Shown here in pieces: positions 1 through 64,000 of a DNA stretch of 64,000 nucleotides. Both the position numbers and the translations under genes were made by a program. Position 1 is the stretch's first letter; each line of letters begins with the position of its first letter. The stretch is from Glutamicibacter uratoxydans (lineage in GTDB: Bacteria > Actinomycetota > Actinomycetes > Actinomycetales > Micrococcaceae): NCBI RefSeq assembly GCF_006539925.1, contig NZ_BJNY01000015.1:34376-98375 (forward strand), given 5' to 3'. Under the pieces are notes generated by a model. It made no database searches. It was not told where the DNA came from and was given only the letters and a program-made list of their open reading frames with translations.

Positions 1-1486
1 TGATAAAGGCGTTGCCACGCTGTGCATAGGAGGTGAATTGGTCCATGGAGGCGGCGGCCGGTGCCATGAGCACGGTATCCCCCGCGACCGCTAGTTCGGC
101 CGCCTTGCGCACAGCACGGGTCATGACCTGCGTTCCGCTCGGCGCGGTGCCGTCGTCCGCAATGCTCTGCGCGGTGATGTCGAAGACCGGGACCTCTGGC
201 GCCTTTTCGGCCAGTGCCGAGCGCAGCGACTGGATGTCGGTGCCGATCAGCAGCACGCTGCTCAGCCGCTGGGCATGCTTGGCGATCAGCTCGTGGTAGT
301 CCACGCCCTTGGACAGGCCTCCGGCAATCCAGATCACCTTGGTGAACGCAGCCAGCGAGGCATCGGCGGCATGCGGGTTGGTGGCCTTGGAGTCGTTGAT
401 CCACAGCACGTCGTTCTTGCGGGCCACCGCCTGGATGCGGTGCGCGCCGGCGTCGAAGCCGCTCAAGCCCTTGAGCACCGCCTCGGGGTCCACCCCGTAG
501 GCGCGGGTCAAGGCAGAGGCGGCAGCGGCGTTGGCGGCGGTGTGCCGCGGCACGATCTCGGAGATCTCATTCAGGGCGATCAGCTCCACCGCGCTATTGC
601 GGCGGTCGTCCAGGTAAGCGCGGTCAACCAGCAGGCCCTCGACCACGCCGACCATGGAGATCGACGGGGTGTTGGTAGTGAAGCCGATGGCGCGGCAGCC
701 TTCGATGACATCCGCATCTTCCACCATGGAGATGGTCACCGGCTCCTCGGCGTTGAAGATCGCGGCGACCTGGGTGCGCTCGTAGATCTTCGCCTTGGCT
801 GCCTTGTAGTTCTCAAATCCGTCATGCCAGTCCACGTGGTCTTCGGCAATGTTCAGCACCACGGAGGCTACCGGCGAAATGCTGTGCGTGTAGTGCAGCT
901 GGAAGCTGGAGAGCTCCACGGCGAAAACGTCGTACTCTACCGGGTCGCGCACTGCGTCGAGGATCGGGGTGCCAACATTGCCCACTGCGATGGCCTTCAG
1001 GCCCTGGGCCTGAAGGATCGCTTCGGTCATGCCCACGGTGGTGGTCTTGCCGTTGGTGCCGGTGATCACCAGCCACTTCGGCGCGGTGCGCCCGGCGCGG
1101 TTCTGCACGCGCCAAGCAAGTTCGATGTCGCTCCATACGGCGATCCCCGCCTCGGCCGCTTCGGCGATGACAGGGTGGCGCGGGTTCCAGCCCGGGGAGG
1201 CGATGACCAGCTCTGGGGCCTGTCCATCGATCTGCGGCAGGTGCGCCACATGCGCTGCACCGAGCAGCACCTCGTGGGCGCCGACGATCTTCAGGGTTTC
1301 GCCGCGCTGGCGGTTCAGCTCGTCGTCGCGGCCGTCGAGCACGGTAACCACGGCGCCGAGCTCGATCAGGGTGTCTGCGGCAGAGAAGCCGGACAGGCCC
1401 AGGCCCGCCACCAGAACGCGCAGGCCTGACCAGTTGGCATCCCAGCTGTTCAGCGCATCGAGTTTTTCATTGGCGTTTACGCTCAC
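1..1486 (-). CDS. murD: MurD, UDP-N-acetylmuramoyl-L-alanine:D-glutamate ligase (3' end outside window)
   Basis: Cytoplasmic ATP-dependent ligase that adds D-glutamate to UDP-MurNAc-L-Ala. Reading the minus strand from a GTG at 1486 gives VSVNANEKLDALNSW, then a Rossmann-like start (LVAGLGLSGFSAADTL), the Mur ligase P-loop GTNGKTTT, and the family segments AVELSSFQLH, NIAEDHVDWH and NDSKATNPHAA. About 495 codons are present and no stop is reached, so only the extreme C-terminus is missing. The GTG overlaps the mraY stop as GTGA, meaning translational coupling within the dcw operon. The Mur ligase call is certain. MurD rather than MurC/E/F follows from the motifs and from its position after mraY. 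Confidence 0.95.
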   Translation of the reverse strand, partial: MSVNANEKLDALNSWDANWSGLRVLVAGLGLSGFSAADTLIELGAVVTVLDGRDDELNRQRGETLKIVGAHEVLLGAAHVAHLPQIDGQAPELVIASPGWNPRHPVIAEAAEAGIAVWSDIELAWRVQNRAGRTAPKWLVITGTNGKTTTVGMTEAILQAQGLKAIAVGNVGTPILDAVRDPVEYDVFAVELSSFQLHYTHSISPVASVVLNIAEDHVDWHDGFENYKAAKAKIYERTQVAAIFNAEEPVTISMVEDADVIEGCRAIGFTTNTPSISMVGVVEGLLVDRAYLDDRRNSAVELIALNEISEIVPRHTAANAAAASALTRAYGVDPEAVLKGLSGFDAGAHRIQAVARKNDVLWINDSKATNPHAADASLAAFTKVIWIAGGLSKGVDYHELIAKHAQRLSSVLLIGTDIQSLRSALAEKAPEVPVFDITAQSIADDGTAPSGTQVMTRAVRKAAELAVAGDTVLMAPAAASMDQFTSYAQRGNAFI

Positions 1487-2586
1487 AGTGCAACGACCCA
1501 TTCAGAGTAGAAGATGCCAAGTCCTGCGGCGACGAAGAGTCCTGCAAGGATCCAGAATCGGATGACGACGTTTTCTTCGGACCATCCCGACAGCTCAAAG
1601 TGGTGCTGCAGCGGCGCCATCTTGAAGACGCGCTTGCCGCCGGAGAGCTTGAAGTAGCCCACCTGGATGATGACCGACAGGGAGATGATCACGAACAGGC
1701 CGGCGATGACCACCAGCAGCAGTTCGGTGCGCGAGAGGATCGCGAAGGCCGCCACGGCGCCGCCGATGGCCAGCGAACCGGTGTCGCCCATGAAGATCTT
1801 GGCTGGCTTGGCGTTGAACCAAAGGAAGCCGATCAGTGCGCCGGAAAGGATGGCGCCCAGCAGGGCCAAATCCTGCGGGTCGCGCACGCTGTAGCAGACG
1901 TCCAGGGCGTTGACGTTGCTGCAGGCCTGGTTCTGCTGCCAGATGCCCATCAGGGTGTAGGCGCCGAAGACCATGATCGAAGCGCCGGTGGCCAGGCCGT
2001 CCAGGCCGTCGGTGAGGTTCACGCCGTTGGTGGTTCCGGTGATGATGAAGTTCGCCCAGATCACGAACAGCACCAGGCCCAGCATCGGTCCGGCGAAGGC
2101 CAGATCAATGTTGGTGTCGCGCAAGAAGGAGATCGCGGTGGAAGCCGGGGTCAGGTCCAGGTCGTTCGGGAACTGCAGCGCCAGCACGGCAAAGCTGATG
2201 CCAAACAGGCCCTGCAGCACGATCTTCTGCCAGGGGCTCAGCCCCAAGGACCGCTTCTTGAAGATTTTGATGAAGTCGTCGAGGAAGCCGACCAGCCCCA
2301 TGCTGCCGAAGAGGAAGAGCACCAGCAGGCCGCTGGCGGTGATTCCGGAGCTGACCCTGCCCAGCAGGCCGAGGATCAGGTGGGTGGCGAAGTAGGAGAT
2401 GAAGACCGCAAGGACGAACACCACGCCGCCCATGGTGGGCGTGCCGGATTTCACCGCATGCGAGTCAGGTCCGTCGTCACGGACCACCTGCCCGTATTGC
2501 TTCTTGGTCAGGAGCTTGATGTACAGCGGCATGAATACCACTGTGAGCAGCAGCGATAGGCCTGCTCCGATAATGAGTCCGATCAT
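1483..2586 (-). CDS. mraY: MraY, phospho-N-acetylmuramoyl-pentapeptide transferase
   Basis: Integral membrane enzyme that transfers phospho-MurNAc-pentapeptide to undecaprenyl phosphate, making lipid I. The 367 residues are of normal family length and polytopic. Family hallmarks are GTPTMGGVVF near residue 50, the catalytic aspartate segment LVGFLDDFIKIFKKRSLGLS, the loop NGVNLTDGLDGLATG, and FMGDTGSLAIGG near the C-terminal third, followed by the PLQHHFELSGWSE motif. The ATG overlaps the murF stop by four bases (ATGA), and its own stop overlaps murD, so murF-mraY-murD are coupled. No anomaly seen. Confidence 0.97.
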   Translation of the reverse strand: MIGLIIGAGLSLLLTVVFMPLYIKLLTKKQYGQVVRDDGPDSHAVKSGTPTMGGVVFVLAVFISYFATHLILGLLGRVSSGITASGLLVLFLFGSMGLVGFLDDFIKIFKKRSLGLSPWQKIVLQGLFGISFAVLALQFPNDLDLTPASTAISFLRDTNIDLAFAGPMLGLVLFVIWANFIITGTTNGVNLTDGLDGLATGASIMVFGAYTLMGIWQQNQACSNVNALDVCYSVRDPQDLALLGAILSGALIGFLWFNAKPAKIFMGDTGSLAIGGAVAAFAILSRTELLLVVIAGLFVIISLSVIIQVGYFKLSGGKRVFKMAPLQHHFELSGWSEENVVIRFWILAGLFVAAGLGIFYSEWVVAL

Positions 2587-4043
2587 GCCCGGCTACCTTC
2601 CTGTCCGGAGGCCGCGATCTGGTCGCCCAGGTGTCGCAGTCCAGCACCGTTGGAAGACTTGAACAATACGATGTCTCCCGGTTCCAACTTTTCTTCCAGA
2701 AGCGCGCGCGCTTCCTGCGCATCTTCTACGTAGTAGGCCTCGTCGCCCCAGCTGCCTTCAAGCACGGCCGAGTTGTACGCCGCCTTGGCGCCGCGGCCGA
2801 CGACCACAAGCTTCTTGATGTTCATCCGCACCGCCATCCGGCCGAGCAGGTCATGCTGGTAGATGGACTCTTCGCCCAGTTCCAGCATTTCGCCCAGCAC
2901 CGCCCAGGTGCGGCGGGCCGGCGCATCGGCGCTGGGAAGGCCGAGCTCGGCCAGGGTGACCAGGGCCGCGCGCATTGATTCGGGGTTGGCGTTGTAGGCG
3001 TCGTTGATGATGCTCACGCCGTCGGCCCGTTCGATGCGCTCCATGCGCCAGCGGCTGCCGGCCGTGCGGCCGTCCAGGACGCGGGCGATCAGCTCCGGCG
3101 CTACGCCCAGCTCGTTGGCGGCGTTGGCGGCCGCAAGGATATTTGCCACGTGGTGGCGTCCGAGCAGCCCCGAGGTGATGCGCTGGCTGTAGCCGTTAGG
3201 GAATTCGAGGGTCAGCTCCGGCTGCCCGTTGGAGTTGACCAGCACGTCGCTGGCCCAGACCCCGGCGTTCTCCGGCTTGGCCGAGCCGCTGCCGAAGTAG
3301 CGCACCGCCGCGCCCGCGGCCCGCTGCGCCATACGTGCCACGCGCGGATCTTCGGCGTTGAGCACTGCGACGCCGTCGGCGCCCAGGGCCTCGACCAGTT
3401 CGCCCTTGGCTTTTTCAATGTTGTCCACTCCCCCGAATTCGCCGGCGTGGGCGGTGCCCACGCACAGCACGACGCCAATTTTCGGGTGCACCATGTCGGT
3501 GAGGTAGGTCAGGTGCCCCAGCCCGGTGGCGCCCATCTCGATGACGAGGTATTTGGTGTCATCGGTGGCGTTGAACACGGTCAGCGGCACGCCGACCTCT
3601 CCGTTGTAGGAGCCTATCGGGGACACCGTCGGGGCGACCTCGGAGAGGATCGCGGCCAACAGGTCCTTAGTGGTGGTTTTTCCGGCGGAGCCGGTGATGC
3701 CGATGACCTCGGCATTGTTCTTGGCTTTGAGGTAGTTCACGATGTGGGCGGCGATGCGGCCCATGGCTTCGACCGCGTCGTCGACGATGACCGCAGGGTG
3801 TTCCTGGCGGTGTTCGTCGTAGGTCACGCGTTCAGCCAGCGCGAGCACGGCACCGGCGGCCAGGGCCGAATCGATGAAAGCGTGGCCGTCGGAGAATTCA
3901 CCCGGCTTGGCAACAAAAAGCGAGCCTTGTACTACTTCGCGGGAGTCAGTGGTTGCCGAAGAAACCACCGTGTCAGGCGCAACGCTGGCGGTTGCATGCC
4001 CTCCGGTGATCTTCAGCAGATCGGTCAGAGACAGTTCAATCAT
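2583..4043 (-). CDS. murF: MurF, UDP-MurNAc-tripeptide:D-Ala-D-Ala ligase
   Basis: Adds D-alanyl-D-alanine to the UDP-MurNAc tripeptide in the cytoplasm. The 486 residues show the three-domain Mur ligase layout: an N-terminal substrate domain, an ATPase domain with P-loop GSAGKTTTKDLLA near residue 120, and a C-terminal domain starting after NDAYNANPESMRAAL, a MurF hallmark. It lies 50 bp downstream of murE and overlaps mraY by four bases. The glycine/serine variant of the P-loop (GSAGKT rather than GTNGKT) is usual for MurF. Nothing unusual seen. Confidence 0.96.
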   Translation of the reverse strand: MIELSLTDLLKITGGHATASVAPDTVVSSATTDSREVVQGSLFVAKPGEFSDGHAFIDSALAAGAVLALAERVTYDEHRQEHPAVIVDDAVEAMGRIAAHIVNYLKAKNNAEVIGITGSAGKTTTKDLLAAILSEVAPTVSPIGSYNGEVGVPLTVFNATDDTKYLVIEMGATGLGHLTYLTDMVHPKIGVVLCVGTAHAGEFGGVDNIEKAKGELVEALGADGVAVLNAEDPRVARMAQRAAGAAVRYFGSGSAKPENAGVWASDVLVNSNGQPELTLEFPNGYSQRITSGLLGRHHVANILAAANAANELGVAPELIARVLDGRTAGSRWRMERIERADGVSIINDAYNANPESMRAALVTLAELGLPSADAPARRTWAVLGEMLELGEESIYQHDLLGRMAVRMNIKKLVVVGRGAKAAYNSAVLEGSWGDEAYYVEDAQEARALLEEKLEPGDIVLFKSSNGAGLRHLGDQIAASGQEGSRA

Positions 4044-4093
4044 GGCATTAAGGACTTTACACTTGGGCGAGGATAAACGTGGACTTGGACGTA

Positions 4094-5686
4094 CTAGTGG
4101 ATGGTCACAAAACCATGAAGATTCAGCGCATTTGCCAGCTCCACCCGGTCATCGAGTTCCACGTCGATTCCTGCGACATCTTGGCTGACTTCGTGTCCGC
4201 GGCCTGCAACGAGGATCGCGTCGTTTTCCGCCGCCAAACTCACAGCAAACTCTACGGCTTTGGCCCGTGGCGCGAGGTTGAAAAGCTGCACCTTCGGACG
4301 TTCTGAGTCGATCACCTGCTGGGCTCCGGCGGCCACCTGGGCGCGGATCGGAGCAGGGTCTTCGCTGTGCGGGTCATCGTCGGTGACAATCACGATGTCT
4401 GCGTGGCGCGCCGCCACCGCGCCCATGTCCGGACGCTTGGTCTTGTCCCGGTCTCCGGTGGCGCCGAAGACGATGATGCGCCGGCCGTCTGAGCCCGGGC
4501 GCATTGAATCCAAGGCCTTGGCAATGGCGTCGGAGTTGTGAGCGAAGTCCACCACCGCTACCGGGGCGTGGCCGACGACCTGCATGCGGCCGGGCACCGC
4601 CACCGAGAGCGGGTCATTGGCGTCCAGTGCTGCCTGCAGCGCGTCCAGCTCGACGCCGCTGGCAAGGACCATCAACACCGCCAGCGCCGCATTGGCCACG
4701 TTGAACATGCCAGGCAGCGCAGTGCGTGCGCTGATGCTGCGCCCGTCGCGGTGCAGCAGGGTGAAGCTGTGGCCCAGGGCGAAGTGTTCCAGCTCGATGA
4801 CCCGCCAGTCGGCCTTGTCATTGGCTTCGTCCAGGCTCAGTGATTCGGTGGGCACCAGCGCGCGCTGGGCCAGCTGCACCCCGTAGTCGTCGTCGACCAG
4901 CACCACTGCGCGCTGGCTGTGGGCCGGGGTGAAAAGCTGCGCCTTGGTCTCGAAGTACTCCTGCATGCTGCCGTGCAGATCCAGATGGTCCTGGGTGAGG
5001 TTGGTGTAGCCTGCCACCGCAAAGCGCAGCGCGTCCACGCGCCCGTAGCTGAGCGAATGGCTGGAGACCTCCATGGCCACCGACTGCACCTGCTGTTCGG
5101 CCATGCGGGCCAGCACACCGTGCAGCTGGGTGGACTCGGGGGTGGTGAGCACGCTGGGAATGATCTGCCCGCGGGCGGACATCTCAATGGTCCCCACCAG
5201 TCCGGTCTCCACGCCCAGGGCATCGAGGATGGATCGGATCATGAAGGTGGTGGTGGTCTTGCCGTTGGTGCCGGTCACGCCCAACAGCTGCGGGCTGCGC
5301 TCGGCGGTGCCGTAGACCCGCTGCGCAGCGGCCGCGGCGATCTTGCGAACATTGTCCACACTGGCCACCGGCAGTCCAAAGCCTTCGCCCAGGTGGCCGA
5401 GCCCGGCCTGGTCGGTAATCACTGCGGTGGCCCCGTTGGCCGCCGCGGTGGCGGCGAACTCGGCCCCGTGGCGCTTGGCGCCGGAGATGGCGAGGAATAC
5501 GTCGCCGGGCTGGACTACCTGCGGGTTTAGGGCGACGCCCAGAATCCTGGGATTGTCCGTTGCTCCCGCCGCGGTCCGCTGACCGCCGATGGCTGCGCAG
5601 AGATCGTCGAAAAAGATGGTGGAGACGTCCTGTGGACGCAGATGCCGTTCCAGCTCGCGGGGCGTGCCGGGTTCCTGGACTACCAA
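4094..5686 (-). CDS. murE: MurE, UDP-MurNAc-L-Ala-D-Glu ligase, probably L-lysine-adding
   Basis: Adds the third amino acid of the peptidoglycan stem peptide. The 530 residues contain the P-loop GTNGKTTT (139-146), LTTPESTQLH (about 180), the carbamylated-lysine region HGSMQEYFETKAQLF, and the ligase segment DFAHNSDAI. The pocket motif that is DNPR in meso-DAP enzymes reads DDPH at 437-440. The arginine that binds the distal DAP carboxylate is therefore missing, which fits L-Lys specificity and the A-type lysine walls of Micrococcaceae. The start is a TTG at 5686 that overlaps the ftsI stop (TTGGTAG). No better ATG lies nearby, so the exact start is the weakest part of this call. Confidence 0.93.
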   Translation of the reverse strand: MVVQEPGTPRELERHLRPQDVSTIFFDDLCAAIGGQRTAAGATDNPRILGVALNPQVVQPGDVFLAISGAKRHGAEFAATAAANGATAVITDQAGLGHLGEGFGLPVASVDNVRKIAAAAAQRVYGTAERSPQLLGVTGTNGKTTTTFMIRSILDALGVETGLVGTIEMSARGQIIPSVLTTPESTQLHGVLARMAEQQVQSVAMEVSSHSLSYGRVDALRFAVAGYTNLTQDHLDLHGSMQEYFETKAQLFTPAHSQRAVVLVDDDYGVQLAQRALVPTESLSLDEANDKADWRVIELEHFALGHSFTLLHRDGRSISARTALPGMFNVANAALAVLMVLASGVELDALQAALDANDPLSVAVPGRMQVVGHAPVAVVDFAHNSDAIAKALDSMRPGSDGRRIIVFGATGDRDKTKRPDMGAVAARHADIVIVTDDDPHSEDPAPIRAQVAAGAQQVIDSERPKVQLFNLAPRAKAVEFAVSLAAENDAILVAGRGHEVSQDVAGIDVELDDRVELANALNLHGFVTIH

Positions 5687-7497
5687 GGTTTCTTCTGTTC
5701 CTTACCTATAAAGGCGTCGTACGCCTCAGATTCGGTCGTGCTCGGTGGCACATTGTATGTATGCAGGGTGTGGCTCATGACCTCGGTGAAGGTGTCGGCC
5801 ACCGAGAACTGCTTCCAGTCGCCCTTCGGGCGGTACATCGTGGCGACCACTACGTACTGTGGATCATCCAGCGGTGCGACGCCGGCGAAGGAATAGGTGT
5901 AGCCGTCGTAGCCGCCGTTGGGTCCAGCCGCCTGGCCGGTACCGGTCTTACCGCCGACGCGGTAGCCCGGTATCTTCATTTTAGTACCGGTGCCGTGTTC
6001 GACGACGCCCTCCATGAGCTTGAGCATCTCGGCGGCGGTGGATTCCTTCACCACGCGCTCCTCTTTGGGATTCGCCGGGTCGGAAATCGAGCCGTCCTCA
6101 TTCTTGTACCCCGAGATGAGGCTTGGCTGGATGCGCACGCCGCCATTGGCCAGGGTCTGGAAGATCGCCGCGGTATGCAGCGCCGACTGCGAATAGCCCT
6201 GTCCGAACTGGGTGGTGTACTGCTGGCGGCGGTCCCAGTTCTCCGGCGAGGCCAGCTGGCCGGCGGTGGCGCCGTTCAGGCCCACATCGATGGGCGAGCC
6301 CAGGCCGAAGGCGCGCATGTAGTCATAGCGGGTCTTGCTGCTGATCTTGTTGCCCACCATCACGGTGCCGGTGTTGTAGGAGCGGGCGAAGATGCCGGCG
6401 GCGGTCATGTCATAGGTGGCGTGTTCCAAGGAGTCGTGAATAGTTTCCTTGGTGAAGGTCTTGGCGTTGGGCACGGTGAACGCATCGGTGGGCTTGACCG
6501 CCCCGGCGTCGATGGCCGCCGCAAAAGTCGCGGCCTTGCCTGTGGAACCAGGCTCGAAAGCGCGGGTTACGGACACCGAACGGCGGAATTCAGGATCGGT
6601 GGCGCCGGGATTGTTCGGATCCAGCTCTGCGGAGTCGCCGATGGCCAGCAGCTTGCCGGTCTTGACCTCTTCCACAATGACGGTGACCCAGTCGGCGTTG
6701 AACTGCTTGCGCTTGGCTTCCGCGGCGCGCTGCGCCTCGTACTGGATGTCCGAGTCGAGGGTCAGCATGATGTCCTGCCCGTTCACAGCTGGAGTTTCAT
6801 CCAGGTCGGTGGTCGGGATGCGCACGCCGTCGGCGCTGACTTCGTAGCTTCGCTTGCCCGGGGTGCCGGCCAGGTGCTTTTCCTGGCTCAGTTCCAGGCC
6901 TTCGGCGCCGACGACGCCGGTCTGATCTTCGGAGTTTCGGACGAAGCCCAGCAGCGGGCCTGCAATGACGCCCTGCGGGTACTGGCGCTCGCTGCGCAGC
7001 TGGGAGGACAGGCGCGGGATGCCGATTTCCATGGCCTCGTTGCGCACCTCGGGGGTGACGCTCTTGGCGATGACAACATAGCCCTTTGGCTTGGCGCCGT
7101 TCTGCGGGCGGATGGCTTTGGTCAGCTCATCGACGTCCTGGTCCAGCACCTCGGACAGTTCCTTGATCGCCTGTTCCCAGGAAATCTGTTCGCGCACATT
7201 GGAGCCGTCGCGCTTCTTGCGGCGGATCTGCTCCGTCTGCTTGCGCTGGTCCAAAACCAGGTCGTAACGGTCCACCGAAACCGCCAGCGTGGTCCCGTTC
7301 TTGTCGAGGATCGAGCCGCGGTTCGGCTGAATGACTTCGGTTCGGCTGCGGTTCTGCTGCGCGGTGTCGGCAACTGCGCTCATGTTAATCCCCTGCACCC
7401 AGAACAGGCGCAGAGCAATCACCACCAGCAGCGTGAGCGACAACAGCAGGACGAAGCGCATGCGCTTCTTCGCGGTATTGATAATCGACGAACTCAC
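5680..7497 (-). CDS. ftsI: FtsI/PbpB, septal class B penicillin-binding protein
   Basis: Division-specific transpeptidase that cross-links septal peptidoglycan together with FtsW. The 605 residues begin with a short cytoplasmic segment and one membrane helix (about 12-34), then a PBP dimerisation domain, then the transpeptidase domain. The active-site motifs are all present: STGK (S318-K321), SYN (373-375) and KTGT (517-520). There is no PASTA domain at the C-terminus, which is normal for this class. It is followed by murE with a 7-bp overlap and preceded by ftsL (75-bp gap), the standard actinobacterial dcw order. Confidence 0.95.
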   Translation of the reverse strand: MSSSIINTAKKRMRFVLLLSLTLLVVIALRLFWVQGINMSAVADTAQQNRSRTEVIQPNRGSILDKNGTTLAVSVDRYDLVLDQRKQTEQIRRKKRDGSNVREQISWEQAIKELSEVLDQDVDELTKAIRPQNGAKPKGYVVIAKSVTPEVRNEAMEIGIPRLSSQLRSERQYPQGVIAGPLLGFVRNSEDQTGVVGAEGLELSQEKHLAGTPGKRSYEVSADGVRIPTTDLDETPAVNGQDIMLTLDSDIQYEAQRAAEAKRKQFNADWVTVIVEEVKTGKLLAIGDSAELDPNNPGATDPEFRRSVSVTRAFEPGSTGKAATFAAAIDAGAVKPTDAFTVPNAKTFTKETIHDSLEHATYDMTAAGIFARSYNTGTVMVGNKISSKTRYDYMRAFGLGSPIDVGLNGATAGQLASPENWDRRQQYTTQFGQGYSQSALHTAAIFQTLANGGVRIQPSLISGYKNEDGSISDPANPKEERVVKESTAAEMLKLMEGVVEHGTGTKMKIPGYRVGGKTGTGQAAGPNGGYDGYTYSFAGVAPLDDPQYVVVATMYRPKGDWKQFSVADTFTEVMSHTLHTYNVPPSTTESEAYDAFIGKEQKKPW

Positions 7498-7572
7498 GCA
7501 GAACCTAACTTTCCGTCAACCTGAATTTCTAGCGGTGGTGAACCGTTCGTGACCAAGCTTAGAAAGACAAGC

Positions 7573-8334
7573 CTAGTTCGTTGGGGATTTCATGTTTGGC
7601 GCTGGAATCGTGCCCCCGTTGAGTTCCGCATTGGTGAATTCTGGGCGTCCGTCCTCGTTCACCTTGCGATCCACAGTGGCCGGCGCCTTTGCGGCATCGG
7701 AATCCGTGGTCTTCGCCTCTGCCTTTTTGCCCACTGACGTCTGCGGAGTCTGTGACTTGGCTTCCTGCTTTTCAGGCTTGGCCTTGGCCTTGGCGCCGTT
7801 GATCGGCTCGCCCGGCAGCGGAAGCGTCTCATACTTCTGCTTGGCTTCTTCGCCCTTGACCGCGTCCTCTGCCTGCTGGGTGATCTTCCCCTCAGTGAGG
7901 TCGATCATGCCCGGTGCGCTCGGTGCAACCAGTCCAAGATCCTTGGCCTTCTTGGCCAGCGCCTGGGGCGCGGAGAGCGACTGGGCTTCCTTGAGCAGTG
8001 CCTGGTTTTCCTGCGACAGCGCACGTTCTTGGTTGCGCAGCGAAACGATGTCGTACTGGCGCTGGGCTACCGAGGTATTCATCAGCACCAAGGTGACAAT
8101 CAGGCCGACGAAGAGCATCACCATGACCACGGAGGTCACTACCACCGAACGCTTGTTGCCCTGGGTGATCCGCGGCACCAGGGAGAGGGTGACGCGATGC
8201 GGCGAGTCGACGACCGGCAGGTCGCTAGCTGGAACGGGCTCTGGGCGCACCGCACGGGCAACATTGCCGTCAACCATGGCTTGTGCGGTGACGGCGGCAT
8301 TCTTCTGCACGCGGCGCTGGGCTCGTTGGCTCAT
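7573..8334 (-). CDS. ftsL: FtsL-like septum formation initiator with long basic/Ala-rich tail
   Basis: Bitopic division protein, by position and architecture the FtsL partner of FtsQ and FtsB. The start chosen is the ATG at 8334 (MSQRAQRR), one base after the rsmH stop. The purine-rich AAGAGGAG inside the last rsmH codons serves as ribosome-binding site. The 253 residues have a cytoplasmic N-terminus of about 75 residues, one membrane helix (SVVVTSVVMVMLFVGLIVTLVLM), then a coiled-coil segment with a VSLRNQERALSQENQAL pattern. A Lys/Ala/Glu-rich C-terminal tail of roughly 90 residues is low-complexity and longer than in classical FtsL. FtsL family membership rests on context as much as on sequence. 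Confidence 0.82.
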   Translation of the reverse strand: MSQRAQRRVQKNAAVTAQAMVDGNVARAVRPEPVPASDLPVVDSPHRVTLSLVPRITQGNKRSVVVTSVVMVMLFVGLIVTLVLMNTSVAQRQYDIVSLRNQERALSQENQALLKEAQSLSAPQALAKKAKDLGLVAPSAPGMIDLTEGKITQQAEDAVKGEEAKQKYETLPLPGEPINGAKAKAKPEKQEAKSQTPQTSVGKKAEAKTTDSDAAKAPATVDRKVNEDGRPEFTNAELNGGTIPAPNMKSPTN

Positions 8335-8335
8335 G

Positions 8336-9328
8336 CTAGCTCCTCTTAAGAACTCGTTCCACGGCCCGAAGTCGGGCCGAGGCTGCACGGGAATTTTCTG
8401 CTATTTCAGCTTCGCTGGGCTTTTCGGTGCCCTTGGTCAGCACCCTGAATTCCGCTTTGTGCTCTTCGAGCTCTACTGGGAATCCTGGAGGGGCCGAGGA
8501 TGTTGATCCTTGGACGAAGTGGCGTTTGGTGATCTTGTCTTCCAAGGAGTGATAGCTCATGACCACCACTCGGCCGCCGACGTTCAAGGACTGCATTGCC
8601 GCCGGAATCGCACGTTCCAACACGTCCAATTCTTCGTTGACTGCGATGCGCAAGGCCTGGAAGGTCCGCTTGGCGGGGTGTCCGTGGTTTCGGGCCGCCG
8701 CTGCCGGAACCACCGAACGGATCACATCCACCAGCTGCGCGGTGGTGGTTATTCGTTCTTTGGCACGGGCCTCGACGATCGCAGTTGAAATGCGTCCGGC
8801 GAACTTTTCCTCGCCCCATTGGCGAATGATCCGCAGCAGCTCGTCGCGTTCCAGGTCATTGACGAGATCCTCTGCTGTCGGTCCAACTGAGGTGTCCATG
8901 CGCATATCCAGCGGCGCGTCGTAGGAATAGGCGAAGCCGCGTTCACGCTCGTCAAGCTGCAGGGATGAGACACCTAGGTCGAAGAGCACGCCGTCGACAC
9001 CCGGATATCCGAGGTCTTTGACGACGTCGGCAATTTCGTCGTAGACGGCGTGGACCAAATCCATGCGGTCCTGGAATGGCGCCAGCCGCGCACCGGCCAG
9101 TGCGTGGGCCTGCTCGTCACGGTCTAGGCCGATCAAGTGAAGATTATCGAAGCGCTGGAGGACGGCCTCCGAGTGGCCGCCCATTCCCAGGGTGCAGTCG
9201 ACGACAACAGCTTCGCGTCCTTCTGCATTGGCCCGCTCAACTCCTGGTGCAAGCAGATTGACGCAACGGTCCAGAAGTACTGGAACATGTCGTTCGGATG
9301 CTGGTCGCTGGGAATCCTGATTCGGCAC
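8336..9328 (-). CDS. rsmH: RsmH, 16S rRNA (cytosine-1402-N4)-methyltransferase
   Basis: SAM-dependent methyltransferase modifying C1402 in the ribosomal P-site. The 330 residues include [14 protein letters not shown] at the N-terminus, the SAM-binding stretch [26 protein letters not shown], the segment [24 protein letters not shown], and near the C-terminus [18 protein letters not shown]. All are family hallmarks. The start is a GTG at 9328. It sits 171 bp after mraZ and abuts ftsL, the standard dcw order. Confidence 0.96.
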
Positions 9329-9499
9329 TGCGCCCCCTTTTCGCGTTCAAATCTGTTGCTGAGATCAGATCCCCCTCCAACCCTTTGGCGGTGAACTGTT
9401 CTGGCTCCGGGGAAGTGAAGCCAGAACATTTCCCCCTCAAGGTGGCTGGAGATCTCATCCCAGCATCGGCTACGTGGTTGATGTCCGGCGGTCGAACAA

Positions 9500-9913
9500 T
9501 CAATCCTCGTCAGTGTCGGAAAATGCTTCTTCCTGTTCCTGCAAGTACTGCTGCCAGGCTGCTGTATCCCAGATTTCGATACGGTTGCCCGCTCCGATAA
9601 CTGTGACTTCACGATCCAGTCCCCCATAGGTTCGGAGAATCTGAGGAATCGTGACACGGCCTTGCTTATCTGGAACCTCGTCTGAAGCACCAGACAAGAA
9701 CACACGCGCATAGTCTCTGGCTTTTCGAGAAGTTAAAGATGCTTGAGCCAATTGCTCGTGTTGCTTCTCGAATTCTCGTTGGCTGAAAACGTAGATGCAG
9801 CGCTCCTGTCCACGTGTGAGCACAAGTCCATAGGACAACTCGTCACGGTACTTAGCAGGCAGAATGAGGCGGCCCTTTTCATCCAAGCGTGGTGTGTAAG
9901 TTCCAAGGAACAT
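9500..9913 (-). CDS. mraZ: MraZ, transcriptional regulator of the dcw cluster
   Basis: Nucleoid-associated AbrB-fold DNA-binding protein that represses its own operon in studied bacteria. The start chosen is the ATG at 9913 ([16 protein letters not shown]), preceded by AAAGGCGG. A GTG six bases upstream is possible but would add residues not seen in the family. The 137 residues carry two copies of the MraZ half-domain, [16 protein letters not shown] and [18 protein letters not shown], each with the conserved DxxGR motif. It is the first gene of the dcw operon and is preceded by a repeat array that fits its own operator. Confidence 0.95.
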
Positions 9914-9945
9914 GCACACCGCCTTTCACGAAATGTGGTCGGAAT

Positions 9946-9991
9946 CCCCAATTCCCTCTACTGCACTCCACTTTACTCCACAACCCTCCAC
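9946..9991 (-). promoter_or_regulatory. Candidate MraZ operator: five hexamers at 10-bp period
   Basis: Read on the minus strand, GTGGAG occurs at 9991-9986, 9981-9976 and 9971-9966. It is followed by GTAGAG at 9961-9956 and TTGGGG at 9951-9946, all exactly 10 bp apart. Known MraZ operators are short direct repeats with a G-rich core at 10-bp spacing upstream of mraZ, so the ring-shaped MraZ can contact one face of the helix. Three perfect and two degenerate copies overlap the promoter. The assignment is inference from pattern and position. Confidence 0.75.
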
Positions 9992-9997
9992 TGTCAA
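9970..9997 (-). promoter_or_regulatory. mraZ promoter
   Basis: On the minus strand a perfect -35 hexamer TTGACA (9997-9992) is followed by a 16-bp spacer and a -10-like TAAAGT (9975-9970). The predicted transcript would start near 9963, about 50 bases before the mraZ ATG. Two GTGGAG repeats fill the spacer and another overlaps the start region, so a bound repressor would block polymerase. Promoter assignment is by pattern only. Confidence 0.6.
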
Positions 9998-10000
9998 CGC

Positions 10001-10339
10001 GCCAACTGGGGTATCCCGAATGTTTAGAGATAAAAATGAGCGTATTTTCCAAGGTTTCTGGACGTTTTCGCAGTGGAGGGATCGGGAACTCCCTCGACTG
10101 CCACAAGCCCAGCAACATGCCTAGAACGGAAGTTCTTTCCCGTATTTCCGCGGATGACTGAACGAGTGGACCAGAATGGAGGACGATGGGGAGGAAAGTG
10201 GAGCGCTTTGGATAGGCGCTTTCGGACCTGAACCCTTGGAGTATGCCGAGAATCGCAACTCGCATTTTTCCGTGTGTCGATTGCACGCTGCGCGAAGGGC
10301 ACGTGAACCTTGTCTGCTGCGCCGGCCGATAGCGGGCAT
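10001..10339. other. Non-coding stretch upstream of the mraZ promoter
   Basis: No gene with convincing codon pattern or ribosome-binding site is seen on either strand. It holds a small inverted repeat AGAACggaaGTTCT (10123-10136). On the plus strand there is a series of G-rich hexamers GTGGAC, ATGGAG, ATGGGG and GTGGAG at 10166, 10176, 10186 and 10198. That nearly repeats the 10-bp period of the mraZ operator but in the opposite orientation. No RNase P, tmRNA or tRNA signature was recognised. Confidence 0.5.
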
Positions 10340-10374
10340 AAAAAAATGAGGTGCAACCGATGTGGTTGCACCTC
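10340..10374 (-). terminator. Rho-independent terminator after the DUF3040 gene
   Basis: Perfect 11-bp stem GAGGTGCAACC / GGTTGCACCTC (10348-10358 with 10364-10374) and a 5-base loop. On the minus strand the stem is followed by a run of seven T (complement of A 10340-10346), the classical intrinsic form. It sits just beyond the stop of the minus-strand gene at 10392. Confidence 0.9.
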
Positions 10375-10391
10375 GCTTGAAACTAGTTGTC

Positions 10392-10775
10392 TCAGCCGTC
10401 AGACTGGTCTCGCTTACGCTGGTTCCATTTCTCTTCAAGCCCGGACATAAATTGGGAGTTGCTGCCCGATGCAGCCTTTGCGCCATGGACCCGCGCCTGG
10501 CCAACCTTCCCCGTTGCCGATTTCTTTAGCGCCAACATGACTCCACCGAACATCACTGCAAAGCCAATGACTCCTACGACGATGAGTTGCTGGGAAATAC
10601 CGAACAATAGGCCAGCGAGCCCAAGGATCACTAAAAGGATGCCTAGAGCAATGTTTCGGGTTGAAAGCCGCCCCGTGCTAGCTGGGGCTTTCATGTTGGA
10701 GGCAAAGCGACGGTCTTCATGCAGCTGCTTTTCCAACTGCTCCAACAGACGCTGCTCGTGTTCCGATAGCGGCAT
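10392..10775 (-). CDS. DUF3040 family membrane protein
   Basis: Small actinobacterial protein of unknown function. The start chosen is the ATG at 10775 (MPLSEHEQRLLEQLEKQL), which has GAAGGAGAAGG just upstream and matches the highly conserved DUF3040 N-terminus. The 127 residues have that charged N-terminal helix, an RFAS motif, then two membrane helices (NIALGILLVILGLAGLLFGI and LIVVGVIGFAVMFGGVMLAL), and a basic cytoplasmic tail. DUF3040 genes are commonly found beside the dcw cluster in actinobacteria. It has its own terminator. Function is not known. Confidence 0.88.
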   Translation of the reverse strand: MPLSEHEQRLLEQLEKQLHEDRRFASNMKAPASTGRLSTRNIALGILLVILGLAGLLFGISQQLIVVGVIGFAVMFGGVMLALKKSATGKVGQARVHGAKAASGSNSQFMSGLEEKWNQRKRDQSDG

Positions 10776-10954
10776 CGCCTTCTCCTTCCAATGACTTTCT
10801 AGACGGTCATTCACCATCCCCCAGTTCAACGCATGACCTCGGAATTAAGTTCCCAGACCGGTGCTTGAACCTACTTCAAGGATAGTCTCTTTTGACTCTA
10901 CCCTGCCAGTTGATCTTCCACACTGTTAACTAATACATAGGTACCGATAGGCGG

Positions 10955-12133
10955 CTATTTATCCTTCGTGTCCAAAAAACGCGCCGGGCCAAGTGAAGAC
11001 TGCGGAAATTTCTGGATAATGAGATCCACGACCCGCTCGGCATCCCTCGTCTTTTCCTCCATCGGGTCCAAGCTCAGCTGGATTCCACTTTGGGGACTCT
11101 CCAACCGCTCAGCTTTAACCCCCAGCAAACGAATTGGCTGTTTGAGCGGGAAGAGATGCCTGAGCAACAGATTGGCTTCTTTTCCAATGGCTGAAGAAGA
11201 ATCAGTGGCCGCCGCGAGTGTCCTGCTCCGATTAACCGTGCTGAAGTCCTGGTATTTGACTTTGATCCCAATGGACCGCGTGCTCTTGTCTTGGGCACGC
11301 AGCCGCTGGCCCAAGCGGTGGCCGAGCTTAAGTAGTTCGTGCTCGAGAATGTCCGGGGACCAGATGTCTTCAGAGAAAGTGTGTTCCGCAGAAATGCTTT
11401 TTTCTTCACGTATGGGTTGAACTGGGCGGTCGTCGATCCCCTGCGCCAGCAGATAGAGCCCCCGGCCATGCTCTCCGAAGTGCTGGGCTAGCCGCTTCTC
11501 ACCCATCTGCGCGAGTTGTGCCACGGTATCTATTCCCAGTGAATGCAACGACTGCGCCGTACGCTTTCCCACACCCCACATCTTCGAGACGGGCAGCTGA
11601 TGGAGAAACTCAACGGTACGCTCTGGCGGTACGACAGTTAAACCGTTCGGCTTCGCGTAGCTAGAAGCTAACTTCGCAACGAATTTGTTCTTGGCGATGC
11701 CTACGCTCGACGGCAGACCGAACCTGCTGGCGATTTCTTCTCGAATGCTTTTGGCAATGGCGACCGGCCCACCGAGCATTCGCATGCTGCCGGTGACATC
11801 GAGGAAAGCTTCGTCGACGCTGACCTGCTCCACCAACGGGGTAATCGATTGCAGATAGCCAATGATCTGTCGAGAAAACTGATAATACTGCTCGTGCCGC
11901 GGCTCGATAATCACAGCTTCCGGCATCAGCGCCATCGCCTGATTCATCGGCATGGCAGAGTGCACACCGCGAGCGCGGCAATCATAAGAGGCGGAGAGAA
12001 CAACGCTTCTACCACCAGGGTATCCGACGATGACCGGTTGACCGATCAATTCCGGATGACTCAAGAGCTCTACGGAAACAAAAAACGCGTCCATATCGAC
12101 ATGGAGAATCGCTCGTTGTTCGTGCTCGGCCAT
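10955..12133 (-). CDS. dinB: DNA polymerase IV (Y-family, DinB)
   Basis: Error-prone translesion polymerase. The start chosen is the ATG at 12133 (MAEHEQRAILHVDMDAFFVSVE). An in-frame upstream extension to 12187 would run across the promoter and the LexA-like box. The 392 residues include the catalytic segment HVDMDAFFVSVE, the YxxxR-containing SASYDCRARGVHSAMPM, QVSVDEAFLDVTGS with the catalytic Asp-Glu pair, the KFVAKLASSYAKPNG motif, a helix-hairpin-helix region, and a little-finger domain. All catalytic carboxylates (motifs DMD and SVDEA) are intact, so it should be active. The SOS-like operator ahead of it suggests DNA-damage induction. Confidence 0.95.
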   Translation of the reverse strand: MAEHEQRAILHVDMDAFFVSVELLSHPELIGQPVIVGYPGGRSVVLSASYDCRARGVHSAMPMNQAMALMPEAVIIEPRHEQYYQFSRQIIGYLQSITPLVEQVSVDEAFLDVTGSMRMLGGPVAIAKSIREEIASRFGLPSSVGIAKNKFVAKLASSYAKPNGLTVVPPERTVEFLHQLPVSKMWGVGKRTAQSLHSLGIDTVAQLAQMGEKRLAQHFGEHGRGLYLLAQGIDDRPVQPIREEKSISAEHTFSEDIWSPDILEHELLKLGHRLGQRLRAQDKSTRSIGIKVKYQDFSTVNRSRTLAAATDSSSAIGKEANLLLRHLFPLKQPIRLLGVKAERLESPQSGIQLSLDPMEEKTRDAERVVDLIIQKFPQSSLGPARFLDTKDK

Positions 12134-12157
12134 ACAAACAAGTCTAACTGCGCACCA

Positions 12158-12187
12158 TAAATATTCGAAAGTGCATTCGAAAATCAA
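12158..12187 (-). promoter_or_regulatory. dinB promoter with LexA-like SOS box in the spacer
   Basis: On the minus strand TTGATT (12187-12182) and TATTTA (12163-12158) are separated by 18 bp. Inside the spacer, 12165-12180 reads TCGAA-N6-TTCGA, an inverted repeat with the half-sites of the actinobacterial/Gram-positive LexA consensus TCGAAC-N4-GTTCGA. Only the innermost C and G differ. LexA bound here would occlude polymerase. The box is about 30 bp before the dinB ATG. Regulation is inferred, not shown. Confidence 0.75.
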
Positions 12188-12293
12188 TCGCGGCCTATCT
12201 CACCCGGGCCGGGTTTGCGTACCGTCGCCGCGGCACATTCCCGGTACAGTTGATAATAGACACCTAGTTCGAACCGCGTAGAAATGAATTTGC

Positions 12294-13400
12294 ATGTCGA
12301 TGCCTGAAAATACCTCGTCCCTCGAGTCAGAAGTCCAGGGACTGAGTCGGGTTTTTACGGATGCTGTCGCGCGCAAGCTAGAAGACTTCCTCGAAGCAAA
12401 GAATCAGGAAGTTTCTTCGATCACGACCAGCGCCACGGAAATCGTCAACGCCATTCGAGATTTGACGCGCGGCGGAAAACGCCTCCGGCCACTATTCGCC
12501 TACTGGGGTTTCCTGGGAGCTGGCGGCGATCCCTCATCGCCTGACGCGGTGCAGCTAGGCGCCGCCCTTGAGCTGTTCCAAGCAGCAGCCCTGATCCACG
12601 ATGACATTATCGACAATTCCGATACCCGTCGTGGACGTCCGAGCGTGCATAAGCATTTCGAGGCGCAGCACCAGTCTTTGGGCCTTTCCGGCAGTGCCGA
12701 GCACTACGGCATGGCAAGTGCGATACTCACCGGCGATTTATGCCTCTCTTTAAGTGAGGAGCTCTTCGCCTCGATACCAAGCGTCAACGCGCCAACCCGC
12801 GAAATCTTCAACCGCATGCGCACACAAGTGATGGCAGGCCAGTACCTCGACGTCCTCGAAGAATCTGCGGGTCCCGCCTATGATCCTGCAGAAGCAGTCA
12901 AACGAGCCCGGACGATCGTCAGGTTCAAGTCGGCTAAATATTCCACCGAAAACCCTTTCCTGCTGGGAGGAGCGCTGGCACAAGCAAGCGCCCCACTGCT
13001 GGAAAGCTACAGCGCTTTCGCTCTGCCCCTGGGAGAAGCATTCCAGCTGCGCGATGATGTCTTGGGAGTATTCGGAGATCCTGCAATCACGGGCAAGCCC
13101 GCCGGTGATGATCTGCGAGAAGGAAAGCGCACCGAACTAATCGCCCACGCCTTGTCCTTAACGACAGCCGCCAATCAAGACTTCATCCAAACACGCCTAG
13201 GAGCCACCGACCTGAGCGATGCCGAAGTACAGAAGCTCAGCGAGATCTTGCGCGACAGCGGTGCACTGGAAGCGACCGAGCAGAGCATTAGCGAATTGAC
13301 GGAGCAGTCACTGGAAGCACTCGGGAAGATTCCGGTCTCCTCACTGGCACTGGGCGGCATGAAATTCCTCAGCGACGCGGTGACCAAACGCAGCAAGTAG
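12294..13400 (+). CDS. Polyprenyl (E-isoprenyl) diphosphate synthase
   Basis: Trans-prenyltransferase that condenses isopentenyl diphosphate onto an allylic diphosphate, supplying quinone or other isoprenoid chains. The 368 residues carry GGKRLRP, the first Asp-rich motif in LIHDDIIDNSDTRRG (about 100-115), and the second, RDDVLGVFGDPAITGKPAGDDLREGKRT (about 255-280). The neighbour pairing with a Rv2175c-type gene mirrors idsA2 (Rv2173) in Mycobacterium tuberculosis, so the IdsA2 subfamily is likely. Product chain length cannot be read. Two ATGs (12294 and 12300) are possible starts. Confidence 0.92.
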   Translation: MSMPENTSSLESEVQGLSRVFTDAVARKLEDFLEAKNQEVSSITTSATEIVNAIRDLTRGGKRLRPLFAYWGFLGAGGDPSSPDAVQLGAALELFQAAALIHDDIIDNSDTRRGRPSVHKHFEAQHQSLGLSGSAEHYGMASAILTGDLCLSLSEELFASIPSVNAPTREIFNRMRTQVMAGQYLDVLEESAGPAYDPAEAVKRARTIVRFKSAKYSTENPFLLGGALAQASAPLLESYSAFALPLGEAFQLRDDVLGVFGDPAITGKPAGDDLREGKRTELIAHALSLTTAANQDFIQTRLGATDLSDAEVQKLSEILRDSGALEATEQSISELTEQSLEALGKIPVSSLALGGMKFLSDAVTKRSK

Positions 13401-13428
13401 CCAGATGGCTAGGTCAAGAATTGATAAA

Positions 13429-13471
13429 CAAAAAGTCTCGTTCATCCATTGGGGATGAGCGAGACTTTTTT
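13429..13471. terminator. Bidirectional terminator between convergent genes
   Basis: A 13-bp stem, GTCTCGTTCATCC with GGATGAGCGAGAC (13435-13447 and 13453-13465), has one central mismatch. It is flanked by an A-run on the left (13429-13434) and six T on the right (13466-13471). It can therefore end transcription from the polyprenyl synthase gene (plus) and from the Rv2175c-type gene (minus). Confidence 0.9.
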
Positions 13472-13489
13472 GCTTTGCAGTGCGCTTGG

Positions 13490-13843
13490 CTACCAGGCCA
13501 AGGACTGGGCGCGGCGGCGAATTTCGGTCTTTCGCCCCGTGCGCAACGCATTCATCGGCGTACCAGGCAGCGACTCATCTTCGGTAAACAGCCAAGCGAT
13601 GCTTTCCTCATCGGAGAAGCCAGAATCCTTCAGAACCGAAAGAGTACCCTTCAGGCTGTCAACGATCTGGTCATCTTGGAGAAAATCTGCAGGGATCGAA
13701 CGCACTTTGCGATCGCCAATTCGCAGATCGATAATGGCTCGTTCATCCAGCAGCCGGTGCACTCGGCGGATATCAACGTCTAGGATCTCAGCAACAGTTG
13801 GCAAGTTGAGCCACTGGCCTACAAGGTTTTCGATGTCTTTCAC
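13490..13843 (-). CDS. Rv2175c-family DNA-binding protein
   Basis: Small regulator of 117 residues with an N-terminal winged helix-turn-helix (LPTVAEILDVDIRRVHRLLDERAII) followed by a conserved C-terminal segment (FSDEESIAWLFTEDESLPGTPMNALRTGRKTEIRRRAQSLAW). That tail is the signature of the Rv2175c family. In M. tuberculosis the homologue is a DNA-binding protein phosphorylated by the kinase PknL. No kinase gene is adjacent here. The neighbouring polyprenyl synthase preserves the mycobacterial gene pairing. Target genes are unknown. Confidence 0.88.
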   Translation of the reverse strand: MKDIENLVGQWLNLPTVAEILDVDIRRVHRLLDERAIIDLRIGDRKVRSIPADFLQDDQIVDSLKGTLSVLKDSGFSDEESIAWLFTEDESLPGTPMNALRTGRKTEIRRRAQSLAW

Positions 13844-14048
13844 CCTTTAAGGTTCCCACAAATCGTAAATAACCGCAGAAAATTGGCTAGATCGAGTCCC
13901 AGTTGTTCCCATGCGTCACTTAAGTAGTGTAAATTTTCATGTATCACTTTGATAACAATTGCAACACGATCCTCACTCAGCACAGTTGGGCTGGTAGTAC
14001 GCGATCGTGATGGCAATCATCGCTACCGTACAACTGAGGAATGCCTAC

Positions 14049-15779
14049 ATGCCCCACGAAGCGAAATCCGCATCCAAGCACACGCTAGGCGTCGTTGCAG
14101 GCGCAGCGATCCCCGCCGCAGTGATTGGCAGCCTCGCGCTGGCTCCGGCGGCTCAAGCTGCTCCGGTCAGTCCTGTATCCACTCCAGGATCCGCTGCCAA
14201 GTCGATTACTCCCGAAAACATCAAGCTTGCTGAAGATCAGATCAAGGCTCATTTGATCGCTTCACGCGTTTCAACGCTTGGCCTCCCGGCCAAGGCAAGC
14301 GTGAAAGAAATCAAGATTCCAGCCGGAGCGACGCTGTCCGGCCTTGCCGCCGAATACAACACCACCGTCGGCAAGCTCAAGGATCTGAACCATCTGAAGA
14401 GCGATTTCATCGTTGCCGGCAAAACCTTGAAGGTACCCGGCCACGGCTCGTCCAGCAGCTCTTCCAAGTCCAACGGCTCGAACTCCTCCTCGAAGTCGCA
14501 CACCGGCAGCTACACCGTCAAGGCTGGCGATACCCTCAGCGGCATCGCACACAAGCACAACATGAGCTTGTCCAGCCTCGTGGACCTGAACGACATCTCG
14601 GCCAATAAGACGATCTATCCAGGCAACAAGCTCAAGGTCAAGGGAGGGTCGAACTCCAACTCCGATTCAAACAGCTCCTCCAAGAGCTCGTCATCGTCGA
14701 CCAAGTCCTCGGCAACCTACACGGTAAAGGCCGGAGACACCCTGAGCGGAATTGCCGCCAAGCACAACATGAGCCTGCAGGCGCTGCTGAGCAAGAACGG
14801 CATTTCGGCCAGCAAGATCATCCGCCCAGGCGACAAGATCAAGATCAACGGCAGTTCAAACTCCTCTTCGTCGAATTCAAAGAGCAGCGCTCCAAAGTCT
14901 TCGAAGTCCAGCGCAAGCTACACTGTCAAGTCCGGCGACACCCTGAGCGGCATCGCTGCCAAACACGATATGAAGCTTTCGCAGCTTCTTTCGCTGAATG
15001 GAATCTCCGCCAGCAAGAAGATCTTCCCGGGCGACAAGATCAAGGTATCTGGTTCGAATGGCTCATCGAATTCTTCCAGCAAGGCTCCCAGGAGCAGTGC
15101 GCCAAAGTCCTCCACCTATACGGTGAAGTCCGGCGACACGCTGAGCGGGATTGCCACCAGCCACAATATGAAGCTGGCGGCCCTGCTGGAGTTGAACCCA
15201 TCAATCAGCACCCAAACGCCGCTGAAGATCGGTACCAAGCTCAAGGTCAACGGTTCATCGATTTCCTCTACGTCGGACAACTCAAAGCCGCGAAAGGTGC
15301 CTAACACCTTCTTGGGCCGCACCTACGAAGACCACGTGGTCAATGACGCCAATGAGAACAAGAACTACCTGGATTCCATATCGGTGCCAAGCCGCTCCGA
15401 GATGCAGAGCATCATTACAGCCCAGGCCAACCGCATGGGCGTAGACCCAGCGCTGGCTCTGGCTCATGGCATGCAGGAATCCGGCTTCAACATGCGTGCG
15501 GTCTCACCGGCCAACGCCATTGGCGCCATGCAGGTCATCCCAAGCACCGGAGAGTGGATTTCCGGACGCGTCGGCAAGAAGCTGAACCTCATGGATCCAC
15601 AGGACAATGCCTTGGCTGGCGTCGCAGTCATCCGCTACAACTTGGACAACACCGACAACCTGGACGAAGCCATCGCTGCGTACTACCAGGGCCTGGGCGG
15701 CGTGCGAAAGTACGGCATGTATGAAGACACCAAGAAGTATGTTGCCAGCGTGAAGTCGCTGATGCAGCAGTACCGCTAG
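14049..15779 (+). CDS. Secreted five-LysM lytic transglycosylase
   Basis: Peptidoglycan-binding and probably peptidoglycan-cleaving exported protein. The start chosen is the ATG at 14049 (MPHEAKSASKHTLG) because GAGGA lies about 9 bases upstream and it gives a proper signal peptide ending at PAAQAAP (about residue 37). The 576 residues hold five LysM modules at about 86-130, 153-198, 222-267, 289-334 and 355-402. Modules 2-5 share YTVK(A/S)GDTLSGIA and are joined by Ser/Lys/Asn-rich linkers. A C-terminal SLT-type domain (about 446-576) carries the catalytic glutamate in HGMQESGFN (E477) and the GAMQVIPSTG motif. Module 1 is the most diverged. Cell-wall remodelling is the likely role. Confidence 0.92.
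   Translation: MPHEAKSASKHTLGVVAGAAIPAAVIGSLALAPAAQAAPVSPVSTPGSAAKSITPENIKLAEDQIKAHLIASRVSTLGLPAKASVKEIKIPAGATLSGLAAEYNTTVGKLKDLNHLKSDFIVAGKTLKVPGHGSSSSSSKSNGSNSSSKSHTGSYTVKAGDTLSGIAHKHNMSLSSLVDLNDISANKTIYPGNKLKVKGGSNSNSDSNSSSKSSSSSTKSSATYTVKAGDTLSGIAAKHNMSLQALLSKNGISASKIIRPGDKIKINGSSNSSSSNSKSSAPKSSKSSASYTVKSGDTLSGIAAKHDMKLSQLLSLNGISASKKIFPGDKIKVSGSNGSSNSSSKAPRSSAPKSSTYTVKSGDTLSGIATSHNMKLAALLELNPSISTQTPLKIGTKLKVNGSSISSTSDNSKPRKVPNTFLGRTYEDHVVNDANENKNYLDSISVPSRSEMQSIITAQANRMGVDPALALAHGMQESGFNMRAVSPANAIGAMQVIPSTGEWISGRVGKKLNLMDPQDNALAGVAVIRYNLDNTDNLDEAIAAYYQGLGGVRKYGMYEDTKKYVASVKSLMQQYR
14505..15265 (+). repeat. Tandem LysM-linker coding repeats
   Basis: Four LysM modules separated by serine-rich linkers recur every roughly 65-70 codons, with near-identical segments coding for GDTLSGIA and for the linker runs of Ser codons. 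This is a protein-domain repeat. It gives real DNA similarity between units and hence potential for copy-number change by recombination. Confidence 0.8.
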
Positions 15780-15835
15780 AAACCAAAGAAGAAGGCGAGC
15801 CGGGATGATTCCCGGCTCGCCTTCTTCTTTGGTTT
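15780..15835. terminator. Long perfect hairpin between convergent genes
   Basis: A 25-bp perfect inverted repeat (15780-15804 with 15811-15835) has a 6-base loop ATGATT. The arm ends are A-rich on the left and T-rich on the right, so it reads as a terminator for the LysM gene (plus) and for pdtaS (minus). Confidence 0.88.
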
Positions 15836-15862
15836 GGATGACGTTTGGCCTGCGGCAGCAGC

Positions 15863-17341
15863 CTACCGGTCCAAGGTCAGCGGCATGTCAATGACAACGC
15901 GTGTTCCCGTCGGCTCGCCGTCAAGCCATTGGATCTCACCGGAGAGTTCGCTGTTGACCAGCGTACGCACGATCTGCAGCCCGAGGCCTTCACGCCGATC
16001 CCCCTGCGGCAGGCCGTGTCCGTCATCCTCAATGGTCACCCGCAGCCATTCTCTGGTGTCGGCTCCGCGATAGCGTTCGGCGATGAGGGCAACGTTGCCA
16101 TCCCTGTGGGCCAAGCCGTGTTCCACGGCGTTCGTGACTAGCTCGTTGATGACCAGGGACAACGGGGTTGCCAGGTCCGCGTCAAGCATCCCGAATTTGC
16201 CTTCGCGCCGAGTTGAAACCTTCTGGCCCGGAGAAGCGATCTCCACGATAAGGCGGAACTGGCGATCCATGAGCTCGTCGAACTTGACCGTTTCGTTCAG
16301 GCCCTTGGAGAGGAAGTCGTGCACCGATGCGATGGTCGACACTCGGCGCATTGCCTGTTCGAGACCCTGCTTTCCTTCATCGGAATTCATACGCCGAGAT
16401 TGCATCCGCAGGAGCGCAGCTACGGTTTGCAGGTTGTTCTTCACCCGATGGTGGATCTCGCGGATGGTGGCGTCCTTGGTGACGAGTTCCTTCTCGCGGC
16501 GGCGAAGTTCTGAAACATCGCGGCACAGGACCAGCGCGCCCCAGCGCCGGGACTGGTCGCGCAGCGGGATGGCGCGCAGCGAGAGCGTCACGCCGCGGTG
16601 CTCTACTTCAGTGCGCCACGGCATCTTTCCCTGCAGCACCAGCGGCAGGGTTTCATCGACGACGCGGCGGTCGCGCACCAGCGCCATGGTCAGATCCGCG
16701 AGGCGCTGGCCCTGCAGTACGTCTGCGGCGCCGAGCCGACGGAAGGCGGAGACGGCATTGGGGCTGGCGAATTCTACGGCGCCGCCTGCTTCAAGCCGGA
16801 TGAATCCATCGCCGACGCGGGGTGCTCCCCGCCTAGACCCTGTGGGGCTGGCAAAATCGGGCCACAGCCCTCGGGTGGACATCATCAGCAAGTCTTCGGC
16901 GCTTTGGCGGTAGACCAGTTCAAGATTTGATGGGGTTCGCGATTGATTGCGGTCGAAATGAGAGGTGATCGCCGCGATGGTGCGGTTCTGGCGTACCAAC
17001 GGTATCGCCTGAACACTTGTCAGCCCGGGAATGATCTCGGTGCCGGCCTGGTCAGCAGAACGCTGGATCTGCCGGGTCTTCCAGGCTTCATCCACCATGA
17101 TGCGCAGATCCTTGCGGATCCGCTCGCCGACGAAGTCGGTATGGAAGGTCGTGTGCGAGGTGGAAGGGCGCACATGAGCCAACGCGGTATAGGAACCGTC
17201 GCCGGTGGGGAACCAGAGCACCAGGTCAGCGAACGCGAGGTCAGCTACCAGTTGCCAGTCCCCCACCAGCAGGTGGAGCCAGTCCTCATCACCGGGGCCG
17301 AGGTCGGCTTTTAGACGTAGATCTTCGGTGATGAGGGCCAT
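15863..17341 (-). CDS. pdtaS: PdtaS-type cytosolic sensor histidine kinase
   Basis: Two-component kinase of 492 residues without membrane helices. Layout: an N-terminal GAF-like domain (about 10-140), a PAS-like domain (about 175-285), then a HisKA_2 dimerisation domain with phospho-acceptor HHRVKNNLQTVAALLRMQSRRM near residue 300. An HATPase domain follows, with NELVTNAVEHG and DDGHGLPQG. This is the architecture of PdtaS (Rv3220c), whose partner PdtaR carries an ANTAR RNA-binding output. No response regulator gene is adjacent, as in mycobacteria where they are unlinked. It starts 9 bp after the glutamate dehydrogenase stop, so it is probably co-transcribed with it. Confidence 0.88.
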   Translation of the reverse strand: MALITEDLRLKADLGPGDEDWLHLLVGDWQLVADLAFADLVLWFPTGDGSYTALAHVRPSTSHTTFHTDFVGERIRKDLRIMVDEAWKTRQIQRSADQAGTEIIPGLTSVQAIPLVRQNRTIAAITSHFDRNQSRTPSNLELVYRQSAEDLLMMSTRGLWPDFASPTGSRRGAPRVGDGFIRLEAGGAVEFASPNAVSAFRRLGAADVLQGQRLADLTMALVRDRRVVDETLPLVLQGKMPWRTEVEHRGVTLSLRAIPLRDQSRRWGALVLCRDVSELRRREKELVTKDATIREIHHRVKNNLQTVAALLRMQSRRMNSDEGKQGLEQAMRRVSTIASVHDFLSKGLNETVKFDELMDRQFRLIVEIASPGQKVSTRREGKFGMLDADLATPLSLVINELVTNAVEHGLAHRDGNVALIAERYRGADTREWLRVTIEDDGHGLPQGDRREGLGLQIVRTLVNSELSGEIQWLDGEPTGTRVVIDMPLTLDR

Positions 17342-17350
17342 AAGGGGTGA

Positions 17351-20300
17351 TTACCTCCGGACGATGGAACGCAGCAGGCGAAGGGCGACGGACAGCGATG
17401 CCATGTCATCGCGTTCCAGGCTGTTCACTTCAGCGAACATTGCCTTCGCACGATCAAGATTAGCCGCGTTTGCTTCCTCCCACGCTGCAACACGCTCGTC
17501 AGCGGTGGCGAACTCGCCCTCGACGTCCAGCACGTTCGCGGTCATGTCGATGATCGTGGTGTACAGATCATCGCGCATGGCCGCGCGGGCCAGAGCCTGC
17601 CAACGATCCGAACGAGGAAGGTTGGTGATGCGGTTGAGCAGGTTGTCCACCTGGAACATGTCGTAGAGCACAAAGTAGGTTTCCGAAACCTTGGCCACGT
17701 CGTCCTGGCGGCGCTGCACCAAGTCTGCCACGTCCAGCAGCGCGTAGGACTCGAACTGCGAGGCCCACATGCTGGCGCGGCGTTCCCCGATGCCCTTCTC
17801 CATGGCATCTGCATGCCACTGCTGGAAGCGTTCCTGGTCGTTACCGCGCAGCAGGCTTGGAAGTTCTTCGCGCAGCTGCGTGACAATTGCCTCGTAGCGC
17901 TCGACAGCCTGGCTGACCAGCAGCTCCTGGTCGACGCGGTTGATGAACCAGCGGGTGGCGCGGTCGAGCAGGCGGCGCATGTCGTGGTGCTGGCGTCCCC
18001 AGTACTCGACATCCGTGCCGGCAGGCTGGGCGTTGATGGCCTCGAACTGCGCATCGAAGCGGTAGACCTCGCGCAGCGCGCAGAAGACCTTGGCGATCTG
18101 CAGTTCGCTGGCACCGGTTTCTTCCATGGCGCGGAAGACATAGGTGATGCCGCCGATGTTCACTACATCATTGGCGATCACCGTGGCGATGATCTCCTTG
18201 CGCAGCGGATGCGACTGCAGCTGGGTGCCGAAGCGCTCCACCAGGCGTGGCGGGAAGTAGCGGTGCATGGTCTTGGCGAAGTACGGGTCTTCTGCCAAGT
18301 CTGATTCGGTCAGCGCGTGGGCCAGCTGGATCTTGGCGTAGGCGGCCAGCACCGACAGCTCTGGAGCAGTCATGGCCTCGCCGGCGGCACGGCGCTCGTC
18401 CAGCTGCTCTGCGGTTGGCAGGAACTCCAGCGCGCGGTTCAGGTCTGCGTGCTCCTCCAGCCACTGCATCAGGCGCTCGTAGGCAGGAGCCCAGGTCAGC
18501 GCCGCATGCTTTTCGTTCAGCAGCAGCACGTTCTGGTTGAAGTTGGTCTGCAGCACCAGGTCGCCGACGGTGTCGGTCATCGCCAGCAGGAAGTCCTTGC
18601 GCTCCGCTGGGTCGATGTTTCCGGCCTTGATCTGGCGGTCGACGAAGATCTTGATGTTCACTTCGCGGTCCGAGGTATCCACACCTGCGGAGTTGTCGAT
18701 CGCGTCGGTGTTCAACAGGACGCCCTTGCGGGCTGCCTCAATGCGGCCCAGCTGGGTCATGCCCAGGTTGCCGCCTTCGCCCACGACCTTCACGCGCAAA
18801 TCTGCGCCGTCGACGCGGATGGCGTCATTGGCGCGGTCGCCGACCTGGCCGTTGGTCTCCGCCGAAGACTTCACGTAGGTGCCGATGCCGCCGTTGTAGA
18901 GCAGGTCTACCGGAGCGGACAGGATGGCCTTGAGCAGCTCGTTCGGGGACATTGCGGTCACCGAAGCGTCCAGGCCCAGGACCTCGCGGACCTCGGGGCT
19001 GACCGGAACCGACTTCAGGCTGCGCGAGTAGACGCCGCCGCCGGCGGAGATCAGCTCTGGGTTGTAGTCTGCCCAGCTGGAACGCGGGGTGAAGTACAAG
19101 CGCTCGCGCTCGTCGAAGGCCACCGCCGGGTTCGGGTTCGGATCCAGGAAGATGTCGCGGTGGTCGAATGCGGCGACCAGCTTGACGGTCTTGGTGCGGC
19201 GCAGGCCGTTGCCGAAGACGTCGCCGGACATGTCGCCCACGCCCACTGCGGTGAACTCTTCGCTCTGGGTGTCGATGCCCAGCTCGAAGAAGTGGCGCTT
19301 GACCGATTCCCAAGCGCCACGGGCGGTGATGCCCATGCCCTTGTGGTCGTAGCCCACCGAGCCGCCCGAAGCGAAGGCGTCGCCCAGCCAGTGGCCCTTC
19401 TCCTCGGAAATCGAGTTGGCGATGTCGGAGAAGCTTGCGGTGCCCTTGTCGGCGGCGACCACCAAGTAGGTGTCGTCGCCGTCGCGGCGCACAACGTTCT
19501 TCGGGGACTCGACGTGCTCGCCGTTCTCGTCGGCGACCAGGTTGTCGGTCAGCTCCAGCAGGGTGCGGATGAAGATGCGGTAGGCCGCCTTGCCTTCTTC
19601 CATCCATGCGCCGCGGTCCACTGCAGGGTTTGGCAGCTGCTTGGCGTAGAAGCCGCCCTTCGCGCCGGTAGGCACGATGACCGAGTTCTTCACCATCTGG
19701 GCCTTGACCAGGCCTAGGACCTCAGTGCGGAAATCTTCACGACGGTCCGACCAGCGCAGGCCGCCGCGGGCCACTGCGCCGAAGCGGAAGTGGGTGCCTT
19801 CGATGCGAGGCGAGTAGACCCACAGTTCGTGCTTCGGGCGAGGGAATGGAGCGAAGTCGATTTCCTCCGGTGCCAGCTTGAATGCCAGCGCCTGGTGTCC
19901 CTGGGCATAGTAGTTGGTGCGCTTGGTGGCTTCGATGACCTTCACGATGCGGCGCAGCAGGGTGTCGGCGTCCAGGGTTGGAACTGCTTCCAGCGCCTGG
20001 GCGATCTGCTCGTGGGCAGCTGCACGGGAAGCTTCGGACTGCTCGGCGGACAGCTGAGGGTCGAAGGTGGCGTGGAACAGCGCAACGATGCCGTGGGTGA
20101 CGTCTGCGTTGTTGACCAGTGCGTTGGCGATGAAGCCGGTGGAGTTTGGCACGCCAAGCTGCAGCAGGTAGTGCGCGTAGCCGCGCAGCATGGCGACTTC
20201 TTCCCAGTCCAGGCCTTCGCGCAGCACCAGTGCGTTGAGCTTGTCGGACTCGGCGGCGTTGCGGACCACTGCCGCGTAGGCGGCGGCGAGCTTGTCCTGC

Positions 20301-22186
20301 ACTGCATCGAAGTCGATGCTCTCATCGACCTTCAGGCCCATGTCATAGATGAAGCGCTGGCCGATGCCCTCTGGGTTCAGCTCGTAGGGGCGCTCGTCCA
20401 CAACTTCCAGTCCCAGGTCCTGCAGCACCGGAAGGATGCGCGAGAGCAGCAGCGGGCGGTCGACGTAGATCTTCATGCGCTTGGAAACCAGTGCATCTTC
20501 GTCGTCGGTGCGCGGGTTGTAGAAGGAGACGACAGGGCCGTGGGCGGCCGATTCCTCATCCAGTTCGGCCAGCAGCTCGATGTCGCTCAGTGCATCGTCG
20601 ATCTCGAACTGGACCTTGTAGGAGGCTGGGAAGGCCTCGGCCCACATGCTGGTCAGCGAGTTGGCCTCGCCCAGTTCAAGGTTGGCGCGTGCGGTGTCCA
20701 CGATGGCTTCGGACCAGGAGCGCACTGCGGTGGCAATGCGGTCTTCCAGGGCCTTGCGGTCCACCACCGGGGCCAGACCGTGGCGCTGCAGGCGCAGGCG
20801 GTAGAACAGGCGGACCAGCGAGCCGGAGCCCAGCTGTGCTTCGTACTCTACGGATTCTGCGTTGAAGGTGTTCTGCAGCTCCTGCTCGACGCGGTAGCGC
20901 ACCGCGGTGGAGAAGCGGTCGCGCGGGATGTAGACCATCGCAGTCACGAAGCGGCCGTAGTCATCGGTGCGCAGGAAGACCGAGGTGCGGCGGCGTTCCT
21001 GCAGGCGCAGGATGCCCAGGGCTGCTTCGGTCAGGTCCTCGACGCTGATCTGGAACATTTCATCGCGCGGGTAGGTTTCAAGGATCGTGGTGATGTCCTT
21101 GCCCGAGTGCGAGTTGGGTGCGAAGCCGGTGGACTTGAGCACCGCAGCAGCCTTCTCGCGGGCCACTGGTACGGTGTCCACACTCGAGGTGTACATGCTG
21201 GAGGAGAATAGGCCGATGAAGCGGCGTTCACCGTTGACCTCGCCGTTAGCGTCGAAGCTCTTGACGCCCACGTAGTCCAAGTACACGCCGCGGTGCACGG
21301 TGGAGCGGGAGTTCGCCTTGGTAACGATCAGTGCGCGCTTGTCGCGGGCCGTGATGCGGCCGCGCTTGGTCAGATGCTGCGGGCCCTGGTTTTCCAGGTC
21401 GCGCATCAGGCCCAGTCCAGTGCCTTCGTTGGGCACCAAGACGTCTTCGCCGTTGACGGTCTGCAGGTCGTACTGGCGGTAGCCGAGGAAGGTGAACTTG
21501 TCGTCGGCCATCCATTCGAGCAGCTGCACTGCCTGGTCCAGCTCGGCGATCTCGCCGGCATTGGCGGTCTGCGGCAGGCTCTGGGCAATCTCGCGTGCCT
21601 GGTCGAGCATGGCGGCCCAGTCGGTGACTGCAACACGCACGTCGTTGAGCACCTTGTGCAGGGTGGAGATGATCTCTTCTGCCTGCGCATCGTTCAGCTC
21701 GCGGGCGAGTTCAACGGAGATCCAAGACTCGACCTTGGTCAGCGAATTGGTCGAAGTCAAGGTGCTCAGGTCGGCCAGCGCAGCGGTGTCTCCGCTGGCA
21801 ACATGCTGGGTGCCGGTGAAGCTCAGTTGGGAGATCTCGCCGTTGGCGCGGTCGCGCGCGACCACGAACGTTGGGTGGACAACCAGCTGGATTGGGGCCT
21901 TGAGCTGGACCAGCGCGGCGGTCACGGAGTCAACCAAGAATGGCATGTCATCGGTGACGATGTTAACTACCGAAACACCGGCATGACCGGTGATGGCGAC
22001 GTTTGCTGTATCTGCTTCGCGCTGATAACCAATTTCCAGATGGGCGGCGACACGCGATTGGAGTTCGTCTGGCCGATAAGCCGCAACGTCCTCCTTCGCG
22101 ATCTGGCCGTAGTACTCGCTCACCAAGGATGGGGTGAGAGTCGCATCCATGAATGATTCAGACATGCTGGATTCCGACGAGTTCAA
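17351..22186 (-). CDS. gdh: NAD-dependent glutamate dehydrogenase, large (180-kDa) class
   Basis: Oxidatively deaminates L-glutamate to 2-oxoglutarate and ammonia. The 1611 residues match the large NAD-GDH class: a long N-terminal regulatory part with ACT-like segments, then the catalytic core around FRFGAVARGGLRWSDRREDFRTEVLGLVKAQMVKNSVIVPTGAKGGF (about residues 800-850) and the coenzyme-binding region with VGVGDMSGDVFGNG. The start is a TTG at 22186 with GGAGG seven bases upstream, preferred over an ATG seven codons in. In mycobacteria this enzyme is controlled by the kinase substrate GarA. It is followed by a PdtaS-type kinase. Confidence 0.95.
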   Translation of the reverse strand: MNSSESSMSESFMDATLTPSLVSEYYGQIAKEDVAAYRPDELQSRVAAHLEIGYQREADTANVAITGHAGVSVVNIVTDDMPFLVDSVTAALVQLKAPIQLVVHPTFVVARDRANGEISQLSFTGTQHVASGDTAALADLSTLTSTNSLTKVESWISVELARELNDAQAEEIISTLHKVLNDVRVAVTDWAAMLDQAREIAQSLPQTANAGEIAELDQAVQLLEWMADDKFTFLGYRQYDLQTVNGEDVLVPNEGTGLGLMRDLENQGPQHLTKRGRITARDKRALIVTKANSRSTVHRGVYLDYVGVKSFDANGEVNGERRFIGLFSSSMYTSSVDTVPVAREKAAAVLKSTGFAPNSHSGKDITTILETYPRDEMFQISVEDLTEAALGILRLQERRRTSVFLRTDDYGRFVTAMVYIPRDRFSTAVRYRVEQELQNTFNAESVEYEAQLGSGSLVRLFYRLRLQRHGLAPVVDRKALEDRIATAVRSWSEAIVDTARANLELGEANSLTSMWAEAFPASYKVQFEIDDALSDIELLAELDEESAAHGPVVSFYNPRTDDEDALVSKRMKIYVDRPLLLSRILPVLQDLGLEVVDERPYELNPEGIGQRFIYDMGLKVDESIDFDAVQDKLAAAYAAVVRNAAESDKLNALVLREGLDWEEVAMLRGYAHYLLQLGVPNSTGFIANALVNNADVTHGIVALFHATFDPQLSAEQSEASRAAAHEQIAQALEAVPTLDADTLLRRIVKVIEATKRTNYYAQGHQALAFKLAPEEIDFAPFPRPKHELWVYSPRIEGTHFRFGAVARGGLRWSDRREDFRTEVLGLVKAQMVKNSVIVPTGAKGGFYAKQLPNPAVDRGAWMEEGKAAYRIFIRTLLELTDNLVADENGEHVESPKNVVRRDGDDTYLVVAADKGTASFSDIANSISEEKGHWLGDAFASGGSVGYDHKGMGITARGAWESVKRHFFELGIDTQSEEFTAVGVGDMSGDVFGNGLRRTKTVKLVAAFDHRDIFLDPNPNPAVAFDERERLYFTPRSSWADYNPELISAGGGVYSRSLKSVPVSPEVREVLGLDASVTAMSPNELLKAILSAPVDLLYNGGIGTYVKSSAETNGQVGDRANDAIRVDGADLRVKVVGEGGNLGMTQLGRIEAARKGVLLNTDAIDNSAGVDTSDREVNIKIFVDRQIKAGNIDPAERKDFLLAMTDTVGDLVLQTNFNQNVLLLNEKHAALTWAPAYERLMQWLEEHADLNRALEFLPTAEQLDERRAAGEAMTAPELSVLAAYAKIQLAHALTESDLAEDPYFAKTMHRYFPPRLVERFGTQLQSHPLRKEIIATVIANDVVNIGGITYVFRAMEETGASELQIAKVFCALREVYRFDAQFEAINAQPAGTDVEYWGRQHHDMRRLLDRATRWFINRVDQELLVSQAVERYEAIVTQLREELPSLLRGNDQERFQQWHADAMEKGIGERRASMWASQFESYALLDVADLVQRRQDDVAKVSETYFVLYDMFQVDNLLNRITNLPRSDRWQALARAAMRDDLYTTIIDMTANVLDVEGEFATADERVAAWEEANAANLDRAKAMFAEVNSLERDDMASLSVALRLLRSIVRR

Positions 22187-22276
22187 GTGAACGCCTCCAA
22201 GAACGATGTTCGATCGGCCCGCGCCGTTGCGGGCCTATAGTTTTATCCACATTACATGTTTTCAAAGACTCGTTGT

Positions 22277-23524
22277 TCACCGGCTCCGCTCAAATCGACG
22301 GCTTGCCCCCTTTCGGGAAGAATCCGTAGATTTAATGCCAGCTAGTTGCCGGATTGAGGCGCGAAGTGAACTTTTTGGAGCGATCTCTAACAGTGGGCTT
22401 CCTGCCAAGATTGCAGCACTGCAGACCGCGTTGTCATTGGGCAAGAAGCCAACGATTAAGTGCGTTGGCCCAAAGCGCTCCCAAGCCTCTTCAACGCGGC
22501 GCTTCGGACTGCGTCCAGAGTTGGCCACTGCGACCTTGTTGAATATGATTTTCACCTCAATCCCAGGAACCCTTTCCTCCAGCTCGTCCAATGCCCTGAT
22601 GGCGCGCGGAATTCCCAGGCTGTCGGCCGCGACCACCATAAATATCTCGTCTGCGCACTGCAGCATTTCTACTGTGACTGCGTTGCGCTGCGGCGCTTGG
22701 GTATCGAAGCTCAGCTGCTCGTCTAGTTCAATGCACGCGGCGACATCCACGACCACCATGTCGTGGTGGCTGCGCAGTGCTTGAATGGCGCGGCGCAGCG
22801 CCGCGGCGCGTACTTCCGGCCATCGGCTGGCACGAGGGATGCCGGTGGCAACCTGGATCACGAAGCCGCCAACTTGGACAGCCATGCAGGCAGCCTTGAG
22901 CCTTGCAGGATCGGCGGCGCCGGAATCTGCAACACGGCAGATCTGCGCAATGGAGGCTGATTCGTCCATCAAGCCCAGCTGGATGGCGATAGACGCGGCG
23001 TAGGTGTCGGCATCCACGATGACGACCGATTGCCCCTGTGCCGCTGCCTCAACCGCATAGTTCAAGGCGAGGGTGCTGCGGCCGGGCGAGCCTGAGGCAC
23101 CCCAAAAGCAGACCATCCGCCCTTGATGTTCCTGGGCCTGCCGAGTCTGGGCGCTGGCCGCGTCGTGCGCGAGGTCATGATGTCCGTGCAGGAATTCTTG
23201 GGCGTGAAGGATCCGCGCTTCTAAATCGATCATGCTGATGTTGTCTGCAACCTCGATCAGGCCTGATTCTGCTGTTTGCTCCTGTGGGTCGGCATCACGC
23301 AAAACCACCACTGTACGTTGAAGCTTCAGGTCATCGAGCTGCTCCGGCGGCGGCACTAGGCTTCGCTGAGCAATGAGCAGCACATCAACTGCTTCCACAG
23401 TACAGACGGCTATTGCTTCGGGGACTTCATCGCAGACGCGCACGACGATCAGTTCTCCACGATATCCCTCGACCTCGCGCACCAGATGTTCTTCACGTCC
23501 CAGTATCACCACCGTCAGGCTCAT
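22277..23524 (-). CDS. CpaE/TadZ-like MinD-family ATPase with atypical P-loop
   Basis: 415 residues with a receiver-like N-terminal half (about 1-125) that lacks clear phosphorylation residues, then a MinD/ParA-type ATPase domain. The nucleotide motif reads WGASGSPGRSTLALNYA (about 141-157). The P-loop lysine is replaced by arginine and the deviant signature lysine is absent, while VVIVDADTYAASIAIQLGL and VVVDVA are present. This resembles CpaE/TadZ localisation factors of Flp/Tad pili and mycobacterial Ssd. Its ATG overlaps the stop of the upstream SAF-domain gene (ATGA), a CpaB-CpaE pairing. No CpaF ATPase, TadB/C or pilin gene is nearby, so its role is unclear. Confidence 0.78.
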   Translation of the reverse strand: MSLTVVILGREEHLVREVEGYRGELIVVRVCDEVPEAIAVCTVEAVDVLLIAQRSLVPPPEQLDDLKLQRTVVVLRDADPQEQTAESGLIEVADNISMIDLEARILHAQEFLHGHHDLAHDAASAQTRQAQEHQGRMVCFWGASGSPGRSTLALNYAVEAAAQGQSVVIVDADTYAASIAIQLGLMDESASIAQICRVADSGAADPARLKAACMAVQVGGFVIQVATGIPRASRWPEVRAAALRRAIQALRSHHDMVVVDVAACIELDEQLSFDTQAPQRNAVTVEMLQCADEIFMVVAADSLGIPRAIRALDELEERVPGIEVKIIFNKVAVANSGRSPKRRVEEAWERFGPTHLIVGFLPNDNAVCSAAILAGSPLLEIAPKSSLRASIRQLAGIKSTDSSRKGASRRFERSR

Positions 23525-24186
23525 GTCTGGTCCCCGGCAGGATTGTAGATCACCGTCAGCCGCGCGTCGTTGGCCAATGCTTGCAGGAACGATTCCAGTG
23601 CATCTGCTTCCACTAAGAGTTCGAGATTAGTGCCATTGTTTCCCACAATGCCGCCGGCACGGTCGCTGCGTGCCGAAACCTCAACCATGGTTGCAAGCTG
23701 GTCAGGAACGCCATAGGCTGCGCCGCCCGCTTCACGCTTAGCCACCCAGACATCCACGAATGTCCCCGGGGTGATCGCCTCGCTCAGCCCTGTGGGAAGC
23801 TCGATATTGACCGGTCTCCGCGAGCCCAGCTGGCTGCTGGTGATCGAGGTTTGCGGGATCAGTTCTCCCGCTTCAATAAATGTGTTGGCCCTTGCCTGTT
23901 CAAGCTGAGTTTCTTCGACTACCAAGTAGTGCTGCAGCGAGTCACCGAGCTGCACTTCCTTGGTTTTGAGGTTCTCATGGGTCAGCTGCTCCCCCAGGGT
24001 GATATTTGTTGCCGCAACGTAGACTGAGGTTGTCTCGTTCATTCCCCTGACAAGGAATACAGTTCCGATAACCGATGCAGTGATGAGCGCAGCTCCAAGC
24101 GCCAGTCTGGGATCCTTCCAACCAGGGCGTTTGACTCTCGCTGCAAGCTTGGGAAGCGATTCCTTGGAACGTTGTTCACTGGGCAC
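23521..24186 (-). CDS. SAF-domain protein, CpaB/RcpC-like
   Basis: Membrane-anchored protein with a basic N-terminus, one membrane helix (ALGAALITASVIGTVFLV) and a SAF domain (VYVAATNITLGEQLTHENLKTKEV). The C-terminal part resembles the CpaB/RcpC Flp-pilus assembly family (LPTGLSEAITPGTFVDVWVAKR). The start chosen is the GTG at 24186 because GGAGG lies eight bases upstream. An in-frame ATG at 24201 contains that GGAGG inside its own coding region and has no site of its own. It is coupled to the CpaE-like gene downstream. The family call is good. A pilus role is not supported by other genes here. Confidence 0.78.
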   Translation of the reverse strand: MPSEQRSKESLPKLAARVKRPGWKDPRLALGAALITASVIGTVFLVRGMNETTSVYVAATNITLGEQLTHENLKTKEVQLGDSLQHYLVVEETQLEQARANTFIEAGELIPQTSITSSQLGSRRPVNIELPTGLSEAITPGTFVDVWVAKREAGGAAYGVPDQLATMVEVSARSDRAGGIVGNNGTNLELLVEADALESFLQALANDARLTVIYNPAGDQT

Positions 24187-24272
24187 AACCAACACCTCCA
24201 TGCCACCGATGCATTTGATGTGAGCCTACGACAACTTCCATGTGCACGAAAGGCACTTTATCGATCTGTGGA

Positions 24273-24833
24273 TTAAATCCCCTTGGGTATTACGACCCAT
24301 CCAATGGCGTCCAGCGGTATGACTGCTTGCTCGCTCACCGCTGAGTCTCGGGCAAATTCGTCGCGCGGATGCACGAGCATGACCAAAAAGTCCTTTCCAA
24401 CCTGGCCCATCGTCCCTTCGGCCAGTTCATCGCCGTTGAGGGCGCAAATCTGGACTCGGTTGCGGTCCCGCATGATGCCTCGCAACAGCGTTGGAAGCTT
24501 GATCTTCGACCGATTCACGCGGCATCGGCGCGTTCCAGCACGCGGTGCGGTAATGCTTAGGCGGCGCAGCGCCTGCAGGTTGATCACCCAATCTGCGGCC
24601 TCCGAATCGATACAGAGGTAGCCGTCGCCGAGTGGGCCGAGCCTTCCCGAAACTTCGAGCTTGGATCCCAGCTGCAGCCGCAGCATTTGTCCGGCCAGTT
24701 TTTCTAGACGCTCGGCTAACGTTTCTGTGGCCTGTTCGGCCCTGATGCTCTGCGTGATTTCTTCGCGAAGCTGCGCAGCGATTTCTCCTTGCAACTGCGA
24801 TTCCAGATCATCGAATAGAGATTCCCACCGCAT
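24273..24833 (-). CDS. Conserved hypothetical protein
   Basis: 186 residues, not recognised. It begins with a predicted amphipathic/coiled segment (WESLFDDLESQLQGEIAAQLREEITQSIRAEQATETLAERL, about 3-43). A beta-rich globular part follows, with LGPLGDGYLCIDSEAADWVINLQAL and VIPLDAIGWVVIP. There is no signal peptide or membrane helix. It lies just upstream of the CpaB/CpaE-like pair on the same strand (gap about 85 bp) and divergent from a LysM protein. That suggests membership of the same locus, but nothing in the sequence identifies a biochemical activity. Confidence 0.7.
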   Translation of the reverse strand: MRWESLFDDLESQLQGEIAAQLREEITQSIRAEQATETLAERLEKLAGQMLRLQLGSKLEVSGRLGPLGDGYLCIDSEAADWVINLQALRRLSITAPRAGTRRCRVNRSKIKLPTLLRGIMRDRNRVQICALNGDELAEGTMGQVGKDFLVMLVHPRDEFARDSAVSEQAVIPLDAIGWVVIPKGI

Positions 24834-24916
24834 GTGCCCACTGTACGAGTCAATTCAATTTCTCGAAACCCTCTTCCCTAAATCACACGGAAGTGTCATT
24901 ATGTGAATCTAACTTT

Positions 24917-24928
24917 ATCAAATTTGAT
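24917..24928. promoter_or_regulatory. 12-bp perfect palindrome in divergent promoter region
   Basis: ATCAAATTTGAT is a perfect palindrome inside an AT-rich island between the divergent genes at 24833 (minus) and 24954 (plus). The surrounding DNA is GC-rich, so the palindrome stands out as a possible operator. It could also simply be promoter AT content. Confidence 0.35.
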
Positions 24929-24953
24929 CAAACATCAGTGAATGAGGTTGTTG

Positions 24954-25682
24954 ATGATGATTACGCAGAGGAAGCTGTTCATCTCCGTCACATTCTGCGG
25001 TTCAGCTGCATTTGCCGCCGCCGCAATTTCATACTGGTTTTTCAACACCCGGCCAGTTTTCAATCCCGAAGTCTCGGCCACAGACAGCATGCTGCTTCTA
25101 GTCCTAGCTGCCGGGCTAGTGCTCTGCCTGCTGGCCTTGCTGAGAGCATTGCTGGTATTGCTTGTGCGCTGGGCTGCACGCAACCACCATCATCGGCTTC
25201 TGCGGGCAGCCCACCGCTGGGCTCCTGCATTGACACAAGCAGTAGTAGGTACAGCCCTGAGCACCTCGATGCTTTTGGCTAGTTCACCTGCCGCAGCCGC
25301 GGCACCACAAAATCTGCAAGCTTCGTCAATCGACGCCACGTACACCGTCGCGGCAGATCAATCCCAGCAGGCGTCATCGGAGAACTCTTCGCTTCTGCCG
25401 ACCCCTCGCTGGAGCGCAGAACCGTTGCCCGTTCAGCTTCCCCGGGTTCTGGGCGCCCCGCACTCCCAGCGGCAGGCACCGGACAAAGCCAGCACGGAAA
25501 TCATCGTCAAGCCGGGCGACACCTTGTGGAGCATTGCCGATGCGCAGTTGGGAAGGCAGGCAACGATCGCAGAAATTTCAGCCTTCTGGCCGCGGATCTA
25601 TGAAGCGAACCGGAAGATCATCGGTGAAAATCCGGATCGCTTGGAACCAGGAATGGTCTTGCAAGTACCCCACATTGCCTAG
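24954..25682 (+). CDS. LysM-domain membrane protein
   Basis: 242 residues from the ATG at 24954, which has GAGG seven bases upstream. An ATG at 24942 in the same frame is less favoured because that GAGG lies inside it. Two membrane helices (about 5-27 and 36-65) are followed by a third hydrophobic stretch that ends in an Ala-rich, signal-like sequence (SMLLASSPAAAAAP). The C-terminus has one LysM module (IIVKPGDTLWSIADAQLG ... NPDRLEPGMVLQVP). LysM proteins of this shape occur beside secA and Rv3235-like genes in actinobacteria. It probably anchors to peptidoglycan from the membrane. Confidence 0.78.
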   Translation: MMITQRKLFISVTFCGSAAFAAAAISYWFFNTRPVFNPEVSATDSMLLLVLAAGLVLCLLALLRALLVLLVRWAARNHHHRLLRAAHRWAPALTQAVVGTALSTSMLLASSPAAAAAPQNLQASSIDATYTVAADQSQQASSENSSLLPTPRWSAEPLPVQLPRVLGAPHSQRQAPDKASTEIIVKPGDTLWSIADAQLGRQATIAEISAFWPRIYEANRKIIGENPDRLEPGMVLQVPHIA

Positions 25683-25746
25683 TGTGAGGCCCTTGCGCAG
25701 TGCACCGGGCCGCATGCCGTCCACCCACTACCTCAGGAGAAGTCCC

Positions 25747-26280
25747 ATGAGCATCGACACCAGCTACCAGGATTTAATCCATGCCGAGTTGGCAGAAGTA
25801 CAGCCGCAAGCTGAGCAGCCCGAAGCGCGCTCCAGCCGTTGTCACAACAGATTTGTCCAGGGACGCAACGATGTGCCGTCGCCGGATTGCATTGCTTTTT
25901 CAATGGATCACATTTTTCACCGCTGCGCCACCAGCGACCCGGAGAAGGTTTGCATTATCCGACTCTCACATGCGGTATCGCGGGCAGTCTTCGAGATCAT
26001 TGCAGGATACCGCAGCGTGTCGCAATTGAGCTTCATTATGACTGCTGAGTGCATCAGCAAACTCCGCAATCAGGCCCTCATCGAAACTGACGGCTACAAA
26101 ATCGACCCGGAACCCGGCACCAGCCATGGACGCGTCCAATCGATGCGTCTGCACTCCACCTTGGGCGGTGCGTGGGAGTGCACAGTGATTCTTGGCTTTA
26201 AATACCGCGTCCGCGCCGTAGCTCTTCGAATAGAGCCTTGGCACGGACGGTGGCAGGTGACGGGGCTAGAAATGCTTTAG
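25747..26280 (+). CDS. Rv3235-family protein
   Basis: 177 residues of unknown function. The start chosen is the ATG at 25747 ([15 protein letters not shown]), with AGGAGA directly upstream. Longer in-frame extensions would run through the preceding gene. Conserved features are the helical segment [43 protein letters not shown] and the C-terminal [23 protein letters not shown]. Together these are typical of the Rv3235 family next to secA1 in M. tuberculosis. Its stop overlaps the convergent secA stop by four bases. It follows the LysM gene by 64 bp and is probably co-transcribed. No catalytic motif is visible. Confidence 0.82.
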
Positions 26281-28928
26281 CGCTTGTTCTTAGCCTTCTT
26301 CTTGTTCTTCTGTGGATTAGAAGCAGGCTCGCGGGTGGTGTTCGCGTGGCCGTCCTCATCCGGACCGGTGTACTGCAAGTTGGTTGCCGGGGCAGGTTCG
26401 CTCGGACCGGCCTGGGCAGCTTCCTCGGCGCCGGTGGGCACCTCAAGGTTGAACAGGGTGCCGATGCTTTCCTCGCGGATGCCTTCCATCATGGTCAGGA
26501 ACATGGTGTATCCCTCGCGCTGGTATTCAACCAGCGGGTCGCGCTGAGCCATGGCGCGAAGGCCGATGCCTTCCTTGAGGTAGTCCATCTCGTAGAGATG
26601 CTCCTGCCATTTGCGGCCGATGGTCGACAGCACTACCCGGCGCTCCAGATCACGCATGACGCCGGAACCGATCTGCTTCTCGCGCAGTTCGTACTGGTAC
26701 TGCGCGTCGGAAAGGATCTCACGTTCGAGGAACTGGGCCGAAAGATGGGCAACTCCCCCAGCTTCTTCGGTCACTTCACTCAGGGTGATGCCGATTGGGT
26801 ACAGCTGCTTCAAGTTCAGCCACAGCTGCTTCAGATCCCACTCGTCAGGATTTCCAACCTGGGTTGCTTCCACAACCATGGCCTTGACGACATCTTCGAG
26901 GAAGTGTCCAACCTTTTCTTGAAGGTCGTTTCCTTCGAGGATTGCCCGTCGATCAGTGTAGATGGCTTCACGCTGGCGGTTCATCACGTCGTCGTATTTC
27001 AGCACGTTCTTGCGCTGCTCGGCGTTCACGCCTTCAACCTGGGCCTGGGCGGACTCGATAGCTCGGGAGACCATCTTCGACTCCAGCGCAACGTCATCTG
27101 GCATTGACGGATTGTTCATGATCCGCTCAGCCATGCCCGAGTTGAAGCGGCGCATCAAATCATCGGTCATCGACAGGTAGAAACGCGACTCGCCTGGGTC
27201 TCCCTGGCGTCCGGCACGACCACGCAGCTGGTTGTCGATGCGACGTGATTCGTGGCGTTCGGTGCCCAGCACATACAGGCCACCCAGCTCGGCAACCTCG
27301 ATTGCTTCTTTAGCAACGGTCTTCTTTGCTTGGGCGAATACTTCGTCCCACTGCTTGTTGTATTCGTCCGCGTGGAGCTCTGCGTCCAGGCCTCGACGCT
27401 CCATTTCAGCAACCGCCAAGAACTCAGCGTTGCCGCCGAGCATGATGTCGGTACCGCGGCCAGCCATGTTGGTGGACACGGTGACCGCATTCTTTCGACC
27501 GGCCATGGCGACGACCGAAGCTTCACGCGCGTGCTGCTTTGCATTGAGCACTTCGTGGCGGATACCCTTCTTCGCCAACAGTCGGGAAAGGTATTCGCTC
27601 TTTTCCACGCTGGTGGTGCCCACGAGGATCGGCTGGCCAGTCTTGTGGCGCTCGGCGATATCCTCGACCACAGCATTGAACTTGGCGATTTCGTTCTTGT
27701 AGATCAAGTCGGCCTGGTCTTGGCGGATGGCGGGCTTGTTGGTTGGGATTTCCACGACGCCGAGCTTGTAGGTGCCCTGGAACTCCGCGGCTTCGGTCAA
27801 GGCAGTACCGGTCATACCGGAAATCTTGTCGTACATGCGGAAGTAGTTCTGCAGGGTAATGGTCGCCAAGGTCTGGTTTTCAGCCTTGATCGTAACATTT
27901 TCCTTGGCTTCGATGGCCTGGTGCATGCCTTCGGAGTAGCGGCGGCCTTCTAGTGCGCGGCCGGTGTGCTCGTCCACGATCATGACTTCGCCGTTGACTA
28001 CAACGTAGTCCTTGTCCTTCTTGAAAAGTTCCTTCGCCTTGATCGCATTGTTCAAGAACCCGATCAATGGGGTGTTGCTGGCTTCGTAGAGGTTGTCGAT
28101 GCCCAGGTAGTCTTCTACCTTCTCGATGCCTGTTTCGAGCACGCCAACGGTGCGCTTCTTTTCATCAACCTCGTAGTCGTCCTCGCGATCCAGCTTCGCT
28201 ACGATCTTTGAAAATTCGACGTACCAGCGGTTGACGTCGCCCGATGCCTGGCCCGAAATAATCAAAGGCGTACGAGCCTCGTCAATCAGGATGGAGTCGA
28301 CCTCATCGACGATGACGAAGTTATGTCCGCGCTGAACGAGTTCGTCGCTGCTCCAGGCCATATTGTCGCGCAGGTAGTCGAAGCCGAATTCGTTGTTCGT
28401 GCCGTAAGTGATGTCTGCTGCGTACTGCTTGCGCCGGGCTGCAGGGTCCATATTGGCCAGGATGCAGCCGCAAGTCAGGCCCAGGAAGCGGAAGACGCGT
28501 CCCATCAGGTCCGACTGGTACTGGGCGAGGAAGTCGTTGGTGGTCACCACATGTACGCCCTTACCAGTCAAGGCATTGAGGTAGGCAGGTGCGGTAGCAA
28601 CCAGAGTCTTACCTTCACCGGTGCGCATTTCTGCAATGTTACCCAGGTGCAGTGCGGCGCCGCCCATCAGCTGGACATCGAAGTGGCGCATGCCCAGCAC
28701 GCGGTCTGCGGCTTCGCGCACGACAGCGAATGCTTCAGGCAGCAGGGCATCAAGGGACTCGCCGTCTGCCAACCGGGCGCGGAACTTGTCAGTCTCTGAC
28801 TTCAGCTCCTCATCGGTCAGTGCGCGAATCTCGTCTTCCAACGTATTGATGGTCTCGGCGTACTTCCGAAGAACCTTGAGGGTCTTCTTATCGCCGGTAC
28901 GCAGAATACGTTCTAACAATGATGCCAC
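26277..28928 (-). CDS. secA: SecA, preprotein translocase ATPase
   Basis: Motor ATPase driving Sec-dependent export. The 883 residues include the nucleotide-binding [32 protein letters not shown] region, the DEAD-type box [22 protein letters not shown], the segment [14 protein letters not shown], the helicase motif [20 protein letters not shown], and a helical scaffold/wing. The C-terminus is a short Lys/Asn-rich tail ([13 protein letters not shown]) without the Cys-rich zinc motif, which is usual for actinobacterial SecA1. It is followed convergently by the Rv3235-type gene. The upstream genes (hpf, comF, lpqB, mtrBA) keep the conserved actinobacterial order. Confidence 0.97.
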
Positions 28929-29060
28929 GTGGTAGCTCCCAATATCTCAAGCACAGTAAATCTGGCGTATTTAGTCTACGTGAGGAAAACCGCCACGATG
29001 GCTATTTCCCCGTACCTTGCATGGTTCTTATGGCCAACAAAAACCACTTGAACAGTCGAC

Positions 29061-30236
29061 TCACAGTTTATGCTCGACCTCATCCAGTCCCAGCCATGAA
29101 GCCATCATGGTAAGTTCACTGGCGAGTTGGCGCTCAATTTCAGGATCCGACTCTTGCTCATAGTGCACAGATTGCACTTTGAGCACTTGCTTCTGCCGTT
29201 CAGCTTTCAGATCAATACGCCCCACGAATTTCTCGCCGAGCAAAATCGGATACACGTAGTATCCGTAGCGGCGCTGCGGCTGCGGGACGTAGATCTCTAC
29301 GCGATAGTTGAAGTCGAAGAACGCTTCTAGGCGCCGGCGATTGAAAACCATCGAGTCAAAGGGCGAGAGCAGGCGCAGGTCGTCATCGATTTTGCGTGGG
29401 ATAGATGTACCAGGCAGCAGGTAGCATTGCTTGCTGATCCCCCGGACCGAAACTGACTCGACTTGTCCGCGCTGGCTCATGTGTTCGAGCTGGGCTCCAA
29501 CCAGCTTGAGTGGAAGCCTGAAGTACTCTGCAATGCAGTGATCGGTCCCGATGCCCTGGGAACGCAGGGAACGAAGAATCAACCGCTCCAATGCGGCCTC
29601 TGGAACCACTGGCGCACCGTCTCCAGGCAGGACGTCCGAGGCCAGCGCAAAGCGGCGTTCGAACTGGCTGCTGCGCCCGAGCGAAAGAATCTTACCCTGC
29701 GCAAAAAGCGACTCGGTGACGTATTTCGTGTCGTTCCAGTTCCATCCCCAGTGCGTTTTCTCTCCCACCGGAGCGACGTTCAGCGCGCTGCTCAGCTCTC
29801 TTGCCGTAGTTCCAGGACACTGCCGCAGGTAGTCGATGACCTTCCGAGAAAGTTCATGATGCTCGGCAGTGAAATGCTCCGAACGGTCAATCCAGCGCCG
29901 CCGCTGCCAGGCAATGAGATCTGGCACGAGGTCGCTGCGGACATAGCTTGCCTCATGGGCCCAATATTCGGTGGTCCGCGCATGCTTTTTCGATACATGC
30001 GAGTCAAGCAGCGCGGTGTCGTAGCTTCCCAGCCGGCTGAACAGCGGCATGTAGTGGGCGCGTGTCACGACGTTAATCGAGTCTATCTGCAGTTGAGCGA
30101 TCGAATCCAGGGTCGAATTGATCTTCCGGGTAGTCACCGGCTCACGCCGGCGCGCCCGGGACAAAGATTGGGCGGCCAGCGCAACCCTGCGTGCCTGAGA
30201 CAGGCTGAGGGTGCGTTGGCCGCCCGCTGGTATCAA
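29061..30236 (-). CDS. YcaQ/AlkZ-like winged-helix DNA glycosylase (HTH_42)
   Basis: 391 residues of the DUF1006/HTH_42 family, whose characterised members (AlkZ, E. coli YcaQ) are monofunctional DNA glycosylases that unhook interstrand crosslinks. The N-terminal catalytic region reads LDSIAQLQIDSINVVTRAHYMPLFSRLG. The QID at about 50-52 matches the Q-x-D form of YcaQ rather than the Q-x-Q of AlkZ. Several winged-helix segments follow, and the C-terminal part contains LLSPFDSMVFNRRRLEAFFDF. The start used is a TTG at 30236, with a weak site. It lies between secA and hpf on the same strand, apparently inserted into an otherwise conserved order. Confidence 0.82.
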   Translation of the reverse strand: MIPAGGQRTLSLSQARRVALAAQSLSRARRREPVTTRKINSTLDSIAQLQIDSINVVTRAHYMPLFSRLGSYDTALLDSHVSKKHARTTEYWAHEASYVRSDLVPDLIAWQRRRWIDRSEHFTAEHHELSRKVIDYLRQCPGTTARELSSALNVAPVGEKTHWGWNWNDTKYVTESLFAQGKILSLGRSSQFERRFALASDVLPGDGAPVVPEAALERLILRSLRSQGIGTDHCIAEYFRLPLKLVGAQLEHMSQRGQVESVSVRGISKQCYLLPGTSIPRKIDDDLRLLSPFDSMVFNRRRLEAFFDFNYRVEIYVPQPQRRYGYYVYPILLGEKFVGRIDLKAERQKQVLKVQSVHYEQESDPEIERQLASELTMMASWLGLDEVEHKL

Positions 30237-30247
30237 AGTGCTAATGA

Positions 30248-30946
30248 CTAGCCCTCGGTCGCCATGGCCTTGTCGCGGTAGCCGCGAGTCTCCGTTGCGG
30301 AAACCTCATCGGCATTCAGCGATGCGTCCAAGGTGATGACGCCGTACTGGTACTGCGTGCGTCCGTAGACCACGGAGTGCTCACCGGTTGCCTCGTCAAT
30401 GAACAGGTAGAACGGATGGCCTACAAGCTCCATGCGGTCAACAGCGTCGTCCACGCTCATGACCTCAGCAGGGAAGGACTTGCGGCGAATGACAACCGGC
30501 GAGTACTCGCGGTTTGCCTCGGCTTCTTCCGCTTCGCTGGCTGCACGGGCTGCCAGCGTCTCTTCAACCAGCGACTTCTCGGTAGAAACTACCGGCAGGG
30601 AGCTGGTTGCCTGGTGCACTGCAACCGGGGTGTGACTTCCGCGGTGGACCTTGCGCTTGTCACGAGCCTTGCGCAGGCGCTCGAGGAGCTTTGCGAAAGC
30701 GACATCAAAAGCGGCAAATTTGTCTGCCCCGCGAGCCTCAGCTCGAATGGCAGGTCCACGTCCGACGACCGTCAATTCCACGGAGAGTGCGGTGCTCTGG
30801 TCACGAGCATGAGCTTCCTTGACGACCTTCACGTCGATGCGCTGGACCTTCGTTGCCAGCTGGTCGACCTTGGTGATTTTCTCGTCAACATACTCACGGA
30901 AACGATCCGAAATGGTGATGTTGCGTCCGCTGTAGTTCAGCTCCAT
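30248..30946 (-). CDS. hpf: Long-form ribosome hibernation promoting factor (HPF)
   Basis: Dimerises 70S ribosomes into inactive 100S particles in stationary phase. The start chosen is the ATG at 30946 (MELNYSGRNITISDRFREYV), preceded by GGAGG at good spacing. The 232 residues have an N-terminal RaiA/YfiA domain (about 1-105), a variable linker, and the C-terminal HPF domain (about 165-225: VIRRKSFPAEVMSVDDAVDRMELVGHPFYLFIDEATG). That C-terminal domain mediates dimerisation in long HPFs. It sits in the conserved comF-hpf-secA context. Confidence 0.95.
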   Translation of the reverse strand: MELNYSGRNITISDRFREYVDEKITKVDQLATKVQRIDVKVVKEAHARDQSTALSVELTVVGRGPAIRAEARGADKFAAFDVAFAKLLERLRKARDKRKVHRGSHTPVAVHQATSSLPVVSTEKSLVEETLAARAASEAEEAEANREYSPVVIRRKSFPAEVMSVDDAVDRMELVGHPFYLFIDEATGEHSVVYGRTQYQYGVITLDASLNADEVSATETRGYRDKAMATEG

Positions 30947-31115
30947 GGTGTCCTCCAAAATAGAGTCGGGTGACACAACAGTTGCGGAGTTTTCGCCTCC
31001 GAACTGAAGATGGGCTTTCGCTGCATCTCTAGGATGCAACCCATACTTCACTGTAGGCCACGTCGGCGAAGTTTCATATGCCCTTTAGCTACATTTCATA
31101 TCGCGTTGAGCGTAA

Positions 31116-31901
31116 TCACACCTCTTCCCCATCCGAAGGTCCCTTGGTAAGCGCCAAAACCACCGCACCCAGCACCTCATAGCCCGCGTTTTCACAAGTG
31201 ATTGCGGCTTTTTTCAGAGTTGAACCGGTGGTCATAACGTCGTCAACCAGCAGAATCGGCTGTCGGCGAACAGCCGGTTCCTGGGCAATGAAGCTGATCT
31301 TCGCCCCTCGCCGGGCCGAGCCTGACTTACTTTTCTGGGTACCGGTGAACAGCTGGCCGGTGCTGTAGTGCAGCAGCGTGTCGATGCTCAATCCCCGAGC
31401 CAGCAGTCCGCGCTGTTCCGCCGCGCGCAACAACGCCAAGACCGGACGATAGCCCCTTTTGCCGACCGCCTTCAGAGAGCTGGGCATGGGAACCAATAGT
31501 GTTTGACGGTCCGCCGGTTGCGGAACGAGCATGGAGTTCAGGCAGGCAGCAAGATAAGGCGCAAAGACCTGGCGCAGGAAATACCGTTGATGATCCTTAT
31601 AGGCCAAAACTGCGCGCGCCAGTTCATTGGCGTAGATTCCGGCGGCTGCCACAGGGATCTGCCGCTGCAGTGCGGCCAATTCTAGATAGACCTGCTGGCC
31701 GTGCGGCAGCGGAGGAAGCCGTAGCTGTTCGTGCAAGGCCCGCCTGCAGTCGCTGCACAGCCTGTGGTCTGCACGCGAGCAGACCGCACAGCTTGCAGGA
31801 AGCAGCAGGTTTGCTCCCTGTACCGCGGCGAATTCGATGCTGCGCACCGGGGCCGAATGCACCAGGCGGTCAAGTGCGCCGTCCCATGACTGGTTGCCCA
31901 T
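31116..31901 (-). CDS. ComF-family phosphoribosyltransferase-like protein
   Basis: 261 residues with an N-terminal zinc-finger-like pair (C38-x2-C41 and C49-x2-C52 in SCAVCSRADHRLCSDC) and a C-terminal type I phosphoribosyltransferase fold containing ILLVDDVMTTGSTLKKA, the PRPP-binding loop. ComF proteins participate in DNA uptake in competent bacteria, but actinobacterial homologues in the mtrAB-lpqB-secA context (Rv3242c) have no demonstrated role. No other competence genes are in the window. Start at the ATG at 31901, behind a G-rich stretch. Gap to lpqB 59 bp. Confidence 0.88.
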   Translation of the reverse strand: MGNQSWDGALDRLVHSAPVRSIEFAAVQGANLLLPASCAVCSRADHRLCSDCRRALHEQLRLPPLPHGQQVYLELAALQRQIPVAAAGIYANELARAVLAYKDHQRYFLRQVFAPYLAACLNSMLVPQPADRQTLLVPMPSSLKAVGKRGYRPVLALLRAAEQRGLLARGLSIDTLLHYSTGQLFTGTQKSKSGSARRGAKISFIAQEPAVRRQPILLVDDVMTTGSTLKKAAITCENAGYEVLGAVVLALTKGPSDGEEV

Positions 31902-31960
31902 ACCCCCATATTGGGCCTGTCGGCCGTCAGCACAGGCGCTTCGGGTCCCAGGTGTGCATA

Positions 31961-35465
<3,505 letters not shown>

Positions 35466-35469
<4 letters not shown>

Positions 35470-36146
35470 CTTTGCGAACCAGCCTTGTATCCGACGCCGC
35501 GCACAGTCTGGATGATCGCAGGCTTCTCCGGATCAACTTCGATCTTCGAGCGCAGGCGCTGCACGTGGACGTTGACCAGACGGGTGTCCGCGGCATGGCG
35601 GTAGCCCCAGACTGCCTCCAGCAGCTGTTCGCGGGAAAAGACCTGCCACGGCTTGCGGGCCATGGTGACCAGCAGGTCGAATTCCAGCGGGGTCAGGGAC
35701 ACGACCTGGCCCGAACGGGTCACGCGGTGGCCTGCGACGTCGATGCTGACCTCGCCGACCTGCAGGGTTTCAGCCGCATGGGTTTCGCTGGGGCGCAGCC
35801 GGGCGCGCACGCGCGCCACCAGCTCTGCCGGCTTGAAGGGCTTGGGCACATAGTCGTCGGCGCCGGATTCCAGGCCTCGCACCACATCGGCGGTGTCCGA
35901 CTTGGCGGTGAGCATGACGACCGGGACGTCGGATTCGGCCCGAATCTGCTTGCAGACCTCGATGCCGTCAATCCCGGGCAGCATCAGGTCCAGCAGCACC
36001 AGGTCGGGGTTCGCTTCGCGGAATGCTTCCAAGGCGCCGGAGCCGTCATAGCAGAACGACGCGTCAAAGCCGTCGTTCTGCAAGACGATGCCGATCATTT
36101 CTGACAACGCCTCGTCATCATCAACGACCAGAATTCGTGCCTTCAT
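35466..36146 (-). CDS. mtrA: MtrA response regulator
   Basis: OmpR-type response regulator, 226 residues. The receiver domain contains ILVVDDDEALSEMIG, the phospho-acceptor Asp in LVLLDLMLPGIDG (about 56), VVMLTAKSD and the conserved lysine in YVPKPFKPAEL. The C-terminal winged helix ends in WGYRHAADTRLVNVHVQRLRSKIE and IQTVRGVGYK. In actinobacteria MtrA controls cell-wall hydrolases, dnaA and other genes. A strong ribosome-binding site AGGGGGAA precedes the ATG. No clear MtrA-box direct repeat was found in its own upstream region. Confidence 0.96.
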
Positions 36147-36334
36147 GCAATTTCCCCCTGAAAATTTTGGTTCGGCGTTTTTGCTGCTGTCTGTCCAGAT
36201 GTAATTCCTCGTCAGTCAGCTATCGGGATGATTTGAGTCATCTGGTGATCGCCGATATTCCTAAGATACATGAACCAGCCTTAAAGATGCCCTGAGACTG
36301 GCGCAATTTCCTCCGTTTAGCAGGCAAAGCCCAG

Positions 36335-37411
36335 CTAGGCGTCTACCCGCGTCTGCTCCAGCGCCTGCGCATAGCCGGTGATGTGCCCCAGCGTCTGAAT
36401 GACCTGCGCCGCCGAAGACTCGGCAAAGCTGCCGCGCGGCATAAGCGTGAGCTGGCCCAGGCGATGCAGCGACAGGCCGAGCTGGCGCCAGGGGCGCAGG
36501 ATGGTGTTGACGCCGTCGACGACGCCGGGGGCCTTGCCTCCCGGTTCCAGCACCTGCAGGAAGATCTGCCCCTCGGCTTCCACCAGCCCGGCAATGCGCT
36601 CCCATTGTCGGTGGCCCAGCCCGGCTGGATCGATGACCCACCCGCGGATTCCTGCCTGGTGCAGAATGTCGATGCGTTCGACCAGCTGCTCGTCCTGGCT
36701 GGGAAGGTTGGCCACCAGGTGCGCCGCATCCGACCCGAGCGCATCCTCAAGAATCTGGGTGAACTGCTGGTACCCGGCGCGGACTTCGCTGCGCGGTACC
36801 GAGCGCAGGGTGCGGTAGCCGCTGGCGGTGGGCACCGTGCCGTCCAAGACCGCTGGCAGCATCGGCTCGTCGAGCTGGATGGTGAAGTGCTTGATGGTGG
36901 TGCTCTTGGCCAGTCGCTGGATCTGCGCTGCCACCCCATGGGCGTAGGCTTCTATGACGTCGCGGCGGGCGCCGTAGTCGCTCAGCACCCGTTCTCCGCC
37001 GCTCAGGTAGAGGCCGGCGGCCAGGGTATAGGGGCCGGTCACCGTGGTTTTCAGCCGCTCCGGATGCTTCTTTTCTGCGCCGGCGATGTCGGCCAGCAGG
37101 TTTTCATCGCTGCGCAGCAGGCTGCGGGCGCGGCGTGCGTCAATGCCATCGGGCACGGCGATGCGCCACCCGTGCGGCTGCAGGTCAAAGCCCATGTCGG
37201 CAACCAACGCGGCGCTGCGTCCCAGCGGGTCGGCACCCACCCCGCGCTGCGCAAGCTGAGGAAAGACTGCAAGGTTCGGCTCGCCGAGTTCCCCGCGGAT
37301 GACTTTGTGGATCTCCACCGGGTCGGTGCCTGGAAAATGGCAGAATGCCGTGGCGTGCACGCCGGCGTGCGGCCCGACCTGGCTGGCAGTGCTCGAATCA
37401 GGCATCTGCAC
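36335..37411 (-). CDS. Cobalamin-independent methionine-synthase-like protein (Rv3015c type)
   Basis: 358 residues related to the C-terminal catalytic domain of MetE/UROD-like TIM barrels (TTVTGPYTLAAGLYLSG, FTIQLDEPMLPAVLDGTV, GWVIDPAGLG). It is about half the length of MetE and lacks the N-terminal domain. The position of the MetE zinc ligands HxC reads HLV (AAHLVANLPSQDE), so at least one Cys ligand is gone and methionine-synthase activity is doubtful. Such proteins (Rv3015c in M. tuberculosis) have no known function. The start is taken as the GTG at 37411, with an ATG at 37405 equally possible. It overlaps the chorismate mutase stop. Confidence 0.75.
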   Translation of the reverse strand: MQMPDSSTASQVGPHAGVHATAFCHFPGTDPVEIHKVIRGELGEPNLAVFPQLAQRGVGADPLGRSAALVADMGFDLQPHGWRIAVPDGIDARRARSLLRSDENLLADIAGAEKKHPERLKTTVTGPYTLAAGLYLSGGERVLSDYGARRDVIEAYAHGVAAQIQRLAKSTTIKHFTIQLDEPMLPAVLDGTVPTASGYRTLRSVPRSEVRAGYQQFTQILEDALGSDAAHLVANLPSQDEQLVERIDILHQAGIRGWVIDPAGLGHRQWERIAGLVEAEGQIFLQVLEPGGKAPGVVDGVNTILRPWRQLGLSLHRLGQLTLMPRGSFAESSAAQVIQTLGHITGYAQALEQTRVDA

Positions 37412-37781
37412 CGTTGGACTTGTGCGAATCAGAGATGTGCTGGTGATGGCGGATGACCTCAGAGATGATGAAGTTCAAGAACTTTTCTGCAAACTCGGGG
37501 TCCAGATGCGCCTCGTGGGCCAGGCTGCGCAGGCGTTCGATCTGCGCTTTTTCACGGTTCGGATCGCTCGGCGGCAGCTGGTGGGTGGCCTTGAGGTGCC
37601 CCACGCGCTGGGTGGCCTTGAAGCGCTCGGCCAGCAGATACACCAGCTGGGCGTCGAAGTTGTCGATGCTCCCGCGGATGGAAAACAGCTCATCGAGCAC
37701 TTCCTGCTGCACTTCTCCCTGCAGGGAGCTGGCATGCGGGTCGAAGGTTTGCGTTGACTCGTTCAGGTTCGGCTCGCTCAT
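37398..37781 (-). CDS. Chorismate mutase (AroQ type)
   Basis: Converts chorismate to prephenate for phenylalanine and tyrosine synthesis. The 127 residues contain an all-alpha AroQ domain (about 25-115: LFSIRGSIDNFDAQLVYLLAERFKATQRVGHLKATHQLP) with the typical first-helix arginine, KATxxLP, and a later SEVIRHHQHIS helix. There is no signal peptide, so it is the cytosolic type. The start is an ATG at 37781. Its 3' end overlaps the MetE-like gene, suggesting co-expression of two unrelated functions. Confidence 0.9.
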   Translation of the reverse strand: MSEPNLNESTQTFDPHASSLQGEVQQEVLDELFSIRGSIDNFDAQLVYLLAERFKATQRVGHLKATHQLPPSDPNREKAQIERLRSLAHEAHLDPEFAEKFLNFIISEVIRHHQHISDSHKSNGADA

Positions 37782-37847
37782 AATCTGTAGTTTACGTGGT
37801 CACCTGGCTCTTGACCCAGAAGGTGACGCCGGGCACTTAAAGGCGAA

Positions 37848-37895
37848 GAGCCCGCGGCGGACCACCGTGAATTCACAGTGGTCCGCCGCGGGCTC
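37848..37895. terminator. Long GC-rich hairpin after the peptide transporter operon
   Basis: An 18-bp perfect stem (37848-37865 with 37878-37895) encloses a loop that contains the palindrome GTGAATTCAC. There is no T-run, a form common for actinobacterial terminators. It lies 22 bp beyond the stop of the double ATPase gene (minus strand) and 67 bp upstream of the chorismate mutase start. Confidence 0.75.
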
Positions 37896-37916
37896 AGACC
37901 TGTTCGGGCACCGCCG

Positions 37917-39605
37917 CTAGGCCTGCTGGCGGTTCAGCTCCTCGATGCGTGCACGGCGCTGGGCCTGCTCGCGGGGATCTGGCACCGGAAGCGAGGCGAT
38001 CAGGCGCTGGGTGTAGTCGTGCTGCGGGTTGGCCAAAACCTTGGAGCCCAGGCCTTCTTCCAGCAGGGTGCCGCGGAAGAGCACTCCGACCCAGGTGGAG
38101 AGCTGGTCAACCACCGCAAGGTCATGGGAGACGAACAGGGCGGCGAAGCCCAGCTCAGCCTGCAGCTCGCGGAACAGCTCCAGCACCTTGGCCTGCACCG
38201 ACACATCCAGTGCACTGGTCGGCTCGTCGGCAATGAGCAGCTTGGGCTCTAGGGCCAGCGCGCGGGCCAGCGAGGCACGCTGCCGCTGGCCGCCGGAGAG
38301 CTCGTGCGGGTAGCGGTCGGCGAAGCCCGCCGGAAGCTGCACAGCTTCCAGCAGCTGGCCCACCTTGGTGCGGGTGGCGGAAGCGCCCAGCTGGCGGTGC
38401 ACCATCAGCGGTTCGGCTACGCATTCGCCGATGGTCAGGTGCGGGTTGAAGCTGGCCGCCGGATCCTGGAACACGAAGCCGATCTGCTCGCGCAGCGGCT
38501 TGAAGGTGCGCTCCTTGAAGTTGGCCATCTCGTAGCCCAGCACCTTCAGCGAGCCGCCGGTCATCTTGTTCAAGCCGGCGATGGTGCGTCCAATGGTGGT
38601 TTTTCCGGAGCCGGACTCCCCCACCAGGCCGTAGACCTCGCCGGCATGGATCTTCAAATCCACCCCGTTGACGGCGGTGAATCCCGGGGCGCCCATGCGC
38701 CCTGGGAAATGCACCACCAGCTCCTTGGCTTCCACCAGCACCTCGGAGCCGGCTGCGGGGCGCTCTTCCATGCCTTCTGAAGCGCTTTGCCGGCCCAGGT
38801 GGGGCACTGCAGCCAGCAGCGAGCGGGTGTATTCCTCCTGCGGAGCTTCAAACAGCTGCAGCGCCGGGGCCTGCTCGACAATCTTGCCCTGGTTCATCAC
38901 GATCACGCGGTCGGCGATGTCTGCGACGACGCCCATGTTGTGGGTGATGATTACGATCGCGGTGCCCAGCTCGTTGCGCAGTTCGCGCAGCAGCGCCAGG
39001 ATTTCTGCCTGCACCGTGACATCCAGCGCGGTGGTCGGCTCGTCGGCGACGATCAGCTGTGGCTTCAGCGCCAGCGCGGCGGCGATGACCACGCGCTGCT
39101 TCTGTCCGCCGGAAAACTGGTGCGGGTAGTAGTCGACGCGCTGTTCAGGATCCGGGATGCCCACCTGGCGCATGGCCTCGATGGCCCGGGCCTTGGCTTC
39201 CTTCTTGGAAATCTTGGCATGCGCCCGGATGCCCTCCATGATCTGCCAGCCCACGGTGAACACCGGGTTCAGAGCCGTGGACGGCTCCTGGAAGACCATG
39301 GCCACGTCCTTGCCGCGCATTTCGCGCAGCGGCGCGCCGTGCAGGGTGAGCATGTTTTTGCCGTTGAGGTACACGGCGCCATGCGAGGCACCGTTTTCTG
39401 CCAGGATGCCCAGCGCCGTGCGCGCGGTGACGGACTTGCCGGAGCCTGATTCGCCCACGATGGCAAGGATCTCCCCGGCCTTGACTTCCAGGTCGACGCC
39501 GCGCACCGCGGGCACTGCCCCGGCGTCGGTGACGAAGTCGATGTTGAGGTTTTCAATGCGCAGGACGTTTTCACCCTCGCTGGTGACGGTTGCTGCGTGG
39601 CTCAT
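37917..39605 (-). CDS. ABC transporter, two fused ATP-binding domains (peptide/nickel type)
   Basis: 562 residues made of two complete ABC ATPases fused head to tail, equivalent to DppD plus DppF. Domain 1 (about 15-265) has GESGSGKSVTAR and the signature FSGGQKQR. Domain 2 (about 300-545) has GESGSGKTTIGR and LSGGQRQR. Both carry the DEPTxALD Walker B, so both sites should hydrolyse ATP. The start chosen is the ATG at 39605 (MSHAATVTSEGENVLRIENLN), which overlaps the upstream permease stop as ATGA. It is the last gene of the transporter operon and energises peptide-type substrate import. Confidence 0.93.
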   Translation of the reverse strand: MSHAATVTSEGENVLRIENLNIDFVTDAGAVPAVRGVDLEVKAGEILAIVGESGSGKSVTARTALGILAENGASHGAVYLNGKNMLTLHGAPLREMRGKDVAMVFQEPSTALNPVFTVGWQIMEGIRAHAKISKKEAKARAIEAMRQVGIPDPEQRVDYYPHQFSGGQKQRVVIAAALALKPQLIVADEPTTALDVTVQAEILALLRELRNELGTAIVIITHNMGVVADIADRVIVMNQGKIVEQAPALQLFEAPQEEYTRSLLAAVPHLGRQSASEGMEERPAAGSEVLVEAKELVVHFPGRMGAPGFTAVNGVDLKIHAGEVYGLVGESGSGKTTIGRTIAGLNKMTGGSLKVLGYEMANFKERTFKPLREQIGFVFQDPAASFNPHLTIGECVAEPLMVHRQLGASATRTKVGQLLEAVQLPAGFADRYPHELSGGQRQRASLARALALEPKLLIADEPTSALDVSVQAKVLELFRELQAELGFAALFVSHDLAVVDQLSTWVGVLFRGTLLEEGLGSKVLANPQHDYTQRLIASLPVPDPREQAQRRARIEELNRQQA

Positions 39606-40579
39606 GCCTTGCCTCCTGCCTGGGTGATGCGCTTGGCCTTTTTGCGGCTGAAGCGGCGCAGTCGCGGATCGTTCAGGTCGTTCATCGACTCGCCGACCAG
39701 GGTCAGTCCCAGCACGGTGAGCACAATGGCGAGGCCAGGGAACAGGCCGGTCCACCAGATGCCGCTGGTGGCATCCGACATGGCTCGGTTCAGGTCATAG
39801 CCCCATTCCGAGGCGCTGGTCGGCTCGATGCCGAAGCCCAGGAAGCCAAGGCCTGCCAGGGTCAGCAGCGCTTCGGTGGCGTTCAGCGTGAAGATCAGCG
39901 GCAGGGTGCGGGTGGCGTTGCGCAACAAGTGCGTGAACATGACCCGCCATGGGCTAGAGCCGATCACCTGGGCGGACTCGACGAAGGGCTCTGCCTTCAG
40001 GCGCATCACCTCGGCGCGCACCACGCGGAAATACTGCGGGATGAACACCACGGTGATGGAAATGGCAGCTGCCATGACGCCGCCGTACAGGGACGACTGG
40101 CCCTGGGAAATCACGATCGACATCACGATGGCCAGCAGCAGGGACGGGAAGGCGTAGATCGCGTCGGCCAGCACGACCATGATGCGGTCGAACCAGCCGC
40201 CGAGGTAGCCGGAGATCAAGCCGAGCAGCACGCCGATGAACAGCGACATCACCACGGCGGCGATGATCACCAGAATGGCTGTCTGCGCGCCGTAGACGGT
40301 GCGGGAGAAGACGTCGTAGCCGCTGGCGGTGGTGCCCCAGATAAATTGGCCTCCGGGAGCCGCCTGGCGCGGGAAGTCCCCGTTGGCGTCGGATGACTGG
40401 GCGAAGTCATAGGGGGCGATCAACGGAGCGAAGACCGCACAGATGACGAAGAGGGCGCTGAAGATCAGGCCCGCGACGAGCATTCCACGCTGCAGGCCGG
40501 AAGACATGCGCAGGTGCGAGATGATCGGAAGCTTGGCGGCCCAGCTTTGATTTGCTTTGGACAGAGTTGCTGTACCCAT
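39602..40579 (-). CDS. ABC transporter permease, DppC/OppC type
   Basis: 325-residue inner-membrane permease. It has an N-terminal cytoplasmic segment, a first membrane helix near 30-55 (GMLVAGLIFSALFVICAVFAPLIAPYDF), the OppC N-terminal domain, then a five-helix permease domain with the EAA-type loop around EVMRLKAEPFVESAQVIGSSPWRVMFTHLLRN. It follows the DppB-type permease by two bases and overlaps the ATPase gene. Substrate is likely short peptides or a related solute. Specificity cannot be read from the permease. Confidence 0.92.
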   Translation of the reverse strand: MGTATLSKANQSWAAKLPIISHLRMSSGLQRGMLVAGLIFSALFVICAVFAPLIAPYDFAQSSDANGDFPRQAAPGGQFIWGTTASGYDVFSRTVYGAQTAILVIIAAVVMSLFIGVLLGLISGYLGGWFDRIMVVLADAIYAFPSLLLAIVMSIVISQGQSSLYGGVMAAAISITVVFIPQYFRVVRAEVMRLKAEPFVESAQVIGSSPWRVMFTHLLRNATRTLPLIFTLNATEALLTLAGLGFLGFGIEPTSASEWGYDLNRAMSDATSGIWWTGLFPGLAIVLTVLGLTLVGESMNDLNDPRLRRFSRKKAKRITQAGGKA

Positions 40580-40581
40580 GG

Positions 40582-41679
40582 CTAGTACCTGACTCTCGGG
40601 TCGATCAGTGCGGCCAAAATATCAACGATGAAGTTGGTGACCGCCACGATGATTGCCAACAGCACCACAATGCCCTGGACCGCCACGAAGTCGCGGGCGG
40701 TCAGGTACTCGGCCAGCTTGAAGCCCAGCCCCTTCCATTCGAAGGTGGTCTCGGTCAGCACGGCGCCGCCGAGCAGCATGGCGATCTGCATGCCCATCAC
40801 GGTGATGATCGGGATCAGCGCCGGACGGTAGGCGTGCTTGGTGGTCAGGCGGAACTCGCTGACGCCGCGCGAACGGCCGGCTTCCACGTATTCGCGGCCC
40901 AAGGTGCCGATGGCGTTGGTGCGCACCAAGCGCAGGAACACGCCGCCGGTAAGCAGGCCCAAGGCGATGGCAGGCAGCAGCGCATGCTCCATGACGTTGC
41001 CGAAGGCTGCCATGTTACCGCTGCGCAGCGCATCGAGCCAGTAGATGCCGGTCGGCGCCTGCAGGTTGGTCAGCTGCAGTTCTGTCTGCCAGTCGGCGCG
41101 CCCTGCAATCGGCAGCGCATGCAGCCAGACGCCGAAGATCAGCTTGAGCAGCAGGCCGGCGAAGAAGACCGGGGTGGCGTAGGAGAGGATGGCCAGCACG
41201 CGCAGCACTGCATCCGGGTAGCGGTCGCGGAACTTCGCGGCGACCAGGCCCAGCGGGATGCCGACGATCAGCGCGACGAGCACCGAGTTGATGGCCAGTT
41301 CCAGTGTGGCCGCGCCGTAGGTGGTCAGGATTTCGGACACTGCGCGGTTGTCGCTCAGGGTGCGTCCCAAATCTCCGGTGAAGATCTTGCCCAGGTACTC
41401 GAAGTACTGCAGGATCAGCGGCCGGTCATAGCCGGCCTCGTGGATGCGGGCGGCGAGCTGATCCGGGGTCAGGCGTCCGCCCAGCGCCGCGGTGATCGGG
41501 TCGCCGGTAATGCGCATGAGGAAGAAAACAACCGTGATGAGGATGAACACGGTGGGGATGATGAGCAGGAATCGAGTAATCAGGTAGCGGAGGAAGCCGC
41601 CGCCCTTCTGCTTCTGCTTGGCTGGCTTGGGTGCCGCCAGTGGGCTGGGTACTTGCCCCGGTGGTGACGTGATGGTCAT
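40582..41679 (-). CDS. ABC transporter permease, DppB/OppB type
   Basis: 365-residue permease with an N-terminal membrane helix (FLRYLITRFLLIIPTVFILITVVFFLMRI), the conserved PGDP-like segment present as RITGDPITAALGG, and the EAA loop REYVEAGRSRGVSEFRLTTKHAYRPALIPIITVMG. It is the first permease after the binding-protein gene. The 140-bp gap between them contains two stem-loops. It is paired with the DppC-type permease and double ATPase as one import complex. Confidence 0.92.
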   Translation of the reverse strand: MTITSPPGQVPSPLAAPKPAKQKQKGGGFLRYLITRFLLIIPTVFILITVVFFLMRITGDPITAALGGRLTPDQLAARIHEAGYDRPLILQYFEYLGKIFTGDLGRTLSDNRAVSEILTTYGAATLELAINSVLVALIVGIPLGLVAAKFRDRYPDAVLRVLAILSYATPVFFAGLLLKLIFGVWLHALPIAGRADWQTELQLTNLQAPTGIYWLDALRSGNMAAFGNVMEHALLPAIALGLLTGGVFLRLVRTNAIGTLGREYVEAGRSRGVSEFRLTTKHAYRPALIPIITVMGMQIAMLLGGAVLTETTFEWKGLGFKLAEYLTARDFVAVQGIVVLLAIIVAVTNFIVDILAALIDPRVRY

Positions 41680-41715
41680 CGTCAGTCCTTTGAAGTCGCA
41701 AATCTGATGCGTGGG

Positions 41716-41786
41716 GCGCCCTGTTCAGGGCGCAGACTTAGGGGATCCGCACGACACGATCCGGTGTGATCGGCCGTGCGAACCCC
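41716..41786 (-). promoter_or_regulatory. Two intercistronic stem-loops between binding-protein and permease genes
   Basis: The first hairpin is GCGCCCTG-tt-CAGGGCGC (41716-41733). The second is built from GGGG (41741-41744), CCGCACG (41747-41753), CGTGCG (41775-41780) and CCCC (41783-41786), with inner GATC repeats. Neither has a T-run. Such structures between binding-protein and permease genes usually stabilise the upstream mRNA or attenuate read-through, giving excess binding protein. The function is inferred. Confidence 0.6.
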
Positions 41787-41819
41787 CTAGAGGTGTGGGT
41801 TGGAACAGGCAGCCGCCGG

Positions 41820-43454
41820 CTACTTGCTCAGTACGCCCAAGCGGAACTTGAACGATGCGTCCAAGGTCTTGTCGACGTCCTTGACGTCCTTGCCCGCAAC
41901 AGCAACCTGGGCTCCCTGCAGCAGCGGGAGGGTGGACAGGTCCTTGGCGACCATGGTCTGCAGCTCTTCGATGGCCTTGGTGCGCTGTGCAGTGTCGGTC
42001 ATGCCGCGCTGCTCTGCGATCAGCTTGTCAACGTCCTTGTTGTCGTAGTTGTTCGACAGGAAGTTGTCCTTGGCGAAGAACGGCGACAGGTAGTTGTCTG
42101 CATCCGAGTAGTCGGGGAACCAGCCCAGCTGGTAGGCCGGGTAGTCGGTGACGCGCTGCTTCTGGTAGGTGACCCACTCGGTGGACTTCAAGTCCACCTT
42201 GAACAGGCCGTCGGCTTCCAGCTGCTTCTGGATCATGGCGTACTCGTCGCCTGAGCTTGGACCGTAGTGGTCTGGGTTGTACTGCAGAGCGAGCTTGACC
42301 GGGGTCTGCACGCCTGCGTCTTCCAGAACCTTCTTGGCCTTGGCGGCATCCGGCTTGCCGTCGGTGCCGTACAGATCCTTCAGCGGCTCGATGGCGCCGG
42401 TGAAGCCCTGCGGCACGTAGGAGTAGGCAGGGGTGTAGGTGTCCTTGTAGACCTCGGTGGCAATGGCCTGACGGTCGACCAGGTTGGCGGCCGCCTGGCG
42501 TACCGCCAGGGCCTTGGCGGCATCGGCGTCAGCGGTCTTGGCACCATATGGCATGGTGTCGAAGTTGAAGACGATGTAGCGCAGCTCGCCGCCCGGGCCC
42601 TTGTGGACTGTCAGGTTGTCCTGCTTTTCCAGGTCCTGGATGTCGGTCGGGGTCAGCGAACGCCATGCCACGTCGATGTTGCCCTGCTGGATGTCCAGCT
42701 TCATGTTGTTGGCATCAGCGTAGTACTTGATGGCGGCGGACTTGTTCGCGGCCGCGCCGAGCACGCCGGCGTAGGAGTCATTGGCCGAGAAAGAGATCAG
42801 GCTGTTCTTGTTGTACGAGTCGATCACGTACTGGCCGCCGAAGGCCTTGGCCGAAACGATCTCGGTGTCGTCCAGCACCTTGTCTGCCGGGAAGACTTCG
42901 TCGTCCACGATCGGGCCGACAGGCGAGGTGAGCACCTGCGGGAAGGTCTGGTCGTTGGCTACCTTGAGCTTGAAGACCACGGTGTTGGCATCGGGTGCGG
43001 TGATGGACTCGACGTTGCCCAGCAGCGAAGACGGACCGTTTGGATCGGCGATCTTCAGCTGGCGGTCGAAGGAGAACTTCACGTCCTTGGAGTCCAGGTC
43101 GTGGCCGTTGGCCCACTTCAGACCCGACTTGAGCTTGACGGTGTACTCGTTGGGCGAAGTGAACTCGGCGGATTCAGCAAGATCGTTGGACGGATCCGGG
43201 CTACCCGGCTTCGAGTTCAGCAGGAATGGGAAGATCTGGTTCATGACCATGAATGAGCCGTTGTCATAGGAGCCGGCCGGGTCGAGGGAAGTGACCTTGT
43301 CGGTGGTGCCCAAGGTGATCGGCGAGCTGGCGGCGTCGCCGCCGCCGCTGCCTTCATTGCCGCTTGGAGCAGCTGAGGTGCAGCCGGTGAGTGCGAGAGC
43401 GGAAATACCCAAAACGGCTGCGGCGAGACGCAGCCCGTTCTTTTTGCGAGTCAT
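41820..43454 (-). CDS. Peptide-type substrate-binding lipoprotein (SBP family 5)
   Basis: Extracytoplasmic binding protein of the adjacent ABC importer. The start chosen is the ATG at 43454 (MTRKKNGLRLAAAVLGISALALTGC). It gives a clean lipoprotein signal with lipobox LTGC (Cys25), preceded by GGAT. The 544 residues contain the family 5 signature region around LAESAEFTSPNEYTVKLKSGLKWANGHDLDSKDVKFSFDR (about 90-130) and the C-terminal lobe ending LGVLSK. A Ser/Gly-rich linker follows the lipid-modified cysteine. Peptides are the commonest family 5 ligands, but other ligands are known. Confidence 0.92.
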   Translation of the reverse strand: MTRKKNGLRLAAAVLGISALALTGCTSAAPSGNEGSGGGDAASSPITLGTTDKVTSLDPAGSYDNGSFMVMNQIFPFLLNSKPGSPDPSNDLAESAEFTSPNEYTVKLKSGLKWANGHDLDSKDVKFSFDRQLKIADPNGPSSLLGNVESITAPDANTVVFKLKVANDQTFPQVLTSPVGPIVDDEVFPADKVLDDTEIVSAKAFGGQYVIDSYNKNSLISFSANDSYAGVLGAAANKSAAIKYYADANNMKLDIQQGNIDVAWRSLTPTDIQDLEKQDNLTVHKGPGGELRYIVFNFDTMPYGAKTADADAAKALAVRQAAANLVDRQAIATEVYKDTYTPAYSYVPQGFTGAIEPLKDLYGTDGKPDAAKAKKVLEDAGVQTPVKLALQYNPDHYGPSSGDEYAMIQKQLEADGLFKVDLKSTEWVTYQKQRVTDYPAYQLGWFPDYSDADNYLSPFFAKDNFLSNNYDNKDVDKLIAEQRGMTDTAQRTKAIEELQTMVAKDLSTLPLLQGAQVAVAGKDVKDVDKTLDASFKFRLGVLSK

Positions 43455-43511
43455 TGAGTGATCCTTAATAATCCGTGAGCATGTTTCTGGTGGTGATGAA
43501 TAACACATGCT

Positions 43512-43529
43512 TCACATAAGACTATGTGA
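43512..43529. promoter_or_regulatory. Inverted repeat upstream of the transporter operon
   Basis: TCACATA-agac-TATGTGA has perfect 7-bp arms and lies about 58 bp before the binding-protein ATG. It is a possible operator. It is not a CRP/GlxR site, because those are TGTGA-N6-TCACA and this is the reverse arrangement. Confidence 0.45.
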
Positions 43530-43590
43530 TGAAAGCCACCTATGACTAATGCATTGGCTGCTTGGATCGTTTTTCTTGGGCCTCGGGCGG

Positions 43591-43608
43591 GCAGAACCGG
43601 TGTTCTGC
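43591..43608. promoter_or_regulatory. Inverted repeat in the divergent intergenic region
   Basis: GCAGAAC-cggt-GTTCTGC has perfect 7-bp arms in the 234-bp gap between the divergent binding-protein gene (minus) and the small gene at 43689 (plus). It could be an operator for either. No T-run is present. Confidence 0.4.
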
Positions 43609-43688
43609 ATCACGAGTTCACCTTCTCAACGTGATGTGCGACGGCCGTGCTGGTGGTTCATTCTGGGCGTGAACTACGCTGGTAGGTA

Positions 43689-44048
43689 ATGATGACACGA
43701 AGAGACGCGGCCATTGCGTTGGATATTCCCCTAGAAATGGCCAAGAAGCACGGCATTCCCGGCAAGATCAGCGAGGCTGATTTCCGTGAGCTGAACACCA
43801 ATCCCCCTGCGTGGTTGGCGCAGTCGCGCTCCAACCGCACCGGCAAGCGCCCGGTGTGGATTCATTTGGTCTGCGAAGTCTGCGGAGCCGAAGACTATGA
43901 GCGGCCGAAGAAGTGGTGGCCGTCCTTCGACTTTGTCCACTGCAATACCCACTCCCCGGCCCAGCTGCCCAAGCTGGAGGCTGGAAAGACCCGGGTGGAG
44001 TACCAAGATATTTCTGCGCGCATGTTCGGCATCGTCGACGAAGCCTAA
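43689..44048 (+). CDS. Small hypothetical protein with Cys/His cluster
   Basis: 119 residues, not recognised. The N-terminus (RRDAAIALDIPLEMAKKHGIPGKISEADFRELNTNPPAWLAQSR) resembles a small helical, possibly HTH-like, segment. The second half has a tryptophan-rich patch with a possible metal site C72-E-V-C75 and, about 20 residues on, H-C-N-T-H (WIHLVCEVCGAEDYERPKKWWPSFDFVHCNTHS). GGTAGG precedes two adjacent ATGs (43689 and 43692), so the start may be one codon later. It stands alone between a divergent transporter and a convergent nitrite reductase. Composition matches its neighbours. Function unknown. Confidence 0.72.
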   Translation: MMTRRDAAIALDIPLEMAKKHGIPGKISEADFRELNTNPPAWLAQSRSNRTGKRPVWIHLVCEVCGAEDYERPKKWWPSFDFVHCNTHSPAQLPKLEAGKTRVEYQDISARMFGIVDEA

Positions 44049-44061
44049 AAACTGCGCACAA

Positions 44062-44104
44062 AAGCCACGGCAGCGAACACACATGGTGTGCGCTGCCGTG
44101 GCTT
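44062..44104. terminator. Bidirectional terminator between convergent genes
   Basis: The stem GCCACGGCAGCG / CGCTGCCGTGGC with an inner ACAC/GTGT extension spans 44062-44104. It is flanked by A (left) and T (right) residues. It lies between the small gene ending at 44048 and the nitrite reductase stop at 44115. Confidence 0.85.
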
Positions 44105-44114
44105 CTTCACGTCC

Positions 44115-46862
44115 CTAGTCGCTCACGTGGATCATGCCGTGGGCGCCCTTTTCGGCATCCGACATGTAGTGCGTGACGAAGGGATAGTTTCCGGCTTCGG
44201 GAAGGCTCAGTTCAACGAATCCGCCCTGTGCCGGCGCAAGGGCCAGGGTTTGGGAGCCCCCGCTGGTTTTGTCCCTGGCATCGAGCAGATAGCTTCCTTC
44301 GAAGAACACCGAATCGAACTGCCCGCCGATGACGTGGAAGGAGCTGGGACGGTTGGGGCCTGCGTCCAACACCCAGATGCGGATCTTCTCATTGGCCTTG
44401 ACCTGCAGCTGATCGAAGCCGTACTGGTTGGCATAGCCGTTGAATACCACCAGGTCCGGATTCTGGGTTGCCACCTTCTCAACGTCCACCGGTTCGCCCT
44501 GCGCGCCGAGGTAGTACTCGGACTGGACCATCAAGAACGAAGCGTCCACTTCCGGCAGGTCCTCGGGCTCGATCACCACGGCTCCGAACATGCCGTTGGC
44601 TATATGCGCGCTCATTGGCTGGGTCGAGCAGTGGTACATCCAGATGCCGGACTTTGTGGCGGTGAAGGTGTAGGTCAGCTCCTCGCCAGGTGCGATGGTC
44701 CGCATCGGCTTGTCGGGGGCCAGGGATCCTGCGTGGAAATCGATTGAATGGCCCAGTGTGCCGTCGTTGTACAGCGTGATTTCAAACTTGTCGCCGACCC
44801 GCCCGTGAAGGGTCGGGCCGGGCGCTGTGCCGTTGAAGGTCCACAGTTTCTGGGTGAACCCCGCGGCGACCTCAGCTTCCAGCTCGCTGACGGTGAATTT
44901 CTGCTTGTGCACCATTGGCTTGCCGTTGTTCTTGGGCAGCTTATCCAGCACCGGATTGTGTGCCTTGAAGTTTTCTCCCGGCGTGGCCATCAGGTCTGGT
45001 TTTCCGTCCTGGGGCGTGGCATTCCCCGAATGATCCATCCCCGGCATGCTGCCGTGGGCTTGGGCATCAGGCTGCTGCGTCGGAGCGGGGCTGTCCTGTC
45101 CGGAGCCTGCACTGCCGTCGGCGGCGCCGGTGACCGCGATGTGCATGACCATGCCCATTTGGCGGTGCCCGACGATGGAGCACCAGCCATCCAGATCCGC
45201 GGTGATGATTCCCGCGTCGACCTCTGCGCTCTGCCCCGGGGCAAGCCGTCCTGACTCGGCGCCGTTGGCCAGCACCAGGTCGTGGACCTGGGAGGCGTCG
45301 GTGTTGGTGAGCTTGATGACCAGCCTGGTGCCGGCTTCAACTTCAATACGCGACGGGGTGAAGCGCATGTTCTGGGCGGTCATTTCCACGGTCTTCACCG
45401 GCGCAGTGTCTCCACCTGCTGCGGAACTCTGGTTCTGAGTTGCCGCTGCCGGCTCGCGCATGCCGGCGGCAGCTGGATCAAGGGCGACGCCAAGCGCCAC
45501 GGCCAGGACCACTGCCATGAATCCTGCGGCGGCCTGTCCCAGGCGCTGTCCCCTGGGCCGCGCACCTTCAGGCTCCACCGGAGTGCGGTCCTTGGCTGGA
45601 AGCCCGGCCGGCACGGCCCCTGCCTGCTTCTTTGCAGTCCGGTGCGCTTTCAAGGCGCCGAAGAGCACCGGAATGAAAGCTGCCATGGCCACGAGGTACA
45701 GCACCGAGGCAAGGACCCTGACCAGGGAGGACACCGGCAGGGCGCAGACCAGCAGGGCCGTGTTCGCCATGCTCACGCGCCAAGAGGCGCCGCGGTCAAA
45801 ATAGGTGGCCGCCGCGCGCACCGGCCGAGGTCCCCCGCCCAATGCCACCGGAATCAGGTAGGACAGCGCACCAAGCAGGATCTGCGCTCCGAAGCCTGCC
45901 ACGAGGTACGGGGCGACCGTGTCGAAGATGCTTCCCATGGCCACCCAGTCGCTGCTGGCGGCCATCCCGTAGAGCGTCCACACCAGGGTTCCGATCCACC
46001 AGCTCACGGCGCCGAGCACCGACAGGGTGGCGAAGCTGCGCGGAGGCTTGGCCTTGGCGGCGTAGATGAATGGTGCGGCCATGAAACCGAGCCCTGTCAA
46101 ATAGACCAGCACGCCTGCAGCCGCGGCAGGCAGCAGCCCTGCCGCGGCGCCCGAGGCTGAGACCAGCACGCCGGCAATGAGCATTGGAAGGGCGCGGCGC
46201 AGGCGCAGTGCCGCATTCGGCGCGATCTTGGTGCGCAGCATCGTTGGCCACAGCGTGATCAGGGTGCCGGCCACGGTGAGCCCCACCCAGCCGAGCAGGT
46301 TGACCAGTGCATGGGCGAGCATGATGCGCTCATGCAGCGGGGATGCCAGCGAGGTGGATAGCCAGGTGCCTAGCCCTGCTCCGACGGGCAGGAAGCAGGC
46401 GGCGGCGATGTAGTAGCGCACGCTGGGGCTGTAAGGAGAAGGCAGTGCGCCCTTCATCCGGCGATAGAGCCATATCCCGTGCCACAGGGCGGCGGCGGCA
46501 ATGCTCGTTGCGCCAAGCAACGTGATGGGCCATAGGGTGCCCAGCACCCCGATGACCACCACGACGGCGCCACCGTTCATCATCCCAAGGCGGATTGACT
46601 GTTCCCGGCGCGACTTTTCGGTCACCACGAGCTTGAGCAGCGCGGTGGCGAAGTACTGCGACCAGACCAGGATGGCGTGGGAGAGCGCGCCGAGCATCAG
46701 CAGGTGGATGAGCAGCCAGCGCGGCGCCGGCAGCTGGCGGTGGATCAGCGCCACCGCCACTACCAGGATCAGCCAGATCGCCGTGGGCAGATCCCGCAGC
46801 GGCCAGAAGCCGCGGTTGGAAACCTTGTTCGGCACCGGAGAGGAACCGAGCTGGATGTTCAT
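44115..46862 (-). CDS. Membrane domain-cupredoxin-copper nitrite reductase (NirK) fusion
   Basis: A 915-residue protein with three parts. Residues about 25-405 form a polytopic membrane domain of 10-12 helices, with another helix near 443-463. Residues about 489-578 are a cupredoxin with type 1 copper ligands H527, C561, H566 and M569 or M571. A His/Met-rich linker (about 602-612, HGSMPGMDH) leads to a two-cupredoxin NirK part (about 640-915). The NirK copper ligands are in place: H705, H744-C745, H753, M758 for type 1 and H710, H744 (by family pattern) plus H898 for type 2. Catalytic D708 and H843 are also present. It should reduce nitrite to NO, fed by its own electron-carrying cupredoxin. 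Its ATG overlaps the upstream NnrS-like gene. Which side of the membrane it faces is inferred as extracellular. Confidence 0.85.
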   Translation of the reverse strand: MNIQLGSSPVPNKVSNRGFWPLRDLPTAIWLILVVAVALIHRQLPAPRWLLIHLLMLGALSHAILVWSQYFATALLKLVVTEKSRREQSIRLGMMNGGAVVVVIGVLGTLWPITLLGATSIAAAALWHGIWLYRRMKGALPSPYSPSVRYYIAAACFLPVGAGLGTWLSTSLASPLHERIMLAHALVNLLGWVGLTVAGTLITLWPTMLRTKIAPNAALRLRRALPMLIAGVLVSASGAAAGLLPAAAAGVLVYLTGLGFMAAPFIYAAKAKPPRSFATLSVLGAVSWWIGTLVWTLYGMAASSDWVAMGSIFDTVAPYLVAGFGAQILLGALSYLIPVALGGGPRPVRAAATYFDRGASWRVSMANTALLVCALPVSSLVRVLASVLYLVAMAAFIPVLFGALKAHRTAKKQAGAVPAGLPAKDRTPVEPEGARPRGQRLGQAAAGFMAVVLAVALGVALDPAAAGMREPAAATQNQSSAAGGDTAPVKTVEMTAQNMRFTPSRIEVEAGTRLVIKLTNTDASQVHDLVLANGAESGRLAPGQSAEVDAGIITADLDGWCSIVGHRQMGMVMHIAVTGAADGSAGSGQDSPAPTQQPDAQAHGSMPGMDHSGNATPQDGKPDLMATPGENFKAHNPVLDKLPKNNGKPMVHKQKFTVSELEAEVAAGFTQKLWTFNGTAPGPTLHGRVGDKFEITLYNDGTLGHSIDFHAGSLAPDKPMRTIAPGEELTYTFTATKSGIWMYHCSTQPMSAHIANGMFGAVVIEPEDLPEVDASFLMVQSEYYLGAQGEPVDVEKVATQNPDLVVFNGYANQYGFDQLQVKANEKIRIWVLDAGPNRPSSFHVIGGQFDSVFFEGSYLLDARDKTSGGSQTLALAPAQGGFVELSLPEAGNYPFVTHYMSDAEKGAHGMIHVSD

Positions 46863-47986
46863 GAGGAATGAACCTTCTTCCCATTGTCAATGGAGGCGTA
46901 GACTGCGGACCCCGCCGCAACGAGCACAAAGAGCAGCAAAGCGAGCACATTGAGCACCCCGCCGATCTGCCAAGCCAGATGCAGGCCCAGTCCGTCGCCG
47001 AGCCAGATCCTGATGACCAGTCCAAGGTGCATCAGCAGCGCCGGGATCCACATGGCTTTGCGGTAGGGCAGGTCCACTGCCAGCACCGCCGGCAGGATGG
47101 TGGAGGCATGGGCCATGATCATCGACATCACAAACCCGAGGAAGACCGCATGGATGACGGTGTCGTATCTGGCGGTGGTGTTCGGGTAGCCGAGCATCCA
47201 AGCTGCCGCCGCGATGAACAGCCAAAAGTATCCCGTCAGCAGGCAGGCGGCCATATAGCGCGGGGCGCCGGTGGATTTGATGGTCCTGCGTGCCACGTCG
47301 TTGGCCGCCAGCCAGATAACCTGCGCTGCCAGCGCCAGGCCGAACAGAACCGTGCCGACGTCGATGAAAAGCGTGGCTGCCAAGGCACCGAGCATCAGCG
47401 CAAAGGCCAGGACCGGCGCGAGGGCTTCTGCCCGAGCGCTCAGCTGCACCCGGGCCAGCTCTACGCGCTCTCCGGCGATGGTTGCGACCATGAACGTCGC
47501 CAGCCACGGAAGCAGCAGCGGGATCTGCACTCCCCCGGTCCACAGCACCACCGCGGCCAGGCCTGCGCAGGCGCCGAGCATCTGGATCAGCACCGCGTCG
47601 GCGCGCTGGCGCTTCCACAGCGGAACATAGATCGCGAGCACGCCTGCCATGCCTGCGATCAGCAGCGCCCCGGTGGCCCACTGAGGGATGGCAATCAGCT
47701 GGCTCGCGCCGCCGGAGACCAGCAGGATTGGGGCAAGATAGCCCAGCGGCTTGCCCAGCGCCGCCGCGCGCTCCAGGCAGATCAGCGCGCCCACAAATCC
47801 ATAGACCATGATCAGCCCGTGGGCCGGGGCCCAGTAGGCCGCGGGCACGGGAGCCGGCACGTCAAGCAGCAGCAGCGCGGCGTCAAGCCCGATCAAAAGG
47901 CACAGTCCTGCAGGGAGCATCAGCGACAAGCGCCAGCGCCCGCCCCGTTTGCGGCGCTTGGGCTTGGCTGCGACAGGGGTGTTCAT
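46859..47986 (-). CDS. NnrS-like polytopic membrane protein
   Basis: 375 residues with about 10-12 membrane helices and a basic N-terminus. The stretches PAPVPAAYWAPAHGLIMVYGFVGALICLERAAALG and TTARYDTVIHAVFLGFVMSMIMAHASTILPAVL resemble NnrS-family haem/copper membrane proteins associated with NO stress and denitrification. Conserved histidines occur in both. Homology is judged by eye, so a more distant membrane family is possible. It is coupled by ATGA overlaps to the regulator upstream and the nitrite reductase fusion downstream, which strongly ties it to nitrite/NO metabolism. Confidence 0.72.
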   Translation of the reverse strand: MNTPVAAKPKRRKRGGRWRLSLMLPAGLCLLIGLDAALLLLDVPAPVPAAYWAPAHGLIMVYGFVGALICLERAAALGKPLGYLAPILLVSGGASQLIAIPQWATGALLIAGMAGVLAIYVPLWKRQRADAVLIQMLGACAGLAAVVLWTGGVQIPLLLPWLATFMVATIAGERVELARVQLSARAEALAPVLAFALMLGALAATLFIDVGTVLFGLALAAQVIWLAANDVARRTIKSTGAPRYMAACLLTGYFWLFIAAAAWMLGYPNTTARYDTVIHAVFLGFVMSMIMAHASTILPAVLAVDLPYRKAMWIPALLMHLGLVIRIWLGDGLGLHLAWQIGGVLNVLALLLFVLVAAGSAVYASIDNGKKVHSS

Positions 47987-48651
47987 CGGGTCTTTCCGGC
48001 AGGTTCGTTCATGTTGAGGATGCAGCCGCGGTTTTCGCCGGCAAAGGGGTGCAGCTGGATGCCGCCGGCATCAGCTCCCTGGGCTTCGGCCAGCCCGCGC
48101 ACCATGCCCAGATGCACATTGCAGACAATCTGCTGGTGGTCGGCCACTGCGCTGAGCAGCGGGCAGCTGCGAAGGGTCAGGCTGCCGCCGGCATTGGCTT
48201 CCGGCGAGAACCCCAGTTCTTCAAGGGAGCGCAGCACCGGGTCGGTCGACTGGGACAGGTCATTGGCTCCGGCAAGTGATGATGCCCAGCGCCTGCCCGC
48301 CGCGATGGCCTCGGCGGCAGGGTCCGCGCTGGCGGCGGCGATCTGTCCGGCGAGCGCCGAGGCGAGCTGGGCGAAGGGGCTCGGCCCGCTCTGGGCCGGC
48401 GTCCAGATCCAGGCCGGTCTGCCCCGGCCGCTGGCGGCCGCTAGGCTGCGGCTGAGGTAGCCGTCGGCGTGCAGGGCTTCGAGGTGGGCCCTGACCGTGT
48501 TTTCGTGGAGGCCCAGATGCTGGGCCACCCAGTTCAGGCTGACCCCATCGGTGTGCGTTTCGATCAGGGTGAGGATTTTCTCCCGGGTCGGGGAATGTAC
48601 GCGCCCGGCGCCGCTGCGCCGTGGTTGGCGCCTAGGTTCCTTGGAACTCAT
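47983..48651 (-). CDS. HTH regulator with C-terminal cysteine cluster
   Basis: 222 residues. The N-terminal ArsR/DeoR-like winged helix reads REKILTLIETHTDGVSLNWVAQHLGLHENTVRAHLEALHADGYL (about 23-66). The C-terminal effector domain carries C163 (RSCPLLS), C177 (IVCNVHLGMVRG), C210 (RGCIL) and nearby H180 and H201. This spacing recalls the SufR-like group of regulators that bind an iron-sulphur cluster, so sensing of NO, oxygen or metal is plausible. It is the first gene of the three-gene nitrite reductase operon and is divergent from the DUF2249 gene, so it probably controls both directions. The cluster is inferred from cysteines only. Confidence 0.75.
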   Translation of the reverse strand: MSSKEPRRQPRRSGAGRVHSPTREKILTLIETHTDGVSLNWVAQHLGLHENTVRAHLEALHADGYLSRSLAAASGRGRPAWIWTPAQSGPSPFAQLASALAGQIAAASADPAAEAIAAGRRWASSLAGANDLSQSTDPVLRSLEELGFSPEANAGGSLTLRSCPLLSAVADHQQIVCNVHLGMVRGLAEAQGADAGGIQLHPFAGENRGCILNMNEPAGKTR

Positions 48652-48792
48652 GGAGTGGTTCCTTTCCCGGGTGAGATTTCGCCCTCAACGTATTTTCCAC
48701 TGAGTTAAGTGTAATAAAATGAGTCCTGTCATGCCACGCAACGTGGCGATCGGAACACTGCGGCCAGGCCGCGGGTCTAAAGGAGAAGGTTC
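48652..48792. promoter_or_regulatory. Divergent promoter region of the nitrite/NO module
   Basis: A 141-bp gap between the regulator (minus) and the DUF2249 gene (plus). It contains an AT-rich core, TTAAGTGTAATAAAAT (48704-48719), able to hold -10 elements in either direction. An inverted repeat GCCACG-caa-CGTGGC (48733-48747) lies downstream of that core and is a candidate operator or leader hairpin for the DUF2249 gene. Confidence 0.5.
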
Positions 48793-49107
48793 ATGGCTGA
48801 GTTCATTGAGATTTCGTCGAGCAAGGAAGAAGCTTCCAAGGTTCAGCCCGGCGGCACGTGCGCCTGCGGCGGCCACGACGAAGACCTGCCGCTGCTCGAT
48901 GTCCAAACCATCCCGCATGCGGTGCGTCATGCCGCGATCTTCGGTGCTCTGGATTCGATCCGCCCGGGCTCTGGGATCATCCTCTCTGCTACGCACAACC
49001 CGGTACCGCTGCTGGCCCAGCTGCAGGCGCGCAGCCCTGAAGCCTTCGAGATCAGCTACCTTGAAGAAGGCCCGGAGGTCTGGAAGATCAAGTTCGTCCG
49101 CAACTAG
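48793..49107 (+). CDS. DUF2249 domain protein
   Basis: 104 residues with a Cys-containing N-terminal extension (GGTCACGGHDEDLPLLDV). The DUF2249 fold follows: HAVRHAAIFGALDSIRPGSGIILSATHNPVPLLAQLQARSPEAFEISYLEEGPEVWKIKFVRN. The SirA-like DUF2249 proteins are small and often accompany nitrate/nitrite/NO genes and hemerythrin-type proteins. The exact activity is unknown. GGAGAAGG precedes the ATG. It is divergent from the nitrite reductase operon and probably co-regulated with it. Confidence 0.85.
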   Translation: MAEFIEISSSKEEASKVQPGGTCACGGHDEDLPLLDVQTIPHAVRHAAIFGALDSIRPGSGIILSATHNPVPLLAQLQARSPEAFEISYLEEGPEVWKIKFVRN

Positions 49108-49133
49108 TCCATTTGCGGCCTAGCAAAACGAAT

Positions 49134-49183
49134 AAACGCCATCGCCCTGGTTCAACAAGCGTTGAACCAGGGCGATGGCGTTT
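49134..49183. terminator. Long perfect hairpin between convergent genes
   Basis: A 22-bp perfect stem (49134-49155 with 49162-49183), loop CAAGCG, starts with AAA and ends with TTT. It lies between the DUF2249 stop (49107) and the mnmA stop (49196) and can terminate both. Confidence 0.9.
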
Positions 49184-49195
49184 GCTGTCTGCGGC

Positions 49196-50332
49196 CTAGC
49201 TGACCTGCGCCGGATCCCAGGCGCTGGAGCGGGCCGAGTCGATGGTTGCCTGGCCGAGCACGCGGGTGCCCTGGTAGACCACCATGGTCTGGCCCGGCGC
49301 CACGCCGCGCATGCCCTCGGGGAGGTTGACCACCAGGTGCTCCGTCCCGTTGTCGGTGCGTTCCATGTGGGCCACCGCCTCCACCGGGTCTCCGTGGGCG
49401 CGCACCTGCACCATACATTCGAAACTGGTGCCTGCGGAGATCTCATCGATCGGCTTGCCGGCCCAGGACACGCGGATGCCGGTGAGCTGGTCTACCGCCA
49501 GCAGCGCCTCCGGCCCGACGATGACCTTGTTTTCCTTGGGGCGGATTTCCAGGACGAAGCGCGGCTTGCCGTCGGCCGCCGGGCGCCCTAGGTGCAGGCC
49601 CTTGCGCTGGCCCACGGTGAATGCCTGTGCGCCGCCGTGTTCGCCCAGCTGGTTGCCCTCGTGGTCGACGATGGCGCCTGGCTTCATCTCGATGCGCTCG
49701 GCCAGCCATCCGCGGGTGTCTCCGTCAGGGATGAAGCAGATGTCGTAGCTGTCCGGCTTATTGGCCACGGTCAGCCCGCGGGCCGCGGCTTCGGCGCGGA
49801 CCTCGGCCTTGGACGGGGTTTCTGCCAGCGGGAACATGCAGTGATCCAGCTGTTCGTGGGTCAGCACGCCGAGCACATAGGACTGGTCCTTAGCCCAGTC
49901 GGCCGCGCGGTGCAGTTCGGGGTTGCCTGCCTCGTCGCGGATGACCTTGGCGTAGTGGCCGGTGCACACCGCGTCGAAGCCTAGGGCCAGCGCCTTTTCC
50001 AGCAGCGCGGCGAACTTGATCTTCTCGTTGCAGCGCATGCACGGGTTGGGGGTGCGGCCTGCCTCGTATTCGGCGACGAAGTCGTCCACCACGTCTTCGG
50101 CGAAGCGGTCGGAGAAGTCCCACACGTAGAAGGGGATGCCCAGCTTGTCGCAGGCGCGCCAGGCGTCGTTGGAGTCTTCCACGGTGCAGCAGCCGCGCGA
50201 GCCGGTGCGCAGGGTGCCGCGCATGCGCGAGAGGGCCAGGTGGACTCCCACCACGTCGTGGCCGGCTTCAACGGCGCGGGCCGCGGCCACCGCCGAGTCG
50301 ACGCCGCCGGACATTGCTGCGAGTACCTTCAT
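49196..50332 (-). CDS. mnmA: MnmA, tRNA-specific 2-thiouridylase
   Basis: Thiolates U34 of tRNA-Lys, -Glu and -Gln. The 378 residues begin [16 protein letters not shown] (PP-loop ATP pyrophosphatase motif SGGVDS) and contain the two catalytic cysteines of the family, in [13 protein letters not shown] and [15 protein letters not shown]. The C-terminal beta-barrel domain includes [23 protein letters not shown]. The ATG overlaps the cysteine desulfurase stop (ATGA), so sulphur donor and acceptor are co-translated. This iscS-mnmA order matches Rv3025c-Rv3024c. Confidence 0.95.
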
Positions 50333-51564
50333 CGTGAAAAACCTGTTCCTGCTGTGTGAATGCTGCTTTCATCGGCTGCCATGCCAGCCTTCCTTGCCCG
50401 CTCATAAGCCTGCGGCAAGGCCTCCAATAATGCGTCAACGTCTTCTTGGGTGGTTCTATGCCCCATTGTGAAGCGTTGCACACTGCGCGCTGTGCGCGGA
50501 TCCCTGCCCATGGCCAGCAGCACATGCGATGGCTGGGGCACTCCGGCGGTGCAGGCCGAGCCGGTGGAGGAGGCGATCCCCTGCATGTCCAGCATGAACA
50601 GCAGCGAATCCCCCTCGCATTCCGGGAAGGTGTAGTGCAGGTTTCCCGGCAGCCGGGTCCCTGCATTGCCTTCATCCCGCGGTCCGTTGAGCACCGCTTC
50701 GGGAACGAGTTCGGCAATGCGCTGCACTGCGAATTCGCGCAGGGCGGCGAGCCGGGCCGATTCCTCCGCCAGGTGTGCCCGCACATCGGCTGCGGCGGCC
50801 GCGAAGCCTGCCGCGGCGGCGGCGTTCATGGTGCCCGAACGCATCTTCCGCTCGTGCCCGCCGCCGTGCTGCACCGGGGTCAGCGTGATGTCCCGGCGCA
50901 CCAGCAGTGCGCCGATGCCAACCGGTCCGCCGATCTTATGCGCGCTGATGGCCATGCTTGCCAGCTTCGACTGTGCAAAATCCACGTCTACCGCGCCGAA
51001 GGCCTGCACCGCGTCGCTGTGCGCGGGAATGCCGTAGCCTGCCAGCAGTTCGGCGAACTGGGCCACCGGCTGCACCGTGCCCACCTCGTTGTTCGCCCAC
51101 ATGATGGTGCCCAGGGCGATGGACTGATGGTGCTGCGCCACCAGGGCTGCGGCGGCGTCCAGATCCAGCACGCCGTCGGCGTCCACCGGCATCCACAGCA
51201 GCCGGGCGCCCTCGTGCTCTTCGAGCCAGGCGGCGGTGTCAAGCACCGCATGGTGCTCGATGCCGGAAACCAAGATGCCCCGGGCCTGCGGGTTGGCCTG
51301 CACGCGGGACCAGTACAGCCCCTTAAGCGCCAGGTTGTCGGATTCGGTGCCCCCGGAAGTGAAGATCACTTCGCTGGGGTGGGCTCCGGCCGCTTCGGCG
51401 AGCGCCGTGCGGGCATCGTCAACGACGCGGTTGGCCCGCCGCCCCGCCGAATGCAGCGAGGAGGGATTCCCGGTGCGGGCGAATTGTTCGGTGATGGCCG
51501 CCAGCGCCGCCGGGTTCATGTCGGTGGTTGCCGCGTGGTCCAGGTATACGGCGGAAGTATTCAT
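50329..51564 (-). CDS. Cysteine desulfurase (NifS/IscS family)
   Basis: PLP enzyme that takes sulphur from L-cysteine and passes it on as persulphide. The 411 residues show [18 protein letters not shown], the ATP-independent family segment [15 protein letters not shown], the PLP lysine in [17 protein letters not shown], and the catalytic Cys in [13 protein letters not shown]. It is the only cysteine desulfurase seen here and is coupled to mnmA, so its main partner is likely tRNA thiolation. Confidence 0.93.
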
Positions 51565-51593
51565 ATCCCTTCAATGGTACGAGCTTTGCGCAC

Positions 51594-52400
51594 CTAGTTA
51601 GAATGCCCGATCCGTGTGAATTCCCCGACCTCGATAGCTTCAAGGCTTGGATCGCGCAGGATCGCGTCGATCAGCGCGGCCGGGCCGCCCACGATGGTGC
51701 AGTCGTCATAGGGTTCGGTGGACAGCATCCACGAGTGGTCGGCGGCGAAGGCCAGCGACGGGCGCTGGCGCTGCTCCCCTTCTGCAGTCTGCGCCCACAG
51801 CGGGTTGGCGATGAAGGCCGCGTCGACTTCGAAGAGGTGGTAGTTGCGGTAGCCGCCACCAAGTTCCAGCGCCCCTTGGGCCAGGTCTTCGCTGCTGAAG
51901 GCGGGCTTCTGGGCTTGGGCCAGCGCCGTCTGGTAGGCAGCCTGGTTCTCCTCTTCGCTCAGCGAGGCATCGGGCTCCAGCTCGATCTGGATTCGCTCCC
52001 CGCCCTCGATGAAGGCATAGCCCGCCCAGAGACCGGCGATGAACTTCTGGCCTGCCGTTGCTTTGATCAGGTGCTGCGCCAGCTGATTCCAGAGGTTCTC
52101 GGGAAGCTCGTCCAGCGGCAGGTCGGTGTCCACCCAGGCGTCTTCGGCCACCGGATTTCCTGCCGAGTCCAGCCCGGCCACGGTTTCGAAGAGGTCTGCG
52201 GCGGTCAGGATGTGGTTGCGGCTGGCGGCCACGGCCGCCCAGGTGACCTGCTGGTCGTCCTCGTCGAGGGCAGGGTGCAGAATGCGGACGTAGCGTTCAT
52301 AGCCGACGGGCACCTGTGCGGTCACTGTCAGGGGGTCGGCGCTGGCGCAGGCGTTGATGATCCACTGGCCGGCAGTGGGTGAAACATGGGAAAGCTGCAT
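51594..52400 (-). CDS. Conserved hypothetical protein
   Basis: 268 residues, no recognised domain, signal or membrane helix. Features are the N-terminal half with YERYVRILHPALDEDDQQVTWAAVAASRN and a C-terminal half ending in CTIVGGPAALIDAILRDPSLEAIEVGEFTRIGHS. The intervening region is acidic (SLSEEENQAAYQTAL, YHLFEVDAAFI). Proteins of this kind are found as conserved actinobacterial hypotheticals. It is transcribed toward the cysteine desulfurase (30-bp gap, possibly the same operon) and diverges from folP. Function cannot be stated. Confidence 0.75.
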   Translation of the reverse strand: MQLSHVSPTAGQWIINACASADPLTVTAQVPVGYERYVRILHPALDEDDQQVTWAAVAASRNHILTAADLFETVAGLDSAGNPVAEDAWVDTDLPLDELPENLWNQLAQHLIKATAGQKFIAGLWAGYAFIEGGERIQIELEPDASLSEEENQAAYQTALAQAQKPAFSSEDLAQGALELGGGYRNYHLFEVDAAFIANPLWAQTAEGEQRQRPSLAFAADHSWMLSTEPYDDCTIVGGPAALIDAILRDPSLEAIEVGEFTRIGHSN

Positions 52401-52511
52401 GACTTAAGACTACCCAGCCGTCTTGGACATCGACTGTTTGACCGCAGTCAATGATATGAATGGTGAAGTACTTTGAACCATAAAGCTTTGATGACAAGGG
52501 AGCCGCCAGCA

Positions 52512-53444
52512 ATGTTTCTGCCAGATCTGAAGGTTCCCATCCATCACTTCTCCCGCAAGAGCATTGACTTCTCCCAGCGGATCGCCGTCATGGCGGTGAT
52601 CAACCGCACCCCCGACTCTTTCTATGACGCCGGGTCCACCTTTGGCCTGGACCAGGCGGTGTCAGCAGCGATGGCGGCGGTGGAGGCAGGGGCCGACTGG
52701 GTGGACATCGGCGGGGTGCCCTTCTCTCCCGGTCCGGAGCTGCCCTGGCAGGAGGAGGCCGCGCGCATCGTCCCGGTCATCGAGGCGGTGCGCCGGCGCA
52801 GCGATGTGATCATCTCCGCCGACACCTTCCAGCCCCAGGTCGCCCAGGCGGCGATCGACGCCGGCGCGGACGTCATCAACGACACCACCGGCCTGGCCTA
52901 CCCCCAGCTGGCGGAAGTGGTGGCAAGGAACAACGTGCACATCGTGCTGACCCATTCGCTGGCCAAGCCGCGCACCATCTACCCGCGCCCGCACTATGAC
53001 GACGTGGTGGCCGAGGTCCGCTCCTACCTCAACCAGCGGGTGCGGCTGGCCAAGAGCTTCGGCATCGACGAATCGAAGATCATCATCGACCCGGGCCACG
53101 ACCTAAACAAGAACACCCGCCACACCCTGGATATCACCGCGAACTTCCAGGACATCGCCTCGCTGGGCTACCCTGCCCTGGCGGCGGTGTCCAACAAGGA
53201 CTTCATCGGAGAGACCCTCGACCTGCCCAAGGCCGAGCGCGTGGTGGGATCCATGGTCGCGGCCACCATGTGCGCCATGGGCGGAGCGCGCATCATCCGC
53301 ATGCACAATGTCGCCGAGTCGGTGCAGACCGTGCGGCTGATCGAAGCGGCCCAGGGCTGGCGCCAGCCGGTAAAGCAGATCCACAATATGGGAGACGTCA
53401 ATCCTCCAGCCCATCCCGAACGCGAAACCAGTTCCCAGTCCTAG
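52512..53444 (+). CDS. FolP2-type dihydropteroate synthase-like protein
   Basis: 310 residues with the pterin-binding TIM barrel: MAVINRTPDSFYDAGSTFG, VEAGADWVDIGGVPFSPG, IISADTFQPQVAQAAIDAGADVINDTTG and KIIIDPGHDLNKNTRHTLD. The usual GGESTRPG loop of DHPS reads GGVPFSPG, as in mycobacterial FolP2, a paralogue whose DHPS activity is not established. The start chosen is the ATG at 52512, with GGGAG about eight bases upstream. An ATG at 52491 is also possible. It is followed 10 bp later by a RibD/Rv2671-type reductase, so both may serve folate or a pterin-like pathway. Confidence 0.87.
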   Translation: MFLPDLKVPIHHFSRKSIDFSQRIAVMAVINRTPDSFYDAGSTFGLDQAVSAAMAAVEAGADWVDIGGVPFSPGPELPWQEEAARIVPVIEAVRRRSDVIISADTFQPQVAQAAIDAGADVINDTTGLAYPQLAEVVARNNVHIVLTHSLAKPRTIYPRPHYDDVVAEVRSYLNQRVRLAKSFGIDESKIIIDPGHDLNKNTRHTLDITANFQDIASLGYPALAAVSNKDFIGETLDLPKAERVVGSMVAATMCAMGGARIIRMHNVAESVQTVRLIEAAQGWRQPVKQIHNMGDVNPPAHPERETSSQS

Positions 53445-53454
53445 GGGTCAGACC

Positions 53455-54192
53455 ATGAGAGCACTGCTGCCCGAGGCGCGCGAAGCCGTCAGCGACGAGT
53501 ACCTGCTTGAACGCTATGACAGCAAACAGCGCCCGTTCATCCGCTTCAACTTCGTCTCCAGCGTGGACGGCAGCGCCCAGCTGAACGGACTGTCCGGCGC
53601 CCTGGGCACCGAGGCCGACCATCGGGTGTTCACCCTGCTGCGGCGCCTGGCCCAGGTGGTGCTTGTCGGCTCGGGCACGGTGCATGCAGAAGGCTACGAA
53701 GGGCCTCTGGTCTCGGACGCCGACCGCGCCTGGCGCACCTCCCATGGGCTGGCCGCGGATCCAGTGCTGGCCATTGTCTCGCGCAGCCTGAGCCTGGGCC
53801 CCGACATGGCAGTGCTGAACCAGTCCCCCGCACCGGTGCTGCTGTTCTGCGCCGAACCTGTCAATGAGCAGGTGCGCGCCAGCTATCCGCAGAATGTGCA
53901 GATCATCCAGGTCGGGCAGGCTAGCGGAGGGGCCGATCCAGCGCAGGTCGTACAAGAGCTCACAGCCCGCGGTCTGGACTTCATCCATGCAGAAGGAGGT
54001 CCTCGCCTCTTCGGCCAGTTCGCGGCGGCAGGCCAGCTGGATTCGCTGTGCCTGAGCTATTCGCCGGTGCTTGCCTCCGGCCAGGGGTCCAGGATCTGCG
54101 TAGCGCAACATGAGCAGCAGCTGAAGCTGCGGCTGCACACCCTGCTGGAAAAAGAGTCGATGCTGCTGTGCGACTACCGGGTACAGCGCTAG
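53455..54192 (+). CDS. RibD C-terminal / Rv2671-type reductase
   Basis: 245 residues of the RibD_C (dihydrofolate-reductase-like) fold: FIRFNFVSSVDGSAQLNGLSGALGTEADHRVFTLLRRLAQVVLVGSGTVHAEGY at the N-terminal half and LDFIHAEGGPRLFGQFAAAGQLDSLCLSYSPVLA in the second. It has no deaminase domain, so it is a stand-alone reductase. Rv2671 of this type can act as a dihydrofolate reductase in M. tuberculosis. The start is an ATG at 53455 with GGGG upstream. Its place directly after the FolP2-type gene supports a pterin/folate role. Confidence 0.85.
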   Translation: MRALLPEAREAVSDEYLLERYDSKQRPFIRFNFVSSVDGSAQLNGLSGALGTEADHRVFTLLRRLAQVVLVGSGTVHAEGYEGPLVSDADRAWRTSHGLAADPVLAIVSRSLSLGPDMAVLNQSPAPVLLFCAEPVNEQVRASYPQNVQIIQVGQASGGADPAQVVQELTARGLDFIHAEGGPRLFGQFAAAGQLDSLCLSYSPVLASGQGSRICVAQHEQQLKLRLHTLLEKESMLLCDYRVQR

Positions 54193-54318
54193 CTCCTCGG
54201 GCAATTCATGCGGCTCTCAGCAAAAGCCCAGAGTCGCAAAGCCTTCGCCACAGGTCATTAGCTAGGATTGAAACCACCAGCTGATCCCTGCACGCCGCCG
54301 AAAGGACCTTGCCCCTCG

Positions 54319-55218
54319 ATGAACACGCCGAGCCCCCACGAAATTCTTGGCGTTTCCACCACGGCAAGCTTCGAAGAAATCAAGGTCGCCTACCGCAGGG
54401 CGGCCCGCGCCACTCACCCCGACCTGGGCGGAAGCGAAGAAGCGTTCAAGCAGGTGCAGCAGGCCTACCAGGTGCTTAGCGACCGGCAGTCACCCGATGC
54501 GTTCGACCGCTCCTTCCAAGCCCCGGGACAGGCTCCGCGCGCCGGCTACGCGGCGCGGCCCTATGACGAGCGCCTGCGTACCAACACCCAGCAGCCCAAA
54601 GCCCAGCTGCCCACCGAATACGTTCCGCCGTTGGATGACGCGAGTTTCACCGCGCTGGACGCCGCCCGCTCGCAGCAGCGGATGCACGGAGAGCCGCGCA
54701 AGCGGGGCCTGTTCGCCGCACGTTCCCGGCTGACCCGTGAGGCGGTAGCCATCAACCTGCTGTCCAAAAACCTGTTGACGGTTCTGCCGGCGGCCCGGCT
54801 TGTCACCGGACTGCATGCGCCCGGCGGCGGGCATTATGACCACGTGGTCACCGCCGGATACCGGATGGCGGTAATCAACACCATGATGCTGCCAGAGGGC
54901 TACTACTCCTATGACGGCGCCGTGCTGCGCCACGGCAACAAGCTCACCCAGCCACCGGTCATCCAGATTTCGGGGATGCAGCGGGCCTTTATGCAGATGA
55001 ATGTGGCAGCCTACACGCTGGTGCTCGCTGCCAACGGCAACCACCATGAGCCGGTGATCGAATACCGGCGCAATGCGGAGCCATCGGCCTCGGCGTCCCA
55101 GAATGTTGTCAACGCCGCCACGCTGGTGCGCGAGCTGAAGCTGTTCCTGGGCTCGGGGCCCTCGCCGAACGTCGTGGACCGCGAGGTGCTGGCCAGGCTG
55201 CTTGGCGGCATGTACTGA
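54319..55218 (+). CDS. J-domain protein with NERD-like C-terminal region
   Basis: 299 residues from the ATG at 54319, with AAGGA upstream. Residues about 1-65 form a J-domain (MNTPSPHEILGVSTTASFEEIKVAYRRAARATHPDLGGSEEAFKQVQQAYQVLSDR) with an intact HPD, so it can stimulate an Hsp70. The linker (about 65-130) is Pro/Gln/Arg-rich. The C-terminal region contains GHYDHVVTAGYRMAVINTMMLPEGYYSYDG, reminiscent of the nuclease-related NERD domain but without its usual catalytic Asp-x-Lys, so nuclease activity is unlikely. There is no zinc-finger or typical DnaJ C-terminal domain. Partner DnaK is not in the window. Confidence 0.8.
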   Translation: MNTPSPHEILGVSTTASFEEIKVAYRRAARATHPDLGGSEEAFKQVQQAYQVLSDRQSPDAFDRSFQAPGQAPRAGYAARPYDERLRTNTQQPKAQLPTEYVPPLDDASFTALDAARSQQRMHGEPRKRGLFAARSRLTREAVAINLLSKNLLTVLPAARLVTGLHAPGGGHYDHVVTAGYRMAVINTMMLPEGYYSYDGAVLRHGNKLTQPPVIQISGMQRAFMQMNVAAYTLVLAANGNHHEPVIEYRRNAEPSASASQNVVNAATLVRELKLFLGSGPSPNVVDREVLARLLGGMY

Positions 55219-55258
55219 TCTGGTCGGCGGGCAGGGAAAACACCATTAAACTGGAAAC

Positions 55259-55720
55259 GTGTTTCGTATAGTTTTCAATGCTCCAGAAATTCCGGGTAAC
55301 TCCGGAAACGCCATCCGCCTCTCGGCCATCACCGGTGCCCAGCTACACCTGGTCAAGCCGCTGGGCTTCAATTTTGAAGATGCAAATCTGAGGCGGGCAG
55401 GCCTCGACTACCATGATCTGGCCTTTGTGACAGTGCACGAGAATCTTGAGGAATGCTTCGAAGCCCTAGGCGAGGGGCGCGTTTTCGCCTTCACCTCCGA
55501 AGGTCAAACCGTGTACAGCGACATCAGCTACGAACCCAGCGACATTTTCCTCTTCGGCAAAGAATCGGTGGGGCTGAGCGCCGAAGACAAGAAGCATGAG
55601 CGCGTCACCGACTTGGTGCGCCTGCCGATGCTTCCGGGGCGCCGTTCCTTGAATTTGGCCAATACCGCATCCATCGTCGCCTACGAGGCATGGCGCCAGC
55701 AGGGCTTCGCCGGGGCATAA
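55259..55720 (+). CDS. trmL: TrmL, tRNA (cytidine/uridine-34 2'-O)-methyltransferase
   Basis: SPOUT-class enzyme that 2'-O-methylates the wobble nucleotide of tRNA-Leu. The 153 residues match the short TrmL form: FNAPEIPGNSGNAIRLSAITGAQLHLVKPLGF at the N-terminus, IFLFGKESVGLS, and the knot-forming RSLNLANTASIVAYEAWRQQGF near the C-terminus. The start is a GTG at 55259. No strong Shine-Dalgarno is seen. It follows the J-domain gene by 40 bp. Confidence 0.93.
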   Translation: MFRIVFNAPEIPGNSGNAIRLSAITGAQLHLVKPLGFNFEDANLRRAGLDYHDLAFVTVHENLEECFEALGEGRVFAFTSEGQTVYSDISYEPSDIFLFGKESVGLSAEDKKHERVTDLVRLPMLPGRRSLNLANTASIVAYEAWRQQGFAGA

Positions 55721-55844
55721 AATACCAGCTCGATCCAGCCACGTATACAGCTTTACCCAATCTTTATAAAGTAGGCTCTTTACTGTGCCTGCGAAACTGC
55801 AGGTATTGAACTATGCCCACGACAACTCGGGAGTAACCAAGACT

Positions 55845-56417
55845 ATGAACGGTAGCGAATCCCAGCACCGCGAAGATCCGCAGGACGAGAATCTTGGACT
55901 GGACCTAGTGAGCCAGGTATCCAGCACTTCGCGGGCAGAATCTGCTTCGAAGCCAAAACGCTGGATCTTCGGCATCATCGGAGCCGTCATCGTCGTTGTA
56001 CTGGCCCTTGTCGGTTTTACGCTGCTCAACAGCGGCAACAAGGCATCCATTGCCTCCGGCGCCGTCGACGCTGTCACCCAGACGGTCGCCCTGCAGCACG
56101 GCGGCGAAGCGGTTTTGAGCACGTCCAAGGCAAACAACGCCATCGGCGTGAAAATCACCGGGCTGCCTCCGCTGGATGACTCCCAGGAATACGTTGTCTG
56201 GGCAGTACATGAAGAGACCGGCGCCTCGGTGGTGGCTTCAAGCAGCGGTGAAGACATCGACGACGGGGTCACCCCGGCAGATGACGTGCTGGCCATCCAC
56301 ATCACCATCGAAGACACCCCGGTCCCCCAAGCTCCATCGGAGGACACCGAAGCTTCGGTCGACCTTCCGCTGAAGCCGAAGGCCGATCAGCAGGATCAGG
56401 CCAAGGGCCAAGGCTAG
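55845..56417 (+). CDS. Single-pass membrane protein with RskA-like extracytoplasmic domain
   Basis: 190 residues from the ATG at 55845, with GGGAG upstream. A GTG at 55785 is an alternative. A short acidic cytoplasmic part is followed by a membrane helix (WIFGIIGAVIVVVLALVGFTLL) and an outer domain with VKITGLPPLDDSQEYVVWAVHEETGASVVASS, which resembles the RskA/anti-sigma-K C-terminal domain. The cytoplasmic part is too short for a normal zinc anti-sigma domain, and no sigma factor gene is adjacent, so an anti-sigma role is unproven. It ends in a Lys/Gln-rich tail. Confidence 0.7.
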   Translation: MNGSESQHREDPQDENLGLDLVSQVSSTSRAESASKPKRWIFGIIGAVIVVVLALVGFTLLNSGNKASIASGAVDAVTQTVALQHGGEAVLSTSKANNAIGVKITGLPPLDDSQEYVVWAVHEETGASVVASSSGEDIDDGVTPADDVLAIHITIEDTPVPQAPSEDTEASVDLPLKPKADQQDQAKGQG

Positions 56418-56435
56418 GAATCTGGCTAGGCATTA

Positions 56436-56492
56436 AAAGCGGGTGGGGCCTGTTCACGTTCATTGAGAACGTGAACAGGCCCCACCCGCTTT
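56436..56492. terminator. Long perfect hairpin between convergent genes
   Basis: A 26-bp perfect stem (56436-56461 with 56467-56492) and a 5-base loop, beginning AAA and ending TTT. It sits between the RskA-like gene (plus) and the deacetylase gene (minus) and is predicted to stop both transcripts. Confidence 0.9.
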
Positions 56493-56523
56493 GTTGTTTC
56501 TTCAGCCCGGTGCGCCTTGGCGG

Positions 56524-57285
56524 CTAGAAGCCAGCAATGGTGTCATCCGCATTGACTGCGACCAAGTGGAAGGCTTCGGCAAGCGACCCCTCGGGCAGCT
56601 GTCCGCGCTGGGCGTTCAACTTGCACTGCTGGGCGACAAAGTTTTCCATGGCGGCGACATCAGGATGCTGGGTGAAGTGGGCCCGCAGCGCATCCATTTT
56701 CTGTCCAAAGAAATCGGTGATGTTGATAAAACCGTTTTCGCGTTCCTTGGGTGCACCGTACAGCCACAGCCACGGCACCTTGTAGGCTTCAAGGCTTTCC
56801 TCCTGCAGCAGCTGCGGATAGGCGAACGGGTTCTCCACCGCAGGGTAGATCGCCCTGGTCACCGCTTCGCCGCAGGCAAGGTGGTCCGGGTGCGAACGCT
56901 GGATTCGATCCCAATTGCGTTCAGGATGCATGGCCATCACGATCGTTGGACGCACCTGCCGGATAAGCCTGACGACCTTGGCCATCACCTCATGGCTGGC
57001 TTCCAGGTAGCCGTCGCGCTCCCCCATGAAATGCACCTGCTGCACTCCCACACGGGCCGCGGCCACACGCTGTTCCTCGTGGCGCAGCCGTGCGGTCTCC
57101 TGCGGGTCGCGCTCGTCGAATCCGCCGGCGTCCCCGTCGGTCATGATGCAATACTGCGCCTCGACGCCCGCGGCGCTGAGTGCGGCAATGGTGCCGGCTG
57201 CACCGAAGTCAAGATCGTCCGGGTGCGCGGCGAAGGCCAGGACCCGCTGGGTCGAGGCAGCGATGAACTGCTGTGCGTCGATCAT
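56524..57285 (-). CDS. PIG-L/MshB-type deacetylase
   Basis: 253 residues of the zinc-dependent LmbE/PIG-L family, which removes N-acetyl groups from small sugars such as GlcNAc-inositol. The zinc motif AHPDD is at about 20-24, with DGDAGGFDERDPQETARLRHEEQ and the second site RSHPDHLACGEAV. Substrate is not determinable: mycothiol-related MshB or Mca, or another N-acetyl glycoside. The ATG overlaps the etfA stop (ATGA), tying it to the electron-transfer flavoprotein genes, although no functional link is obvious. Confidence 0.9.
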   Translation of the reverse strand: MIDAQQFIAASTQRVLAFAAHPDDLDFGAAGTIAALSAAGVEAQYCIMTDGDAGGFDERDPQETARLRHEEQRVAAARVGVQQVHFMGERDGYLEASHEVMAKVVRLIRQVRPTIVMAMHPERNWDRIQRSHPDHLACGEAVTRAIYPAVENPFAYPQLLQEESLEAYKVPWLWLYGAPKERENGFINITDFFGQKMDALRAHFTQHPDVAAMENFVAQQCKLNAQRGQLPEGSLAEAFHLVAVNADDTIAGF

Positions 57286-58226
57286 GCCTGGCGGCGTCGA
57301 ATCTCGGCGGCGGCCTGCGGCAGCACCTTGGCCAGGTCGCCGACAATGCCCAAATCAGCGATCTCGAAGACCGGAGCATCCATGTCCTTGTTCACCGCGA
57401 CAATGAACTTGCTGGTCTGCATTCCAGCCTTCTGCTGGATGGCGCCGGAAATTCCAGCGGAGATGTACAGCTGCGGCGAGACGGTGACGCCGGTCTGGCC
57501 GATCTGCGCGTCGTGGGAGATCCATCCAGCATCGGTGGCGGCGCGGGAGGCGCCAATGGCGGCGCCCAAGGCGTCGGCCAGGTCTTCCACGGCGCTGAAG
57601 TCGCCGTCAACGCCGCGGCCGCCGGCCACGACGATGCGCGCTTCGCTCAATGCCGGGCGGTCCGAGGCTTCCTTCTGGTCTGCGGCGACGATGCTCACTG
57701 CCGGCACCAGAGGGGCCGCCAGTTCCAGGTTCTTGACCTCGACGCTGTCCTGGCAGTCCAGCGGCGCATCTTCGATGCTGTTGGGCTTGACGGTGGCGAT
57801 CAGCACGCCGGTGGCGGACTTTACGCTGGCGCTGTAGCCGCCTGCCAGCTCGTCCTTGGTGGCGATCAGGTCGGCGGAGACGTCGATGACATCGGTGACG
57901 ATTGCGGCGTTGCGGCGCACTGCGATGCGCGCGCCCAGTTCGCGGCTGAAGCTGTCGTTCTCCAACAGCACCAGGTCTGCGTCGGTGTGCTGCAGTGCCG
58001 CGTCGAGCACCGAAAGCTCATGGGTGCCGAAGCTGGCCTGCGGATTCTCAGCCTGCAGCACAGTGGCAATGCCGTAGCTGCCGAAGACCTTGAGAGCCTC
58101 CTCGCCTGGAACCGAAGCTATTGCGACGGTCGGGTTTTCGAATCGGGAGGCAAGGGTCAGCAGTTCTCGCTGGGCCTTGCTGGGCACGGTGGAAACGTGG
58201 GAGAAAAATACAAGTGCAGAAGACAT
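57282..58226 (-). CDS. etfA: Electron transfer flavoprotein alpha subunit (EtfA/FixB)
   Basis: 314 residues. The N-terminal domain is variable. The C-terminal FAD-binding domain carries the family signature RIVVAGGRGVDGD, AIGASRAATDAGWISHDAQIGQTGVTVSPQLYISAGISGAIQQKAGMQTSKFIVAVNKD near residues 200-290. With EtfB it accepts electrons from acyl-CoA and other dehydrogenases and passes them to a quinone reductase. It is coupled to the deacetylase gene and follows etfB by 15 bp. Confidence 0.95.
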   Translation of the reverse strand: MSSALVFFSHVSTVPSKAQRELLTLASRFENPTVAIASVPGEEALKVFGSYGIATVLQAENPQASFGTHELSVLDAALQHTDADLVLLENDSFSRELGARIAVRRNAAIVTDVIDVSADLIATKDELAGGYSASVKSATGVLIATVKPNSIEDAPLDCQDSVEVKNLELAAPLVPAVSIVAADQKEASDRPALSEARIVVAGGRGVDGDFSAVEDLADALGAAIGASRAATDAGWISHDAQIGQTGVTVSPQLYISAGISGAIQQKAGMQTSKFIVAVNKDMDAPVFEIADLGIVGDLAKVLPQAAAEIRRRQA

Positions 58227-58241
58227 GTTCGCGATAGGTCC

Positions 58242-59063
58242 TTAGATCAGCTTCTGTTCGGCGAGGAAGTCAACCAGTGCAATGCCTGCTTCTCCGCTGT
58301 CGGTAATGATGGTGCCGGCTTCTCGCGAAGGGCGCTTGTCTGCGGCCAGCACACTGGTGGTGGATCCTTCGGTGCCGACTTCTGCTGCGGAAAGTCCCAC
58401 AGCTGCCAGATCGACTTCCTCGATGGACTTCTTCTTGGCGGCCATGATGCCCTTGAAGTTCGGGTAGCGCGGATTATTGGCCTGGTCGGTCACCGACAGG
58501 ACTGCTGGAAGCGCAGCCTTCAAGGTCAGCCGCTGGTCTCCATGTTCGCGGTGGATCGTAACTTCACGCTGCGCCGCGTCGAATTCAACAGACTGGGCGT
58601 GGGTCAGCTGGGCGAAGCCGAGGCGCTCTGCCAACTGTGCGGCGATCACCGAGGTCTCCGCATCGGTGGATGCCATGCCGGTGAGCACCAGGTCGACGTT
58701 CGGCACATGGGACACCAAGGCCGCCAGCGCCTTGGACGTGGCTACGGTGTCTGAACCGGCAATAGCGTCGTCGTTCAGGTGAAGGCCCGAGGAAGCACCC
58801 ATCTGCAGGGCCTTCCTGACCGAGTTGGCGGAGCTGCTTGGGCCGACGGTGGCGGCAATGACTTGATGGCCCGCCGCGAATCCTCCGTTGTCTTCAACGA
58901 TGGCCAGCGCCGCTTCCACCGCATACTCGTCGAGTTCCGAAAGAACAGACTCCGAGCGGTCCAAGCGCAGCGAGTCTTGAGAGATATGTCGGTCAAACTG
59001 AACATCTGGAACATGCTTGACAAGCACCACCAAAGTCAGTGGCGTGTTGTTCGCGTCGCTCAT
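58242..59063 (-). CDS. etfB: Electron transfer flavoprotein beta subunit (EtfB/FixA)
   Basis: 273 residues from the ATG at 59063 (MSDANNTPLTLVVLVKHVPDVQFDRH), preceded by GAGGAAGG. A longer in-frame start at 59123 lacks such a site. Adenine-nucleotide-binding beta subunit with LVVLVKHVPD, LDEYAVEAALAIVEDNGG, QMGASSGLHLNDDAIAGSDT and VDLVLTGMASTDAETSVIAAQLAERLG. It forms the ETF dimer with EtfA. The etfB-etfA order and its nearness to a cysteine desulfurase and mnmA recall Rv3029c-Rv3024c of M. tuberculosis. Confidence 0.95.
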   Translation of the reverse strand: MSDANNTPLTLVVLVKHVPDVQFDRHISQDSLRLDRSESVLSELDEYAVEAALAIVEDNGGFAAGHQVIAATVGPSSSANSVRKALQMGASSGLHLNDDAIAGSDTVATSKALAALVSHVPNVDLVLTGMASTDAETSVIAAQLAERLGFAQLTHAQSVEFDAAQREVTIHREHGDQRLTLKAALPAVLSVTDQANNPRYPNFKGIMAAKKKSIEEVDLAAVGLSAAEVGTEGSTTSVLAADKRPSREAGTIITDSGEAGIALVDFLAEQKLI

Positions 59064-59180
59064 GCGAGCCTTCCTCAAACTAGGCAACACCGGGAGGCGA
59101 TGCTGCCTGCCCGGAAAATTCATCAGTTTCTATCGTATCTACCCAAAGCAGGGTTGAAGGCCTTTATCGCTCATAGAACA

Positions 59181-59222
59181 ACACGTGACGCGGTTGGTTC
59201 TTCACCACACCGCGCCACGTGT
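59181..59222 (-). terminator. Terminator-like hairpin downstream of the HtrA gene
   Basis: ACACGTG-a-CGCGG pairs with CCGCG-c-CACGTGT with one mismatch and a small bulge, followed on the minus strand by a T-rich TTGTTCT. It lies between the stop of the HtrA-type protease (59259) and the etfB start. Confidence 0.6.
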
Positions 59223-59258
59223 CGTTGCGTGACTATATGACGATTCTTGAAGTCATAT

Positions 59259-60806
59259 TTACTGCTCGCTCAATGAGCCAACGGTTGCGCTGGCGCTCTG
59301 TTCCTTTCCATTGCGCAGGAAGGTGATCTCTGCCTGCCCGCCGGCGGGAACTTCGCGGATCGCCGCGGTAACCGTCTGGGAATCGCGCACGGCACGCCCG
59401 TTGACCGAGGTGATCACGTCGCCGGACTTCAGGCCAGCCTTGTCGGCTGCCGAACCGTTTTCCACCTTCACTACGGTGGCCCCCACCGAGAACGACGTGG
59501 TCGGGGCCCCGGATGCGTTCTTGGAGCCCGCTGTCGCCTGTACGGTGGCTCCAAGCAGACCATGGGTGGCCTTGCCGTCCTTGATGAGGTCGTTGGCGAT
59601 GCGCTTGGCGTAGTCGATCGGGATGGCGAAGCCCACGCCGATGGAACCGGAGTCTTCGCTGCCGCCGGCGGAGGCGATGGCCACGTTCACGCCGATGATC
59701 TTGCCCTGGGAGTCCACCAGCGCGCCGCCGGAGTTGCCATGGTTGATTGCCGCGTCGGTCTGGATCACGTTGACGTAGATCGAGCCGCTGGAGCGCTGCT
59801 GCTGCTGCTGGTTTTCCTGGCCCGGGAACTGGAAGTTGAACTGGCTTCCGTTATCTCCATTGCCCTCGGTCGAGGTGCTGTCAGGCACTGCCGAGGAAGC
59901 AATCGAGATTGTGCGGTTCAAGGTGGAAATGATGCCGTCGGTGACGGTGCCGCTCAGGCCCAGCGGCGCGCCGATGGCCACAGCGGTATCGCCGACGTTC
60001 AGCGCCGAGGATTCGCCCAGGGTGGCTGGCACCAGGTTCTGGGCGTCAATTTTGATGATGGCAAGGTCTGAGAGCGGGTCGGTGCCCACCACCTTGGCGC
60101 TGTAGACATTGCCGTCGTTCGTCTGCACCGAAATCTGCGGGTTGGCTACCTGGCCGCCCAGCGTGACCACGTGGGTGTTGGTCAGAATGTGGCCGTCCTT
60201 GTCGTAGATGATGCCGGAGCCGGAACCGCTGGAACCATTGCCGGAGACCTCGATGGTCACCACGCTGGGGCTAGCCTTGGCAGCGGCTGCGGTGACTTCG
60301 GTGACCGAGTCGGGATTGTTGATGACCACTCCGGCCTGCGGCGCCGGAGAGTTGGATACCGGCGAAGCATCGTTTCCGGAAATGAAGTAGGTGGTTCCCG
60401 CTGCGGTGAGTCCGCCGATCAGCGCGGCGGCGACCATGCCTGAAATCAGGGTCGTGCCGGAGAACATTTTCTTGCCTGCAGGCTTACGCTCTGGTGGAAC
60501 CGGGTAGCCGGCATGGGCTGCATCCGGCGCGCTGTAGGCTGCCGAGTATTCCGAGTCCTGGGTATTGGGCTGCTGCTCGCCGTAGAAATTGGAAGATCCT
60601 GCTGTCTGGTTCGCGGCGGCGGAGTCTGGCTGCTGCGGTTCAACTCGCGGGTAGGCGGAGGTTGGTTCGCCGACTGCTGCCTGCGCTTCGGTGCGCGGCA
60701 GGTTGACGGTCGGCTCGGCCGATGCATTGGCGGATTCCGTTGGATTGCTTGGCTGTGCAGAGTCACCCAAGTTGGTGTCGCGCGGCTCATTCGGATTCTG
60801 GCTCAT
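59259..60806 (-). CDS. HtrA/DegP-type membrane-anchored serine protease
   Basis: 515 residues. A Pro/Gln/Ala/Ser-rich cytoplasmic N-terminus (about 1-112) and one membrane helix (about 117-142) precede a trypsin-like domain. The catalytic triad is H212 (THVVT), D247 (SDLAIIKID) and S359 (GNSGGAL). One PDZ domain (about 415-505) follows. A glutamine-rich loop (about 327-337) interrupts the protease domain. The layout is that of actinobacterial PepD/HtrA surface quality-control proteases. The ATG has GAAAGAGGCG upstream. It is divergent from the TPM gene. Confidence 0.93.
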   Translation of the reverse strand: MSQNPNEPRDTNLGDSAQPSNPTESANASAEPTVNLPRTEAQAAVGEPTSAYPRVEPQQPDSAAANQTAGSSNFYGEQQPNTQDSEYSAAYSAPDAAHAGYPVPPERKPAGKKMFSGTTLISGMVAAALIGGLTAAGTTYFISGNDASPVSNSPAPQAGVVINNPDSVTEVTAAAAKASPSVVTIEVSGNGSSGSGSGIIYDKDGHILTNTHVVTLGGQVANPQISVQTNDGNVYSAKVVGTDPLSDLAIIKIDAQNLVPATLGESSALNVGDTAVAIGAPLGLSGTVTDGIISTLNRTISIASSAVPDSTSTEGNGDNGSQFNFQFPGQENQQQQQRSSGSIYVNVIQTDAAINHGNSGGALVDSQGKIIGVNVAIASAGGSEDSGSIGVGFAIPIDYAKRIANDLIKDGKATHGLLGATVQATAGSKNASGAPTTSFSVGATVVKVENGSAADKAGLKSGDVITSVNGRAVRDSQTVTAAIREVPAGGQAEITFLRNGKEQSASATVGSLSEQ

Positions 60807-61044
60807 GATTCGCCTCTTTCGAATTCTAGGATCTCTTGGGTTTTATTAAACAGGTGTGGTCTGTGGCAAAAAACTGCACATTCTTTGCGATCGCTGTGAG
60901 TTAACTATTCTGGCAGCTAAATGTCGTGGACGTGGCTCACTGGGGCAAATAGAATCAAAACGAAGTGAAAAATCACCTTCTTCTAAGGGCAAGACAATTG
61001 TTTGCTCCTTATTAAGATCGACGTGGCAATACAGGTGGGAACGT

Positions 61045-63099
61045 ATGGGAATCAGAGTTCGACAATTGCTGGCTGGTGCCGCGGTGGCATCGGTGGCAGC
61101 TTTAGGACTAGGCGCCCCTGCCATGGCCGAATCCCCGGTGACAATCCCGCCTGGACAGTTCGTCATTGACAACTCTAATGCTCTCGGCTCGGATGCGAAG
61201 GATCTAGAAAAGCAGATCAAGGAACTTCGCAAAGACACCGGCATCAGCCTGTTCGCCGTCTATGTGGATGAGTTCAGCAACCCGAGCGATGCGCAGAAGT
61301 GGGCTGAACAGGTTTTCAATAAGAAGAATATGGGCAGCTCTGATGCGATCCTCGTCGTGGCGACCCAGCAGCGCCAGGCCTATCTCGGCAGTCAAGACAA
61401 CAGTCCGATCAATAAATACCGCCAAGACATCTTCTCCAAAAATGTTCTTCCCGCGCTCGGCGACAACGACTGGGCTGGAGCCGCTGAGGGCGCCATCAAG
61501 GGCATCGAAAACGCCGCCAATGGCAAGTCGGTAAGCTCCAGCTCTTCGGGCATCAGCTTCTTCTGGGTCATGATCATCGTGGCCGGCGTAGGCGTCGTGG
61601 GCTTCTTGGTCCTTAACAGGCGCAGCAAGAACAAGAGCGCGCAGCTCCCCCAGGGCGGCCCGCAGGGTGGACCACAGGGCGGGTTCGGACAGCCGCAGCG
61701 CCAGCTGGTGCCTTTGGACCAGCTGCGCCGCCAAGCAGACCAGCTCTTGGTTGCCGCCGATGATTCGATCCGCTCTTCTGAACAGGAACTTGGTTTTGCC
61801 GAAGCACAGTATGGCAAGGCGGCCATTGAAGTGTTCTCCAACGATCTGGCAGCGGCCAAACAGCATCTTTCCGAATCGTTCCGGCTACAGCAGCAGCTCG
61901 ACGACGACATTCCAGACACCGAGCAGGACCAGCGCAATTGGCTTGGCGAAATCATCAACCGCTGTGGCCAAGTTAATGAGAATCTTCAGAAACATGCTGA
62001 TGAGTTCAAGTCCCTGCGCCAGCTAGAGCAGAATGCCGAGACTCGAATTGCCGAAGTCTCGGCAGAGCAGGAACCGTTGAGCCAGAAGCTGTCAGCCCGA
62101 GTTGCAGTGCTGGAGCAGCTCACCGCCAAGTACGACCAGTCCGCGGTATCGCAGATCATGGATAATGCCGAGCAGGCCTCCGAGCGGTTGACCTTCGCGG
62201 CCTCGGCATTGAAGCAGGCTGGTGAACAGCTTTCCAGCGACCGTGCCGGTTCCGCTCTGCTGATCCAAAACGCCGAGGAAGCCCAGGACCAGGCCGAGGT
62301 GCTGATGGAAGCAATCTCGAAGTCAGCACAGGCCTTGAAGCAGGCTGACACGGACTTGGAGTCGGCAGTGGCGCTGGCCGCCCGCGATGTGGCGCAGGCC
62401 AAAGCCTTGGTCGACAACGGCTCGCAGCCGGCATTGGCCGGTGCTGTAGCCAGCGTGATGAGCACACTGAACAACATCAAGCAGTCGATCCAGGGCGGCA
62501 AGCACAATCCGCTCGCGCTGATCGCCCAGCTCGATGATGCAAATAAGCCATTGGCCTCTTCTCTGGCCTCGCTTCGCAACCAGGCTGAGCAGCAGCAAGC
62601 TGCGCGCGAACAGCTGCAGAGCCTGATGCGTACCGCTGAGTCGCGGATCAACGGAACCGAAGATTACATCCGTGCCCGGCGCGGCGGCGTGAGGTCTTCT
62701 GCCCGTACCCGATTGTCCGAAGCCCGGCGCTGCCTGGATGATGCACAATCCATGGCTCAGCGGGCCCCGGCGACTGCTGTAGCTGCCGCCCAGCGCGCCA
62801 TCCAGCTGGCCGACCAGGCGGCCAATATGGCGGAGCAAGATGTCAACGGCTTCGGTGGAGGCGACGGATTTGGCGGAGGCTACGGCCAACGTGGACGCGG
62901 CGGCATGTTCGACGGCCTCGGAGGCGCCATGCTCGGTGGAATTCTCATCGATTCGATTCTCCACGGCGGCGGCCATGGCGGAGGCAACTCCGGCGGTGGA
63001 ATGTTCGGCGGAGGAGGCTTCGGCGGCTTTGGTGGAGGCGACGGTGGATTCGGAGGCGGCGACGGCGGCGGCTTCGGTGGTGCCGGAGGCAGCTTCTAG
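61045..63099 (+). CDS. TPM-domain protein with coiled coil and Gly-rich tail
   Basis: 684 residues. The start chosen is the ATG at 61045, with GGTGGGA upstream and a normal signal peptide ending APAMAE (about 29). A TPM domain (about 35-155: IDNSNALGSDAKDLEKQIKELRKDTGISLFAVYVDEF ... SSDAILVVATQQRQAYLGS) is exported. A membrane helix (about 170-190, SFFWVMIIVAGVGVVGFLVL) then turns the protein into the cytoplasm. A long Gln/Ala-rich helical region (about 220-600) follows, and a Gly-rich C-terminus with repeats of GGGFGG ends it. TPM proteins have been tied to photosystem repair and to the envelope. Here the partner is PspA, so envelope stress is the likely theme. Confidence 0.87.
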   Translation: MGIRVRQLLAGAAVASVAALGLGAPAMAESPVTIPPGQFVIDNSNALGSDAKDLEKQIKELRKDTGISLFAVYVDEFSNPSDAQKWAEQVFNKKNMGSSDAILVVATQQRQAYLGSQDNSPINKYRQDIFSKNVLPALGDNDWAGAAEGAIKGIENAANGKSVSSSSSGISFFWVMIIVAGVGVVGFLVLNRRSKNKSAQLPQGGPQGGPQGGFGQPQRQLVPLDQLRRQADQLLVAADDSIRSSEQELGFAEAQYGKAAIEVFSNDLAAAKQHLSESFRLQQQLDDDIPDTEQDQRNWLGEIINRCGQVNENLQKHADEFKSLRQLEQNAETRIAEVSAEQEPLSQKLSARVAVLEQLTAKYDQSAVSQIMDNAEQASERLTFAASALKQAGEQLSSDRAGSALLIQNAEEAQDQAEVLMEAISKSAQALKQADTDLESAVALAARDVAQAKALVDNGSQPALAGAVASVMSTLNNIKQSIQGGKHNPLALIAQLDDANKPLASSLASLRNQAEQQQAAREQLQSLMRTAESRINGTEDYIRARRGGVRSSARTRLSEARRCLDDAQSMAQRAPATAVAAAQRAIQLADQAANMAEQDVNGFGGGDGFGGGYGQRGRGGMFDGLGGAMLGGILIDSILHGGGHGGGNSGGGMFGGGGFGGFGGGDGGFGGGDGGGFGGAGGSF

Positions 63100-63135
63100 A
63101 CACCTAGCTCTCAAGTTTTTGCAAGTGTAGTACCC

Positions 63136-63149
63136 ATGTTCGTGAACAT
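63136..63149. promoter_or_regulatory. Inverted repeat ahead of pspA
   Basis: ATGTTC-gt-GAACAT has perfect 6-bp arms and lies 22 bp before the pspA ATG, between it and the TPM gene. It may be an operator for a second promoter or a small leader hairpin. Confidence 0.35.
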
Positions 63150-63171
63150 CTGAAAGACAGGAAATTCAACC

Positions 63172-63903
63172 ATGGCAAAGCAGTCTATTTTCGGCCGCAT
63201 CACCCAGCTGGCCAAGGCAAACATCAATGCACTTCTTGATTCTGCCGAGGACCCGCAGAAGATGATGGACCAGATGGTCCGCGATTACAACGACAACATT
63301 GCCGAGGCGGAGCAGGCAATTGCCCAGACCATTGGCAATCTGCGCATGATCGAAGACGACTACAAGGAAGACGAGCAGGCTGCTGCCGATTGGGGCAACA
63401 AGGCTCTGGCGGCGTCGAACAAGGCCGACGAATTCCGCACTGCGGGGAATGCTGCTGACGCGGCAAAGTTCGACAATCTTGCAAAGGTCGCCATTCAGCG
63501 CCAGATGCAGTCCGAATCTGAAATGAAGACCGCAGAGCCGACCATTGCTTCGCAGCGTGAAATCGTTGAGAAGCTCAAGACTGGCCTGAACCAGATGAAG
63601 GAAAAGCGCACCGAGCTGACCAGCAAGCGCGATGAGCTGATTGCCCGTTCCAAGGCAGCCCACGCACAGAACCAGGTCAATGAAGCCGTCAAGGCCGTGA
63701 ACATCATGGATCCTTCCAGCGAGATTGGCCGCTTCGAGGAGAAGGTCCGCCGCGAGGAAGCACGCGTTCGAGGAGCCGCCGAGCTGGCTTCTTCCAGCTT
63801 GGACGCCCAGTTCGAGTCCTTGGAGGATCTTGGCGAACAGACTGAAGTTGAAGCCCGCCTGGCGGCGCTGAAGGCCAAGCAGACCGGCCAGATCGAAGGC
63901 TAG
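63172..63903 (+). CDS. pspA: PspA/IM30 family protein
   Basis: 243 residues, almost wholly alpha-helical, without signal or membrane segment: MAKQSIFGRITQLAKANINALLDSAEDPQKMMDQMVRDYNDNIAEAEQAIAQTIGN at the N-terminus and FEEKVRREEARVRGAAELASSSLDAQFESLE in the C-terminal half. PspA binds stressed membranes peripherally and helps preserve the proton gradient. It follows the TPM gene by 72 bp in what is probably one operon. A terminator follows 22 bp after its stop. Confidence 0.94.
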   Translation: MAKQSIFGRITQLAKANINALLDSAEDPQKMMDQMVRDYNDNIAEAEQAIAQTIGNLRMIEDDYKEDEQAAADWGNKALAASNKADEFRTAGNAADAAKFDNLAKVAIQRQMQSESEMKTAEPTIASQREIVEKLKTGLNQMKEKRTELTSKRDELIARSKAAHAQNQVNEAVKAVNIMDPSSEIGRFEEKVRREEARVRGAAELASSSLDAQFESLEDLGEQTEVEARLAALKAKQTGQIEG

Positions 63904-63924
63904 TCGCCAGTTCCAGTCACTGAC

Positions 63925-63967
63925 TTGATTGCCCCGCATCCATAGATGCGGGGCAATCAAATTTTTT
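63925..63967 (+). terminator. Rho-independent terminator after pspA
   Basis: The 16-bp perfect stem TTGATTGCCCCGCATC / GATGCGGGGCAATCAA (63925-63940, 63945-63960) with loop CATA is followed by A and six T (63962-63967). Confidence 0.95.
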
Positions 63968-64000
63968 GTCGAATAAAAAGAAAAGACGGAAGCATTTTCT

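Follow-up and report, generated by a model that had tools for sequence, protein, structure and literature searches.

The locus described here raises the question of where NirK, the copper nitrite reductase, obtains its electrons in Gram-positive soil and skin bacteria. On the minus strand of the window (the whole stretch of 64,000 nucleotides that was analysed), an open frame of 915 unbroken codons (44115-46862) encodes a membrane domain, a 13th helix, a cupredoxin and a NirK, in this order, as one chain of 915 aa. A NirK-type reductase and a cupredoxin are thus found behind a domain with a predicted oxidase/NO reductase (NOR) fold. In our judgement, the chain has an even chance of being a membrane-bound nitrite reductase of the outer face that is fed by quinol or a cytochrome.

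The division into membrane domain, cupredoxin and NirK, as proposed in the initial annotation, is borne out by Pfam, NCBIfam and AlphaFold2 models. The same annotation had called the layout uncommon, and had allowed for an assembly artefact that joins two adjacent genes. Both ideas have to be given up. The membrane domain and NirK share one frame in 41 of 149 genomes of the same family and in 8 of 396 from the phylum at large, and the layout has been in print for Propionibacterium acnes since 2016, according to the part of that report that describes the protein (PMC4770552). It is neither rare nor new. No point was found in favour of an artefactual fusion, the probability of which is practically nil. 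Membrane domain and NirK are recovered as a single match in 38 of the 149 same-family genomes, and both parts are present in one frame, matched in two pieces, in G060, G061 and G081; among the 149, G110 has the membrane part alone. The full query is matched at E <= 1e-10 by 3970 of 7995 scored candidates, many of which need not share the whole layout. Close relatives in named records come from Glutamicibacter, with 76% to G. protophormiae, which makes this genus the likely host.

The NirK part (residues 650-915 and the stop codon, 44115-44915, minus strand) is matched by Pfam multicopper oxidase domains from residue 659 onward and by TIGR02376 (copper nitrite reductase) over residues 643-913 (E 1.4e-49). 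The latter match scores 169.2 bits and does not reach the curated cut-off of 296.3. Judged from these alignments, the homology to NirK is clear, but the score does not justify the TIGR02376 equivalog label. Among solved relatives, AniA (2.1e-47) and HdNiR (1.4e-46) match best. The two-cupredoxin-domain fold of NirK, the type 1 and type 2 copper ligands and the catalytic Asp (D708) and His (H843) are all present. Enzymes of this class form trimers, with the type 2 copper lying between subunits. The residues named at the outset (H527, C561, H566, M569, M571, D708 and H843) are indeed found at these positions, and alignment to solved NirKs adds H705, H710, H744, C745, H753, M758 and H898; this assignment also draws on the AfNiR numbering. 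Conservation was counted in an alignment, A1, of the window protein with 109 of 120 and 30 of 120 proteins from two listings of relatives (140 rows), considering for each copper residue the rows with a letter at that position. H710 (114/114), C745 (117/117), H753, H843 and H898 (110/110 each) are invariant, and H705 and D708 (113/114 each) and H744 (111/112) nearly so. M758 is kept in only 69 of 110 rows, with Leu in 41.

The cupredoxin (residues 486-578, 45129-45407, minus strand) is matched by Pfam Cupredoxin_1 over residues 486-549 (E 6.4e-13), and carries the type 1 ligands H527 (124/126 in A1), C561 (124/124), H566 (124/124) and M571 (123/125). The competing M569 is kept in 111 of 125 rows, so M571 is the better fit to the published CX4HX4M motif. 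A cupredoxin with type 1 ligands ahead of a NirK core is the arrangement of HdNiR, which Foldseek also ranks first (E 1.5e-29) among the matches of the full model. With its ligands conserved, the cupredoxin is a plausible built-in electron donor, as had been suggested. The linker to NirK (residues 579-649, 44916-45128, minus strand) has low model confidence and is poorly conserved: none of its 67 columns (579-645) is invariant among 110 full-length rows. It had been described as rich in His and Met, which is true only to a modest extent, since residues 579-650 contain 3 His and 4 Met. In 2000 random pairs drawn from the 110 full-length rows, mean pairwise identity is 0.75 for NirK, 0.65 for the cupredoxin, 0.60 for the membrane domain and 0.35 for the linker.

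When the full model was the query, NirK structures crowded the structure search, which told nothing about the membrane domain (residues 1-416, 45615-46862, minus strand); this domain was therefore modelled alone. The AlphaFold2 models predict 12 membrane helices in this domain and one more (residues 437-461, 45480-45554, minus strand), which would cross to the outside ahead of the cupredoxin. The domain on its own reached a pLDDT of 93.6 and a pTM of 0.90, and all 50 structure matches listed for it (Foldseek, VIA) are subunit I of heme-copper oxidases or NO reductases. The match covers 383 residues at about 10% identity, and the predicted model has the 12 helices of that fold. An MFS-type domain, one of the options in the initial annotation, was rejected on this structure search. 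It counts against an oxidase core that no more than 2 of the 250 Foldseek matches reach E <= 0.001. Sequence comparisons do not detect the relationship directly. Residues 1-416 have no Pfam match above chance, and none of the 76 members of A3 matches COX1 (PF00115) or NnrS at E <= 10. A profile of the membrane domain compared with 31 aa3 oxidase subunit I sequences gave an hhalign probability of 0.1, and profile searches of PDB sequences with the membrane domain, and with the neighbouring protein MP375 discussed below, returned chance matches only.

The residues that the domain conserves, and those that it lacks, suggest what kind of oxidase relative it may be. H53 (helix 2, 46704-46706, minus strand), H184 (helix 6, 46311-46313, minus strand), Q327 (helix 10, 45882-45884, minus strand) and H128 are kept in all 140 A1 rows, and H62 in 136. 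A wider set of 71 sequences consists of the window protein, 45 TM parts of loci (four duplicate loci dropped) and 25 of 75 A3 proteins, and includes stand-alone relatives of the membrane domain. Here, too, H53 and H184 are kept throughout (71/71 each), as is Q327 in all 70 sequences with a letter, and H128 and H62 are found in 65 and 38. Of the 42 helix columns at >= 99% identity, 24 fall on helices 2, 6 and 10 (9, 8 and 7), which are the central helices of the oxidase fold related by pseudo-symmetry. In oxidases, helices 2 and 6 bear metal-ligand His (motifs MHG and HPE in the genome's own aa3 gene). H53 and H184 lie on these helices by number and are candidate cofactor residues, H53 alternatively a candidate for a quinol site. 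Oxidases also carry His pairs on helices 7 and 10, as seen in the motifs HH and HFH of the same aa3 gene. In the membrane domain, no column of these two helices has His in >= 20% of the 140 A1 rows, or in >= 15 of 71 sequences of the wider set. The absence of the pairs leaves no helix 10 ligand for a classical bis-His low-spin heme. Judged by eye, VAGFGAQ in helix 10 could stand in place of VAHFHYV of aa3, both His being replaced by Gly. Model and alignment together suggest that the fold was kept and the oxidase active site lost.

The side of the membrane on which the reductase lies can be predicted from the loops between the 13 model helices, which contain 24 Lys and Arg on the N-terminal side and 4 on the other. 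The N-terminal side is the richer one in 140 of 140 A1 rows. This bias, together with the predicted helices, would place the N terminus inside, and the cupredoxin and NirK outside. H53 is then 5 residues and H184 8 residues away from the outer end of its helix, which would put both on the same side of the membrane as the cupredoxin, a position read from helix ends and not from coordinates. The full-length model has a pTM of 0.67, and the relative placement of its domains is uncertain.

These features can be combined into a scheme, of which we infer every electron-transfer step. Electrons from menaquinol/quinol or from a respiratory cytochrome would enter the remnant oxidase core. The core would have lost its oxidase chemistry, and have retained, around H53 and H184, a site for a cofactor or for quinol close to the outer face. 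Close to this face, electrons would leave it for the type 1 copper of the cupredoxin, and would continue to the type 1 and then the type 2 copper of NirK, where nitrite would be reduced to NO. Helix 13 and the cupredoxin recall oxidase subunit II. They differ from it in having a site for a single copper, and probably in the direction of electron flow, which would be outward to the cupredoxin and not inward from it. The NnrS-like neighbour MP375 would aid assembly or NO tolerance.

The two halves of the chain also occur apart, which counts against this electron route. A cupredoxin-NirK is found without the membrane domain, for example in L041-L043 and L048, and stand-alone membrane proteins of the family occur in L064, L065 and L066, with no NirK match in the stretch fetched. 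The one in L066 adjoins a NarK-family transporter (TIGR00886, 1.2e-64, below cut-off). A gap of 14 bases separates the cupredoxin-NirK gene of L063 from a same-strand neighbour that encodes a stand-alone member of the membrane family, and L049 has a cut membrane frame near a NirK on the opposite strand. The many relatives in which NirK does without a membrane domain would fit the view that the domain is a mere anchor or assembly scaffold left from an oxidase-like ancestor, with a membrane-bound cytochrome c or the bcc-aa3 supercomplex passing electrons to NirK, either straight or through the cupredoxin. The lack of conserved His in helices 7 and 10 and the presence of an aa3-type oxidase gene in the genome would agree with such a role. 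However, one helix would suffice as an anchor, whereas here the fold is retained across 383 residues and 12 helices, with 53 of 389 columns invariant in the 110 full-length rows, so that the domain is, by this measure, under constraint. Moreover, H53, H184 and Q327 are kept even in stand-alone relatives. A mere anchor is thus rather unlikely, and the electron-conducting core is preferred.

A passing remark in the initial annotation that the membrane domain might be NnrS-like has gained some support. The profile built from the 71 TM sequences hits an NnrS/COX1-type protein, L072, at a probability of 82.9 (E 9e-6), with TM residues 143-398 aligned on residues 5-263. Pfam matches of the L072 protein are NnrS (72.8 bits) and COX1 (62.3 bits). 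Its stretch HIHAHAQLFGW, matched by positions 343-396 of the CcoN model, lies opposite H184, which is aligned with a His. A control set started from 98 multi-helix frames; after removal of 50 that had a blastp match to the TM domain, 48 were scored, among them 26 MP375-like and 18 unrelated frames, including the genome's own aa3 gene. The NnrS protein (entered twice) ranked first among the 48. In L058, a frame of 232 aa next to NirK reached 81.9, and the others among the best 18 rows at most 3.5. Outside the TM relatives, the MP375-like frames, NnrS and L058_82, the remaining 18 frames had probabilities of at most 1.0, and the reversed NnrS sequence 0.2. The link is limited by the single-sequence template and by an offset of four helices in the match, and the probability of 0.1 for aa3 itself counts against it. 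A sequence-level link to aa3 subunit I was rejected on that value.

NnrS functions in NO tolerance, and an NnrS-like neighbour is present as well. MP375 (46859-47986, minus strand) is a polytopic, weakly NnrS-like protein of 375 aa, the frame of which runs, with its stop codon, 4 bases into the start of the NirK gene. Its conserved residues are H56, H279, H293, E72, R73, E173, R174 and E176. NnrS is the commonest Pfam match among MP375 members (19 of 72 at E <= 10, best E 0.0026); the window's MP375 scores 5.9 bits against the PF05940 cut-off of 28, and no member is known to pass it. At E <= 0.001, 26 of 149 genomes of the same family have a relative, or 25 after dismissal of the G061 match (E 8e-5, three stops) as noise. 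In all 25, the MP375 gene is directly ahead of TM-NirK (Fisher's p 6e-18, kinship ignored), and G209, of the same order, has an identical HTH-MP375-TM-NirK arrangement.

Both membrane proteins might therefore be NnrS-like and serve in NO handling, or in copper or heme supply to NirK, instead of electron delivery. The genome has no NO reductase according to the COX1 family search, so that NO would need to be handled, in keeping with such a role. Against it, the two proteins do not match each other in profile comparisons (probabilities 7.5 and 5.9), and kinship between them was rejected on these grounds. The membrane domain's own match is to one sequence and shifted by four helices. MP375 is absent from 16 of 41 TM-NirK genomes, and of the 14 genomes across the phylum that carry a relative of MP375 (38-43% identity in the 12 concerned), 12 have no listed NirK match adjoining it, which argues against a fixed tie between MP375 and NirK. 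We consider this explanation improbable, and retain electron delivery by the oxidase-like core as the working scheme.

Beyond MP375, the cluster continues with a gene for an HTH regulator of 222 aa (47983-48651, minus strand), which overlaps the MP375 gene by 4 bases. The regulator has a weak SufR match, and its C163, C177, C210 and H180 are kept in 8 of 8 sequences. A DUF2249 gene starts at 48793 and runs in the opposite direction to this minus-strand cluster. At the other end, an inverted repeat with two perfectly complementary 14-base arms (44062-44104) separates the end of the NirK gene from that of a convergent gene (43689-44048), and is likely a two-way terminator.

The genome (G000, 99.99% complete) has a single NirK match, and scanning of genome contigs with the window protein found no relative. 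It carries narG, one COX1-family match, which bears the aa3 motifs, and a flavohemoprotein match (NF009805, 3.3e-89, below cut-off). NO reductases would also match in the COX1 family search, and none was found by it. The family search for nosZ gave no gene; its sole TIGR04246 match, of 57 residues (C1:229608-229778), is just ahead of the COX1 gene and most likely represents oxidase subunit II. With narG and NirK present, and NO reductase and nosZ not found by family search, such bacteria may release NO.

If the membrane domain is an oxidase/NOR-type core, the question of the electron source becomes testable via H53, H184 and Q327. Evolution would then have fused nitrite reduction with the oxidase/NO reductase superfamily, and a membrane family that Pfam does not match would gain a name. 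Going further, a burnt-out NO reductase or oxidase core with a subunit-II-like cupredoxin may constitute an outward quinol-to-copper module with NirK on its end, and MP375 and the split pairs may be signs of a larger family, so far unrecognised, of oxidase-fold proteins in the service of NirK. We put this forward tentatively, as a possibility that falls somewhat short of an even chance. An oxidase or NnrS identity for this membrane domain was not found in the open-access literature, subscription journals being outside the scope of the search.

Among known systems, heme-copper oxidase and NOR subunits I (CcoN, NorB, COX1) share the predicted fold at about 10% identity, but differ from the membrane domain by their His on helices 7 and 10 and by their Pfam COX1 match. 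NnrS (PF05940) is linked to the membrane domain by the profile match to one NnrS/COX1-type protein, and to MP375 by weak matches; it differs in that the membrane domain has no Pfam NnrS match and that MP375 is below the curated cut-off. In the chimeric Nir of Chloroflexi, nitrite reductase domains are fused to redox domains, some with a cupredoxin, but the fusion partner is a cytochrome c-type domain and not an oxidase-fold membrane domain, at least in the proteins covered by the relevant part of that report (PMC8756737).

The enzyme of Hyphomicrobium denitrificans (HdNiR, PDB 2dv6, 6tfd/6tfo) resembles the window protein in having an N-terminal cupredoxin and a NirK core, and the ligand motifs of the two cupredoxins align. 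In contrast to the window protein, HdNiR lacks a membrane domain and is described as a soluble hexamer (PMC7201279). Enzymes of the HdNiR type assemble as dimers of trimers. The role of its cupredoxin is disputed in the sections of the reports that deal with it. The tethered copper was judged too far from the core, at about 24 A, yet pulse radiolysis with nitrite saw this copper reduced first (PMC7201279, PMC6400189), and a mutant of the N-terminal cupredoxin copper is quoted as having higher activity (Helen et al., PMC4770552).

The closest parallel is the actinobacterial NirK of about 900 aa from P. acnes, with a TM domain of about 400 aa, a cupredoxin with a CX4HX4M motif and a NirK core (Helen et al. 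2016, PMC4770552). The domain order, compared by published description, is the same as in the window protein. The corresponding part of that report states that the TM domain is absent from some actinobacterial NirK, and calls the membrane domain one "of unknown function" (PMC4770552). To this description, the present analysis adds a predicted oxidase/NOR fold, a predicted outward topology and an NnrS-like neighbour.

The gene for the HTH regulator next to the operon genes (window 47983-48651, minus strand) encodes a protein with a weak match to SufR. C163, C177, C210 and H180 are conserved in all eight sequences compared, namely the window protein and seven relatives, and the regulator is a possible iron-sulfur NO sensor. 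Divergent from the operon lies a DUF2249 gene (window 48793-49107, plus strand), and between it and a convergent mnmA-like gene there is a stem of 20 base pairs flanked on either side by a T-rich tail (window 49137-49180), which is likely to act as a two-way terminator. Elsewhere in the genome, contig C9 carries both narG (41856-45461) and the gene for a flavohemoprotein, whose globin match is at 6585-6914; NirK lies apart from them, on contig C15. A family search of the same genome found neither an NO reductase nor nosZ.

Relatives of the NirK membrane domain (residues 1-416) also occur as stand-alone proteins, encoded at the loci L066:2378-3697, L064:883-2184 and L065:1012-2286. The first of these genes adjoins a gene for a NarK-family nitrate/nitrite transporter. 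A 505-residue protein with a DUF1858 tail (L072:1468-2985) has both NnrS and COX1 matches in Pfam and thereby links NnrS with the oxidase superfamily at the level of sequence. A 474-residue protein (L124:156-1580) matches Pfam COX1 with 128.8 bits and failed a motif filter for H.H and HH; it may be one more protein that has the oxidase fold but lacks its customary ligands.

The type 1 copper of NirK has M758 (window 44589-44591) as its axial Met ligand. In the alignment of the window protein with its relatives, this position is Leu in 41 of the 110 rows that have a letter there, for example in Mumia (P0036), Nocardioides (P0038) and Actinopolymorpha (P0097), and the remaining NirK ligands are kept in the Leu-containing sequences. 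Leu as the natural axial residue of a type 1 site would point to a raised potential of the copper. Helen et al. (PMC4770552) made this Met a requirement, and the Leu-axial sequences were therefore not part of the set described there.
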